Of a DNA stretch of 45,494 nt, positions 1 through 45,494 are shown piece after piece. The DNA is taken from the NCBI GenBank assembly GCA_020349885.1, contig CP070701.1, forward strand, positions 2,238,938 to 2,284,431. The letters are read 5' to 3'. A program made the translations under genes and the position numbers. The notes under the pieces were generated by a model, which worked only from the letters and a program-made list of their open reading frames with translations, ran no database searches and was not told where the DNA came from. Source of the DNA: Acidobacteriota bacterium (GTDB lineage Bacteria > Acidobacteriota > G020349885). Position 1 is the stretch's first letter. Each line of letters opens with the position of its first letter.

Positions 1-175
1 CGTGACGGGAGGGGTGAAGCTGAAGGAGGGAGTGGAGATGGTGATGCCTGGGGACATGGCGCAGTTGGGAGGGGAGTTGATGACGCCGGTGGCGATGGAG
101 GAGGGGTTGAGGTTTGCGATACGCGAGGGGGGCCGGACGGTTGGGGCAGGCGCCGTTACCAAGGTGATTAAATGA
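1..175 (+). CDS. tuf: Elongation factor Tu, C-terminal end (partial)
   Basis: Only the last 57 codons are present; the codon frame begins at base 2 and ends with TGA at 173-175. The peptide reads as the C-terminal beta-barrel (domain 3) of EF-Tu. Landmarks are the VEMVMPGD stretch, [20 protein letters not shown] and a final TKVIK. EF-Tu carries aminoacyl-tRNA to the ribosomal A site as a GTP complex, and domain 3 contacts tRNA. It lies 10 nt before rpsJ, the usual end of the str operon leading into the S10 operon. The [10 protein letters not shown] segment differs slightly from the common form, but the identification is secure. The 5' part is outside the window. Confidence 0.95.
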
Positions 176-185
176 GGAAGATTTG

Positions 186-512
186 ATGCCCGAGGAACGC
201 ATTCGCATTAAGCTCAAGTCCTACGACTACCGAAGCCTCGACCGCTCGCTTCGGGAGATCGTGGACACGGCGCGCCGCACGGGGGCCGTCATTCGAGGGC
301 CTATTCCCATGCCGACGAAGATTAACAAGTTCTGCGTGAACCGCTCACCGCACGTGGACAAGAAGTCGCGCGAGCAGTTTGAGATACGGACCCACCGGCG
401 CTTGCTTGACATTTACGAGCCGAGCCAGCAGACGGTCGACGCCTTGATGAAGCTCGATCTGCCCGCGGGAGTGGACGTGGAGATCAAAGCCTTCGGGGAG
501 GACCACGCCTGA
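186..512 (+). CDS. rpsJ: 30S ribosomal protein S10
   Basis: 108 residues, about the family length. S10 sits in the 30S head, and its long loop is also the NusB partner in transcription antitermination. The N-terminus [16 protein letters not shown] and the [26 protein letters not shown] loop are diagnostic. The ATG at 186 was chosen over an in-frame TTG at 183 because GAGGAAG at 174-180 is then well placed and [11 protein letters not shown] matches the family start. The stop overlaps the rplC ATG by 1 nt, implying translational coupling. Confidence 0.97.
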
Positions 513-1135
513 TGATCGCGGGGCTGATCGGCCGCAAGGCCGGCATGACGCAGGTGTTCTCGGAGAACGGGGCGGCCGTGCCCGTGACGGTGCTTGAGGC
601 GGGGCCCTGCGTGGTGCTCGAGGTGAAAACGCGCGAGAAGCACGGTTACGAGGCCGCCCAGCTCGGGCTTCTGGAAAACAAGAGCGTCACGAAACCCCAG
701 GAGGGCCACGCCAAGAAGCACGGCGCGTCTCCCGCAAGGATCGTTCGAGAGTTCGCCTACGACACGAAGCCCGAGCCCGGGGAGAAGGTCACCGTTGAAA
801 TTTTTAAGGACATGAAGTACGTGGACGTTTCCGGCACAAGCAAGGGGCGCGGTTTTGCGAGCGTGATCAAGCGGTGGGGCTTCAAGGGTGGCCCGAAGAG
901 CCACGGCTCTATGTTTCACCGCGCGCCGGGCTCCATCGGCGGCTCGTCGTTCCCGTCGCGGGTCTGGAGGGGAATGAAGATGGGAGGCCGCTATGGAAAC
1001 AAGCGGGCCACGGCGCAGAATTTGGAAGTGATTAAAGTGGACCCGGAAAAGAACCTCTTGCTCGTGAGGGGGGCCGTGCCCGGGCATCGCAAGGGTTACG
1101 TGTTCATTTGCCGTGCGGTAAAAAAGCATGCTTGA
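512..1135 (+). CDS. rplC: 50S ribosomal protein L3
   Basis: 207 residues. L3 binds 23S rRNA near its 3' end, nucleates 50S assembly and reaches toward the peptidyl-transferase centre. The start GLIGRKAGMTQVF, the RGFASVIKRWGFKGGPKSHG extension and the RAPGSIG segment are family hallmarks. The ATG shares its A with the rpsJ stop, and GGGGAGG at 495-501 is the ribosome binding site. The 3' end overlaps rplD by 8 nt. Confidence 0.97.
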   Translation: MIAGLIGRKAGMTQVFSENGAAVPVTVLEAGPCVVLEVKTREKHGYEAAQLGLLENKSVTKPQEGHAKKHGASPARIVREFAYDTKPEPGEKVTVEIFKDMKYVDVSGTSKGRGFASVIKRWGFKGGPKSHGSMFHRAPGSIGGSSFPSRVWRGMKMGGRYGNKRATAQNLEVIKVDPEKNLLLVRGAVPGHRKGYVFICRAVKKHA

Positions 1136-1757
1136 AGTGGTGGTCAAGGACGTGGAGAATCAGTCGGTGGGGCGCGTCGCGCTCGACGAGGCGATTTTCT
1201 CGGCCAGCGTGAACGAAGGGCTCATTGAGGAGGACGTGCGCCACCAGCTGGCCATGCGGCGCGCCGGCACGGCCTCGACCAAGACGCGGGCCGAGGCCAG
1301 GGGCGGCGGTCGGAAGCCGTGGCGCCAAAAGGGCACGGGGCGCGCGCGCCACGGAAGCCGGCGCTCGCCTCTCTGGCGCGGGGGCGGCGTCACGTTCGGC
1401 CCCAAGCCCCGCGATTACGGCTACCGCCTGCCGAAGAAGAAGCGGTGGGGCGCGCTGTGCTCGGCCCTTACGCAGAAGGTTCAGGACGATGCCCTCGCCG
1501 TGGTGGAGCGGCTTGAGCTGGAGCGTCCGAAGGCCAAGGATTTGCTGGGCGTGCTGGCGAACCTAGGCCTTGGAGAGAGGAAAGTGCTTATCGTGGATGA
1601 AGAGAACCATGAGTGTTTGGCGCTTTCGGCGCGCAACGTCGTCAGCGTCGATGTGGCGCGCCCTATGGCGCTTCGCAGCGTGCACGTGCTGCACGCCGAC
1701 GCAGTGCTTTTTACGCGGCAGGCGCTCCTTGCGCTTACGGAGGGAATGCCGCGATGA
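1128..1757 (+). CDS. rplD: 50S ribosomal protein L4
   Basis: 209 residues. L4 lines the peptide exit tunnel; in some bacteria it also autoregulates the S10 operon, but no L4 leader is visible here because the operon head is upstream. The core GTASTKTRAEARGGGRKPWRQ followed by KGTGRARHGSRRSPLWRGGG is the tunnel loop. It starts inside rplC (8 nt overlap) without a strong ribosome binding site, so coupling to L3 is likely. Confidence 0.96.
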   Translation: MLEVVVKDVENQSVGRVALDEAIFSASVNEGLIEEDVRHQLAMRRAGTASTKTRAEARGGGRKPWRQKGTGRARHGSRRSPLWRGGGVTFGPKPRDYGYRLPKKKRWGALCSALTQKVQDDALAVVERLELERPKAKDLLGVLANLGLGERKVLIVDEENHECLALSARNVVSVDVARPMALRSVHVLHADAVLFTRQALLALTEGMPR

Positions 1758-2065
1758 ACGTCACTCGCATGCGCCAGATTGTGCGCCGTCCGCTGTTGTC
1801 GGAGAAGTCGGCCACGAAGCAGGAAAAAGGAACCCTTTGCTTCCAGGTGGCCCGGGACGCCAACAAGATTGAGATTAGGCAGGCGGTGGAGCGTCTCTTC
1901 GGCGTAAAGGTGCAGAAGGTGCGCACCATGACAGTGCGCGGCAAGATGCGGCGGTTTCGGCTGGCGGTCGGCAAGCGCCCCAATTGGAAGAAGGCCTACG
2001 TGATTCTGAAGGAAGGCGAGAAGATGATCAGCTTCGAGGACTTTGTGGCAGAGGAGAAGGGCTGA
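1754..2065 (+). CDS. rplW: 50S ribosomal protein L23
   Basis: 103 residues. L23 sits at the tunnel exit and docks trigger factor and SRP. The segments [38 protein letters not shown] and the basic loop [22 protein letters not shown] are typical. The frame is open further upstream inside rplD, but ATG 1754 overlaps the rplD stop by 4 nt and has GGAGGG at 1739-1744. The stop overlaps the rplB start by 1 nt. Confidence 0.96.
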
Positions 2066-2880
2066 TGCCGCTAAAGACCTATAAGCCCACCTCGCCGGGA
2101 CTTCGCAAGAGAGCGCTTGCGTCGGGCAAAGAGATTACGGCGCGCGAGCCGCACAAGCCGCTCACGAGGCCGCTCAAGGAGCGCGCGGGCCGCAGCCGCC
2201 GGGGCCGCATCGCGGTGCGGTCGCGGGGAGGCCGGCACAAGCGCCTTTACCGGGTCGTAGACTTCAAGCGCGACAAATTCGATGTGCCGGGCAAGGTGGC
2301 GACGGTGGAGTACGACCCGAACCGGAGCGCGCGCATCGCGCTTGTGTGTTACGCAGACGGCGAGAAGCGCTACGTCCTTGCTCCCCACGGCCTCAAGGTG
2401 GGCGACGCCGTGCTCTCGAGCAACGCGGCCATCGACGCCAAGATCGGCAACACCATGCCCCTGGAGCATATCCCGCCGGGCATGGAGATTCACAACATCG
2501 AGCTGCGGCCCGGCAAGGGAGGCCAGCTGGTGCGAAGCGCGGGCAACGCGGCCACCATCGAGGCCAAGGAAGGCGCTTATGCGGTGGTGCGCCTTCCGTC
2601 CAAGCGAAGGCGCCTTATTTTGCTGCGGTGTCGCGCGACCGTCGGGCAGGTGGGGAACCTCGACCATGAGGGCGTCACGTCGGGCAAGGCCGGGCGCTCC
2701 CGCTGGCTGGGCCGCAGGCCCCATGTGCGCGGGGTGGCCAAGAATCCCGTGGACCATCCCCTGGGCGGCGGCGAGGGCAAGGCGAGCGGGGGGCGCCATC
2801 CCAGCACCCCTTGGGGCGCGCCGACGAAGGGCTACAAGACGCGCCGGAACAAACGCACGAAACGCTTTCACTTGAAGTAA
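2065..2880 (+). CDS. rplB: 50S ribosomal protein L2
   Basis: 271 residues, the usual length. L2 is a primary 23S rRNA binder required for subunit association and peptidyl transfer. [33 protein letters not shown] and [22 protein letters not shown] are visible. The conserved histidine next to the catalytic centre lies in [23 protein letters not shown] 2065 follows GAGGAGAAGG. The C-terminal [13 protein letters not shown] is typical. Confidence 0.97.
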
Positions 2881-2894
2881 GGAGTATCGAAACC

Positions 2895-3194
2895 ATGCCG
2901 CGCTCGCTCAAGAAAGGCCCCTGGGTGGATGCGCACCTGATGCGCAGCGTGATGGCCATGAACGAGGCGAACACCAAGTCGGTCGTGAAGACGTGGTCGC
3001 GCCGCTCGACCGTGGTGCCCGAGATGGTGGGGCACACCTTGGCGGTGCACAACGGCAGGAAATTCATTCCCGTCTACATCACCGAGAACATGGTCGGCCA
3101 CAAGCTCGGCGAGTTCGCTCCGACCCGCATTTTCAGGGCCCACGGCGGGGCGGGAGAAAAAGCGGCGGTGGTGAAGAAGCATACGAAAAAGTAA
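2895..3194 (+). CDS. rpsS: 30S ribosomal protein S19
   Basis: 99 residues. S19 binds the head of 16S rRNA next to S13 and forms intersubunit bridges. [16 protein letters not shown] and [38 protein letters not shown] are diagnostic across positions 1-80. The start is set by AAGGAG at 2879-2884; longer in-frame upstream sequence lies inside rplB and is not S19-like. The gap to rplV is 6 nt. Confidence 0.97.
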
Positions 3195-3200
3195 GGAAAT

Positions 3201-3587
3201 ATGCCTGAAGCGATTGCAAAAGCCAAGCTGAATCACCTGCGCCAGTCGCCTTACAAGATGCGCGAGGTTGCGGACCTGGTGCGCGGCCAGAGCGTGAGTC
3301 ACTCCCTCTCGCTTCTGCGCCACACGAAGAAGCGCGCGGCGGTGGACCTGCTTCAACTCCTCGAGTCCGCCGTGGCCAACCTTCAGGCGAAAGGAGAGGG
3401 TGACTACGACGACGAGCGCCTCTACGTGTCGCTCCTTGTCGTGGACGAGGGGCCGACGCTCAAGCGGTATCAGCCGATGTCCTTGGGGCGCGCGGGGATG
3501 GTGCGCAAGCGCACGTGCCGCGTTCGCCTGGAGCTGGGGGAGCGTCCGGAAAAAGGCTCGGCCTCCGAGCACCGGGGAAAGGCCTGA
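3201..3587 (+). CDS. rplV: 50S ribosomal protein L22
   Basis: 128 residues, slightly longer than usual because of a charged tail (GERPEKGSASEHRGKA). L22 spans the 50S, and its hairpin narrows the exit tunnel at the macrolide site. LRQSPYKMREVADLVRG at the N-terminus, the AVANLQAKGE helix and the hairpin around LKRYQPMSLGRAGMVRKRT are visible. AAGGAA lies just before the ATG. The gap to rpsC is 3 nt. Confidence 0.95.
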   Translation: MPEAIAKAKLNHLRQSPYKMREVADLVRGQSVSHSLSLLRHTKKRAAVDLLQLLESAVANLQAKGEGDYDDERLYVSLLVVDEGPTLKRYQPMSLGRAGMVRKRTCRVRLELGERPEKGSASEHRGKA

Positions 3588-3590
3588 CGC

Positions 3591-4244
3591 ATGGGACAGA
3601 AAGTTCATCCCGAGTCGCTCCGCCTGGGCTACATCCACACGTGGAAGTCACGGTGGTACGCCGAGAAGGACTACAAGGGCCTTCTTCACGAGGACCTGTG
3701 GCTCCGCGACTTTACCCACAAGCGCTACCCGCGCGCGGGCGTCTCGCGCGTCATCATCGAGCGCGCCGCGAACAAGCTCAAAATCAACATCCATACGTCG
3801 CGCCCCGGCGTGGTGATCGGAAGGAGGGGCGCGGAGGTGGAGAAGTTCCGCAAGGACGTGGAAAAACTCACCAAGCGGGAAGTCTACGTGAACATTCAGG
3901 AGGTGGCGCGGCCGGAAGCCGACGCGCAGTGCGTTGCCGAGAACATCGCGGTCCAGCTCGAAAAGCGCGTGATGTTCCGGCGCGCCATGAAGCGCGCCGT
4001 CGAGACCGCCCACCAAGGCGGTTGCAAGGGCATCAAGGTCATGGTGGCAGGGCGCCTCAGCGGAAGGGAAATCGCGCGCACGGAGTGGTATCTCGAAGGG
4101 AAGCTGCCGCTTCACACATTCCGTGCGGACATCGACTACGGGTTTTCGCAGGCGTATACCACCTACGGCGTCATCGGTATCAAGGTTTGGATTTACAACG
4201 GTGATATTATGGACGTGGAGGAGGCCCACCATGCGGGGCTGTAG
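3591..4244 (+). CDS. rpsC: 30S ribosomal protein S3
   Basis: 217 residues. S3 lines the mRNA entry channel with S4 and S5. [15 protein letters not shown] opens the protein. A KH domain with [19 protein letters not shown] lies at about residues 70-85, and the C-terminal domain includes [31 protein letters not shown] ribosome binding site precedes the ATG. It is followed after 15 nt by rplP. Confidence 0.97.
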
Positions 4245-4259
4245 CGAAGAGATATTGCC

Positions 4260-4676
4260 ATGTTGATGCCCAAGAAAGTTAAATTCCGGAAACAGCAGCG
4301 GGGCCGCCGCAAGGGCAAGGCTTGGCGCGGCAGCGGCGTTGATTTCGGGGACTTCGGCCTGCGGACGCTCGGCGCGGCCTGGCTGACGGCGCGTCAGATT
4401 GAGGCGGCGCGGGTGGCGCTTTCCCGCCATCTTCACAAGGGTGGAAAGCTCTGGATTCGCGTGTTTCCCGACAAGCCGGTGACCAAAAAGCCGCTCGAGA
4501 CGCGCCAGGGCGGCGGTAAGGGCCCCCCCGAGGAATGGGTGGCGGTCGTCAAGCCTGGCCGCGTCTTGTTCGAGGTGGAGGGCATCCCGGAGAGGGAGGC
4601 GCGGGAAGCGTTCCGGCGCGTCGGCCACAAATTGCCGGTCAAAACCGTTTTTGTAAGCCGGGCCGAGGTGCGGTGA
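4260..4676 (+). CDS. rplP: 50S ribosomal protein L16
   Basis: 138 residues. L16 organises the A-site region of the 50S and is a late assembly protein. [39 protein letters not shown] and [26 protein letters not shown] are diagnostic. The motif more commonly reads ETRMGKGKG, a minor variation. Two ATGs (4260, 4266) are possible; MLMPK is the family norm, so the first was kept. The reading continues to a TGA overlapping a possible GTG start of rpmC. Confidence 0.96.
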
Positions 4677-4681
4677 CCATT

Positions 4682-4897
4682 ATGGCACGGGCGAAAGATT
4701 TGCGGGAACTCGACGACAAGGATCTGCGCGACCGGGCAGCGGAGCTCCAGCAGGAGCTTTTTAAGTTCCGTTTTCAGAAGGTGCTCGGGCAGCTCGAGAC
4801 GCCCATGCGAGTGCGAGCGGCCCGGAGGGATTACGCCAGGATTCTGACGGTGCTTCGAGAGCGGGAGAGGGAACGCAGCAGGGAGAAATCGGCATGA
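4682..4897 (+). CDS. rpmC: 50S ribosomal protein L29
   Basis: 71 residues of helical hairpin: ARAKDLRELDDKDLRDRAAEL, then LFKFRFQKVLGQLE and VRAARRDYARILTVLRER. L29 sits near the tunnel exit beside L23. The start is ATG 4682. An in-frame GTG at 4673, overlapping the rplP stop, is an alternative that would add MTI and has closer Shine-Dalgarno spacing. The last 4 nt overlap the rpsQ start (ATGA). Confidence 0.93.
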   Translation: MARAKDLRELDDKDLRDRAAELQQELFKFRFQKVLGQLETPMRVRAARRDYARILTVLRERERERSREKSA

Positions 4898-5175
4898 AGG
4901 GGCGTCGTGCAACCCAAGTGGGTCGGGTGCTCAAGGATAAGATGCAAAAGACGGTGGTGGTCGCGGTGTCTCAGACCTACCGCCATCGCCGCATTGGAAA
5001 GTACATACGAAAGACGAAGAAATATTATGTTCACGACGAGAAAAACGCGTGCCGCGTGGGCGACAAGGTGCTCATTGTGGAGACTCGGCCCGTGAGCCGC
5101 CTCAAGCGGTGGCGGCTGGCCAAGGTTCTGGAGCGCGGTACCGACGGCGACTTAAACGCGGAGGCGGCGTCATGA
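4894..5175 (+). CDS. rpsQ: 30S ribosomal protein S17
   Basis: 93 residues, an OB-fold primary 16S rRNA binder. [36 protein letters not shown] and [21 protein letters not shown] cover the family signature. The ATG overlaps the rpmC stop by 4 nt, and the stop overlaps the rplN ATG by 4 nt, giving tight coupling on both sides. Confidence 0.96.
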
Positions 5176-5540
5176 TCCAGATGCGCACGCGCCTCCGCGT
5201 GGCCGACAACTCGGGTGCCAAGGTCATCGCGTGCATCCACCCCCTCGGCGGCGGCACCGGCCGCCACGGTCGGCTGGGCGACGTCATTCGCGCCAGCGTC
5301 AAGGAGGCCATTCCCCGCGCCGAGGTGAAGAAAGGCGACGTCGTGCGGGCCGTGATCGTCCGGACGCGGAAAGAACACCGCCGCAGGGACGGCACCTACA
5401 TTCGCTTTGACGATAACGCGGCGGTGCTGATCAACGAGCAGCGCGAGCCCGTCGGAACGCGGGTGTTCGGTCCCGTCGCGCGCGAGCTGCGGGACAGGAA
5501 TTTCGTGAAAATCGCGTCGCTGGCCCCGGAGGTGCTCTGA
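5172..5540 (+). CDS. rplN: 50S ribosomal protein L14
   Basis: 122 residues, exactly the family length. L14 contributes to intersubunit bridges B5 and B8. [19 protein letters not shown] and [34 protein letters not shown] are diagnostic, and the protein closes with [10 protein letters not shown]. The ATG at 5172 sits in an ATGA overlap with rpsQ. The frame is open upstream but without L14-like sequence. Confidence 0.97.
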
Positions 5541-5542
5541 GG

Positions 5543-5872
5543 ATGGCACGCATGCATGCCCGCAAAGGGGATACCGTGACCATAATGGCTGGCACCGATA
5601 AGGGAAAAACCGGCAAGGTGCTGCGAGTGTTTGTCCGCGAGGGCAGAGCCGTGGTGGAAGGGGTCCGTTTTGTCAAGAAGCACGTGCGCCCCAATCCGAG
5701 GCGGAACATCAAGGGCGGTATCGTGCAAAAGGAAGCGACGGTTCCGCTTTCCAACCTGATGGTGGTGTGTTCGGGGTGCAAGAGGCCCGCGCGCGTCGGG
5801 ATTCAAATCCTCGAGGACGGCCGCCGGGTGCGTCAGTGCAAGCGCTGCAAGGAGCATATTGTTACCCCATGA
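5543..5872 (+). CDS. rplX: 50S ribosomal protein L24, zinc-ribbon type
   Basis: 109 residues. L24 is an assembly initiator of the 50S. The KOW motif is [19 protein letters not shown] (about residues 12-30), and [22 protein letters not shown] follows. Two CxxC pairs (C76/C79 and C99/C102) form a C-terminal zinc ribbon present in only some bacterial L24 proteins. GGAGG lies about 10 nt before the ATG. The stop overlaps the rplE ATG by 4 nt. Confidence 0.96.
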
Positions 5873-6426
5873 CGGTGCCGCGAATCCGCGAACGATACGA
5901 GAAGCAGGTGCGACCGGCCATGAAAGAGGAATTCGGCTACCGAAGCCTCATGGCGGTGCCGCGGCTGCACAAGATTGTTGTTAACATGGGCGTTGGAGAA
6001 GCCAAGAGCGACATTAAGATTCTGGACGCCGCGGCCGGTGAGTTGGCCTCCATCGCGGGGCAGAAACCGAAAATCACCCGCTCGCGCAAAGCCATAGCGG
6101 CGTTCAACGTGCGGGCGAATCTTCCCATCGGCTGCTGCGTCACGCTGCGGGGGAACCGCATGTACGAGTTTTTCGACCGCCTCGTGAACATCGCCCTTCC
6201 GCGCGTGCGGGATTTTCAAGGACTTCCGCCGCGTGCCTTTGACGGGCGCGGAAACTATACGCTCGGGCTGCGTGACCAATTGGTCTTTCCGGAAGTGGAC
6301 TATACGAAGGTGGACCGCCTCATGGGCATGAACGTCACCGTCGTCACGATGGCGAAGACGGATGAGGAGGCGTTCTATCTACTTCACGCGCTTGGCATGC
6401 CGTTCCGAACACGGAAAGCGGCTTAG
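5869..6426 (+). CDS. rplE: 50S ribosomal protein L5
   Basis: 185 residues. L5 binds 5S rRNA and contacts P-site t[43 protein letters not shown] and the C-terminal [23 protein letters not shown] are hallmark segments. The true start is ATG 5869 (ATGA overlap with rplX); upstream in-frame sequence lies inside rplX. The gap to rpsN is 9 nt. Confidence 0.97.
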
Positions 6427-6435
6427 AGGCAAGAA

Positions 6436-6621
6436 ATGGCTACGACCGCTTGGGTTGCGAAAACGAAGAAGAAGCCGAAGTTCAAGGTGCGGTGCCGCAA
6501 TCGCTGCAACCGCTGTGGACGCCCGCGTGGCTATTATCGAAAGTTCGGATTGTGCCGCATCTGCCTCCGCCAGTTGGCCCACCGCGGAGAACTTCCGGGA
6601 GTCATTAAATCCAGTTGGTAA
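6436..6621 (+). CDS. rpsN: 30S ribosomal protein S14, zinc-binding short form
   Basis: 61 residues, the short C+ (type Z) paralogue. Four cysteines at 24, 27, 40 and 43 ([11 protein letters not shown] and [16 protein letters not shown]) bind zinc. The C-terminal GVIKSSW is invariant in this class. S14 completes the 30S head with S3 and S10. AGAGG precedes the ATG. No zinc-free paralogue is visible in the window. Confidence 0.97.
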
Positions 6622-6631
6622 GGAATTTCCA

Positions 6632-7048
6632 ATGCTGACCGACCCCATTGCCGATATGCTGACGCGAATCCGGAACGCCCTGGCCGTTCGCCACCACGAT
6701 GTGGAGGTGCCGGCTTCCAGGCTCAAGATGGCCGTCCTGCGTGTGCTCAAGGATGAAGGCTACATTGAGGATTTCGAGGAGGGGCACTCCCAGGCGGAAT
6801 CGCGCTCCGGCAAGTCACCCAAGCGCATCCTTAAAGTGCACCTCAAATACGAGGGCGACACGTCGGTCATCCGGAATCTTCGCAAGGTAAGCAGGTCGGG
6901 GCGCCGCGTCTATTGCAGCGCCCGGAACCTGGCCCAGATCCAGAGCGGGTTGGGGATTTCCATCGTTTCCACGTCACGCGGCGTCATGACCGACCGCGAC
7001 TGCCGCCGCCGCTCCCTCGGGGGAGAAATTCTCTGCGAGGTGTGGTAG
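6632..7048 (+). CDS. rpsH: 30S ribosomal protein S8
   Basis: 138 residues. S8 binds the 16S central domain and, in enteric bacteria, represses the spc operon at rplE; no such site was identified here. TDPIADMLTRIRNAL at the N-terminus and the C-terminal GISIVSTSRGVMTDRDCRR with GGEILCEVW are typical. The ATG at 6632 has AAGGA upstream. The region SQAESRSGKSPKR (about residues 51-63) is a slightly expanded loop. Confidence 0.96.
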   Translation: MLTDPIADMLTRIRNALAVRHHDVEVPASRLKMAVLRVLKDEGYIEDFEEGHSQAESRSGKSPKRILKVHLKYEGDTSVIRNLRKVSRSGRRVYCSARNLAQIQSGLGISIVSTSRGVMTDRDCRRRSLGGEILCEVW

Positions 7049-7050
7049 AA

Positions 7051-7587
7051 ATGTCACGGGTTGGAAAAAAGCCCATTTCACTTCCCCAGGGCGTTACGGT
7101 CAGCGTGGCGGGCGATGTGTGCACCGTGAAGGGCAAGCGGGGAGAGCTTGTCGTCGCGGTATCCCCTGGGATTGAGGTTGTGGTCAAGGACGGCACGGTG
7201 ACGGTTTCTCGGAAGGGGAATTCGGCGCGTCATCGGGCGCTCCATGGCCTCACGCAGCGCCTTTTGGTCAACGCCGCCGAGGGCGTTTCCAAGGGCTTTG
7301 TGCGCCGCCTCGAAATGAGCGGTGTCGGCTATCGCATTGCGCTCAAGGGCAGGAAACTGGAAATGGAACTCGGCTTTTCTCATCCGGTGATCTATGAGCC
7401 TCCCGCGGGGGTTACGCTTTCCATTGAGGAGAAAAACATCATTGTGGTGGCGGGTGCCGATAAGCAGCAAGTGGGACACGTGGCGGCTGAGCTCCGGCGC
7501 GTCAAGCCGCCCGATCCTTATAAGGTCAAGGGCATCAAGTACGCGGGAGAGGTTATTCATCGCAAGGTGGGGAAAGTGGGGGCCTAG
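7051..7587 (+). CDS. rplF: 50S ribosomal protein L6
   Basis: 178 residues with the two duplicated L6 domains. MSRVGKKPISLPQGV opens domain 1. The C-terminal domain holds KQQVGHVAAELRRVKPPDPYKVKGIKYAGE, the conserved 23S rRNA contact near the GTPase centre. It starts 2 nt after the rpsH stop with GAGG upstream. Confidence 0.97.
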   Translation: MSRVGKKPISLPQGVTVSVAGDVCTVKGKRGELVVAVSPGIEVVVKDGTVTVSRKGNSARHRALHGLTQRLLVNAAEGVSKGFVRRLEMSGVGYRIALKGRKLEMELGFSHPVIYEPPAGVTLSIEEKNIIVVAGADKQQVGHVAAELRRVKPPDPYKVKGIKYAGEVIHRKVGKVGA

Positions 7588-7591
7588 CGCG

Positions 7592-7960
7592 ATGATAAAA
7601 ATTATCTCAAGAAACGAGCTGCGAAAAAAGCGTCATTTCCACACGCGAAAGCGGATGGTGGGAACATCCCAGAAGCCTAGGCTGTGCGTTTACAAAAGCC
7701 ACAAGTACATTTATGCCCAAGCCGTGGATGATTTAAACGGCCGCACGATGGCCGCGGCCTCCAGCCTTGAAAAGGAGGCACGCGGCGTTTTCCTGGGACA
7801 CGCCAACAAGGCCGCCGCGAAATGGGTCGGAGAGCGCCTGAGCGGGCGCCTTGCGGCCGGGGGGGTCGCCTCGGTCGTGTTTGACCGAAGCGGCTATGCC
7901 TACCATGGCGTGGTTAAGGAATTGGCGGATGCCGTGCGCGGCCAGGGCATAAAACTTTAA
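7592..7960 (+). CDS. rplR: 50S ribosomal protein L18
   Basis: 122 residues. L18 delivers 5S rRNA to the large subunit together with L5. GTSQKPRLCVYKSHKYIYAQAVDD, a GERLSGRLAAGGVASVVFDRSGYAYHG core and the terminal VKELADAVRGQGIKL are typical. The ATG is 4 nt after rplF; the preceding G-rich run may serve as ribosome binding site. Family length is about 120. Confidence 0.96.
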   Translation: MIKIISRNELRKKRHFHTRKRMVGTSQKPRLCVYKSHKYIYAQAVDDLNGRTMAAASSLEKEARGVFLGHANKAAAKWVGERLSGRLAAGGVASVVFDRSGYAYHGVVKELADAVRGQGIKL

Positions 7961-7972
7961 AAAGGACACCCG

Positions 7973-8533
7973 ATGGCTGAGACGAAAGATCAGGAAATTT
8001 ACGAACAGGTGGTTCGGATCAACCGCGTCACCAAGGTGGTGAAAGGCGGCAAGAACTTCAGTTTCAGCGCTATGGTTGTGGTCGGGGAACGCAACGGCAA
8101 GGCGGGCTACGCCATGGGCAAGGCGCGGGAGGTGCCGCTGGCCATTCAAAAGGCCATGGCCAAGGCGCGGCGCCACATGAAGCGATACTCGCTTGTCGGC
8201 TCGACAATCCCGCACGAGGCGTACGGGCGCAACGGGGGAGGGCGGGTGTTCATACGGCCCGCCTCGCCGGGCACGGGGGTCATCGCGGGCGGCGCCGTGC
8301 GCGCCGTCATGGAAGCCGTCGGCGTGCGCGACGTGTTGACGAAATCTCTTGGCTCCGACAATGCAATTAATATCGTTAAAGCAGCGTTTCAGGCGCTTGG
8401 GACGCTCCGGTCGCCACGGGAGGTGGCAAAGTTGCGGAACAAGCAATTCGAAGAACTGGATCTGGCGGAAAATGTCCGAAACCAACTCCTCTCCGACTCA
8501 GAGCAAGAAACCATCCCAAGCGAAGAGCTCTAA
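7973..8533 (+). CDS. rpsE: 30S ribosomal protein S5
   Basis: 186 residues. S5 contributes to decoding fidelity and the mRNA entry helicase region. [45 protein letters not shown] and [19 protein letters not shown] are diagnostic. The C-terminal tail (about the last 25 residues, ending QETIPSEEL) is longer than usual and is encoded over the start of rpmD. AAAGGA precedes the ATG. Confidence 0.96.
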
Positions 8534-8711
8534 GAAACTTCGCATTCGACAGGTGCGCAGCCCCATAGGCTTCACCCGCGGGCAGCGCGAGGTCCTGCGC
8601 GGCCTGGGGCTTCGCCGCATCCGTGACGAGGTTGTGCGCGAGGACACCCCGGCGGTACGGGGGATGGCGGCGAAAATTTCCCACCTCGTGAAGATTATTG
8701 AGGAAGGATGA
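8472..8711 (+). CDS. rpmD: 50S ribosomal protein L30
   Basis: 79 residues; the L30 fold proper is the last 60 ([18 protein letters not shown] onward, ending LVKIIEEG). It is preceded by about 20 Ser/Lys/Gln-rich residues. There is no ATG, GTG or TTG in frame between 8472 and the conserved core, so the gene must start inside rpsE and overlap it by 62 nt. GGCGGA at 8464-8469 is a modest ribosome binding site. The stop overlaps the rplO ATG by 4 nt. Confidence 0.9.
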
Positions 8712-9169
8712 GTTCGAAGTTGCATGATTTGAAGCCCCCGAAGGGGGCCCGCCGCAAGGCCAAGCGCGTGGGCCGCGGCCCCGGCTCCGGCCATGGCGTG
8801 ACCGCCGGCAAGGGCACCAAGGGGCAGCAGTCCCGGTCGGGCTACCGGCGCCAAATGGGGCGGGAGGGAGGACAAATGCCGCTCGTCCGCCGTGTGCCCA
8901 AGCGCGGCTTTACGAACATCTTTCGCAAGCGCTGGGCCGTGGTCAACGTGCGCGATTTGGCCGTATTTTCGAAGGACGCAGAGGTGACGCCCGAGGCGTT
9001 GCGCGAGCGCCGCCTTGTGCCTAACCTGTGCCTGTACGAGGGTGTCAAGATTCTCGGCGTCGGGAAGATCGCAACGGCGCTCGTCGTTCGGGCGCATGCC
9101 TTCAGTGCGGGTGCCCGCGCCAAGATCGAGAAAGCTGGCGGGCGCGTGGAGGTTATTCCCCGTGCTTGA
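8708..9169 (+). CDS. rplO: 50S ribosomal protein L15
   Basis: 153 residues. L15 is a late 50S assembly protein. The Gly/Arg-rich N-terminus [21 protein letters not shown] and [20 protein letters not shown] are diagnostic. The C-terminal globular domain includes [33 protein letters not shown] sits just before the ATG. It overlaps secY by 8 nt. Confidence 0.96.
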
Positions 9170-10574
9170 GCAATTTCGCATTCTCGAAACTTTTCGCAAC
9201 ATCTTCAGCATTCCCGACCTCCGCAAGCGGGTGCTCTTCACCTTCGCACTGCTCGCGGTGTTTCGCATCGGGTCGCACATCCCCATTCCGGGCGTGGACG
9301 CCCGGGCGCTCTCGGAATTTTTCGGGCAGGCCGGAGGCGGCTCGCTCCTCGGGTTCGTGAATTTGTTCACCGGGGGGGCGTTCCAGCGCCTGGCCATCTT
9401 TGCGCTCAACATCATGCCCTACATCAGCGCCTCCATCATCCTTCAGCTTCTCACTGTCGTATGGCCCTATATGGAACAGCTCCAAAAGTCGGGGGAAGTA
9501 GGCCGGAAAAAGATCACGCAGTACACGCGCTACGGAACCGTTCTCATCAGCGCCATCCAGGGAACGGGCATCGCCTTTTGGATCGAGAACATGCCAAAGG
9601 GGCCGGGGGGCTCTCCCATCGCCGTTTCGCCCGGGTGGGGCTTCCGCTTCATGACGGTGCTCACGCTCACCACTGGCACCATCTTCATCATGTGGCTCGG
9701 AGAGCAGATTACGGAGCGCGGAATAGGAAACGGCATCTCGCTCATTATCTTTGCGGGCATCGTCGTGGGACTTCCGAGCGCGATCCAATGGACGGTGCAG
9801 AGCTACCGGTCCGGAACGCTCGACCTCTTTACCATCGTCATCCTCGTAGCTTTTATGGTCGCGGTGTGCGCCTTCATCGTCCTTGTGGAGCGCGGGCAGC
9901 GCCGGATCCCAGTCCACTATGCCAAGCGCCTTGCGGGGCGCCGTATGATGAGCGGTCAGGCGACCCACCTGCCGATCCGGGTCAACGTGGCCGGCGTCAT
10001 CCCGGTCATCTTCGCCGTGTCCCTGATTATGATTCCACAGACCGTCGTCCAGTTCGACACTTTACAGGACGTGCCGCTTATCCGGGGCATAGCGGAGCAG
10101 TTTCAAATGGGGCGTCCCCTCTACGTGCTGACCTACGCTTTGATGATCATGTTCTTCTGCTATTTTTACGTGTCCATCATCTTCAACCCTTCGGACGTGG
10201 CGGACAACCTGAAAAAATTCGGCGGCTACATTCCCGGAATCCGTCCCGGCCGGCACACGGCGAACTACATCAGCGAAGTGCTCAACCACCTCACGCTCGC
10301 GGGCTCCTGTTACCTTGCGGCCGTGGCACTTCTTCCGGATTTCCTTATGAACGGCTTACAGGTGCAGTACATTCCCGGGATCGGCCAGGCCCTACACAGC
10401 TATTTTCCGTCTTGGTTTACGCAAGGGCTGGGAGTGGAATTTTACTTTGGCGGCACTTCGCTGCTCATCGTCATCGGCGTCGCCATGGATACCGTTCAAC
10501 AGGTGGAGGCCCAGCTTGTCATGCGCCATTACGACGGGTTTCTGAAGGGCAGCCGCATCAAGGGGCGCCGGTGA
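9162..10574 (+). CDS. secY: Preprotein translocase subunit SecY
   Basis: 470 residues. SecY is the ten-helix channel of the Sec translocon. FRIGSHIPIPGVD, the plug/TM2 region GGAFQRLAIFALNIMPYISASII, WLGEQITERGIGNGISLIIF, VERGQRRIPVHYAKR and FNPSDVADNLKKFGGYIPGIRPG are all present. The GTG start at 9162 was chosen because [23 protein letters not shown] is the family N-terminus and GGAGG at 9148-9152 is 9 nt upstream. The stretch between the last two helices (around NGLQVQYIPGIGQALHSYF) looks about 20 residues longer than usual before FYFGGTSLLI. Confidence 0.96.
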   Translation: MLEQFRILETFRNIFSIPDLRKRVLFTFALLAVFRIGSHIPIPGVDARALSEFFGQAGGGSLLGFVNLFTGGAFQRLAIFALNIMPYISASIILQLLTVVWPYMEQLQKSGEVGRKKITQYTRYGTVLISAIQGTGIAFWIENMPKGPGGSPIAVSPGWGFRFMTVLTLTTGTIFIMWLGEQITERGIGNGISLIIFAGIVVGLPSAIQWTVQSYRSGTLDLFTIVILVAFMVAVCAFIVLVERGQRRIPVHYAKRLAGRRMMSGQATHLPIRVNVAGVIPVIFAVSLIMIPQTVVQFDTLQDVPLIRGIAEQFQMGRPLYVLTYALMIMFFCYFYVSIIFNPSDVADNLKKFGGYIPGIRPGRHTANYISEVLNHLTLAGSCYLAAVALLPDFLMNGLQVQYIPGIGQALHSYFPSWFTQGLGVEFYFGGTSLLIVIGVAMDTVQQVEAQLVMRHYDGFLKGSRIKGRR

Positions 10575-11224
10575 CAGGAGGCGTGGTGCTCTTAGGCCCT
10601 CCGGGGGCCGGCAAGGGGACGCAGGCAGAGGCCTTCACGGCGCGGCAGGACGTGCCGCACGTCTCGACGGGCGACATCCTGCGCGATGCCGTCGCCCGCC
10701 GGACCGAGGAGGGCCTCAAGGCGCAGCGCCTCATGGAGCAGGGAGAATTGGTGCCGGACAGCCTTGTCGCAAGCATGGTGGAAGCCCGGCTGCGCGAGAG
10801 GGACTGTGACGGGGGGTTTGTCCTGGACGGGTTTCCGCGCAATGTCGAGCAGGCCGAAATGCTCGAGTCCATTTTAGGGCGCACGGGGCGCACCCTGGCC
10901 TCCGTGGTGGCCATCGAGGTGCCCGAGGAAGAGGTTGTGGTGCGCTTGGGCGGGCGGCGGGTTTGCGGCTCCTGCGGACGGAATTTCCATGTGCGCTTTC
11001 AGCCGCCGCGCGTGGAGGGGCGATGCGACGGGTGCGGTGGGGCGCTCGTCGTGCGAAAGGACGACACTCCGGACGTGATTCGGGAACGCCTTGCCGTCTA
11101 CCAGAGGCAGACCGAGCCGCTGCTTCGGCTGTACGGCGAGCGGAGTTTGCTTCGGCGGGTATCCGGTGCGGGCAATCCGGAAGAGGTGGCGGAAAGAATT
11201 CTGCGGTCGGTGGATATGGTATAA
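10571..11224 (+). CDS. adk: Adenylate kinase, zinc-lid type
   Basis: 217 residues; interconverts ATP + AMP and 2 ADP. The P-loop GPPGAGKGT is at residues 9-17, the AMP-binding STGDILR at 32-38 and DGFPRN at 86-91. The LID carries four cysteines (132, 135, 152, 155), the zinc-binding form. It starts at GTG 10571, overlapping the secY stop by 4 nt. The usual neighbour order secY-adk-map-infA is kept. The last codons overlap an extended -10 promoter for map. Confidence 0.95.
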   Translation: MTGGVVLLGPPGAGKGTQAEAFTARQDVPHVSTGDILRDAVARRTEEGLKAQRLMEQGELVPDSLVASMVEARLRERDCDGGFVLDGFPRNVEQAEMLESILGRTGRTLASVVAIEVPEEEVVVRLGGRRVCGSCGRNFHVRFQPPRVEGRCDGCGGALVVRKDDTPDVIRERLAVYQRQTEPLLRLYGERSLLRRVSGAGNPEEVAERILRSVDMV

Positions 11225-11225
11225 T
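11217..11225 (+). promoter_or_regulatory. Extended -10 promoter upstream of map
   Basis: TG-G-TATAAT (11217-11225) is a perfect extended -10 element overlapping the adk stop codon (11222-11224). No good -35 hexamer is seen 16-18 nt upstream, as is usual for extended -10 promoters. The -10 ends 11 nt before the map ATG, which has no Shine-Dalgarno sequence, so a transcript from here would be nearly leaderless. Confidence 0.6.
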
Positions 11226-11236
11226 ATTAACTTAAT

Positions 11237-11989
11237 ATGATTGTTTACAAGACGCGCGAAGAACTTGCCATTATGAACGAAGCGAACCGCATCGTCCGGA
11301 AGACCCTCAAGCGGCTTACCGAGGTCATCGAGCCGGGAGTTACAACGTATGACCTTGAACAGACGGCGGAGGCGTGCCTTCGAGAAGCCGGGGCCGAGCC
11401 CGCCTTTAAGGGCTACCGGGGATTCCCATGCTGCTTGTGCGTTTCCCTCAACGACGAGGTCGTGCACGGGATTCCCTCCAAGAAGCGAGCCCTGCGCAGT
11501 GGTGACGTCGTCAGTATGGATTTTGGCGTGGTGTGGAAAGGCTACTACGGAGATTCGGCCGTTACAGTGCCCGTGGGCGAGGTGAGCGAAGAGCGGCGGC
11601 GCCTCATCGACGTCACGAGCGGGTCGCTTCAGCGGGGAATCGAGAAGGTGAGGGCAGGGGGGCATGTTTCGGACATTTCCCATGCTGTGCAGACGTTCGT
11701 CGAATCACACCAATTTTCCGTCGTGCGGGACTTTGTAGGCCACGGTATTGGCACCGCTCTGCACGAGGATCCTCAGGTGCCCAATTACGGCCCTCCCGGG
11801 CGCGGTCCGCGCCTGGAGCCCGGCGTGGTGCTTGCCATAGAGCCTATGGTTGCGGAGAAAGACAGCGAGGTGTTCGTGGACGGCAACGGATGGACGGCGC
11901 GCACGCGGGACGGCGGCTATGCGGCCCATTTCGAGCGGTCGGTCGCCGTTACGGAAAACGGTCCCTGGATTTTGGGTCAAGAAGGGTGA
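11237..11989 (+). CDS. map: Methionine aminopeptidase, type I
   Basis: 250 residues; removes the initiator methionine from nascent proteins. The pita-bread fold and its metal ligands are visible in [18 protein letters not shown] (two Asp), [20 protein letters not shown] (His), LAIEPM (Glu) and [10 protein letters not shown] (Glu). [12 protein letters not shown] carries the substrate-side histidine. The start is ATG 11237, 12 nt after adk, with AT-rich sequence and no Shine-Dalgarno upstream. The stop overlaps the infA ATG by 1 nt. Confidence 0.95.
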
Positions 11990-12210
11990 TGCCGAAGGAA
12001 GAGGCTATCGAGGCGAAAGGAATCGTGAAAGAAAAACTGCCCAATGCCATGTTTCGCGTAAAGTTGCATGAAAGCGGACACGTCGTGCTCGCCCATGCGT
12101 CAGGAAAGATGCGAAAGTATTTTATACGCATCCTCCCGGGCGACGAGGTGCTCGTGGAGCTCTCGCCTTACGACTTGACGCGGGGGCGTATTATGTTTCG
12201 CTACAAATAA
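11989..12210 (+). CDS. infA: Translation initiation factor IF-1
   Basis: 73 residues, an S1-like OB fold that occupies the A site during initiation. [44 protein letters not shown] and [16 protein letters not shown] match the family end to end. ATG 11989 overlaps the map stop by one base; longer in-frame sequence upstream is map read in another frame. Confidence 0.96.
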
Positions 12211-12224
12211 CGAGGTGATCCGAT

Positions 12225-12338
12225 ATGAAAGTGCGACCTTCCGTCAAGAAATTCTGCTCGCGGTGCAAGATCGTACGCCGCAAGGGCGTGGTGCGGGTGA
12301 TCTGCAAGAACCCGAAGCACAAGCAGCGGCAAGGCTGA
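12225..12338 (+). CDS. rpmJ: 50S ribosomal protein L36
   Basis: 37 residues. [19 protein letters not shown] opens it and NPKHKQRQG closes it. The zinc ligands C11, C14, C27 and H32 are all present (the C+ form). The ribosome binding site GAGGTGAT at 12212-12219 is one of the best in the window. It lies between infA and rpsM, the normal place. Confidence 0.96.
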
Positions 12339-12353
12339 GGCTGAGAAAGAGTT

Positions 12354-12728
12354 ATGGCGCGCATTGCGGGAATTGATTTACCGGCCAAAAAGAGCGTTGA
12401 GATTGGCCTGACGTATATTTACGGCATCGGCCGCACTCGCTCGAACGCGATTGTGAAGGCCGTGGGCGTGGACAAGGAAAAGAAAGTGAAAGACCTTACC
12501 GAAGATGAGGTGATGCTCATCCAGCGCAAGATACAAGAGGAGGGAGACATTGAGGGCGAGCGGCGAAAACAGGTTCGCAACGACATTTCCCGGCTGATTG
12601 AAATCAGCTGCTACCGCGGGCTTCGCCACAAGAAAGGATTGCCGGCGCGGGGGCAGCGCACGCATACGAACGCCCGCACGCGGAAAGGGCCGCGCATGAA
12701 GCTGCGTCCCAAGCGAAAGACGGAGTAA
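12354..12728 (+). CDS. rpsM: 30S ribosomal protein S13
   Basis: 124 residues. S13 lies in the 30S head, contacts P-site tRNA and forms bridge B1. [30 protein letters not shown] and the C-terminal [22 protein letters not shown] are diagnostic. It starts at ATG 12354, 15 nt after rpmJ, and heads the alpha-operon part of the cluster (S13-S11-S4-alpha-L17). Confidence 0.97.
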
Positions 12729-12733
12729 AGCTT

Positions 12734-13120
12734 ATGGCGACACGGACCCGCGCAAAAAAATCGCCGAAGAAGAACATCGTGCACGGGGTGGCGCACATCC
12801 GGGCGACGTTTAATAACACCCTGATCATGATTGCAGACCCTAAAGGCAACGCCGTCTGCTGGTCCAGCGCTGGCCGCATGGGGTTTCGGGGTTCCAAAAA
12901 GGGCACTTCCTACGCTGCCCAGAAGGCGGCGCTCCACGTGGGTCAAATCGCGGTGCAGAACGGCATAAAGAGTCTGGACGTGCACGTAAAGGGTCCGGGC
13001 GCGGGTCGCGAGTCCGCGATTCGTGCCTTTGAAATGGTTGGAATTCGCGTTACGTCCATCAAGGACACCACCGGCGTTCCCCACAACGGGTGTAGGCCCA
13101 GGAAGCGCCGCAGGGTATAG
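12734..13120 (+). CDS. rpsK: 30S ribosomal protein S11
   Basis: 128 residues, the family length. S11 sits on the platform near the E-site codon. [37 protein letters not shown] and the invariant tail [18 protein letters not shown] are visible. The isoaspartate-prone Asn-Gly is retained (HNGC). GGAG lies before the ATG. Confidence 0.97.
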
Positions 13121-13134
13121 GAAGGGGGTTTTTC

Positions 13135-13764
13135 TTGGCTCGATATCGCGGTTCGGCTTGTCGTCTGTGTCGGCGTGAAGGACTGAAGCTTTTTCTTAAA
13201 GGGGCGCGCTGTTACGGCGAAAAGTGTGCGATCGAGCGCCGAAGCTATGCCCCCGGCCAGCATGGCCGGCGGCGCCGGCGCACTCGGCAGAACGAGTACG
13301 GCCTGCAGTTGCGCGAAAAGCAAAAGACCAAACGCGTGTACGGTGTTCTGGAGCGGCAGTTCCGAAAATATTTCAAGCAGGCCGATCGCTTCAAGGGTAT
13401 TACGGGCGAGGCGCTTCTTACGACTCTGGAGCGGAGGCTGGACAACGTTCTCTACGCGTTGGGATTTGGCGCGTCGCGTTTCCACGCGCGCCAGCTCATC
13501 GGCCATGGGCATGTTCTTGTCAACGGGCGACGCATTGACGTCCCTTCGTACCTGGTTTCGGAAGGCGATGTGGTTGTGCTCAAGGAAAAGGCACAAAAGA
13601 ATCCGGTGGTGGCCGACGCCATGGCGATCGGTCGTGACGTCCCCTCGTGGCTTGAGGCGCACCGCGAGGAAGGCAAGGGCGTGGTCAAGCGCCTTCCGGT
13701 GCGCGAGGACGTGGTGCTCCCCGTGACCGAGCAGTACATCGTCGAGCACTATTCGGCGAGATAA
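13135..13764 (+). CDS. rpsD: 30S ribosomal protein S4, zinc-type
   Basis: 209 residues. S4 nucleates 30S assembly, supports decoding fidelity and can repress the alpha operon. Cysteines 9, 12, 26 and 31 form the N-terminal zinc knuckle. SYAPGQHGRRR and the S4 RNA-binding domain (RLDNVLYALGFGASRFHARQ, then GHVLVNGRRIDVPSYLV) follow. It begins at TTG 13135: MARYRGSACRLCRREG is the family start and GGAAGGGGG lies just upstream, while no ATG or GTG fits. A TTG start is unusual for a ribosomal protein. Confidence 0.95.
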   Translation: MARYRGSACRLCRREGLKLFLKGARCYGEKCAIERRSYAPGQHGRRRRRTRQNEYGLQLREKQKTKRVYGVLERQFRKYFKQADRFKGITGEALLTTLERRLDNVLYALGFGASRFHARQLIGHGHVLVNGRRIDVPSYLVSEGDVVVLKEKAQKNPVVADAMAIGRDVPSWLEAHREEGKGVVKRLPVREDVVLPVTEQYIVEHYSAR

Positions 13765-13785
13765 TTTCAGGAGGTCCCTTACCGT

Positions 13786-14754
13786 ATGTTCACTCAGAGT
13801 TTTCAGCGTCCCAAGCGGTTGGAGTGCAACACCGAAGCGTTGACGCCCCGCTACGGGGAGTTTTACACGCAGCCTCTGGAACGAGGCTTCGGCACGACCA
13901 TAGGAAACGCGCTTCGCCGCGTGCTTCTTTCTTCCATCGAAGGCGCGGCCATCACCGCCGTGCGCATTGAAGGCGCGGCGCATGAGTTTACCTCTCTGGG
14001 CGGGGTGCTTGAGGATACCACGGATGTTATTCTTAATCTCAAGCAAATTTCCTTTAAATCTGTCTCACCGGAGCCCCAGACCTTGACCCTTAAGGCCAAG
14101 GGTCCATCCAAGGTAACCGCGGCCCAAATCGAGACCACTCCGCACGTGGAGGTGCTTGAGCCCGACCGCTACATCGCGGCGCTCAACGCGGATGGAGCGC
14201 TCAACATGGAACTCGTGGTGCGGATGGGATACGGCTACGTGCCTGCCGAAGCCAACTTCGACGAAACGTTTCCCCTGGGTTACATCCCCGTGGATTCGTC
14301 ACACTCGCCGGTGCGCAAGGTGGCCTACACGGTGGAGGACGCGCGGGTAGGGCAGAGAACAGACTACGACAAGCTCACCCTCAAAATCTGGACCAACGGG
14401 GCTGTCACGCCTCAGCAGGCCCTGGCGCGTGCCGCCATCATTCTCAAGGACCACATGGGACTTTTCATCAATGTGGAGGAAAGCGAGTACGTGAGCGCGC
14501 ATCCCGATCATCCTGAAGACGGCGGTCTGGGAGCGCTGGACAAGCTCGCGCGCCCTATAGAGGAGCTTGATATATCGTCTTCGCGGGCGCGCCGGGCGCT
14601 GCAACTGCTTCGGGTGCGCACCGTCGGCGACCTGCTGAAGCATACGGAGGACGAACTGCTTTCCATCGAGAACTTCGGCAAGAAATCCCTCAAGGAAATC
14701 AAGGAGCGCCTTCGCGATATGGGGTTGAGCCTTGGCGTGAAAGTTGATTCCTAG
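13786..14754 (+). CDS. rpoA: RNA polymerase subunit alpha
   Basis: 322 residues. The N-terminal dimerisation domain (PLERGFGTTIGNALRRVLLSS, with EGAAITAVRIEGAAHEF) occupies about residues 25-230. The linker and C-terminal domain with SSRARRALQLLRVRTVGDLL and NFGKKSLKEIKERL (about 265-315) contact UP elements and activators. A perfect AGGAGGT lies at 13770-13776. Order rpsD-rpoA-rplQ is canonical. Confidence 0.97.
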   Translation: MFTQSFQRPKRLECNTEALTPRYGEFYTQPLERGFGTTIGNALRRVLLSSIEGAAITAVRIEGAAHEFTSLGGVLEDTTDVILNLKQISFKSVSPEPQTLTLKAKGPSKVTAAQIETTPHVEVLEPDRYIAALNADGALNMELVVRMGYGYVPAEANFDETFPLGYIPVDSSHSPVRKVAYTVEDARVGQRTDYDKLTLKIWTNGAVTPQQALARAAIILKDHMGLFINVEESEYVSAHPDHPEDGGLGALDKLARPIEELDISSSRARRALQLLRVRTVGDLLKHTEDELLSIENFGKKSLKEIKERLRDMGLSLGVKVDS

Positions 14755-14768
14755 CGGGAGCCAACACG

Positions 14769-15167
14769 ATGCGGCACCGGAAGCGACACTTTAAGCTCAA
14801 GCGCACGGCGGGCCATCGCGTGGCTCTGCTGCGCAGCCTTGCGACGTCTCTTCTCCGCCATGAGCGCATTCGCACCACCTGCGCCAAGGCGAAGGCCGTG
14901 CGACCTTTCGCCGAGAAGCTTATCACAAAGGCCAGGCACGGTGGATTGCACAATCGGCGTTTGGTGGCCAGCCACATCCACGACCGCGGAACCGTAAAGA
15001 AGCTGTTTGACGTCTTGGCGGCGCGCTATGCCCAGCGCCCGGGAGGCTATACCCGTATCCTGAAGCTCGGCCCCCGGGGCGGCGACCGGGCAGAGATGGC
15101 CCTTCTTGAGCTCGTCCCTCCGACGGAGAAGACGGAAGAAGGCAAGCCGGAAGCCAAACGCGGCTAG
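14769..15167 (+). CDS. rplQ: 50S ribosomal protein L17
   Basis: 132 residues. MRHRKRHFKLKRTAGHRVALL, LLRHERIRTTCAKAKAVRPFAEKLIT and YTRILKLGPRGGDRAEMALLELV are diagnostic. GGGAG precedes the ATG. It is the last gene of the ribosomal cluster. Its TAG ends one base from the stop of the convergent barrel gene, leaving no room for a terminator hairpin between them. Confidence 0.96.
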   Translation: MRHRKRHFKLKRTAGHRVALLRSLATSLLRHERIRTTCAKAKAVRPFAEKLITKARHGGLHNRRLVASHIHDRGTVKKLFDVLAARYAQRPGGYTRILKLGPRGGDRAEMALLELVPPTEKTEEGKPEAKRG

Positions 15168-15168
15168 T

Positions 15169-16602
15169 TTACTGCTTTTTTGGTCCGCCTCCGATGCCGA
15201 AGAAGCGCTGGAAGTTGCGGGCGATGCTGATGCGGATGAGGAACGAGTGGCCTTTCGCATCCTGCTTGTCGAACGTCCACTCCGACCGCGTCCCCATTTC
15301 GCCCACCGCCTTTTTCCCCGTGGCGAGAAAGCCGCTGTCGTCAAAGGGCATCAAGAAATCGCGAACCTCGAAATTAACCACCCACCGGGGACTCATCTGC
15401 CAGCGCACGCCCCCACCGAAAGTTATGACGGTCGCATCGTGGAACTCGAAGTCAAAAAAACTCAGGGCTTTTTGCGCGTTCGTGCACGCGGTTGCGTTGT
15501 AGAGGGGATCACTAACATCGCAGATGCCGCTTCCGTTCCCCATTTCGTCCACAGAACCGGCCAGTTTTTGAAATTCGTTAAATTGGCCGAATTGATTCAA
15601 GCATCTCTGATCGGTTAGAGCGTTTGAATCACTGGGATCGCAAAGTTGGCGTACGTGGCCTCGAAGGAGGAAACTGTCGCTGGAGCCGAAAACATAGCCC
15701 CCTCCCCCCACAGCGTAGAAGGTGACCGGGCGCAGTCGTTGGCGCTTGTTGAGTTGGGTGTAGATGTAATTCACGGACACGGTCGTGTAGGCGTACTCGC
15801 CCTCCGCTTCTAGGCCGTACCATCCCATGGGGAGGGTCAGCTTCGTGCCACCGAAATTGAGAGACACGGGCAGGGCATCACTTCCCGAAGAGACGCCAAA
15901 GGTGCGGTTGTAATCGGTTTTGAATTGGTTAACGTTGAGTTCGAAGCCGTGTCGTCCTTGGACTTCCACGGACGTACCGTCGTCGGCCTCGCCTATTCCG
16001 CGGAGGCGATACAAAATATAGAAACCGTACGCTAGGGTGTCTTTCGAAGACGCGCTCCCCGTGAGAACCATACGCCCCGTTTGAAGGCCCAACTCCCACT
16101 GCCGCCAGGAAGGGACGGCTTCCTCCAGAGGCACTTCTTCGATTTCCTCTATCTCCACAACCTCGTCTTCAATTTCCATGCCCTCGGTTTCCTCTATCTC
16201 CGGGGCCTCTTCTTCGATTTCCCCGATGCCCTCGATTTCCTCTATCTCCGGGGCCTCCTCTTCGATTTCCCCGATGCCCTCGATTTCCTCTATCTCTGCC
16301 TCGGGAGCCTCGGCTTCGGTTTCGCCGATGCCCTCGGGTTCCTCTACCTCCGCCTCAGGGAGCTCGCCCTCGGTTTCGCCGATGCCCTCGGGTTCCTCTA
16401 CCTCCGCCTCGGGAGCCTCGCCCTCGGTTTCGCCGATGCCCTCGGGTTCCTCTACCTCTGCCTCGGGAGCCTCACCCTCGATTTCCCCGATGCCCTCGAT
16501 TTCCTGGCCCAACGCAGTCACGCAAAGAAGTATGGAAAGGAAAAAAAAGAGCACACCCCTTCCCGTCCAGAAAGGCTTTTCACAATAAGAGCGTGGACTC
16601 AT
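15169..16602 (-). CDS. Outer-membrane beta-barrel protein with acidic tandem-repeat linker
   Basis: 477 residues. A hydrophobic signal segment (GVLFFFLSILLCVTALG, residues 16-32) is followed by about 120 residues of Glu/Ile/Gly/Pro repeats. The repeats fall into two types: about four 18-residue units of the EGIGETEGEAPEAEVEE kind, then two 16-residue EGIGEIEEEAPEIEE units. The remaining about 310 residues alternate aromatic and polar residues as in a porin-like barrel (WELGLQTGRMVL, AYGFYILYRLRG, FGGGVRWQMSPRWVVNFEVRD, FLIRISIARNFQRFFG). Two loops contain paired cysteines. The C-terminal FGIGGGPKKQ is not a classical aromatic barrel end. Function is unknown; it resembles the barrel at 31950-33293. 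The ATG lies 9 nt from a consensus promoter and has no Shine-Dalgarno. Confidence 0.75.
   Translation of the reverse strand: MSPRSYCEKPFWTGRGVLFFFLSILLCVTALGQEIEGIGEIEGEAPEAEVEEPEGIGETEGEAPEAEVEEPEGIGETEGELPEAEVEEPEGIGETEAEAPEAEIEEIEGIGEIEEEAPEIEEIEGIGEIEEEAPEIEETEGMEIEDEVVEIEEIEEVPLEEAVPSWRQWELGLQTGRMVLTGSASSKDTLAYGFYILYRLRGIGEADDGTSVEVQGRHGFELNVNQFKTDYNRTFGVSSGSDALPVSLNFGGTKLTLPMGWYGLEAEGEYAYTTVSVNYIYTQLNKRQRLRPVTFYAVGGGGYVFGSSDSFLLRGHVRQLCDPSDSNALTDQRCLNQFGQFNEFQKLAGSVDEMGNGSGICDVSDPLYNATACTNAQKALSFFDFEFHDATVITFGGGVRWQMSPRWVVNFEVRDFLMPFDDSGFLATGKKAVGEMGTRSEWTFDKQDAKGHSFLIRISIARNFQRFFGIGGGPKKQ
16138..16503 (-). repeat. In-frame tandem repeats encoding the acidic linker
   Basis: About 365 nt of tandem repeats inside the barrel gene. 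The 54 nt unit (18 codons) recurs about four times, and a 48 nt unit (16 codons) recurs twice nearer the barrel. The units are nearly identical at DNA level: the complement of a GGTTCCTCTACCTC-type block recurs. This implies recent slippage or unequal exchange. Because the unit is a multiple of three and lacks stops, long reading frames are also open on the + strand here; these are not genes. Confidence 0.85.
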
Positions 16603-16611
16603 GAGGCGCAG

Positions 16612-16640
16612 AGTATAGCAGGTTTCGCCTGGAGTGTCAA
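16612..16640 (-). promoter_or_regulatory. Consensus sigma70-like promoter for the acidic-repeat barrel gene
   Basis: On the minus strand TTGACA (16640-16635), a 17 nt spacer and TATACT (16617-16612) form an almost perfect promoter. The -10 ends 9 nt before the ATG at 16602, so the start point predicted from spacing would be within a few bases of the start codon. Confidence 0.75.
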
Positions 16641-16681
16641 TGCCTGTAGGGCTCCGGGTAATGTCGGTATCGCTTCCGCGT

Positions 16682-16711
16682 TTGCCCCGCTGCTGCGCCG
16701 CATGCTACGCT
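16682..16711 (+). promoter_or_regulatory. Probable promoter for the metallo-hydrolase gene
   Basis: TTGCCC (16682-16687), an 18 nt spacer and TACGCT (16706-16711) preceded by TG-C, an extended -10. It ends 8 nt before ATG 16720, which lacks a Shine-Dalgarno. It is divergent from the barrel promoter in a 117 nt intergenic region. Confidence 0.5.
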
Positions 16712-16719
16712 GGTTTAAT

Positions 16720-17421
16720 ATGAAGATTCATACGCGGCAGGTCGGCCCCCTTCAAAACAACGTTTTCGTCGTCACGGACGATGAGGGCCGCGAGGGCATT
16801 CTGGTGGATCCGGCGTGGGGGAGCGACGCCCTGGAAGGCTGGGTCAAGGGCATCGGTTGCGACATTCTCGCCATCCTCGACACGCACGGCCACTTCGACC
16901 ACTGCTTCGAGAACGCCCTCTACCGCCGCCTCACCGGAGCAAGACTTTTGGTTCACAGAGACGACAACGCGTGGCTTGAGCAGCAGGGCAAGCAGGGGAC
17001 GGCGTGTGGCGTCGAGGCGCCCGAGTCGCCGTCCGCGGACGAAAACGTCCGCGACGCGCAGGTCCTCAAACTCGGCTGCGAGGAAGCCCACGTCTTTCAC
17101 TGCCCCGGCCACACCGAGGGAAGCACATGCCTCTACGTGCCGGCGGCCGTCGTGGCGGGGAATTCCTCCATGGCGGACACGTCGGAAAAACCCGAGGCCC
17201 GAAGCCCCGCACCCGCCGTTCTTACGGGCGATGCCCTCTTCCGCGGCTCCATCGGCCGCACCGATTTGCCGGGCGGCGACTTTTCGACGCTCATCAAATC
17301 AATCCACTCGAAAATTTTGACGCTTCCCGACGAAACGCTCGTTCTTCCCGGCCACAACGACTTTTCCACCGTCGACGAAGAACGCCAAACGAATCCTTTT
17401 CTGACGGGGAAACATTTTTAA
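16720..17421 (+). CDS. Metallo-beta-lactamase-fold hydrolase (glyoxalase II-like)
   Basis: 233 residues. The metal-binding THGHFDH is at 55-61, with further ligands H131 (CPGHTEGS), D171 (TGDALFRGSIGRTDLPGGD) and H212 (LPGHNDF). The terminal ERQTNPFL is shared by short glyoxalase II-like thioesterases. It probably hydrolyses a thioester or related ester in the cytoplasm, with substrate unknown. An insert of about 20 Ala/Ser/Pro-rich residues (147-167) just before the TGD motif looks like a non-conserved loop. The frame is open far upstream through the antisense of the acidic repeats, but MKIHTRQVGPLQNNVFVV is the family start. It precedes RNase Y by 14 nt. Confidence 0.85.
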   Translation: MKIHTRQVGPLQNNVFVVTDDEGREGILVDPAWGSDALEGWVKGIGCDILAILDTHGHFDHCFENALYRRLTGARLLVHRDDNAWLEQQGKQGTACGVEAPESPSADENVRDAQVLKLGCEEAHVFHCPGHTEGSTCLYVPAAVVAGNSSMADTSEKPEARSPAPAVLTGDALFRGSIGRTDLPGGDFSTLIKSIHSKILTLPDETLVLPGHNDFSTVDEERQTNPFLTGKHF

Positions 17422-17435
17422 AAGAGGGGAAAACC

Positions 17436-18965
17436 ATGGAATATTTGCCCTTGATGGTTATCGTTGCGGCGACGGCCCTTCTCTTCTTGGGCCTTGGCTG
17501 GCGGCTGCGCAGCCGCGAGGATACCGAGCCGAAAGACGCCCTAAAGAAAAAAAGACCCTACGAAGCGCCCTCCATAGCCGCGACGCGGCCGGACCCGTCG
17601 GCGCTGATTAAGGAAGACCTCGCTTTTTCGGAGCGCGAGCTGGCTCTCGAGGAGCGGGAACGTAAGCTCCGGGAGCGCACGAACGCTCTGGGCGAGCAGG
17701 AGAAGCGCCTCAAGGAAGAAAAGAGCGACCTCAACGCACAGACGGCGGCGCTCGAGGCACGCCGCGCCGAGGTGGAGGGGGAGCGCGAATCCATCGCCGC
17801 CGCGCGCGCGCGCTACGAAGAAGCGCTCGGCAAGGCTGCGAGCCTCGCGCCCGACGAGGCCAAGCAGGAGCTTTTTCGCAGCCTTCGCTCGCATTTTGAA
17901 AGGGCGGCGGAAAAAGCCGCGGCCGAGGCGCGCCGCCTCGCCCTTGCGCGCGCCGACAGGGACGCCCGCCGCATCCTCTCGACGGCCGTCTCCCGTCTTG
18001 CCCTTGACGCCGCGCGTGATCTCATGCTCCATGAGGTCATCCTCCCGCATGAGTCTTACAAAGGAAAAATCATCGGCAAAGAGGGCCGGAACATCCGCGC
18101 CTTCGAGAGCGAAACCCGCGTCAAGCTCATCATTGACGACGCGCCGCGCCGCATCCTTCTGTCCGCCTTCGACCCCGAGCAGCGCGAAGCGGCGCGGCAG
18201 GTGCTTTTGAGAATGATCGAGACGGACCGCTTCCATCCCGACGCTATCACGGAATTCACGGCGGAGGTGAGCACCGGCTTCGAAGCGTCCGTCGAGGAGG
18301 CGGGCCACGAGGCGTTCCTCGAAGCCGTGCTCGACGAAAAGGCCGAGGTGAATCCCGGTCTCCTGCGGCTCATGGGACGTCTCAAGTTCCTGAACGTCCA
18401 CGGCCAGAATCTTCTGCACCACTCGATCGAGGTGGCGCACCTTGCGGGCATTATGGCCGACGAGATGGGGCTCGACGGGCGGGCGGCGCGACGCGCCGGA
18501 TTCTTTCATGACGTTGGCTACGCCCTCACGCACGAGAAGCCGGGGACGCACCCGGAGGTCGGCGCCGAAGAGGCCGCGCGCCTGGGCGAATCGGCCGTGG
18601 TGGTGAACGCGATCGCCGCGCACCATGAAGACGCGCCCGCCGAATCGTTCGTCGCGGGGCTCGTTGCGGCGGCGAACGTCATCTCGACCTCACGCGCGGG
18701 CGTGCGCACCCGTATGGCGGCCGATCCCATCCGCCGCATGGAGGAAGCGGAGCGCCTCGCGAAGGAATTCCCCGGCGTCGAGGAAGCCTACGCCGTTCAC
18801 AGCAACCACGAGGTGCGCGTCATCGTCGACCCCGGTTCGATCGACGAACCAAAGGCCGAGGCGCTCTCGGCCGCCATCGCCCAGCGCATCGAGAAGGAAA
18901 TCGAATACTCGGGAAAGATCGTCGTGACCGTCGTCCGCGAGACGCGCGCGGAGGCGACGGGGTGA
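17436..18965 (+). CDS. rny: Ribonuclease Y
   Basis: 509 residues. RNase Y is a membrane-anchored endoribonuclease that initiates mRNA decay. There is one N-terminal membrane helix (LMVIVAATALLFLGLGW), a long coiled coil (about residues 60-190, rich in Glu/Arg/Lys heptads), a KH domain (KGKIIGKEGRNIRAFESETR, about 203-262) and an HD domain. The HD domain shows HSIEVAHLAG, FFHDVGYALTHEKPGTHPEVG and NAIAAHHED (about 325-410). The HD pair reads HDVGYA rather than the usual HDIGKA. The ribosome binding site GAGGGG precedes ATG 17436. Confidence 0.93.
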   Translation: MEYLPLMVIVAATALLFLGLGWRLRSREDTEPKDALKKKRPYEAPSIAATRPDPSALIKEDLAFSERELALEERERKLRERTNALGEQEKRLKEEKSDLNAQTAALEARRAEVEGERESIAAARARYEEALGKAASLAPDEAKQELFRSLRSHFERAAEKAAAEARRLALARADRDARRILSTAVSRLALDAARDLMLHEVILPHESYKGKIIGKEGRNIRAFESETRVKLIIDDAPRRILLSAFDPEQREAARQVLLRMIETDRFHPDAITEFTAEVSTGFEASVEEAGHEAFLEAVLDEKAEVNPGLLRLMGRLKFLNVHGQNLLHHSIEVAHLAGIMADEMGLDGRAARRAGFFHDVGYALTHEKPGTHPEVGAEEAARLGESAVVVNAIAAHHEDAPAESFVAGLVAAANVISTSRAGVRTRMAADPIRRMEEAERLAKEFPGVEEAYAVHSNHEVRVIVDPGSIDEPKAEALSAAIAQRIEKEIEYSGKIVVTVVRETRAEATG

Positions 18966-18981
18966 AAAAGCTCCGGCTCGT

Positions 18982-19015
18982 TTGACAAAACCGCGCCAAT
19001 CGGGCACACTAAAAT
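18982..19015 (+). promoter_or_regulatory. Putative promoter for the bactofilin gene
   Basis: A perfect TTGACA at 18982-18987 lies just after the rny stop. At 17 nt spacing the -10 would be CACACT (19005-19010, weak). TAAAAT (19010-19015) fits better but at 22 nt. Either way the start point falls close to ATG 19027. Confidence 0.45.
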
Positions 19016-19026
19016 AAGGTTCTCCC

Positions 19027-19557
19027 ATGAAGAAAGAACTGGAAGACATAAACGGATTCCTCGACCGCGGCGTCACGGTGAAGGGCGAGCTCCACTTCAC
19101 CGGCATGCTGCGCCTCGACGGGCGCCTGGAAGGGAAAATTGTTTCCGACTCGCATCTCGTCGTCGGCCGGGGCGCCGAAGTGGAGGGCGAGATTGACGTG
19201 GGGCACGCCACGCTCGGGGGCAGCGTGCGCGGCACCGTGCGCGCAAAGAAGCGCGTGGAAATCCTTCGCGACGCCAGAGTCACGGCCGACCTCCACGCCC
19301 CGACGCTCACCATCGAAGAGGGCGCCTTCTTCGAGGGCCGCTGCTACATGTCCGGCGAGAAGAAGACTCGCGGCGCCCAAGAAAGCCAGTCGTTCCTCGC
19401 CGCTCCGAAGCCCGCCCTCCGCCCGACTCCTGCCCTCCGCACGGCTTCGGAAGGCGGGTCGGAGGATGGACGCTCCGGCCCCGGCTCCGGCGGAGCCTCC
19501 GCCGAGCCGAGCGCGGCGGGGCCGGTCGTTGGGATGAGGCAGGCTTCTTCGAAATAA
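19027..19557 (+). CDS. Bactofilin (polymer-forming cytoskeletal protein)
   Basis: 176 residues. The conserved bactofilin core occupies about residues 5-110. Short beta-strand repeats such as GVTVKGELHFTGMLRLDGRLEG, VVGRGAEVEGEIDVGHATLGG and LTIEEGAFFEGRCYMS would stack as a right-handed beta helix that polymerises without nucleotide. Bactofilins scaffold cell-wall enzymes and shape determinants, which fits the M23 and Pal genes further along. The C-terminal 60 residues are Ala/Pro/Ser/Gly-rich and unconserved; the DNA there contains GGCTCCGGCGGAGCC palindromes. Confidence 0.9.
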   Translation: MKKELEDINGFLDRGVTVKGELHFTGMLRLDGRLEGKIVSDSHLVVGRGAEVEGEIDVGHATLGGSVRGTVRAKKRVEILRDARVTADLHAPTLTIEEGAFFEGRCYMSGEKKTRGAQESQSFLAAPKPALRPTPALRTASEGGSEDGRSGPGSGGASAEPSAAGPVVGMRQASSK

Positions 19558-19662
19558 AGTCCTTCGCCGAACCCAAAACCTCGACGTGGATTTCCTCGAG
19601 AACATCATCCCCGCCGCCGAAAACATCGCCCCCCGCCGCGCCGGGTGACGAGCCTTTTTGCC

Positions 19663-20232
19663 ATGCCGGACGCCCTTCAGGAAATTATTCGAAACCTTCT
19701 TAAGGAGCTCGGCGAAGACCCCGACCGTGAGGGACTTCGGCACTCCCCCGAGCGCATCGCCGACGCGCTTCGCACCTATACGCAGGGCTACAAGGTGGAC
19801 ATCGAGAAAATCCTCAACGGCGCCCTCTACGAAGTGGAATACAACGAGATGGTCCTGGTGCGCGACATCGCCTTTTTCAGCATCTGCGAGCACCACATGG
19901 CCCCCTTTTTCGGCAAGTGCCACGTCGCTTACATCCCCCGCCACAAGGTCATCGGGCTGTCGAAAATTCCCCGTATCGTCGACGCCTTCGCGCGCCGCCT
20001 CCAGGTGCAGGAGCGGCTGACCGTCCAGATTGCCGACTGCATAAACGAGGCCCTGAACCCCCAGGGCGTGGGCGTCCTCATGGAGGCGCTGCACCTCTGC
20101 ATGGCGATGCGCGGCGTGGAAAAGCAGAACGCCATTACCGTGACGAACGCCATGCGCGGGCTGTTCCTCACGCGGCCCGAGACCCGCGCCGAATTCCTGG
20201 AACTCGCGCACGGAAAGTACGAGGGGATTTAA
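19663..20232 (+). CDS. folE: GTP cyclohydrolase I
   Basis: 189 residues. It converts GTP to dihydroneopterin triphosphate, the first step of tetrahydrofolate synthesis. Zinc ligands C75, H77 and C146 lie in [21 protein letters not shown] and [34 protein letters not shown] and the N-terminal [16 protein letters not shown] are diagnostic. ATG 19663 is preferred over an in-frame GTG at 19645 because it gives the usual N-terminus. No other folate gene is adjacent. Confidence 0.93.
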
Positions 20233-20238
20233 GAAGCA

Positions 20239-20398
20239 GTTGGCCGTTAGCCTTTGGCCGTTGGCGACTCGCCTTCGCGTAGTTCGTTATGCAAATGCGC
20301 AAACGCTGCAGAGGCTTCGGCGGAGCGGGGGCGGAATTCAATTTTTCTAATTTCCAGTCGCTAACTGCTAACTGCCAGCCGCCAACGGCTGGCTACTG
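20239..20398. repeat. Imperfect intergenic inverted repeat built of short GTTAGC/GTTGGC words
   Basis: In the 250 nt between folE and the next genes, 20239-20269 (words GGCCGTTAGC and GGCCGTTGGCGACT) is mirrored by 20355-20398 (AGTCGC, GCTAACTGCTAACTGC, GCCAACGGC). About 85 nt lie between the arms. The rest of the gap holds no gene. It could fold as a large imperfect hairpin or be a decayed mobile or REP-type unit; similar words recur at 26070-26109. Confidence 0.5.
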
Positions 20399-20428
20399 GT
20401 CTCTGGCCGCAAATTCCCGCAAATTCGC

Positions 20429-20457
20429 TTGATTTTTCGATTAGAAAGCTTTATATA
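20429..20457 (+). promoter_or_regulatory. Putative promoter for the leader ORF and giant gene
   Basis: TTGATT (20429-20434), a 17 nt spacer and TATATA (20452-20457) lie in a sharply AT-rich patch. They stand directly before the AAAAGGAG ribosome binding site (20467-20474) and the ATG at 20483. Confidence 0.5.
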
Positions 20458-20482
20458 TATTATTGGAAAAGGAGACAAAACG

Positions 20483-20578
20483 ATGCCTTACAGGGAGGGC
20501 TTCGAAAGGCGGTATGAGTGCTCCGGGAGCGGGAGGGGGAGGTGCGTCCGGGGCGCCGCCGGGGAGGTGAGGAGGTGA
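20483..20578 (+). CDS. Short ORF coupled to the giant propeller gene (possible leader peptide)
   Basis: 31 residues starting MPYREGFERRYECSGSG, Arg/Gly-rich, with two cysteines. It has the strongest initiation signals in this stretch: AAAAGGAG 8 nt before an ATG, and a promoter-like AT-rich region upstream. Its TGA (20576-20578) overlaps the GTG start of the giant gene (20575) in a GTGA. I recognise no family. It may be a translational-coupling leader, or the real initiation site of a gene whose frame was shifted; only the arrangement is certain. Confidence 0.4.
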   Translation: MPYREGFERRYECSGSGRGRCVRGAAGEVRR

Positions 20579-23500
20579 AAGGGCGCAAGGGGACGGCTCG
20601 CACCGGGGGGCTTAATTTCCGATTCTTGCTCCTCGCTGCTTGCTTCTTACTCCTCTTCTGCCTTCCAAACGCCGCCTTCGCGCAGACCTGGGCAAAGACC
20701 TACGGCGGTACCTTAGACGAAAGTGCCTACTCCATCCAGCAGACCTCGGACGGCGGCTACGTCGTGGCGGGGCACACCATGTCCTTCGAGGCAGACTACT
20801 TCGAGGATTTCTGGATTTTGAAGCTGGACGCCCCGGGCAACGTCGTGTGGCAGAAAAGATACGGCGGCGCTGACGATGACACTGTGTCCTCCGTTCAGCA
20901 GACGGCGGACGGCGGCTACGTCGTGGCGGGATGTACGAAGTCCTTCGGCGCGGGAAGTCAGTATGCTTGGGTACTGAAGCTGGACGCCAACGGGGATCTT
21001 GGTCCGCCGGGAACGTGGCAGAAGATGTACGGCACTGGTGCTGACATTGCCAGATCCATCCAGCAGACGGCGGACGGGGGCTACGTCGTGGCGGGAAGGA
21101 CGGTCTCCGTCGGTGGCGGTTCTGATTTCTGGGTTCTGAAACTGGATGCCGATGGGAATGTTGGCCCGGCATATCCTGGAACATGGCAGAAGACCTACGG
21201 CGGTGTTTACGTTGATAGTGCCACCTCCATCCAGCAGACGGCGGACGGGGGCTACGTCGTGGCGGGATATACGTATTCCTTCGGCGCGGGCACCCCAACG
21301 CATCCTAATCTATGGGTTCTAAAGTTAGACGCCAATGGGGACCTTGGCACGCCGGGAACATGGCAGAAGACCTACGGCGGCGACGGCGGTTCTAATGATT
21401 CCGCCAGCTCCATCCAGCAGACGGCGGACGGGGGCTACGTCGTGGCGGGAAGTACGTCCTCCTTTGGCGCGGGCTCGAATGATTTCTGGGTGCTGAAGCT
21501 GGATGCCAACGGGGACCTTGGTCCGCTGGGAACATGGCAGAAGACCTACGGCGGCACCTCTAGTGATTCCGCCGGCTCCATCCAGCAGACCGCGGACGGC
21601 GGCTACGTCGTGGCGGGACATACAGGATCCTTTGGTGCGGGCAGTGGAGATTTCTGGGTTTTGAAGCTGGACGCCGATGGGAATGTTGGCCCGTTATTTC
21701 CTGGAACATGGCAGAAGACCTACGGTGGCGCTGATTATGAGTCGGCCCGCTCTATTCAGCAGACGACGGACAGCGGCTTCGTCGTGGCGGGATATAAGGA
21801 ATCCTACGAGGCGGTCTTCCTCGTGGATTTCTGGGTTTTGAAGATGGATGCCAACGGAGACATTGATCCCGCTTGCACGTTCATCTCGGATACGGACGTG
21901 GCGGGCGTCGACAGCTTGGCAACCGTGGAAAACACGACGGCGATTGTAGAAGATACCACGGTTACACCCGCGGATACGACCGCATCGTACGCGGATACGG
22001 CGGCGAATGTTTGCGATCCCTGCACGTCTCCAGCCGCGGCGCCGACAGTGACTCCCAATCCGGCCGCGTGCGGCACGGCGCACACCTTCGCCTTGAACGC
22101 CACGGGCGGCACGCCGCCCTATGTCGCGGAGTGGGATTTCGACGGCGATTCCAACGTCGATTCGGTCACGGTGGGCGATTCGACGAGTTACACATATCCC
22201 GCACCGGGAGACTATTCGCCCAAGGTGCGTGTAGGCACCGGATGCCTGGCGGGAGCGGCCTGGATACCGTTAGGCTCCGTAACCGTTCAGTGTCCCGGAC
22301 TTAACTACATCGGCCATACGTTCGCCGATTGCGGGAACGCGGACGGCTTCATAGATCCAGGCGAGACAATCAACCTCGACGCCACGGCGCAGAACACGGG
22401 CAATGCGGGCGCTTTCAGCGTAAGCGGAGAGCTTTCCACGTCGACGCCGGGGGTCACGGTGTTCGTGAACAACGCCTCGTTCCCCGACGTTTCCATGGGA
22501 GGCTCTGGAACGTCGCTCACGCCGTTCCAATTCATCATGGACGCCGGCGTGCCCTGCGGGACGCTCGTGGACTTCACGCTCGACCTGACCTACCAGGACA
22601 CTTGGGGGAATCCCTTCTCCAGCGCCGCAGCGTCGTTTCAGGTGCAGGTCGGCCGGTATCTGGCGCCGCTTTTTTCGGAAGACTTCGAAGCGTGCACCGT
22701 TCCCCCGCCCGGGTGGACGGAGATTGAAAACGGCGATACGACGCTGGGATGGGAGCCCGACGGCCCGAGCTGCCCGTTAGGGTGTTGGCCGAAATATGTC
22801 CTACCGACCAACTACGCCGTTAACAACAGCTTTGACCCCTGCCAGAATTGGCAGTTGACCACCGACACCGAGCTCATCACGCCGCCCATCGACGCCTCGG
22901 CCGCAACCAACGTGACGCTCATCTTCGACCACCATTTCCGAGGCGCTGCAGGCGGGGGGGGCGTCGGCGCGGAGACGGCCGCGGTGAAGGCGCGGAGCAT
23001 CAACACGGGCGGCGCATGGTCTACCCTGGTTCAGTGGGACGAGACGCAGACCAACAAGGGGACGATCGTGCTCGACGCGACGGCGGAGTGCGCGGGGGCC
23101 GCGGACTGCCAGTTTGAGTGGCGCTACGGGAAAGCCCAGGACGATTTGTTCTGGGCCGTGGACAACGTGGCGGTGCAGGAGTTGGTCTGCAGCCCGGCGG
23201 CGTGCGGCGGCTGCTCGGCGGGCTCGGACATTCTGCCGGACGCGCCGGCGATTTGCGCGGGCGCGTGCGCGGCGCTCGATGCGAATCCGTCGGGAGGGAC
23301 GCCGCCCTACAGCTACTCGTGGAGCACCGGGGAGACGGCGAGGGTCATCACGGTAGACCCTGCGGTCACGACGGCGTATTCGGTGACGGTGACCGATTCC
23401 AAGGGCTGCACGGCCCTGTCGAGCGAGACGGTGACGGTGGAGGGCTGCCCCACTTGGGCGCGGACGTACGGGCACCCTCACTATGACGTTTCCTACGCCG

Positions 23501-26052
23501 TCCAGCAGATGTCGGACGGCGGCTACGTCGTGGCGGGAACCATGTATTCCTTCGCCTGGGACGGTTTTGATACGTGGGTATTGAAGCTGGATGCTTTGGG
23601 GAACGTCCAGTGGGAGAAGATGTACTACCCTGGTCCAAGTTGGCCGACGACTGAACGTTACTCCATCCAGCAGACTACGGACGGCGGCTGTGTCATAGCG
23701 TGGGGCCAATCCAGCCTTTTTCTTATTTTGAAGCTGGACGCTTCGGGGGAGACGCAATGGTATAAGGACTATCCCGGCCTCTCGTCGTTTGGGGGGGGTC
23801 ATTCCGACCGAGCCATTCAACAGACCACGGACGGCGGCTACATCATAGCGGGAGGGGTGAACGCAGGTGGCCACGCCTTGGTTGCGAAGCTGGATGCCTG
23901 GGGGGAGATTCAGTGGTATAAAACCTACAGCGACCTTAACATTTTGGTTGGCGGAGGGGACATCTACGCCATTCAACAAACCACGGACGGCGGCTACGTC
24001 GCGGCGGGAGACTACTGTGGCGGAGCGGTCTGCGGTCTCCTAGTTTTTAAGCTGGACGCCTCGGGAAGCGTCGTGTGGGAGAAGGTCTACACCGGCGGCG
24101 GTGATACAGCCTACTCCATTGAGCAGACCACGGACGGCGGCTATATCGTGGGGGGAACCGGTTCATGGATTCTGAAGCTGGACGCGTTGGGCAAAATCGA
24201 GTGGGAGAAGATGTACGGTGGTGGTATCGCCCGTTCCGTCCAGCAGACGTCGGACGGCAACTTCATCGCGACGGGAGACAATATGCCGGTTTTGAAGCTG
24301 GACGCCTACGGCAATATCGAGTGGCAGAAGAGCTATGGAGACACCCCCCACTCCATCCGGCAGACCATGGACGGCGGTTTCGCCATGGCGGGATATACTC
24401 AAGCTTTCGGCGCAGGCTTGGCGGATTTCTGGATTTTGAGACTGGACGCAAACGGAAACATCGATCCTTCCTGCACGTTCATTTCGGATACATCGGCCAA
24501 GGCTACGGATACCTCGGCAAATGTTCACTCCTCTGGTTTAGCGGAAGACCCCTTTTTCACGTTAACGGTTGCGAACAACTCCGCCGTGGGCATCGTCGCG
24601 CCTTCGGTGGTCACGGAGCCGTGCGCGGGGAGCAGCGGCTGCCCGCCGCTTTCGTGCTCGGCATCGGTGGACGCGGCGGCGGTGTGCCTCGGCGCGGCGC
24701 AGACCTTCGTCGGAAATCTCCCCGGCTGCAGCGTCGCTCCTCTCGTCTTCGAGTGGGACTTCGACTACGACGGCGTCACCTTTACCGCGATGGATTCGGG
24801 CACGACCGTGGGCTACACCTACCCGGCGGCCGGCTCCTACACGGCGGCGTTTCGGGTGACCGACTCCTGCACCGCTCCCGGGCCGCAGACGTGCCTTTCC
24901 ACGATTCCCATCACAGTCGCAGTGCCAGACGTGGCCTACGACGCGACGACTGCGCTCGTGCAGGCGTGCGGCGACGGCGACCTGCTCGCCGAGCCGGGCG
25001 AGGAATGGCAGGCGACGGTGCGGCTCGTTAACAACGCCGGGTGCACCGTGAACAACGTCGAGGCGGATTTGACGGTCAACCCGGGCTCTGCGGTGGCGGC
25101 CGCGGTGTGCAACAACCCGGGCGCCTACGGCAGCATCCCCCCGCTCGGCACGGCGCAGTACACGTATTCCTTCGTCGTGGATTCGCTGGCGGTCTGCGTG
25201 AACGATGTCCTGTTCGACGTGACGGGCATCGTCTCGGACGAGGGGGCGTATCCTGACGAGACTGCGGCGTTCGGCGTCACCGTGGGCCAGGTGACCGTGA
25301 CCGCGGTGCAGGCGACGGACCCGCTGGCGGCAAAGAACGCAACGGCAAGCTCGCTCTTTGCGCCCGCGTTACCCTTCGCGCTCCCCGTGGCCTTGGCCGA
25401 GCTTTCTTACACGCTGACCCATGAGGGCGGGGCCGCGGACGTGCTGGATTGCGCGAAGGTGGAGCTTCTCGACCCAGTGGGGGGGCCGACCCTGATAAAA
25501 GACTTCGGCGTGGCGGACCCGCCCAAGCCCGTTGACGTAACCGGTTCCTACATCGGAATAGGCACCTACGAGCTTCAGCTGACGGAAGCGGGCAAAGGGT
25601 GCGGAAGCGGCAGTGCGACCATCTCGTCGGGGACGCTGAGTATAACCAGCGGCGCGGAATGCGACGTGAGCGGGTGCACGTGTCCGGCGAGTGCGGATCC
25701 CGCCGCCGTCCCCGACGGGGGCGCCGTGCCGGGGACGCCGCTCATGGTGGCGGACGCGGGGGGCGGAGCCGTCACTTTGACGTGGGACGCCGCATGCAAC
25801 GCCACGGACTACGCCGTCATGGTAGGCGATTTGAGCACGCTCGGCTCGGGCTACAACCACGCGCCCTCGGTCTGCACCGACGCGGGCGGCGACCTGACGG
25901 AGACGATCGCGCCCGCGGGGGCGACGCTCTATTTTCTCGTCGTGCCCCATAACGGCACCTCGGAAGGCTCCTACGGAACGGACAGCGCCGCCGTTGAGAG
26001 GCCGCCCGCCGCCGGGGCGTGCCACGCGCAGAGCATCGGAAGCTGTATCTAA
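20575..26052 (+). CDS. Giant secreted multidomain protein with two seven-repeat propellers, PKD and Fn3-like domains
   Basis: 1825 residues. Signal peptide 1-36 (FLLLAACFLLLFCLPNAAFA, cleavage before QTW). Domains in order: first propeller, about 39-440, seven copies of a 53-61 residue unit with the core SIQQTADGGYVVAG and FWVLKLDANGD plus TWQKTYGG; PKD-like (about 480-572, WDFDGDSN); Ig/CARDB-like (about 575-695); jelly-roll or MAM-like (about 700-870, FSEDFEACTVPPPGWTEIE); PKD/SprB-like (about 890-955, GGTPPYSYSWSTGE); second propeller, about 957-1308, seven more units; PKD (about 1358-1452); CARDB-like (about 1453-1568); Fn3-like end (about 1708-1805). Both propellers close with an almost identical DANGDIDPACTFISDT / DANGNIDPSCTFISDT. 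It is probably a cell-surface or extracellular binding protein; the ligand is unknown. GTG 20575 is favoured by GGAGGTGAGGA upstream; an earlier GTG at 20518 is possible. Confidence 0.85.
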   Translation: MKGRKGTARTGGLNFRFLLLAACFLLLFCLPNAAFAQTWAKTYGGTLDESAYSIQQTSDGGYVVAGHTMSFEADYFEDFWILKLDAPGNVVWQKRYGGADDDTVSSVQQTADGGYVVAGCTKSFGAGSQYAWVLKLDANGDLGPPGTWQKMYGTGADIARSIQQTADGGYVVAGRTVSVGGGSDFWVLKLDADGNVGPAYPGTWQKTYGGVYVDSATSIQQTADGGYVVAGYTYSFGAGTPTHPNLWVLKLDANGDLGTPGTWQKTYGGDGGSNDSASSIQQTADGGYVVAGSTSSFGAGSNDFWVLKLDANGDLGPLGTWQKTYGGTSSDSAGSIQQTADGGYVVAGHTGSFGAGSGDFWVLKLDADGNVGPLFPGTWQKTYGGADYESARSIQQTTDSGFVVAGYKESYEAVFLVDFWVLKMDANGDIDPACTFISDTDVAGVDSLATVENTTAIVEDTTVTPADTTASYADTAANVCDPCTSPAAAPTVTPNPAACGTAHTFALNATGGTPPYVAEWDFDGDSNVDSVTVGDSTSYTYPAPGDYSPKVRVGTGCLAGAAWIPLGSVTVQCPGLNYIGHTFADCGNADGFIDPGETINLDATAQNTGNAGAFSVSGELSTSTPGVTVFVNNASFPDVSMGGSGTSLTPFQFIMDAGVPCGTLVDFTLDLTYQDTWGNPFSSAAASFQVQVGRYLAPLFSEDFEACTVPPPGWTEIENGDTTLGWEPDGPSCPLGCWPKYVLPTNYAVNNSFDPCQNWQLTTDTELITPPIDASAATNVTLIFDHHFRGAAGGGGVGAETAAVKARSINTGGAWSTLVQWDETQTNKGTIVLDATAECAGAADCQFEWRYGKAQDDLFWAVDNVAVQELVCSPAACGGCSAGSDILPDAPAICAGACAALDANPSGGTPPYSYSWSTGETARVITVDPAVTTAYSVTVTDSKGCTALSSETVTVEGCPTWARTYGHPHYDVSYAVQQMSDGGYVVAGTMYSFAWDGFDTWVLKLDALGNVQWEKMYYPGPSWPTTERYSIQQTTDGGCVIAWGQSSLFLILKLDASGETQWYKDYPGLSSFGGGHSDRAIQQTTDGGYIIAGGVNAGGHALVAKLDAWGEIQWYKTYSDLNILVGGGDIYAIQQTTDGGYVAAGDYCGGAVCGLLVFKLDASGSVVWEKVYTGGGDTAYSIEQTTDGGYIVGGTGSWILKLDALGKIEWEKMYGGGIARSVQQTSDGNFIATGDNMPVLKLDAYGNIEWQKSYGDTPHSIRQTMDGGFAMAGYTQAFGAGLADFWILRLDANGNIDPSCTFISDTSAKATDTSANVHSSGLAEDPFFTLTVANNSAVGIVAPSVVTEPCAGSSGCPPLSCSASVDAAAVCLGAAQTFVGNLPGCSVAPLVFEWDFDYDGVTFTAMDSGTTVGYTYPAAGSYTAAFRVTDSCTAPGPQTCLSTIPITVAVPDVAYDATTALVQACGDGDLLAEPGEEWQATVRLVNNAGCTVNNVEADLTVNPGSAVAAAVCNNPGAYGSIPPLGTAQYTYSFVVDSLAVCVNDVLFDVTGIVSDEGAYPDETAAFGVTVGQVTVTAVQATDPLAAKNATASSLFAPALPFALPVALAELSYTLTHEGGAADVLDCAKVELLDPVGGPTLIKDFGVADPPKPVDVTGSYIGIGTYELQLTEAGKGCGSGSATISSGTLSITSGAECDVSGCTCPASADPAAVPDGGAVPGTPLMVADAGGGAVTLTWDAACNATDYAVMVGDLSTLGSGYNHAPSVCTDAGGDLTETIAPAGATLYFLVVPHNGTSEGSYGTDSAAVERPPAAGACHAQSIGSCI
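20689..21894 (+). repeat. First set of seven tandem propeller-blade repeats
   Basis: Seven copies of a 159-183 nt unit. The marker ATCCAGCAGAC begins at about 20734, 20893 (variant), 21058, 21229, 21412, 21580 and 21754 (variant). Copies three to six share long identical DNA around the CAGACGGCGGACGGGGGCTA block. Spacings of 159, 165, 171, 183, 168 and 174 nt are all multiples of three. Confidence 0.9.
23445..24500 (+). repeat. Second, more divergent set of seven propeller-blade repeats
   Basis: Seven units recognised by the core motif: YAVQQMSDGGYVVAG, YSIQQTTDGGCVIA, RAIQQTTDGGYIIAG, YAIQQTTDGGYVAAG, YSIEQTTDGGYIVGG, RSVQQTSDGNFIATG and HSIRQTMDGGFAMAG. They are shorter and more varied than the first set and end in the same CTFISDT closure. 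Confidence 0.88.
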
Positions 26053-26069
26053 GGTAGCCTCCGGTCGCC

Positions 26070-26109
26070 AGGGGTTAGCAAAAGGAATTCTTGCTAATCT
26101 CTAACCCCT
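26070..26109 (+). repeat. Stem-loop after the giant gene
   Basis: AGGGGTTAG (26070-26078) pairs with CTAACCCCT (26101-26109). An alternative inner pairing is TTAGCAA (26075-26081) with TTGCTAA (26091-26097). There is no T-run after it, so it is not a classical intrinsic terminator. The word GTTAGC links it to the inverted repeat before the giant gene. Confidence 0.5.
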
Positions 26110-26125
26110 GATCCCCGGCCCGGCG

Positions 26126-26154
26126 TTGCCATCCCCTCCCGGCTCAAGTATCCT
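26126..26154 (+). promoter_or_regulatory. Promoter for the Rieske-fusion operon
   Basis: TTGCCA (26126-26131), exactly 17 nt, then TATCCT (26149-26154). The -10 ends 9 nt before ATG 26164, and no Shine-Dalgarno lies between. Confidence 0.6.
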
Positions 26155-26163
26155 AAACGCACC

Positions 26164-27981
26164 ATGAGCCAGTCGAAGAGCTGCCGCCCGGCGGCGTCCG
26201 CTCCTTCCCCCTCGCCTTGGGTGCGCGCGGCCTCCCTCGACGCGCTTCGCGCCGAGGGGCGCGCGGCCGTTCAGGCAGGCGGGAGGGACATCGCGCTGTT
26301 TCTTGTCGAAGGCCGCGCTTACGCCTGCCAGAACGCCTGCCCGCACCAGGGCCATCCCCTCGTGCAGGGCGAGGTCGCTGCGCGGGAGAACGACCGCGGC
26401 GAGAAGGGCTGCGTCCTCACGTGCGTGTGGCACAACTGGAAATTCTCCCTTCCCGAAGGCCGGTGCGTCATGGGCGGCGAGGACGTGCGCGCGTACCCGG
26501 CGCGTGTCGAGGGCGACGGCGTTTTCCTCGACCTCGGGGAGCCCGACCCGCGCGAGAATCTCCGGCAAAACTTGCGCAAGGCGCTCCGCAAGAACAAGGG
26601 CGGGCGCATGGCGCGCGCCGCGGTGCAGCTCCTCAAGCTCGGCGCCAGTCCCCGCGACGTGGTCCGCGAGGCCGCCCGCCACGGCTGCACGTGCGGCGAG
26701 GAGGGCTGGAGCGTGGAGCTCTGCGCCGCCGTGGACTGCGCGCACGCCCTCGCGCTCTACGGGGACGAGGAGAAAATTTTTCCGCTCATGCAGGCGCTCT
26801 CGCTTGCGGCGGAGCCGAACGTCCGCCGCGAGCCGCGCGAGATTCCCGAGCCCGCCGACCTGTCGGCGTACGCCTCGAAGGAAAAGGTATTGGAAAATTT
26901 CCGACGCCTCGTCGAGGAGGAAGAGGCCGAGGCCGCCGAGGCGCTCCTACGCGCCGCCACCTCAGGAAGCGCTCCGGCGCTTGAGGGCGACGAGCTAGCG
27001 CGCGCCCTGATCGTCGCGGCGAGCGACCACTTTCTCGACGACGGCGATTCCCTTCTCTACGTTCTGAAAGCTTCCGAATTGCTCGATATGCTGGGCCGGC
27101 GGGAGGCCGGTTGGATTCTACCCCCGCTCGTTCCGGCCCTCGTCCGCGCGACGCGCAAAGACAAACTCCCTCCCATGAAAGCGACGTCGGAATTCCTGGA
27201 AAAAATTTCCTCCGGCGAGTGGAACAGACTTCTAGAGCGGCGAGGCGAGGCCGCGAAGGAGGATTTCAACGAGGTGGCGTTTCGAAAGACTCTTCTGGGC
27301 GGCGACCCCTGCGCGTCGAACGAAGCCCTTCTCCGCGCGCTCCGCGGCGGTGCCTCCGTCGAGCGCATCGCCTCCTCGATGGCGCTCGCCGCGGCGGAGC
27401 GGATGCTCTCGTTCGACCTTTCCATCGAGCTCGACCCAGCCCAAGGAAAGGAGTGGGACGACGTGACGCAGGCGCTCATCGTGGCGAACGCCGTCCGGGA
27501 GCTCTGGCTGCGTCATCCCGAGCCGGAGCTTGCGCGCGCTCTCTTGTACGAAGCGCACCTCATTGGCGCCCTGGGATCCCTCGCGGCGCCCGACGGCGAG
27601 GGCCCCGCCAGGGCCGCCGGGGGCGAGACAGAAGAGACGCTCCTCGGCGGCATCAAGGACGCCTGCCTGCACCGATTTCCGGAAAAAGCCGTGCTTCTGG
27701 TGCGGCGGTATTTTTTCGAAAACCACGGCGTCGACGCGCTCGAGAAATTTTTCGTCCGCCACGCCCTTGACGACCCCGCGACGAAGGCCTCCGTCGTCGC
27801 AAACATAATCGAGACGACGCGGGCGGCTACCCGGCAGGCCCATGCGCTCGGAAAGAGTCCCGACCGCCGCCTTCTCTACGAGGCCCTCGCGCGCTTTCTG
27901 GCGTCGCCCCGGCGCGAACGCGGCACGGTGCTATGCGCATGGAAAGGACTCCGGTTCGCAGCCAAGGTCTCTCCTTCATGA
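26164..27981 (+). CDS. Rieske [2Fe-2S] domain fused to a large helical domain
   Basis: 605 residues. The N-terminal about 125 residues are a Rieske domain. Its cluster ligands are C59/H61 (CPHQGHPL) and C87/H90 (CVWHNWKF), with an acidic insertion between the two motifs. No signal peptide or Tat motif is seen, so it is probably cytoplasmic. The other about 475 residues (130-605) are predicted mostly helical, with alanine-rich segments and His/Asp/Glu-containing helices such as DHFLDDGDSLLYVLKASELLDML and VLLVRRYFFENHGVDALEKFF. I do not recognise this part with certainty; an oxygenase-like or HEAT-type helical fold are both possible. The Rieske part may feed electrons to it. First gene of a probable three-gene operon. 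Confidence 0.75.
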   Translation: MSQSKSCRPAASAPSPSPWVRAASLDALRAEGRAAVQAGGRDIALFLVEGRAYACQNACPHQGHPLVQGEVAARENDRGEKGCVLTCVWHNWKFSLPEGRCVMGGEDVRAYPARVEGDGVFLDLGEPDPRENLRQNLRKALRKNKGGRMARAAVQLLKLGASPRDVVREAARHGCTCGEEGWSVELCAAVDCAHALALYGDEEKIFPLMQALSLAAEPNVRREPREIPEPADLSAYASKEKVLENFRRLVEEEEAEAAEALLRAATSGSAPALEGDELARALIVAASDHFLDDGDSLLYVLKASELLDMLGRREAGWILPPLVPALVRATRKDKLPPMKATSEFLEKISSGEWNRLLERRGEAAKEDFNEVAFRKTLLGGDPCASNEALLRALRGGASVERIASSMALAAAERMLSFDLSIELDPAQGKEWDDVTQALIVANAVRELWLRHPEPELARALLYEAHLIGALGSLAAPDGEGPARAAGGETEETLLGGIKDACLHRFPEKAVLLVRRYFFENHGVDALEKFFVRHALDDPATKASVVANIIETTRAATRQAHALGKSPDRRLLYEALARFLASPRRERGTVLCAWKGLRFAAKVSPS

Positions 27982-28015
27982 CCCACTGTACGCCGCAGAA
28001 AGCTGGATCAGTCCC

Positions 28016-28699
28016 GTGAAGCTGTTTTTCCTCGTTGTCGCAACCCTTCCCTGGCTGGCATGCGGATATCACACGTACCTCGTGCCCATTCCCGCCAAGG
28101 TGCACCAGGGCGAGCCCCTTCCCGTGCGCCTCGCCGTCCAAGTCACCGACTCCTCTAAGGGGCATCCGATGTTCTTTTCGGTCTTCTCGGGCCGAAGCGC
28201 GGAATCCATCACCGAATACATGATCGAGTATTTCAAACGCACGCGCCTCTTCAGCGAGGTGGACGACGCCTTTCCCGCCGAGGTGGAGCTTTACGTGGAC
28301 GTGGCGGAGCTTCGCCCTAAAACCAAGGAAACGCCGCTTCTCTCGCGCGAGAACACAATCGAGATCTACCTCCTCGCTTCTTACGAATCGTCCAGCCGCT
28401 TCTTTCCGGCCCTTTCCGTCTCTGGCGAGGCAGCCGGCTTCGGGCGCGTCGCCACGCAGGAGCCCCTTTCCGTCGGCCACTACCAGCAGGCGATGAGCGA
28501 GGCCCTTCAAAAAATGGCCCACTCCCTGTATCGTGAGCTTGAGCCGCAGTTCGTGGCCCTGTCGGCGGACATGCGGAGCCGGGCGGCCGAGCGCGATGCC
28601 CCTGCCCTTCTTGTGCAGGAACCGGACGACGCGGAAGAAAAAGAAGGGTGGGAGGAGGTTGAGCCCGTTCGCGTCATCAAGTCGAAGCCCGAGCCGTAA
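28016..28699 (+). CDS. Putative lipoprotein of unknown function
   Basis: 227 residues from GTG 28016. The start is a short lipoprotein signal (KLFFLVVATLPWLACGYH) with the acceptor Cys at 16; the -3 position is Trp, a weak lipobox. The body (AVQVTDSSKGHPMFFSVFSG, MIEYFKRTRLFSEV, VELYVDVAEL) resembles small envelope lipoproteins that precede outer-membrane proteins, but no named family is claimed. The C-terminal 35 residues are acidic. The frame is open further upstream into the Rieske gene without signal-like sequence. It lies 34 nt after that gene and 22 nt before the next, so co-transcription is likely. Confidence 0.7.
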   Translation: MKLFFLVVATLPWLACGYHTYLVPIPAKVHQGEPLPVRLAVQVTDSSKGHPMFFSVFSGRSAESITEYMIEYFKRTRLFSEVDDAFPAEVELYVDVAELRPKTKETPLLSRENTIEIYLLASYESSSRFFPALSVSGEAAGFGRVATQEPLSVGHYQQAMSEALQKMAHSLYRELEPQFVALSADMRSRAAERDAPALLVQEPDDAEEKEGWEEVEPVRVIKSKPEP

Positions 28700-28721
28700 C
28701 GCACCGGCAAGAGAACCCCCT

Positions 28722-31700
28722 GTGGCAAAACACCTTCAAGAACCGCACTCCGTAAGCCTGAAATCCCGCAAGAACAAGAAGCGGGGGGAAGCGCCCGTTC
28801 GCGTCTTTCGCTCCTTGTTCCTTCTGCCTTTCGCCGTTCTGCTCTCGGCGCCGGCGGCATGGGCGAAGGAAGGGCCGCTTCCGGGAATGGCCGCGGGCTT
28901 TGACGGCACCGTGGAGGCGTTCCATCCTCCCGCCATTGAGGCCAAAGCGACGTTCTATTTCCGCCTTCACGTGCCTTACGAAGCGTTCGACCCCGAGGCC
29001 CTGGCGCGCTCGCTTCGCGCGCTGCGGGGGCGCGGCCTGGAGCCCGTCGTTGTTTTTGCGCGAAGCGACTGCCTCGCCCCGGAAGACGCGGAAACCCTGG
29101 AAGCGTGGGAGCTTTTCCTGCGCGACGCGGCCGACGCGGCCGCCAAGCGGGATGTGCGCCTTTTCGAGGTGGGCGTCGGCGGAGGGAATCCTCACGAGAG
29201 AATGGCCTGCGCCTACCTCTACAAGCGCTCCGTGGTCGTGCTTCGCTCGGTCGTCCCGGGAGCCGGCATCGTTCTTAACGTGTCCCGCCGCGCCGCAAGC
29301 GAGGCCGAATGGCTCGAAGAACTCTATACCTACGGGATGGCGGCCTACGTGGACGGCGTCGCGACCGAGGATGCACAGGGCGTGGCGACGCTCCGCTCCG
29401 CGCTTGACCGCCTTGATCCCAAGGCCCACATTTGGCTCGTCGGCCAAGGGGCGGGAGAGGGAGAGGAAGCGCTTAAAATTTGGCTCCGTGCGGTCAAGGA
29501 CGGAGCCTCCTTGGTCACGTTCGCCGACGGGGCGGGCGAAGAAGCGCCGGAGTCCCTCACGCGCGCCGCGTCGCTTCTGAGCGAGGATTACGTTGCCATC
29601 TCGCCCGCTTTCGACCGCCACCGCGTGGAAAGCACCGAACCGGGCGCAAGGCCCGTTCACGTCGCGTTCTACAACGCCGAGGACAATTCCTATCTCGTGG
29701 CTTTCTTTCCGGAAAACCCGGCACACGGCGAGGCCGACGCGAGCGTCCATGCCGTCTTCCCGCACCTCGAAGACGTAAAGCGCATGGACATCGTGCGGGA
29801 CGAGGAGGAATTCCTGCGCTTCGTCATCAGCCTCCCGAAGGAGAACGAGGCGGAAATTCTGACGCGCTTCCGCCCCTACCCGCTTTTTTTGAGCTACCGC
29901 TTCAAGCGCACGCCAGGCCTCGGCGACCTCCGCGAGGAAATCGAAGTAACCCGCAGGGCCGAGATGCCGGTTGAAGAGATTATCGCGCGGCACCAGGTTT
30001 TCGACCGGCGCGAGCGCGCCAAGCTCAGGCACTATTCGGCTTCTGGGCGAATCGACATGCACTTCCGCATCGCCGAGTTTCGCTCCTCAATCGACATTAC
30101 GACCGAAAACCAATTCTATTTTTCCGAGGACACGGGCATGGAATGGGAGCAGCGGGAGGTGTACGTGAACGGCGTTCGCTGGCGCTCGCCGCGCCTCCCG
30201 GAGGTGCCGCTCGTGCAGCCGGAGAAGGTGGTCAACGTGCCGCTCGACCTTTCCTTCGACAAGCGCTACGAGTACAGGCTACTCGGGCGCGGCGCGGCGG
30301 AGGGGCGCGAATGCTACCGCATCGCGTTCCACCCCATCGACAAAACGCTCTCGCTTTACGAGGGCACGGTCTGGATTGACACAGAAACCTTCGCCAAGAT
30401 GAAAACCTCGGCGGCGCAGACGAACCTCGAAAAACCCATCACCTCGAACACCGAAACGAACGTCTTCGGCTCCGTCGTCGCGCCCGACGGCCTCGACTAC
30501 TGGCTGCTCCGGCGCATTGAGGGGCAGATGGTCTTTACGACCGCGGGCCGGAGCACGGTGCTCGAGCGGAAAGTGGTCTTTTCGGACTTTCGAGTGAACG
30601 CGCCGGATTTCGAGGAAAAACGCCGCGCCTCCCACGAGTCCGACCACCAGATGCTCCAGGACACCGAAAAAGGCTTTCGCTACCTCACCAAGGACCGAGA
30701 AACGGGGGAGCGCGTCGTGAAGAAGGGGGAGACGCGCGACTCGCTCCTTCTGCTCGGCGGCGCCTATTACGACGCGAGTCTCGACTATCCGATTCCGCTT
30801 GCGGGCGTCAACTATTTCTCGTTCGATTTCCACGGCACGGGCACGCAGGTGAACCTCTTTTACGCGGGCGTGTTCGGAACGCTCAACGCCACGCGCCCCT
30901 CACTCTGGGGCACCGACCTGGAAGCAAGCCTCGACCTTTTCGCCATCGGCGTAGCGACCAGCGACCGCTTTTACGTAGACGGCGTCGAGCGGAGGGCCGA
31001 GCGCCTCAAGTCCCGCTCCGCGTCGGCCGAATTGGGTCTGGGCCTTCCGTTTGCCGATTATTTCAAGACCCGGGGCACCTACGAAGCGTCCTACGAGCGC
31101 TTCAAGCGCGACGAGGAGACCGACTCGGCCTTCGTGCTTCCCGAAAACACCCTGACGCACACGGGGCGCCTCGCGGCGCGCTACGACCGGAAAGGCTGGA
31201 ACCTCGAAGCGTGGAGAGCGCTGAGCCGCCGCGCCAAATGGTCCGCGTGGGGCCTTCCCGGCAACCCGGGCTATGACCCGGAGCACAAGTCCTACGAAAA
31301 GTACGGCGCGTCCCTGGCGAAAACGTTCTACCTGCCCAAGTTCCATAAAATCATGTTCGCGCTCGACGGCATGGCCGGCAGCGACCTAGACCGCTTCAGC
31401 CAGTACCGCCTGACCTTCTTCGGCACGCGCGTGCGGGGCTTCAGCGGCTCGGGCATCCGCTTCGACCGCGGCGCTGTGGCGAGCCTCGGCTGGGGATTCG
31501 GTGTGGGCGAGGCCGTGGGCCTCGACGCCGGCGTGGATGTCGCCCGAACGCGGGAGTCCATGACGGGAGAGTACATGAAACACACGGGCGCAGGCCTCGG
31601 CGCCAACTTCATGGGCCCCAAGAACACCATCATAAATTTCGAGGCCGCCTACGGCATCAGCTCCGACGTGGAGCCCGCCGAGGGCGACTTCGAGGCGCGC

Positions 31701-31739
31701 CTGGTGATCTTGAAATTGTTTGACAGGAGGGGGAGGTGA
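28722..31739 (+). CDS. Large outer-membrane protein: barrel-like N-domain, LolA/LolB-like middle, C-terminal beta-barrel
   Basis: 1005 residues from GTG 28722. Signal peptide about 25-48 (VFRSLFLLPFAVLLSAPAAWA). Residues about 50-330 alternate strands and helices (LEPVVVFARSD, VRLFEVGVGGG, AAYVDGVATEDAQGV, HIWLVGQGAGEG), like a TIM-barrel glycosidase-type domain. Residues about 405-590 (ASGRIDMHFRIAEFRSSI, REVYVNGVRW, YEGTVWIDTETFAKMKTS) resemble the half-barrel of LolA/LolB-like outer-membrane lipoprotein-sorting proteins. Residues about 670-1005 are amphipathic strands ending FEARLVILKLFDRRGR, including an Omp85-like FFGTRVRGFSGSGIRFDRG. Assignments of the first two domains are inference. 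It probably acts at the outer membrane together with the lipoprotein encoded just upstream. Confidence 0.7.
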   Translation: MAKHLQEPHSVSLKSRKNKKRGEAPVRVFRSLFLLPFAVLLSAPAAWAKEGPLPGMAAGFDGTVEAFHPPAIEAKATFYFRLHVPYEAFDPEALARSLRALRGRGLEPVVVFARSDCLAPEDAETLEAWELFLRDAADAAAKRDVRLFEVGVGGGNPHERMACAYLYKRSVVVLRSVVPGAGIVLNVSRRAASEAEWLEELYTYGMAAYVDGVATEDAQGVATLRSALDRLDPKAHIWLVGQGAGEGEEALKIWLRAVKDGASLVTFADGAGEEAPESLTRAASLLSEDYVAISPAFDRHRVESTEPGARPVHVAFYNAEDNSYLVAFFPENPAHGEADASVHAVFPHLEDVKRMDIVRDEEEFLRFVISLPKENEAEILTRFRPYPLFLSYRFKRTPGLGDLREEIEVTRRAEMPVEEIIARHQVFDRRERAKLRHYSASGRIDMHFRIAEFRSSIDITTENQFYFSEDTGMEWEQREVYVNGVRWRSPRLPEVPLVQPEKVVNVPLDLSFDKRYEYRLLGRGAAEGRECYRIAFHPIDKTLSLYEGTVWIDTETFAKMKTSAAQTNLEKPITSNTETNVFGSVVAPDGLDYWLLRRIEGQMVFTTAGRSTVLERKVVFSDFRVNAPDFEEKRRASHESDHQMLQDTEKGFRYLTKDRETGERVVKKGETRDSLLLLGGAYYDASLDYPIPLAGVNYFSFDFHGTGTQVNLFYAGVFGTLNATRPSLWGTDLEASLDLFAIGVATSDRFYVDGVERRAERLKSRSASAELGLGLPFADYFKTRGTYEASYERFKRDEETDSAFVLPENTLTHTGRLAARYDRKGWNLEAWRALSRRAKWSAWGLPGNPGYDPEHKSYEKYGASLAKTFYLPKFHKIMFALDGMAGSDLDRFSQYRLTFFGTRVRGFSGSGIRFDRGAVASLGWGFGVGEAVGLDAGVDVARTRESMTGEYMKHTGAGLGANFMGPKNTIINFEAAYGISSDVEPAEGDFEARLVILKLFDRRGR

Positions 31740-31909
31740 AAGAGCAACGACGGGCGGCGCTTGAACAGCCCTGGTCCCGACATAGAAGCAAGAAAATGGT
31801 GGGGCAGGCGCCTTCGCCACCCTGTTTGTGGACGGAAAACCTTTATCCCGTAAGGCCTTACGTTTCAATCCGCTTTTCTATGTCAGGATTAGGTGGAAAG
31901 AGGTGTCGC

Positions 31910-31939
31910 TTGACACATTCCACGCCCCCGTGCTATCTT
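31910..31939 (+). promoter_or_regulatory. Promoter for the second cysteine-loop barrel gene
   Basis: TTGACA (31910-31915), an 18 nt spacer and TATCTT (31934-31939). ATG 31950 follows after 10 nt without a Shine-Dalgarno. A perfect 12 nt palindrome GTAAGGCCTTAC lies 48 nt upstream (31850-31861). The rest of the 210 nt intergenic region holds no gene; GGTGG...CCACC at about 31798-31821 is a small hairpin. Confidence 0.6.
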
Positions 31940-31949
31940 GACCTGTAAA

Positions 31950-33293
31950 ATGCTAAAGATAGGGAAAAGCGTAAGGCAGTCCTTCCGGGGTGGCTCGGGC
32001 CGGGTGCTCGCCGCAACGGCGGCCGTGGTATGGCTTGCGGCCGTACCCGCCGCGGCGCAGGACGAGGAAGGTATGCTCGAGAAGTCGTTTCAATGGTCGA
32101 TTGAGTTCAATATCGGCACCCGCTATTCCCAAAGCGGAATCGCGTGGGGCAACGCGCTCAACGAGCTTGTCATCCCGGAGCGCCGCGCCATGCTGGAGGA
32201 GTCGCGGAACGTAGGGGACGCCACGTATCGCCTTTCCCTGGGACGCTTCTTCGGCAAGTGGGAGTTTTCGCTTGCCGTGGAACACTACGAGGGGTCAGTG
32301 GGAAATTACGGCGCTTTGCTTGAGTTCGAAGACGGCGGCCTCTATCCCAAGTCTAGCCGTTGCAATACCTTCTGCGAACGGGGATGCGCAGGCGTCCTAG
32401 ACGACCCAGCGACGCCGCTGGTTGATGAGAATCTCGAGTGCAGGAGGGACTGTATCGAGAATCTCTGCATCCCGGAGGCGAACGCCAACGAAATCTACAC
32501 CGACCCCTTCGACCTGGGCGAGCTGGAGGAAATTCCCATCCTGTTTTCGCTCAAGCGTCATTTCCGACTCAAGCAAAAGCTGCGCCCTTACCTTGGCGTG
32601 AGCGTAGGCTACGCGGCAATGAAGTTTAGCGAGGGGAACGTCAATGAAACGCTCTTTGTTCTTAACCCTCTCAGGCCGTGTAGTCCGGGGGACCCTTCCA
32701 AAGGAATGTGTCCCCCCTTCTGGAATGACCCGGAGCGGGACAGTTGTTCAGGCGCAAAGCATGATTTTATTTTCGGGGATTGCTCCGTTGGTCCCGAGCA
32801 CGCGCAAATGCTTAACGAGGCTAATGCAGCTATAAATACCCAGTACCCCGGAATTTGGTGCAACACAGATCGATGCATCATCCCGCCTCCCACCGTCAAA
32901 ACGAGCGTCGAGGACGGCCTTCAATACGCTACGTTCATGGGAGTCAATCTCCATCTGACGCCGCGGTGGGCTCTCAACGTGAACACGCGCTATCTCTGGT
33001 CCCAAGAGAAAATCCGAGTCTCCTTGTCGCATCCCCTTGAGGGTTTTCGCGACGAATCCGGAAGCGAGGAATACGACGGGCTATGCTTGGATCACAGCGT
33101 CGCCGACCCCATCCAAAAAACGAGGGTTACGAATTGTTTATTCTATCAGGAGGGGGACACGATGTGGCTGTCAGCCAACAGATTTAGCCCCGCCGGGTAC
33201 CTCCCGGAATACTGGCAATTTAAGGGAGGGGAAATTTCTCCGGAGCGCTGGGAGATTTTCATGGGGATGCGCGTCCTGCTCGGGCGCCAGTAA
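31950..33293 (+). CDS. Outer-membrane beta-barrel protein with cysteine-rich loop
   Basis: 447 residues. Signal peptide 1-37 (VLAATAAVVWLAAVPAAAQ) if translation starts at ATG 31950; a GTG at 32004 directly before VLAATAA is an alternative. An in-frame TTG at 31938 lies within the -10 box and is rejected. The body alternates strands typical of an OmpW/OmpA-like barrel (FQWSIEFNIGTRYSQ, YRLSLGRFFGKWEFSLAVEHYEG, LRPYLGVSVGYAAMKF, FMGVNLHLTPRWALNVNTRYLW) and ends in EIFMGMRVLLGRQ. A loop with six cysteines (CNTFCERGCAGV, then CRRDCIENLC) and later single cysteines suggest disulfides. It appears paralogous to the barrel at 15169-16602. Function unknown. Confidence 0.75.
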   Translation: MLKIGKSVRQSFRGGSGRVLAATAAVVWLAAVPAAAQDEEGMLEKSFQWSIEFNIGTRYSQSGIAWGNALNELVIPERRAMLEESRNVGDATYRLSLGRFFGKWEFSLAVEHYEGSVGNYGALLEFEDGGLYPKSSRCNTFCERGCAGVLDDPATPLVDENLECRRDCIENLCIPEANANEIYTDPFDLGELEEIPILFSLKRHFRLKQKLRPYLGVSVGYAAMKFSEGNVNETLFVLNPLRPCSPGDPSKGMCPPFWNDPERDSCSGAKHDFIFGDCSVGPEHAQMLNEANAAINTQYPGIWCNTDRCIIPPPTVKTSVEDGLQYATFMGVNLHLTPRWALNVNTRYLWSQEKIRVSLSHPLEGFRDESGSEEYDGLCLDHSVADPIQKTRVTNCLFYQEGDTMWLSANRFSPAGYLPEYWQFKGGEISPERWEIFMGMRVLLGRQ

Positions 33294-33307
33294 GCGGCCT
33301 CTGCTTC

Positions 33308-33438
33308 CTAGTGCCGCTCCAATGAACCGCATGGCGGGCCTCCGCCGCGAGCGCCGTTTGCCCTTTCCTGTTTTCCAAGCATCGCTCGCGCCGCTTGGCG
33401 TCCGCTTCACTAGGCAATTCAAGCTGAAACGGCACTAG
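33308..33438. repeat. 131 nt unit with 9 bp terminal inverted repeats between convergent genes
   Basis: CTAGTGCCG (33308-33316) is exactly inverted at CGGCACTAG (33430-33438), and a CACTAGG word also lies inside the right end. The right arm contains the stop codon of the convergent M23 gene. It fills nearly the whole 141 nt between the two genes. It may be a MITE-like remnant or act as a bidirectional stop signal; no T-run supports an intrinsic terminator. Confidence 0.4.
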
Positions 33439-35420
33439 CGCACCGTAAAGCGAAACTCCCGCGTGGCGGCGTTCCCGGCGCGGTCGGCCGCCTCGATGCG
33501 CAGCGTATGCTCGCCGCGGGAAGGCCGTATTTCCTCGTACGCCAGGTTCAAAAAAACCTTGAAGCGGTCCGGGTCGTAATCGCCCCGACGGGCGACGCCG
33601 TCTAGAACAAAACGCACGCTCTCGTAGTCGACGCCGCTTCCCCGGTCACAGGCGCGGGCATGCCATTCCACGGCGGAAGCAGGGACGCTCTGCCCCGGCC
33701 TGGGATGTCGCGGCTCGATCACGGGAGGCACCCGGTCCTCCATCAGGGCGTAGCGCGCTCCATAGGGAATCGAAACGCTCGTTTCCCGCCCCTCACACTC
33801 GCCCTCAAGATAGATCCATCGCTCCTCACGAAAGGCTTTTCGATACCACCCGATTCGCCGCGATTCCCGGCACACGGAAGGCAGTAGGCCCGTCAGGCGG
33901 GGCGCGTGCCGAAACGGCATACCTTCGGGAAGAACGTCGAGCGCCGCGAAAGGCGCCAGCTCTTCTGCGGGAGGGATGTCCTCGACGACGCGCGCCCATA
34001 CCGCGCCGGGCTCCCATGCAGCGTCTGCGGGGACGAGCAGCTGAAACCGGGGCGGCGCGGCAAGGGTCACAGGCTCGCGCCCCGCCCAAGCGAACAAGAG
34101 CGGCGCTTCAAAGACGGAGCGGCCGCGACGGCGCACCTGCACCATGCCTCCGGCTGCGTCGTTTCCAAGAGGAAGCGTGGCGAAGGCGCGCTCCCCGGCC
34201 CGGAAAAAAGCTGCCTCCGCAAGCACGTGCCCGCCTTGATGCAGCGACGCAGTAAGGGGAAGGGAGGAATCGGCCTCGAGCGCCAGGAATCGGGCGGAAG
34301 GGTGGAGCGTAACTTGTCCCGCGGAGCGAGGATCCTCGACTTGTCGGGACTCGTGCAGGCGAGTTGGGAGCGGCGATTCTTCGGAAAAAGAGGCGCTTTT
34401 GCCGCCGGCCCCCTCCCCGGCCGGGGAAGGCCGAACGCCACGCAGGATGACGCTGCGCACCGAGGCGTTTCCCGAAAAATCCTCCGCCCGGAGCCGCAGA
34501 ACAAATTCGCCCTCTTCGCGCAGCACGAGCCTTTGAAACCCCTCCGAATCGGGGGGCACGGCTCCAAGGCGGTACCCGTAGACCGCCGGTTGGGGAAAGC
34601 AGAACGCCAAATGGTGAAGCAAGCCTCCGGCCGAGGGGTCATCGTAGGAAAACGAACTGACTTTCGCTTCAGAAAAGGGGCGGTCGTTGAGCTTCGCCCC
34701 CCACGTGTAAAGACCACACCGGGCCCCCCGGGCGCACGGGTCGTACGCCAACAGCACGAGCTCCCACTCTCCCCATAGGCTCATCGCGGGAACCTGCCTG
34801 CGGCGGAAGTCCACCCGATGCGGAAGCGGAAGCCCCTTGATGCGCGCGTCCGCGCTCCGGGGCAGGAACATGAGCCCTTCGACGCGAGGCGGTGCCGAGT
34901 CGGAGGGGAGAGGCAGCCTGGCCGCGAAGGGATGAACGAGAGTTTCCATGCCCCGCCGGAATTCCACGTGCAGATGTGGCGGCCCCGCCCCGCTTTCTCC
35001 CGAATAGCCGATGGTCTGGCCACGCTCAACCGCGAGGGACGGCTCCGGATAGATGTCCCCGGGATACGGCGTGTCGCGCGCCCGCTGATATGTTCGAACG
35101 AGCGTTTCGAGGCCAAGCGTATCTTCCTCGAACCGCTCCAAATGGGCATAGACGCTAACGAGTCCGTTTGGATGCTCCACATAGAGCGCACGGCCGTAGC
35201 CGCGCCGCTCCACCTTGAGGCGAACGATGCGGCCTCGCTCGACGGCGCGGACTTCCAAGCCGGTGCGGCCGAACGTGCTCAGGTCGATGCCCGCATGGAG
35301 GCGAAGGCCACGGTATTCTCCGAAGGTCGCGGTCAAGGCCCTGGATTTGGGAAGGGGCCACTCCAAGGGGGCCAATTCTTGGGAAGCGGCGAAACCGAGG
35401 GTCCAAACCCCGAGCGCCAC
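33435..35420 (-). CDS. M23/LytM-domain metallopeptidase with long C-terminal region
   Basis: 661 residues. The N-terminus is a short hydrophobic secretion signal (ALGVWTLGFAASQ) from GTG 35420; it lacks the usual positive residues, so the true start may be a little upstream. The LytM domain (about 25-165) keeps all zinc and catalytic residues: H42/D46 in HAGIDLS, H93 in YAHLERF and H149/H151 in PPHLHVEF. It should cleave peptidoglycan cross-bridges in the periplasm. The remaining about 490 residues are beta-rich, perhaps Ig-like (EFVLRLRAEDFSGNASVRSVIL; HTLRIEAADRAGNAATREFRFTV). A linker (about residues 325-370) contains GEGAGG and a palindromic repeat element inserted in frame. Confidence 0.82.
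   Translation of the reverse strand: MALGVWTLGFAASQELAPLEWPLPKSRALTATFGEYRGLRLHAGIDLSTFGRTGLEVRAVERGRIVRLKVERRGYGRALYVEHPNGLVSVYAHLERFEEDTLGLETLVRTYQRARDTPYPGDIYPEPSLAVERGQTIGYSGESGAGPPHLHVEFRRGMETLVHPFAARLPLPSDSAPPRVEGLMFLPRSADARIKGLPLPHRVDFRRRQVPAMSLWGEWELVLLAYDPCARGARCGLYTWGAKLNDRPFSEAKVSSFSYDDPSAGGLLHHLAFCFPQPAVYGYRLGAVPPDSEGFQRLVLREEGEFVLRLRAEDFSGNASVRSVILRGVRPSPAGEGAGGKSASFSEESPLPTRLHESRQVEDPRSAGQVTLHPSARFLALEADSSLPLTASLHQGGHVLAEAAFFRAGERAFATLPLGNDAAGGMVQVRRRGRSVFEAPLLFAWAGREPVTLAAPPRFQLLVPADAAWEPGAVWARVVEDIPPAEELAPFAALDVLPEGMPFRHAPRLTGLLPSVCRESRRIGWYRKAFREERWIYLEGECEGRETSVSIPYGARYALMEDRVPPVIEPRHPRPGQSVPASAVEWHARACDRGSGVDYESVRFVLDGVARRGDYDPDRFKVFLNLAYEEIRPSRGEHTLRIEAADRAGNAATREFRFTVR
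34316..34350. repeat. 35 nt palindromic element inside the M23 coding sequence (copy A)
   Basis: It starts GTCCCG and ends CGGGAC; the centre is the perfect palindrome CGAGGATCCTCG. It is 31/35 identical to copy B at 42297-42331. On the minus strand it encodes part of HESRQVEDPRSAGQ in the linker of the M23 protein. Confidence 0.75.
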
Positions 35421-35475
35421 AGTCCAGCAAGCCGCCCGCCCCCTGTGCGTCGGCTGCCCGCTGCCTGACGCCTGG

Positions 35476-35925
35476 TTAAGCGGTTTTGGCTGTTCGGACC
35501 TGGCTATCGTTTGCCGGGGAGTCGTTGGGGGGTGACGGCTGTTGTGAGCCTTCGGGAGGAGAAAGCGGGGCCGAAACCGTCTCGGAAGGTTGTTCCGCGG
35601 TTTTCACCTGCCCCTCCGGGGCTTGGGGCGGCCCAGCCAGGGAAGGCTGCGCCGAGGCTGCTTCGGACGGCTCCTCGTAGGCGATGGAAGGAAGGTCGGG
35701 CCGGCGGTGAACGATTCTTCGCTGTGCCGTGCGAGGAAACCTGCTGAAACGCTTATGGCTTCTTTTCTGAGCTACGCTGCGCTTGATACGCTCCCGCTCG
35801 GCAGGTCGAACGAAAAACGTATGCTGCCGGTACTCGCGCAAAATGTTCTCGCGTTGAACAATGCGCTTGAACCGCTTAATCGCGGAGTCCAGCGTTTCGC
35901 CGTCTCTCAGATCTATAGTAGCCAA
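35476..35925 (-). CDS. rpsU: 30S ribosomal protein S21 with long C-terminal extension
   Basis: 149 residues from TTG 35925. The first about 60 residues are S21 (MATIDLRDGETLDSAIKRF, then ENILREYRQHTFFVRPAE), a small platform protein near the anti-Shine-Dalgarno. The other about 85 residues are an unusual Pro/Ser/Ala/Glu-rich tail (around AQPSLAGPPQAPEGQV and PLSPPEGSQQPSPPNDSP). TTG was chosen because M-A-T-I-D is the family start and GGAG lies 6 nt upstream. The frame is open back to 36060 but that part does not resemble S21. The tail, if translated, more than doubles normal S21 length. Confidence 0.85.
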   Translation of the reverse strand: MATIDLRDGETLDSAIKRFKRIVQRENILREYRQHTFFVRPAERERIKRSVAQKRSHKRFSRFPRTAQRRIVHRRPDLPSIAYEEPSEAASAQPSLAGPPQAPEGQVKTAEQPSETVSAPLSPPEGSQQPSPPNDSPANDSQVRTAKTA

Positions 35926-36050
35926 TCGTTTCTCCTGTTCACAAATTAAAACACCTTTCCGCTCTATGTTTGGTGGTATCCATACGAGCGCCCAGAATTC
36001 TCGGCCAGCCCGGGTCAAGAAAGGAAGCCACAAGGGCATCCACCGCAACC

Positions 36051-36079
36051 AGCATAACACACCTTTCCGGCCAAGTCAA
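36051..36079 (-). promoter_or_regulatory. Promoter for rpsU
   Basis: On the minus strand TTGACT (36079-36074), 17 nt and TATGCT (36056-36051). It would give a leader of about 120 nt before the TTG start. An in-frame ATG lies 11 nt after the -10, so a longer S21 from a leaderless start is formally possible. Confidence 0.5.
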
Positions 36080-36149
36080 CCGAAATAAAATCGGCAGGCG
36101 GAGGAACTGCAAATATCGCCTAACTAAAATAAGCTAAAATCTCAGAAAT

Positions 36150-36171
36150 AGGCCTTATGAGGGCCTTTTTT
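36150..36171 (+). terminator. Rho-independent terminator on the + strand without an assigned gene
   Basis: AGGCC (36150-36154), a 7 nt loop, GGCCT (36162-36166) and a T6 run to 36171, with AAA before the stem able to extend it. The flanking protein genes are both on the minus strand. It points to an unannotated + strand transcript between about 36080 and 36150, or is fortuitous. The remainder of 35926-36335 contains only the rpsU promoter and short repeats such as GGAGGGTTTG (twice). Confidence 0.5.
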
Positions 36172-36335
36172 CGACGGAATCGTCCTGCCAAGGAGGGTTT
36201 GACAGGCACAATTGTTTCGAATTGAAACAGAAAAAACGTGCTCTTGTCCCTCGGGGAGGGTTTGTCTGCCGTAGGAAGGCTACCCCGACGGGTTCGGAGA
36301 GCCGGCCCTCAAGGATGAGCCGCCGCTTGCGAGCT

Positions 36336-37244
36336 CTAAAACCGCCGCGTTTCCGCGAGGACGAAATTGCGGGCGTTGATGGGTTTTTGGTTGACCAAAA
36401 TCTCGTAGTGGAGATGGGGCGCCGTGCTCCGGCCCGTGGAGCCGGCGTAGGCAATAACGTCGCCCCGCTGGACGCGCTGGCCTTGCTCTGCGACGGAGCG
36501 GTGGAGGTGGCCGTAGCGCGTCACGTAGCCGAAGCCATGGGAGAGGACGATAGAGTTGCCGTAGCCCGAGCTGTAGCCGCGGCTCGAGACGATGCCGTCG
36601 GCGGGGGCTCTTACGGGCGTGTTCGTGCGAGCGGAGATGTCCACGGCGGCGTGGAAGTCGGGCCGCCCCGTGAACGGGTCGCGCCGCCAGCCATAGCCTC
36701 CGGTAATGATGCCGTCCACGGGCCAGATGGAGGGGATAAAGTTCAGGAGGTGCTGCTTTTTCTCATAGGTTTGCTCGAGTTCCGTAAGGCTCTGCCCGAA
36801 AAGAGACTGCTGGGACTCGATTTCCACGATCTGCCTCGCCGCGGCGGGGGGCAATTCCTGGGCGGGGAAGACGCGCTCTGCGCCGCTTACACCTCCCGCG
36901 CCGCCTACGTAGCTTGCGTCGGAAAGCGTCTCGACGCCCACCATCGTGGCAAGCTTCGCGATGCGCTCCTCGATGGCCTCCTGCGCGTTGCGAAGCGCAC
37001 CGATCTCCGCGACGTAGCGTGTGTTCTCATCCTCCAGCGCCTGAAACTCGACCTCCAGGTTTTCGATGCCGCCCGGCATGTGATAGGTTCGCGTGTAGTG
37101 CAGCGCGAAGTATCCAAAGAGGGCCACGGCCGCCGCACCCATCCACATGGCGGCGCGGAGCGTACGCCGCGAAAACGTCCACCGACGCGGCGCGCCACCT
37201 TCGTCCGAAAACACGATAAAGCTGTACTTCCTGTCGTTCAGCAT
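36336..37244 (-). CDS. Membrane-anchored M23/LytM peptidoglycan endopeptidase
   Basis: 302 residues. It has a cytoplasmic N-terminus (MLNDRKYSFIVFSDEGG), a membrane helix (about 31-48, AAMWMGAAAVALFGYFAL), a coiled coil (about 58-100 and 140-165) and a C-terminal LytM domain. Ligands are H198/D202 (HAAVDIS), H246 (YGHLHRS) and H277/H279 (PHLHYE). The anchor plus coiled coil plus M23 layout resembles division or elongation-linked endopeptidases. ATG 37244 has a G-run (AGGGGGGGGCG) upstream; earlier in-frame sequence is not conserved. Divergent from pal. Confidence 0.88.
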   Translation of the reverse strand: MLNDRKYSFIVFSDEGGAPRRWTFSRRTLRAAMWMGAAAVALFGYFALHYTRTYHMPGGIENLEVEFQALEDENTRYVAEIGALRNAQEAIEERIAKLATMVGVETLSDASYVGGAGGVSGAERVFPAQELPPAAARQIVEIESQQSLFGQSLTELEQTYEKKQHLLNFIPSIWPVDGIITGGYGWRRDPFTGRPDFHAAVDISARTNTPVRAPADGIVSSRGYSSGYGNSIVLSHGFGYVTRYGHLHRSVAEQGQRVQRGDVIAYAGSTGRSTAPHLHYEILVNQKPINARNFVLAETRRF

Positions 37245-37274
37245 AATGCAATGCTTTCGCCCCCCCCTAATATC

Positions 37275-37303
37275 CTTATATACCAAACTGCACCGAATGT
37301 CAA
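37275..37303 (-). promoter_or_regulatory. Promoter for the membrane-anchored M23 gene
   Basis: On the minus strand TTGACA (37303-37298), 17 nt and TATAAG (37280-37275), giving a leader of about 25 nt to ATG 37244. Confidence 0.6.
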
Positions 37304-37353
37304 GTGTAAGCCCTGTAAGGAAAAAAATGGGCGGGCCTAGGCTTTTTCCAGGT

Positions 37354-37406
37354 CCCGATATAGGAAAACGAGGGGGGTGGGGGGCGAAGCACGTTTCTAT
37401 ATCGGG
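37354..37406. promoter_or_regulatory. Long hairpin with G-rich loop between divergent M23 and pal genes
   Basis: CCCGATATAG (37354-37363) pairs with CTATATCGGG (37397-37406), and after a 2 nt bulge AAACG (37366-37370) pairs with CGTTT (37392-37396): 15 pairs in all. The 21 nt loop contains GGGGGGTGGGGGG. It lies upstream of both promoters. A second small stem GGAAAAA/TTTTTCC flanks it at 37319-37349. Confidence 0.6.
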
Positions 37407-37427
37407 GTCAGGGTTCCCGGAACATCG

Positions 37428-37457
37428 TTGCCGCCGCGGAGAGCAATGTGGTAATAT
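37428..37457 (+). promoter_or_regulatory. Promoter for pal
   Basis: TTGCCG (37428-37433), 18 nt, and TAATAT (37452-37457) preceded by TG-G, an extended -10. The leader to ATG 37494 is about 30 nt and carries the ribosome binding site AAAAGGAG. Confidence 0.6.
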
Positions 37458-37493
37458 GGACAGCTTTGTGAAATCCATGAGAAAAGGAGCCCT

Positions 37494-38033
37494 ATGAAAC
37501 GACTGCTTTTCGCCATCACGCTTATGGCACTTTTTGCGGCAATTTGGGGTTGTCCCAAGAAGGCCCCCGAACCGGAACCCGTTCCCGAGCCCGTCGTCGA
37601 GGAGGCACCACCCCCCGAGCCCGAGCCTGAGCCACCGAAGCCCGCTGTGGAGCCCCCGCCGCGCCTATCGGAGGAGGAAATTGCATGGGCGCAGGAGAAC
37701 CTCCTTGTTAATATTCGCTTCGAGTTCGACAAATACGGCCTTACGGAGGAGGCTCTGGCGCTCCTTGAGGCGCATGGGCGCTGGCTTCAGGAGAACCCGA
37801 CGGTCGAGCTGCGCCTCGAGGGCCACTGCGACGAACGCGGCACCGTGGAGTACAACCTCGCCCTCGGCGAGCGCCGCGCCGCAAGCGCCAAGCAGTTCCT
37901 GGCCGACCTGGGGATAGCGCCGGAGCGTCTTTCGACCGTCTCCTACGGCAAGGAGCGCCCGCTCGATGCGGCGCACACGGAGGAGGCCTGGGCCAAGAAC
38001 CGCCGCTGCGAGTTTCACATCGTTGCATACTGA
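37494..38033 (+). CDS. pal: Peptidoglycan-associated lipoprotein Pal
   Basis: 179 residues. Lipoprotein signal 1-19 with lipid acceptor C20 (FAAIWGC). A Pro/Glu linker (about 23-58, PEPEPVPEP type) follows. The OmpA-like domain shows NIRFEFDKYGLTEEA, LRLEGHCDERGTVEYNLALG, ERRAASAKQFL and VSYGKERP. The Asp/Arg pair that grips diaminopimelate is kept. Pal ties the outer membrane to peptidoglycan in the Tol-Pal system; tolB and other tol genes are not adjacent in view. Confidence 0.93.
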   Translation: MKRLLFAITLMALFAAIWGCPKKAPEPEPVPEPVVEEAPPPEPEPEPPKPAVEPPPRLSEEEIAWAQENLLVNIRFEFDKYGLTEEALALLEAHGRWLQENPTVELRLEGHCDERGTVEYNLALGERRAASAKQFLADLGIAPERLSTVSYGKERPLDAAHTEEAWAKNRRCEFHIVAY

Positions 38034-38066
38034 GTGGAAGCCTGGAAGGAATAAGGGTGCCGGGGA

Positions 38067-38813
38067 ATGGTCTTGAGCTTTGATGGAAAAGTCGCATTGG
38101 TTACCGGTGCCGCGCGGGGCATTGGCCGCGCCATCGCGCTTGCGCTCTCCGGGAAAGGCGCCGAGGTGCTCCTCGCCGACATCCTCCTCGAGCCGCTCAA
38201 GGAACTGCAGGCCGAATTGGCGCAGGCAGGCAGCATGGCACGCGTCTACACCATGGACATCACGAGCGTCGAAAGCGTCGCCAAGGCGTTTTGGAGCATC
38301 GAGAGGGACGTTAAGCGCGTGGACCTCTTGATCAACAACGCCGGTATCACGCGCGACGGTCTTCTGGTGCGGATGCGCGACGAAGACTGGCATGCGGTGC
38401 TCGACACGAACTTGAGCGGCACATACCGCGTCACGCGTGCCGTTTTGAAGGGCATGATGAAGGCACGCTACGGGCGCATCGTGAACATTGCCTCCGTCGT
38501 AGCCGAGATGGGGAACGCCGGCCAGACGAACTACGCCGCGTCAAAGGCGGGCATCATCGGCTTTACGAAAAGCCTCGCCCGCGAGGTGGCCTCGCGCGGC
38601 ATCACCGTCAACGCCATCGCCCCCGGCTACATCGAGACCGCCATGACGGAGGCGCTCGACGAGAAGGCCAAGGAGCACCTCAAGGACATGATTCCCGCGG
38701 GCCGACTGGGCTCGCCGGAGGATGTGGCGAACGCGGCCCTTTTCCTGCTCTCGGAGGAATCGTCCTACATCACGGGGCAGGTTCTGCACGTTGGCGGCGG
38801 CCTCTACATGTGA
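38067..38813 (+). CDS. fabG: 3-oxoacyl-[acyl-carrier-protein] reductase
   Basis: 248 residues. A short-chain dehydrogenase reducing 3-oxoacyl-ACP with NADPH in fatty-acid elongation. Nucleotide motif TGAARGIGR is at about 14-22, NNAG at about 90, the catalytic Ser in NIASVV, YAASKAG (Tyr/Lys), and PGYIETAMTEAL. The terminal GQVLHVGGGLYM is typical. GGGG lies before the ATG. It is next to acpP and fabF, which supports the FabG role over a general SDR. Confidence 0.93.
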   Translation: MVLSFDGKVALVTGAARGIGRAIALALSGKGAEVLLADILLEPLKELQAELAQAGSMARVYTMDITSVESVAKAFWSIERDVKRVDLLINNAGITRDGLLVRMRDEDWHAVLDTNLSGTYRVTRAVLKGMMKARYGRIVNIASVVAEMGNAGQTNYAASKAGIIGFTKSLAREVASRGITVNAIAPGYIETAMTEALDEKAKEHLKDMIPAGRLGSPEDVANAALFLLSEESSYITGQVLHVGGGLYM

Positions 38814-38889
38814 GCACGGGGAAGTTTTGGAAGTCGAAAAAAATTCTAAAAAAAGCCGCGAAAAGCTTGTGTGCTGCGGCACAAAATCA

Positions 38890-38898
38890 TGCTACAAT
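38890..38898 (+). promoter_or_regulatory. Extended -10 promoter for acpP
   Basis: TG-C-TACAAT at 38890-38898 between fabG and acpP; no good -35. Just downstream TTCCG (38903-38907) and CGGAA (38912-38916) form an inverted repeat around the expected transcription start, a possible operator or 5' hairpin. GAAGGGAG before ATG 38952 is the ribosome binding site. Confidence 0.6.
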
Positions 38899-38951
38899 GG
38901 CCTTCCGAATACGGAATACCTAAGCCATAAACACGAAGGGAGCTATAGACT

Positions 38952-39191
38952 ATGTCTTCTGTAGAAGAACGCGTACGAGAAATCATCATGCAGGAACTCG
39001 ACGTCGAGGCGTCGCAGGTAACACCCAAGGCGCGCTTCATTGAGGACCTGGGTGCCGATTCGCTTGATACCGTTGAGCTTATCATGGCTTTCGAGGACGA
39101 TTTCGGAATTAAAATTCCCGACGAGAAAGCCGAGGGCATCTCCACGGTCAAGGACGCCATCGCGTATATCGAGAATCACAAAAAGGGATAG
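38952..39191 (+). CDS. acpP: Acyl carrier protein
   Basis: 79 residues, acidic. The phosphopantetheine attachment serine is S37 in [38 protein letters not shown] completes the fold. It carries the growing acyl chain for FabG and FabF on either side. It is 6 nt before fabF. Confidence 0.96.
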
Positions 39192-39197
39192 GGGCTC

Positions 39198-40436
39198 GTG
39201 GCGCGCCGCCGGGCGGTTATCACCGGGATCGGCCTCCTCACACCCCTCGGGCTCGACGCTGACACGACGTGGCGCGCCCTCGTTGAAGGCCGAAGTGGAA
39301 TCGGCCCCATCACGCGGTTCGATGCTTCGCCCTATACCTCGCGCATCGCGGGGGAAATCAAAGACTTCGACCCGCTCCGCTATATGGACCGAAAGGAGGC
39401 TCGAAAGGGCGATGCGTTCATCCAATACGCGCTCGTGGCCTCCGGCAGCGCCCTGCGGGACTCGGGGCTTTCCATCACGGATCAAAACCGCGACCGCATC
39501 GGCGTCATAATCGGCTCGGGCATCGGGGGCCTTCCGATGATCGAAGACCAGCACAAAATTCTCCTCGAACGCGGCCCCGACCGCGTCTCTCCTTTCTTCA
39601 TCCCGGCCATCATCGTCAACCTTGCCTCGGGGCAGGTTTCCATCAAGCACGGCCTGCGAGGGCCCAACTCCGCCGTCTGCACGGCCTGCTCGACGGGCGC
39701 ACACTGCATCGGCGACGCGGCGAAGCTCATTGAGCGCGGGGAAGTCGACGCCATGTTGGCGGGAGGCGCGGAGGCCGCGGTCTCGCCGCTCTCGGTGGCG
39801 GGCTTCGCCTCGCTCCGGGCGCTCTCGCGCCGGAACGACGAGCCCGAGCGCGCGAGTCGCCCCTTCGATCGCGACCGCGACGGATTCGTCATCGCCGAGG
39901 GCGCGGGCGTGGTCGTGCTGGAAGAGCGCGAGGCGGCCAAGGCCCGCGGCGCCCGCGTCTACGCCGAGGTGGCGGGCTACGGTATGTCGGCCGACGCTTA
40001 CCATCTGACAGCCCCCGACGAGGACGGAAACGGAGCCGTGCGCGCCATGGAGGCCGCCCTCCGCGACGCGCAAATCACGACCGACAAGGTGGACTACGTC
40101 AACGCCCACGGCACCTCCACGCCCCAGGGCGACACGGTCGAAGCCATGGCCATCAAGCGCGTCTTTGGAGACCACGCCAAGAAGCTGCTCGTAAGCTCGA
40201 CGAAGTCCATGATGGGACATGCGCTTGGAGCCGCGGGCGGCATCGAAACGTCCGTCTGTGCCCTTGCGCTTCACCGCGGCACCGTGCCCCCGACCACGAA
40301 CCTCGACCATCCCGACGAAGGCTGCGACCTGAACTACGTGCCCCATGAAAGCGTGCAGCGCGACATCCGAGTCGCGCTAAACAACTCATTCGGCTTTGGA
40401 GGCACGAACGCGTGCCTTTTGCTGAAAAAGGTTTAA
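39198..40436 (+). CDS. fabF: 3-oxoacyl-[acyl-carrier-protein] synthase II
   Basis: 412 residues from GTG 39198. Condenses malonyl-ACP with acyl-ACP. The catalytic triad is C164 (TACSTGAH), H304 (NAHGTST) and H341 (GHALGAAGG), with Lys in SSTKSMMGH. RRAVITGIGLLTPLG and the terminal NNSFGFGGTNACLLL are diagnostic. Standard length. The acpP-fabF pair is a conserved arrangement. Confidence 0.95.
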   Translation: MARRRAVITGIGLLTPLGLDADTTWRALVEGRSGIGPITRFDASPYTSRIAGEIKDFDPLRYMDRKEARKGDAFIQYALVASGSALRDSGLSITDQNRDRIGVIIGSGIGGLPMIEDQHKILLERGPDRVSPFFIPAIIVNLASGQVSIKHGLRGPNSAVCTACSTGAHCIGDAAKLIERGEVDAMLAGGAEAAVSPLSVAGFASLRALSRRNDEPERASRPFDRDRDGFVIAEGAGVVVLEEREAAKARGARVYAEVAGYGMSADAYHLTAPDEDGNGAVRAMEAALRDAQITTDKVDYVNAHGTSTPQGDTVEAMAIKRVFGDHAKKLLVSSTKSMMGHALGAAGGIETSVCALALHRGTVPPTTNLDHPDEGCDLNYVPHESVQRDIRVALNNSFGFGGTNACLLLKKV

Positions 40437-40497
40437 AGTGACCCATGAACGATAAAAGCGCCTTTGGGTCCACCGCCTGCCCCTCGCCATCCGCACC

Positions 40498-41286
40498 ATG
40501 AACCTCATAGTCTTCCTCAAGCACGTTCCCGCAACCGACAGCAGGATTAGCATCGCCGACGATGGCAAGTCCGTGGTGCAGGAGGGGCTCAATTACGTCA
40601 TCAGCCCCTACGATGAGATAGCCCTCGAGGAGGCGCTGCGCCTCAAGGAAAAAGCCGGCTCGGGCGATGTCACCGTCGTCTCGCTGGGGTATGACAGCGC
40701 CAAGGAATCGCTTCGCAAGGCGCTCGCAACGGGCGCCGACAAGGCCGTGCTCGTCAAAGACACCGCCCGGGCGGGGAGCGATCCGCTTACGACGGCGCGT
40801 GCGCTTTCGAAAGCCATCGAAGGGCAGCCTTACGATCTGCTGTTATTCGGCCAGCAGGGCGTCGGCACCGACCAGTCGCAGGTCGGGGCGCTCGTCGCCG
40901 AGTTCCTCAATTTGCCGCATATTAATTGGGTCGTAAAGCTCGAGATCGAGGGGAACACGCTGAAGACGGAGAGCGAAATCGAGGGCGGCCACGAGGTCAT
41001 CGAATGCAAGATGCCAGCTGTCGTCATCACCCAGAAAGGATTGAACGAGCCGCGCTATCCTTCGCTCAAGGGCATTATGGCCGCAAAGAAGAAAGAAATC
41101 ACCGAGAAATCGCTCGCCGACATCGGCCTCTCGCCGGACGAGGCGGGCGAAGCCAGCGCAAAAACCAGAATCGTCAGACTCGAACTCCAGCCGCCCAAGG
41201 AGCCGGGGCGCATTCTCGAAGGCGAGCCCAAAGAGGCTGCCCGGGAGCTCGCACGCATCCTTCATGAAGAGCGGAAATTTATCTAG
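40498..41286 (+). CDS. etfB: Electron transfer flavoprotein subunit beta
   Basis: 262 residues. With EtfA it accepts electrons from acyl-CoA dehydrogenases. MNLIVFLKHVPATDSRI, NYVISPYDEIALEEALRLKE and LLLFGQQGVGTDQSQVGALVAEFL (AMP site region) are typical, and VEIEGNTLKTE-like sequence follows (LEIEGNTLKTESEIEGG). The region before the ATG has no Shine-Dalgarno. It overlaps etfA by 1 nt. Lying beside fatty-acid genes, it probably serves beta-oxidation or a related dehydrogenase. Confidence 0.93.
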   Translation: MNLIVFLKHVPATDSRISIADDGKSVVQEGLNYVISPYDEIALEEALRLKEKAGSGDVTVVSLGYDSAKESLRKALATGADKAVLVKDTARAGSDPLTTARALSKAIEGQPYDLLLFGQQGVGTDQSQVGALVAEFLNLPHINWVVKLEIEGNTLKTESEIEGGHEVIECKMPAVVITQKGLNEPRYPSLKGIMAAKKKEITEKSLADIGLSPDEAGEASAKTRIVRLELQPPKEPGRILEGEPKEAARELARILHEERKFI

Positions 41287-42269
41287 TGGCGAAAAACATA
41301 CTTACCTTCGTTGAGCACCGCGACGGCAGCGTAAAGAAATCCTCGCTCGAAGTCACCTCCTGCGGCCACCGGCTTTCGGAAGAAACGGGCGGCCGGGTGC
41401 TGAGCGTCGTCATCGGCGGAAAAGGCGTCGAGTCGCATGCCGCGCGCCTCGGCGAGTTCGGCTCGGACCGCGTCCTTTGCGCCGTGGGCGAGAACCTCGA
41501 AAAATATTCAAGCGACGCCTATGCAGGCATCGTGGCCGACGCGGTGAAAAAAGCCGAAGCGGACATCGTCCTTTTCCCCGCGACGCTTCAGGGCAAGGAC
41601 GTGGCCGCGCGCGTTTCGGGGAAACTCCGGGCCGGCCTCGCCTCCGACTGCACGGAAGTCTGGGTCGAGGGGGACGCCCTTCATGCGAAGCGCCCCATTT
41701 ATTCAGGCAAAGTCATAGCGGCGGTCAAATTCACTGGCTCGCCCCAGATGGCCGCGCTTCGCAAAAACGTTTTTCCCCTTCTCGACCCCCCGCGCGCGGG
41801 CTTTGCTCCGGAGGTCGAGACCTACACGCCGGAGCTGCCGGAGATCAAGGCGCACGCGAAGGCGTTCACGGAGTCGGAAAAGAAAACCTTGGACGTCTCG
41901 GAGGCCGACATCATCGTCTCTGGCGGCCGCGGCCTCAAGGAGCCCAAGAACTTCGAGATGCTCTTCGAGCTGGCGGACGCCCTCGGGGCCGCCGTCGGGG
42001 CGTCGCGCGCCGTCGTGGACGCCGGCTGGATCGGCCACGGGCACCAGGTCGGGCAGACGGGCAAGGTCGTCTCGCCATCGCTCTACATCGCCTGCGGCCT
42101 CTCGGGCGCCATCCAGCACCTCGTCGGCATAGGCACCTCGAAGTGTATCGTCGCCATCAACAAGGACCCCGAAGCCCCCATCTTCAAGGTTGCCGACTAC
42201 GGCATCGTGGCCGACCTGTTCGAGGTGGTGCCGGCGCTCACGGAGGAGATCAAGAAACTCAGGGGGTAG
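41286..42269 (+). CDS. etfA: Electron transfer flavoprotein subunit alpha
   Basis: 327 residues from GTG 41286, sharing one base with the etfB stop. The FAD-binding C-terminal domain shows [60 protein letters not shown] and [20 protein letters not shown]-terminal alpha/beta domain at about 1-195. Standard length and order (etfB then etfA). No ferredoxin extension is seen. Confidence 0.94.
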
Positions 42270-42287
42270 AGGGGGACATCTCCTGCG

Positions 42288-42422
42288 GTGGCACAGGTCC
42301 CGCGAAGCGAGGATCCACGATTTATCGGGACATTCAGCCTGTGCCACTTCATCACCACAGACTAAAGCTTGCCTGGCGGCAGCCAAGCTTGTCCTGACGG
42401 ACACGCCAGGGGTCTGTGCCAC
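42288..42422. repeat. Nested inverted-repeat block after etfA, including palindromic element copy B
   Basis: Outer arms GTGGCACAGG (42288-42297) and CCTGTGCCAC (42338-42347) enclose the 35 nt palindromic element 42297-42331 (GTCCCG...CGGGAC). A further arm CTGTGCCAC recurs at 42414-42422. CCTGGCG (42372-42378) and CGCCAGG (42404-42410) form another stem. No gene is seen in 42270-42622. A weak CCCG...CGGG hairpin with a T-rich tail near 42508-42530 may end the etf transcript. Confidence 0.65.
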
Positions 42423-42622
42423 CAAAGCCAGGCGGTGGGGTGCATCATCCCACCCTAAGGCGTATCACGCCCCCTTGGCCCCGCGCCTCTTCAGATAGGT
42501 TCTGCCCGGCGAAAAAGCGGGTTTCTTTCGGAAATTCCCGATAAACGTTTTTCCTCCTCCTGCGTAATGCAGGTATGAGACAGAGACGTGAGACAAACAG
42601 GCAAGAAACCGGAGGAAAAGCG

Positions 42623-44737
42623 ATGAAACGACAAAGCATTCGTACGGCGTCGGCGTGTCTTGTGCTCGCGGCGCTCATAGGAAGCGGGCTCTGGATGATG
42701 AACGCCTCAACCGATACGGTCAGAGGCGCCGCTTTCGAACGCGGCACACTCGAAGGCACGGTAACAACACCCGATGGAACGCCGCTTCCGGGCGCGTGCT
42801 GCTTGTACCTTAAGCATCCGGGATTCGTGGAGCGCATCGGGCCGCAAACCACACGGCAAGACGGCCTGTATCGATTCACGAACCTCGAGCCGGGCCGCTA
42901 CACGTTGGAAGTGGAAATTCCGAAATTCTCTCCCTTGAAAGCGGACGTCCGTGTCTTGAGCGGCGAGAGCACCAAACACGACGTCATGCTCCAGCCGGAA
43001 AAGAGCGCCGAAGCGGCCGCTGCGCCCCGGCGCAAGCCCGTCGAGGAAAGCCGCAAAGCGGCCACGAGGGCCTCGCCCGAAATGGAGAAAAAACTGTCCG
43101 TCCGGAGCTACGAATTGCAGTCCACGGGGCAACCGATACCGGCAAGCCCCCACATCAAGAAGCTCCGAATTGCCGTACCCGATCCGACGCCTGGTCAACA
43201 TTATTCCGGCGTGCAGACGCTGAATAGCCTCGGATACGTGGGAGGCTTAACAGTCGGAACAACCGGCTGCCGCTACCCTCCCGCGCACGGCGGAACACGT
43301 CCGCCGAACAACGCGGCCTTTGACGCGATGTTTTTTGAGACGTACGGCGTCAACCCCTTCATCGACACCGAGGACGACCGCCTCTCCACGTTCGCCACGG
43401 ACGTGGACACGGCATCCTACACGGTGACGCGGCGTTATCTCACGGAGGGGGTTCTGCCGCCCAAGGAAGCGGTGCGCGTCGAGGAATTCGTGAATTTCTT
43501 CGACTACGGCTACGAACCGCCCAGCGGGAAGACGTTCGCCGTCTACGCCGAGGGGGCGCCCTCGAGGTTCGGCGGGCCGCGCCACAAGCTCCTGCGCATC
43601 GGCGTCCAGGGCAAGAAGATAATCCCCGAAAACCGCAAGGACGCGGTGTTGACCTTTGTAATAGACGTCTCGGGCTCGATGGATCGCGAGAACCGGCTCG
43701 AGCTCGTCAAAAAGGCGCTGCGTCTCCTGCTCGACGAGCTCACCGAGCGCGACCGCGTCGGAATCGTCGTCTACGGCAGCGACGCGCGCGTCGTTCTGGA
43801 GCACACCGGACTCCAGGAGCGCGGGAAGATTCTCACGGCCATCGAGTGGCTCGCGCCGCAGGGTGCCACAAACGCCGAGGCCGGCCTGCGGCTCGGCTAC
43901 GAGCTTGCGGCAAAGGCTTTCCGGGAAAACACCGTCAACCGCGTCATCCTCTGCTCTGACGGAGTGGCCAACGTGGGCCAGACCGGCGCCGAGCAGATTC
44001 TCGAAAAGATTAAGGCGTACGCCGAAAAAGGCATCACCCTTACGTCCGTGGGCTTCGGCATGGGCAACTACAACGACGTTCTGCTGGAAAAACTCGGCGA
44101 CAAGGGCGACGGTCACTACGCCTACGTGGATACGCTCGGCGAGGCGAAGCGCATCTTTGTCGAGAACCTCACTGGCACGCTGCAAGTCATCGCCAGGGAC
44201 GTGAAGATCCAGGTGGATTTCAACCCGCAGAGGGTGCGGAGCTATCGTCTGCTTGGTTATGAAAACCGCGATGTGGCCGACAAGGACTTCCGAAACGACC
44301 GGGTGGACGGCGGCGAAGTCGGCGCCGGGCACACGGTCACGGCGCTCTATGAGCTCAAGCTCCACGAGGACGCGCCCAAGGGCCGCCTCGCCACGGTCTA
44401 TGTGCGCTACAAGGACGTGGACCGGGAAAATTCGGTACGCGAGTTTTCGCAAGATATTACCGCCGCCGACTTCCGCGACTCGTTCGACGCCGCTTCGCCC
44501 GCTCTCCGCATTGCCGCCTCGTCCGCGGAGTTTGCCGAGATTCTGCGCCGAAGCTATTGGGCCAGGGAGAGCGATCTGGGTGCGGTGCTCGACACGGTGC
44601 AGGCCGCGGAAGCGCCCTTTAAGCACGACGCCAAGGTCATCGAGCTTGCCAGTCTGGTTGCCAAGGCGCACAAGCTCCTCGAAGCGGAGAATGGACCCGT
44701 AGTCGTGCCGGCGGAAAAAGAAGCTTTCGGAAAATGA
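42623..44737 (+). CDS. von Willebrand factor A protein with carboxypeptidase-regulatory-like domain
   Basis: 704 residues. Signal or anchor segment about 10-26 (CLVLAALIGSGLWMM). A carboxypeptidase-regulatory-like domain follows at about 40-125 (LEGTVTTPDGTPLPGACC, DGLYRFTNLEPGRYTLEVEI). The YfbK-type region begins at about 235 (NPFIDTEDDRLSTFATDVDTASYTV, EEFVNFFDY). The VWA domain has an intact metal site at DVSGSMDREN (about 349), GATNAEAGL and CSDGVAN. The C-terminal part matches the DUF3520-type ending. Probably an envelope or periplasmic adhesion or assembly factor; precise role unknown. ATG 42623 follows GGAGGAAAAG. The gap to the TonB gene is 14 nt. Confidence 0.85.
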   Translation: MKRQSIRTASACLVLAALIGSGLWMMNASTDTVRGAAFERGTLEGTVTTPDGTPLPGACCLYLKHPGFVERIGPQTTRQDGLYRFTNLEPGRYTLEVEIPKFSPLKADVRVLSGESTKHDVMLQPEKSAEAAAAPRRKPVEESRKAATRASPEMEKKLSVRSYELQSTGQPIPASPHIKKLRIAVPDPTPGQHYSGVQTLNSLGYVGGLTVGTTGCRYPPAHGGTRPPNNAAFDAMFFETYGVNPFIDTEDDRLSTFATDVDTASYTVTRRYLTEGVLPPKEAVRVEEFVNFFDYGYEPPSGKTFAVYAEGAPSRFGGPRHKLLRIGVQGKKIIPENRKDAVLTFVIDVSGSMDRENRLELVKKALRLLLDELTERDRVGIVVYGSDARVVLEHTGLQERGKILTAIEWLAPQGATNAEAGLRLGYELAAKAFRENTVNRVILCSDGVANVGQTGAEQILEKIKAYAEKGITLTSVGFGMGNYNDVLLEKLGDKGDGHYAYVDTLGEAKRIFVENLTGTLQVIARDVKIQVDFNPQRVRSYRLLGYENRDVADKDFRNDRVDGGEVGAGHTVTALYELKLHEDAPKGRLATVYVRYKDVDRENSVREFSQDITAADFRDSFDAASPALRIAASSAEFAEILRRSYWARESDLGAVLDTVQAAEAPFKHDAKVIELASLVAKAHKLLEAENGPVVVPAEKEAFGK

Positions 44738-44751
44738 CTGGAGTTAAACCC

Positions 44752-45494
44752 ATGAGCCTCAAGAAAAAAAGATTCGTCTATTCCGAAATACCGACGGCAT
44801 CGATGGCCGACAAAGAAAAGACCGGCGACACTTCCCGGCCCCAGGCCGGAGACAAGACGTCACCCACCTCGAGGGTTGACCTTTCGCTCCTTCTCGCGAT
44901 CGACCCCAAGACGCCCAAACGCATCAGGCGCGTTACCATAGTCGCCCTCCTGTTCCATCTTCTGCTCCCCCTGTTTTTCCTCATTGAGAGTAAAGAGGTG
45001 GTTCAAGAAACGAAGGAACCCATTAAGCACGTGATAACCCTCATCAAGATCATTCCCCCGCCCAAGATTCCCCCTCCTCCCCAAGAGAAGGTGAATAAAG
45101 ATCGCAGGCCCGTTCCCGACCCCACGCCGGACGAGCCGGAGCCCATCCGCGAGCCGGAGCCTCCGGAAATTATCATCCCGCCGGGCGTGGACGTCGTCAT
45201 CGGCATACCCAAAGGTCCGCCCGCGCCCGTACGCCCCCTCACCGCGGGCGTAGCGGGTACCACGCAACCGATGCGCGTTCACTACGTCGAGCCGGAATAC
45301 CCCGAAGAGGCCAAGCGGGTGGGCCTGGAGGGCAACGTCATCCTGAATGTCACCGTTGACGAAAGGGGAAACGTCGCCGATGTGGCCGTCATCGAGGGAG
45401 GGCCGCTCGGTATGACCGAAAAGGCCGTCGAAGCCGTCTGGAAGTGGAAATACGAACCCAGCACCCTTCACGGCATGCCCATCAGCCTGTCGTT
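44752..45494 (+). CDS. tonB: TonB energy transducer (3' end outside window)
   Basis: At least 247 residues, cut by the window edge. It has a long cytoplasmic N-terminus (MSLKKKRFVYSEIPTAS, about 60 residues), a single membrane helix (TIVALLFHLLLPLFFLI, about 63-80) and a Pro/Glu/Lys periplasmic spacer (KIIPPPKIPPPPQEKV and PDEPEPIREPEPPEI). The TonB C-terminal domain follows (MRVHYVEPEYPEEAKRVG, LNVTVDERGNV, AVEAVWKWKYEPSTLHG). It transmits proton-motive energy from ExbB/ExbD to outer-membrane receptors. The long pre-helix segment is unusual. ExbB/ExbD are not in view. Confidence 0.9.
   Translation, partial: MSLKKKRFVYSEIPTASMADKEKTGDTSRPQAGDKTSPTSRVDLSLLLAIDPKTPKRIRRVTIVALLFHLLLPLFFLIESKEVVQETKEPIKHVITLIKIIPPPKIPPPPQEKVNKDRRPVPDPTPDEPEPIREPEPPEIIIPPGVDVVIGIPKGPPAPVRPLTAGVAGTTQPMRVHYVEPEYPEEAKRVGLEGNVILNVTVDERGNVADVAVIEGGPLGMTEKAVEAVWKWKYEPSTLHGMPISLS

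Follow-up and report, generated by a model that had tools for sequence, protein, structure and literature searches.

The gene of interest, P0001, spans positions 20575-26052 on the forward strand of the window (the whole stretch of DNA analysed, 45,494 nucleotides) and encodes a protein of 1825 residues, numbered here from the GTG at 20575. A further GTG at 20518 lies upstream in the same open frame and is an alternative start. The protein is built of two propeller arrays, each followed by a short tail, interspersed with several further modules (Table 1); once the putative signal peptide is removed, the mature chain would begin with the first strand of the first propeller.

Table 1. Features of P0001, in window coordinates
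Feature	Position	Strand	Residues	Remarks
Signal peptide (putative)	20575..20682	+	1-36	...NAAFA/QTWAKTYGG; direct reading of the sequence
Propeller 1	20689..21873	+	39-433	seven blades of 53-59 aa, starting at 20689, 20848, 21016, 21184, 21361, 21535, 21709
Tail 1 ("closure" and heptads)	21874..22023	+	434-483	Cys434-Cys483, spacing 49
PKD domain 1	22027..22290	+		Pfam E 0.0013, under gathering score
CARDB-like domain, subfamily 1	22291..22644	+		relatives 50-69% identical in other proteins of the genome
Jelly-roll domain, choice-of-anchor-J type	22645..23199	+		NF038128, E 2.1e-5, under cut-off
SprB-repeat segment	23200..23448	+		PF13573, E 6.3e-6, slightly under gathering score
Propeller 2	23455..24462	+	961-1296	seven blades of 40-54 aa, starting at 23455, 23611, 23758, 23914, 24076, 24202, 24322
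Tail 2	24472..24624	+	1300-1350	Cys1300-Cys1350, spacing 50
PKD domain 2	24625..24909	+		PF18911; 42% identical to PKD 1
CARDB-like domain, subfamily 2	24910..25314	+		relatives 64-74% identical in other proteins of the genome
Family-less segment	25315..25719	+		also after CARDB-2 in paralogues; as much as 75% identical to L004
FN3-like C-terminal domain (by eye)	25720..26049	+		also forms the very C-terminal end of six further proteins encoded in the genome

Both PKD domains score close to the Pfam threshold, and the best relative of the first (61% identical) lies in another protein encoded by the same genome. The jelly-roll domain reaches 24.8 bits against the NCBI choice-of-anchor-J model, whose cut-off is 30, and also shows a weak match to Reelin subrepeat B. 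No Pfam family is matched by the CARDB-like segments, and the name is therefore purely descriptive; the segment at 25315..25719 and the FN3-like domain are likewise free of Pfam matches. The latter is possibly a sorting or anchoring module.

Blade count and predicted fold

The sequence-only reading had counted seven SIQQTxDGGYVVAG cores in each array, and this count is exact. A scan for SIQQTSDGGYVVAG recovers seven units at aa 53-406 (cores at aa 53, 106, 161, 218, 279, 335 and 393, identical to the motif at 11-14 of its 14 positions) and seven at aa 975-1273 (cores at aa 975, 1030, 1080, 1132, 1181, 1221 and 1260, identical at 8-11 of 14), with no eighth in either array. The same 7 + 7 is returned by a blade profile built from both arrays and widened with homologues, and each array has seven W.K.YG strands besides its seven cores. 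The shared ending, first described as DANGxIDPxCTFISDT, is present in both arrays as DANG(D/N)IDP(A/S)CTFISDT. The blades match the DUF5122 (PF17164; 48.7 bits, curated cut-off 27) and delta_60_rpt (TIGR02608; 79.2 bits, curated cut-off 76.5) models.

AlphaFold2 models, calculated with homologue alignments for aa 36-945 and aa 946-1825, contain 28 strands per array (7x4) in the order of four-stranded blades, consistent with seven blades each, with a pLDDT of 80-98 in most blocks of the arrays. Strand 1 of each array is the N-terminal TWAKTYGG in propeller 1 and TWARTYG in propeller 2. From the strand order we infer that this segment would supply the fourth, outer strand of the last blade, so that the N-terminus would complete that blade in the Velcro closure customary for propellers. 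Away from the propellers both models lie mostly below pLDDT 50 because few relatives could be aligned to the other domains, for which we therefore claim no fold.

A profile search of the PDB (hmmsearch) retrieved a single family, CylK, with an E-value of 5.6e-31. Propeller 1 aligns to CylK 7ron with a VIA Z of 46.2 (362 residues, rmsd 2.1 A, 28% identity) and propeller 2 to 7roo with a VIA Z of 37.8 (325 residues, rmsd 2.4 A); both values exceed the background set by other propellers, which lies at about 31-32. The CylK crystal propeller has seven blades and a Ca2+ site at every blade junction (PMC8916777); in P0001 an acidic residue occupies the blade-connecting loop in 7/7 blades of propeller 1 and in most of propeller 2. 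Taken together, structure prediction and homology uphold this part of the original proposal: P0001 is predicted to carry two propellers of the DUF5122/delta-60 family, both complete with seven blades. That their closest solved relative is CylK might suggest that they too are catalytic rather than binding or scaffold modules. We consider this very improbable, given that the CylK active site requires an N-terminal calcium domain (PMC8916777) that is missing in P0001, and that the propellers are set among surface-protein modules such as the PKD, jelly-roll and FN3-like domains. The region directly upstream of propeller 1 is the signal peptide, and that upstream of propeller 2 is the SprB segment.

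To place this blade number in context we drew 240 complete arrays from about 490 loci. By profile, 215 of them have seven blades, 15 six, 8 five and 2 eight; the loci were collected by similarity to seven-bladed queries, which makes the share of seven a biased census, and part of the six and five counts are misread, masked or distant members. The arbitrary repeat counts that the sequence-only reading had weighed against its own proposal are thus not seen among these homologous arrays. In the same genome (2.4 Mb, one contig) five other genes encode one seven-bladed propeller apiece. Proteins with two propellers are found in other genomes (L080, L190, L202), as is one with three (L200), so that two propellers per chain are not unusual in DUF5122 proteins and the twin arrangement is by itself ordinary for the family.

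Origin of the two propellers

Mean blade identity is 67% inside propeller 1, 45% inside propeller 2 and 50% between them, and no blade register links the two arrays: aligned in register 0 their blades are 50.2% identical, as compared to 48.9-50.7% in the other circular registers. The lack of positional register combined with the high identity within array 1 suggests that this array was amplified separately. The reading that fits propeller 1 best is a recent re-amplification starting from single blades, a process described for other propellers (PMC9218822). Furthermore, propeller 1 shares 53-54% identity with its paralogues L112 and L114, as compared to 42% with propeller 2. These values weigh against the earlier proposal that a whole propeller, or a propeller-PKD-CARDB block, was duplicated inside this gene and then diverged. 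A phylogenetic tree leaves the placement of both arrays unsettled and does not pair them, though a sister relation, at an AU p of 0.23, stays above rejection. The last blade with its closure shows the highest between-array DNA identity (75%) and the same CTFISDT motif in both arrays, which would fit such a duplication; CTFISDT-like closures also occur, however, in other genes of the genome, and this blade is the sole apparent sign of exchange between the propellers. Hence we regard whole-propeller duplication as improbable.

The order propeller, PKD, CARDB-like does occur twice, as had been noted, but it does not look like a repeated block. CARDB-1 and CARDB-2 belong to different subfamilies, with no mutual match at E 1e-3, and a duplication of the block was rejected on this ground. 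Each has its relatives in other proteins of the genome (up to 69% and up to 74% identity, respectively). The paralogue L116 strings together a propeller, CARDB-1, a jelly roll, CARDB-2 and the segment that follows it, with one propeller only; by eye it has no PKD domain. Given the CARDB relatives elsewhere, the CARDB mismatch and the layout of L116, the P0001 gene looks as if it was assembled by module shuffling.

The heptad tail and its cysteine pair

The shared ending had been taken to close the propeller. With the N-terminal strand as the probable completion of the last blade, this ending instead opens a separate tail of heptads, which in the first array reads Cys434 TFISDTD VAGVDSL ATVENTT AIVEDTT VTPADTT ASYADTA ANVCDPC483, with an additional Cys at 480. 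In tail 2 the first two to three heptads are regular and the later ones looser. Among 138 Cys-tailed seven-bladed arrays the second Cys lies at exactly 49 in 77 and at 48-52 in 123. A distance of 49 is not universal, however, since spacings of 51-52 are frequent in the Myxococcota- and Desulfobacterota-like sets. In 63 non-redundant 49-residue tails the period-7 power is 17 SD (polar residues) and 12 SD (hydrophobic residues) above shuffles, with strong harmonics at 2.33, and comparison of the same tails with shuffles gave no periodicity at 5, 6, 8 or 9. The heptad consensus is A/V - T/S - V/I/P - x - D/N - T/S - S/T/N; in some families (L214, L222) AP replaces DT.

The heptad tails have both cysteines in 37 cases, neither in 5 and a single one in 0. 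The pair is thus kept or lost jointly, as expected of a disulfide. In the Cys-less tails inspected, the protein ends right after the heptads. In both AlphaFold2 models every modelled heptad contains a short strand that falls inside positions 2-5 (aa 437-439, 445-446, 450-453 and 457-459 in heptads 1-4 of tail 1; aa 1304-1305, 1311-1312 and 1316-1319 in heptads 1-3 of tail 2). Only these first three to four heptads rise above noise, as the alignment rows end there. Both P0001 propellers thus have a Cys pair about 49 residues apart past the last blade with a period of 7 between, looser in propeller 2, and we propose to group arrays of this kind as heptad-tailed propellers. A propeller can reach seven blades without a heptad tail, as CylK and the homologues from Bacteroidota do.

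If each heptad corresponds to one blade, tail length should follow blade number, and the eight-bladed arrays agree with this. The Cys spacing is 56 in L076 and 58 in L355, both called eight-bladed by profile, and 56 in L395, called seven by profile and read by eye as eight owing to an extra weak blade right after the signal peptide. The recount of L395 was prompted by its spacing and is not blind. Spacings of 56-58 occur in almost no seven-bladed array, and the association of spacing with blade number has a Fisher p of 0.0012 without L395 and 5.6e-5 with it, on three eight-bladed cases only, two of them from one class (two cases if counted blind). Two further eight-bladed calls made at a laxer detection threshold (L287, L289) proved false, their upstream stretch reading as an FN3-like linker. 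Three shorter arrays depart from the rule: the six-bladed L019 and L377 and the five-bladed L021 are regular (mean blade identity 60-73%), but their tail is still 49. Recent loss or gain of blades, or collapse of near-identical repeats during short-read metagenome assembly, could explain them; the longest exact repeats left in the three are 41, 59 and 24 bp.

These exceptions also bear on another reading, in which the tail merely separates the propeller from the next domain, as an independent Cys-bounded spacer or stalk whose fixed length is ancestral and has no relation to blade number, and the 7 x 7 correspondence is coincidence. Its Ser/Thr/Asp-rich composition would fit a linker, the five- and six-bladed arrays retain 49 residues, and tailed propellers are mostly seven-bladed, which makes length and blade number hard to separate. 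However, all three eight-bladed arrays have the 56-58 spacing that is nearly absent among seven-bladed ones, the predicted tail strands follow the heptad register, and in L331, L332, L358 and L134 the chain finishes with the tail, which leaves no need for a spacer. We therefore consider the spacer reading unlikely, though less so than propeller duplication.

The reading we favour is that P0001 is a large, modular secreted or surface protein with two seven-bladed propellers, each closed by an N-terminal Velcro strand and each bearing, as a second device, a Cys-clasped belt of seven heptads; we give it a probability of roughly 0.6. The tail would run once round the propeller rim, with every heptad contributing a short strand to a blade of its own, and its cysteines would join as a disulfide to form a clasped belt that stabilises the propeller outside the cell. 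Fully stretched, 49 residues would reach about 160 A, close to the circumference of a disc 50 A wide. The propellers themselves are probably binding or spacer modules of an adhesin or scaffold, a function suggested solely by the PKD, jelly-roll, SprB and FN3-like modules that accompany them, and copies of them may have spread via module shuffling. The analysis itself shows how many blades there are, their predicted fold and CylK homology, the length and heptad period of the tail, and that its cysteines occur together; the wrapping, the disulfide, the stabilising role and the adhesin or scaffold function are what we infer from the features above. The wider generalisation, that many bacterial DUF5122 seven-bladed propellers bear a disulfide-locked encircling belt with a heptad per blade and a length that follows the blades (49 for seven, 56 for eight), we hold at about even odds.

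Significance and comparison with known propellers

The family to which the propellers of P0001 belong was known before; what is new is the heptad tail behind the "closure". If the belt is real, it represents a second closure device for propellers beside the Velcro strand, with one heptad per blade. It would then bear on a stated puzzle: propellers arise by amplification of a single blade, with no system that counts the copies (PMC9218822), and yet each lineage keeps to one blade number. A tail of matching length could, if the proposal is correct, hold or record that number. It cannot be the sole cause of it, as tail-less relatives are seven-bladed too, and for the same reason the tail more likely stabilises the propeller or records its blade number than sets it. 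A real belt would also be of use in propeller design, as a means of locking the fold, and in annotation, as a simple mark of a sizeable set of surface proteins. In the open-licence literature we found no relevant description of a propeller with a belt or a tail that encircles it, and a single modelling paper on the DUF5122/delta-60 family by name.

The DUF5122 and delta-60 models describe the same blade family as the P0001 propellers; they are, however, models of single repeats, and the seven-heptad tail falls outside both. The Bagel propellers (PDB 8prj, 8pra) match the short blades of propeller 2 in sequence at an E-value of 1e-5, far more weakly than CylK, and v31Bagel8 is an eight-bladed design, judging by its name. 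WRAP (PDB 2ymu) resembles P0001 in having near-identical blades and two seven-bladed propellers per chain, and propeller 1, with its 67% blade identity, likewise looks like a recently amplified propeller. Unlike P0001, WRAP is of the WD40 lineage and lies in a STAND ATPase protein, and the portions of the two sources consulted mention no Cys-bounded tail on it (PMC6805158, PMC9218822). The C-terminal propeller of CylK (7ron, 7roo, 7fh6-7fh8) is homologous to those of P0001 and likewise seven-bladed. It belongs to a cyanobacterial enzyme with an N-terminal calcium domain, of which P0001 has no counterpart, and its chain stops shortly past the last blade without a heptad tail, whereas both P0001 propellers continue into one.

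Neighbouring and C-terminal features

Features within and beside P0001, the secreted protein with two seven-bladed propellers (window coordinates)
Feature	Position	Match	Placement
RNase Y-like gene	17004-18965	TIGR03319, 417 bits against a cut-off of 454	
FN3-like C-terminal domain of P0001	25720-26049		
605-aa frame with an N-terminal Rieske [2Fe-2S] domain	26164-27981	PF00355, E 3e-13	just downstream of P0001

The roughly 480 residues beyond the Rieske domain of the 605-aa frame have no match in Pfam, and in the RNase Y-like frame about 200 aa lie ahead of the part matched by TIGR03319. The FN3-like domain of P0001 shares 34-42% identity with the extreme C-termini of six further large proteins encoded in the same genome, in each of which it ends about five residues or less from the stop; the domain may serve in sorting or anchoring.

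Modules and tails of homologous propellers

Among the homologues of P0001, L112 and L113 carry long runs of thrombospondin-type-3-like DxDxDG repeats after the propeller tail, and L114 has a short run of this type after its tail. In L115 and L116 the propeller is preceded by a putative PPC-like domain, as judged from sequence resemblance. The tails of three further homologues (L214, L221 and L222) show AP instead of DT in each heptad (e.g. LTITAPS ISATAPA LSGSAPA) and keep the 49-residue Cys spacing.

Tailed propellers in Candidatus Fischerbacteria

The genome encoding the homologue L018 (G063/G398) belongs to Candidatus Fischerbacteria and is from the same phylum as that of the window. The blade-plus-tail model finds 143 matches in it, and it encodes proteins with two (e.g. 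L190 and L202) and three (e.g. L200) tailed propellers.

Follow-up and report, generated by a model that had tools for sequence, protein, structure and literature searches.

A single-copy ribosomal protein bS21 with a long acidic and predicted disordered C-terminal extension in an Acidobacteriota genome

The window, i.e., the whole stretch of 45,494 nucleotides from contig CP070701.1 of an Acidobacteriota bacterium (GCA_020349885.1) that was analysed, contains a gene for ribosomal protein bS21 on the minus strand at positions 35476-35925. Translation of the window yields 149 residues followed by a TAA stop codon (35476-35478, minus strand), in agreement with the position, strand and frame given in a preliminary description of this DNA. 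The N-terminal part is matched by both family models well above their cut-offs, PF01165 (Ribosomal_S21) at residues 3-55 with 58.9 bits versus a Pfam cut-off of 27 and TIGR00030 at residues 3-59 with 58.4 bits versus an NCBIfam cut-off of 28.95, which supports the normal S21 core described earlier. Three parts can be distinguished on the minus strand. The core comprises residues 1-59 (35749-35925) as delimited by PF01165, TIGR00030 and the helices of an AlphaFold model; a basic stretch, residues 60-76 (35698-35748), spans the length where a normal S21 ends; and residues 77-149 (35479-35697) form an acidic tail rich in Pro, Ser, Ala, Glu and Gln, recognised by its composition and predicted by AlphaFold to be disordered. 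In total 90 residues follow the core profile, for which the earlier figure of about 85 was a fair estimate. The net charge is +15 for residues 1-76 and -7 for residues 77-149, and the tail thereby differs from the usual basic S21 end, as had been remarked from the sequence. Proteins of the bS21 family usually have an overall length of about 55-75 residues, although the family models set no criterion for length; the protein described here has 149 residues, whereas none of the others read exceeds 75 between the start of the core and the stop. The 2.4 Mb source genome contains a single S21 copy.

The bS21 gene starts with a TTG codon at 35925, preceded at a distance of 6 nt by the Shine-Dalgarno (SD) motif AGGAG (35932-35936, minus strand), and homologous S21 proteins start at the same point. 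A mechanically called frame of 194 amino acids opens further upstream at GTG 36060. At 36051-36079 (minus strand) a candidate rpsU promoter of sigma-70-like type was found by consensus match (TTGACT-17-TATGCT, with TG before the second hexamer), one match versus 0.3 expected in shuffled sequences. A transcript from this promoter match would begin downstream of GTG 36060, which favours the TTG start. The gene lies between two M23 peptidase genes, as the preliminary description had it, with PF01551 matches on both sides: an M23-domain protein downstream (33435-35420, minus strand, 52.8 bits) and an M23 peptidase upstream (36336-37478, minus strand, 109.7 bits). The downstream M23 gene starts 55 nt past the S21 stop codon and is possibly co-transcribed with S21. 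With M23 genes flanking rpsU, the arrangement is not that of the macromolecular synthesis operon (rpsU-dnaG-rpoD). Elsewhere in Acidobacteriota, S21 has neighbours that are MutS2-like or are PurD, a penicillin-binding transpeptidase or a pyrimidine phosphorylase (a Pfam family was assigned in 7 of 10 ORFs), and neither dnaG nor rpoD was found beside S21 among the 10 ORFs scanned with Pfam at these other loci. The position of S21 away from dnaG/rpoD thus seems ordinary for the phylum. A phmmer comparison (E ≤ 1e-5) of the 108 ORFs that neighbour S21 at 34 other loci gave no match to either M23 protein. No known RNA element reached the gathering score within the window.

The AlphaFold model, which was built with four sequences and has a pTM of 0.25, predicts the two basic helices expected of a bS21 core at residues 12-34 and 41-60 and no secondary structure in residues 61-149, where the pLDDT is 54-64 per ten-residue block. 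Foldseek returned eight matches, all with E > 0.1, the best of them bS21 chains (E 0.16-0.38). Four are bacterial bS21-type chains, two from E. coli 70S ribosomes, one from an E. coli 30S subunit and one from the ribosome of the Lyme-disease pathogen, and four are mitochondrial small-subunit chains. A longer protein around an S21 core, as in the present case, is found in chain 5x8p_u, for which the PDB table gives 137 residues and which we take to be chloroplast bS21. It was matched weakly (E 0.13) at residues 48-103, and since this weak S21 match sits so far into the chain, much of its extra length would be N-terminal.

The preliminary description had suggested a survey of S21 length in the phylum. 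An S21 gene turned up in 58 of 60 genomes of one set and in 375 of the 396 genomes in a phylum-wide draw, both of which include the source genome. Apart from the source genome, S21 was read in 112 genomes, which came from successive phylum searches (57, 20, 24 new and 11 new), and in all of them S21 ends within 17 residues of the core. Over 122 other loci, a number that includes repeats and, besides the 112 genomes, four named records, the core is followed by a median of 8 and no more than 17 residues, versus 90 here. The present bS21 is like those of other Acidobacteriota (rpsU; PF01165, TIGR00030) in core length, start, basic helices and single copy and differs from them in its end. All frames of at least 149 codons among the matches listed in the phylum-wide searches were read individually, and each of these, the longest with 451 codons, owes its length to upstream sequence and not to a C-terminal tail. 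Judged from the S21 read, the bS21 tail is therefore rare in this phylum, though not proven unique. The source genome is the only member of its class among the genomes compared. In the literature searched, by titles and the openings of abstracts and with most subscription journals outside its coverage, no long-tailed bacterial bS21 was recognised. The longest normal end, 17 residues after the core, belongs to one of two different S21 genes in a single acidobacterial genome.

Extended ends are not a general habit of this genome, as a Pfam scan of 17 further ribosomal proteins encoded in the window leaves 0-31 residues beyond the match end, with the exception of uS4, whose 62 residues past the match we take to be its normal C-terminus. 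The bS18 of the source genome, identified by TIGR00165, has 73 residues and the putative bL9, which we name from operon position and sequence, has 148. The situation differs for bS6, another protein of the platform. In the source genome 61 residues follow the bS6 core and end in an acidic Ala/Glu/Thr/Pro low-complexity tail, and over 30 Acidobacteriota loci, this one included, the bS6 tails measure 28-157 residues after the core (median 49.5). At three bS6 loci of Acidobacteriota relatives the tail reaches 118-157 residues and contains repeats that are EEAPA-like or acidic. The disordered-looking, acidic and Ala/Pro/Glu-rich tail of bS6 resembles that of bS21, but it belongs to a different protein and is the rule in the loci read, whereas the bS21 tail is unique among the S21 read. 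Since low-complexity tails are routine on the platform neighbour bS6, the bS21 tail can be regarded as an appendage of a familiar type, attached to a protein on which it is unusual. Judged from the sequences compared, what is new here is the low-complexity tail on bS21, the platform of this phylum already having a variable bS6 tail. For E. coli bS6, C-terminal glutamylation by RimK is described in a review (PMC10931766). Disordered and species-specific extensions of ribosomal proteins are also known from Cutibacterium acnes, where bS16, uL4, uL5 and uL22 are reported to have C-terminal extensions of tens of residues, some of them disordered in cryo-EM; C. acnes has no identifiable bS21, and none of these extensions is on bS21 (PMC10085706).

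The tail looks real, i.e., a disordered coding region, albeit not with certainty for a sequence known from a single assembly, a scaffold with at least one gap of 100 N. Its 73 residues include 14 Pro, 11 Ser, 11 Ala, 7 Glu, 7 Gln and a single Arg. An unlikely alternative holds that the tail has no function and that a normal S21 of about 66-75 residues reads into its 3' region after a recent loss of the stop codon or owing to a sequencing substitution. A single base change would turn Q67, R68 or R69 into a stop codon, the tail occupies the space between the core and the next (M23) gene, and there is but one assembly to judge from. The open frame alone is moreover uninformative, as 48% of the dinucleotide-preserving shuffles of the tail DNA (5000 in total) are also free of stops. 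The composition, however, is protein-like and argues against a chance open frame as the origin of the tail: Pro, Ser, Ala, Glu and Gln together account for 50 of 73 residues versus a shuffle mean of 33.7, Arg, Gly, Cys and Trp for 4 versus 15.7, and neither value was matched by any of the 5000 shuffles. A codon model trained on nine window genes also scores frame 0 of the tail best of all six frames (-0.028 per codon versus -0.112 to -0.224), below the 0.271 of the training genes. With a GC3 of 0.66 versus 0.79 in these genes and a synonymous-codon score that is reached by 3.4% of the shuffles, a weak signal, the support from codon usage is modest. That a sequencing frameshift near 35740 (codon 62) joins S21 to another frame, which the preliminary description had named as the finding that would overturn it, is again compatible with the single assembly and nevertheless very improbable. 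The two alternative frames on this strand have stops at codons 4, 6, 51 and 107 and at codons 16, 57 and 140, and with none in either frame between codons 57 and 107, an indel at this site would let translation run on to codon 107 or 140; no single indel there restores a normal end at about 65-75. A tandem duplication as the origin of the tail was rejected as the search found no tandem repeat, and a weak internal protein similarity in bS21 was dismissed as 34 of 2000 shuffles reach the same level. A sequence search of the PDB gave no homologue of the tail, a scan of a genome collection with core and tail peptides confirmed no relative, and the 9 records of a plasmid search matched residues 1-75 at most, none covering 80% of the query.

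bS21 is located where the mRNA meets the anti-Shine-Dalgarno sequence of the 16S rRNA, and the preliminary description had raised the idea that an added flexible tail could affect mRNA selection. In its stronger form the tail is a functional regulator beside the anti-Shine-Dalgarno that alters which mRNAs initiate, e.g., by shielding the 16S 3' end or by recruiting bS1, as an alternative to the bS21/bS18/bS6 control of Bacteroidia. For Flavobacterium johnsoniae it was reported that bS21 binds the 3' tail of the 16S rRNA through its C-terminal part, where Tyr54 stacks on A1534, and that loss of this part shifts initiation towards mRNAs with strong SD sequences (PMC9976891). Such contacts are in line with a regulator, as are the length and acidity of the tail and its being unique in the sample. 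However, the C-terminal region at the 16S 3' tail lies within a short protein in F. johnsoniae and depends on Tyr54, according to the same source (PMC9976891), and the bS21 described here has no Tyr in residues 33-82, as judged by residue range, so that the Tyr54 feature of Bacteroidia is absent. Its SD is the ordinary AGGAG and not the strong, extended rpsU SD of Bacteroidia in an SD-poor genome. A simple motif scan found SD-like motifs in 19 of the 25 window genes examined, from which SD use looks normal. Taken together, these observations do not indicate the F. johnsoniae mechanism. Furthermore, bS6 tails of like character are common in the phylum, and we know of no effect of bS6 tails on mRNA selection. 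A role as regulator thus appears improbable, and an effect of the tail on mRNA selection is possible but unsupported. Doubtful as well, and a little more so, is the extended idea that the bS21 arm and the bS6 tail would surround the mRNA exit and the anti-Shine-Dalgarno with a brush of negative charge that sets which mRNAs initiate; as the genome has a single S21 gene, such a brush would act on every ribosome.

A mixture of leaderless and SD-led mRNAs had been assumed for this organism. The window offers one candidate for a leaderless transcript, a methionine aminopeptidase-like gene, presumably map as named from sequence and position, with a TATAAT about 11 nt upstream of its ATG (window position 11237). 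The 16S rRNA gene of the source genome stops near 346,897 at a gap of 100 N, which is followed by non-16S sequence, and the genome is therefore a scaffold despite being given as '1 contig'. The anti-Shine-Dalgarno end of the 16S is lost in this assembly gap, and a pattern search gave no match. An Rfam match that covers 16S from end to end was rejected as marking the true 3' end, as it spans the gap and then sequence unlike 16S.

The reading that accounts best for these findings is that the genome's only bS21 is probably an otherwise ordinary protein with a lineage-specific disordered extension of about 73 residues and with a probably mild effect. The core would bind the 30S platform in the usual way. 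The tail, acidic and rich in proline, would exit at the end of the second helix and hang in the solvent, close to where the mRNA leaves and to the 16S 3' end. The likeliest consequence would be that of a mild electrostatic and steric bristle, comparable to the acidic low-complexity tails of bS6; the tail may weakly tune how mRNA, bS1 or other factors bind, or the exchange of bS21, and would not be a selector dedicated to mRNA. The C-terminal part of bS21 changes mRNA choice in Bacteroidia, and a bS21 with a natural tail as long as the protein itself could show by truncation whether disordered tails are of consequence on the 30S platform. A neutral tail would be a further example of ribosomal protein ends that tolerate large disordered additions.

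Elsewhere in the window, a protein of 477 amino acids (15169-16602, minus strand) begins with a signal-like sequence and has numerous acidic repeats of the EGIGETEGEAPEAEVEEPE type, which precede a domain that by eye resembles an outer-membrane barrel.
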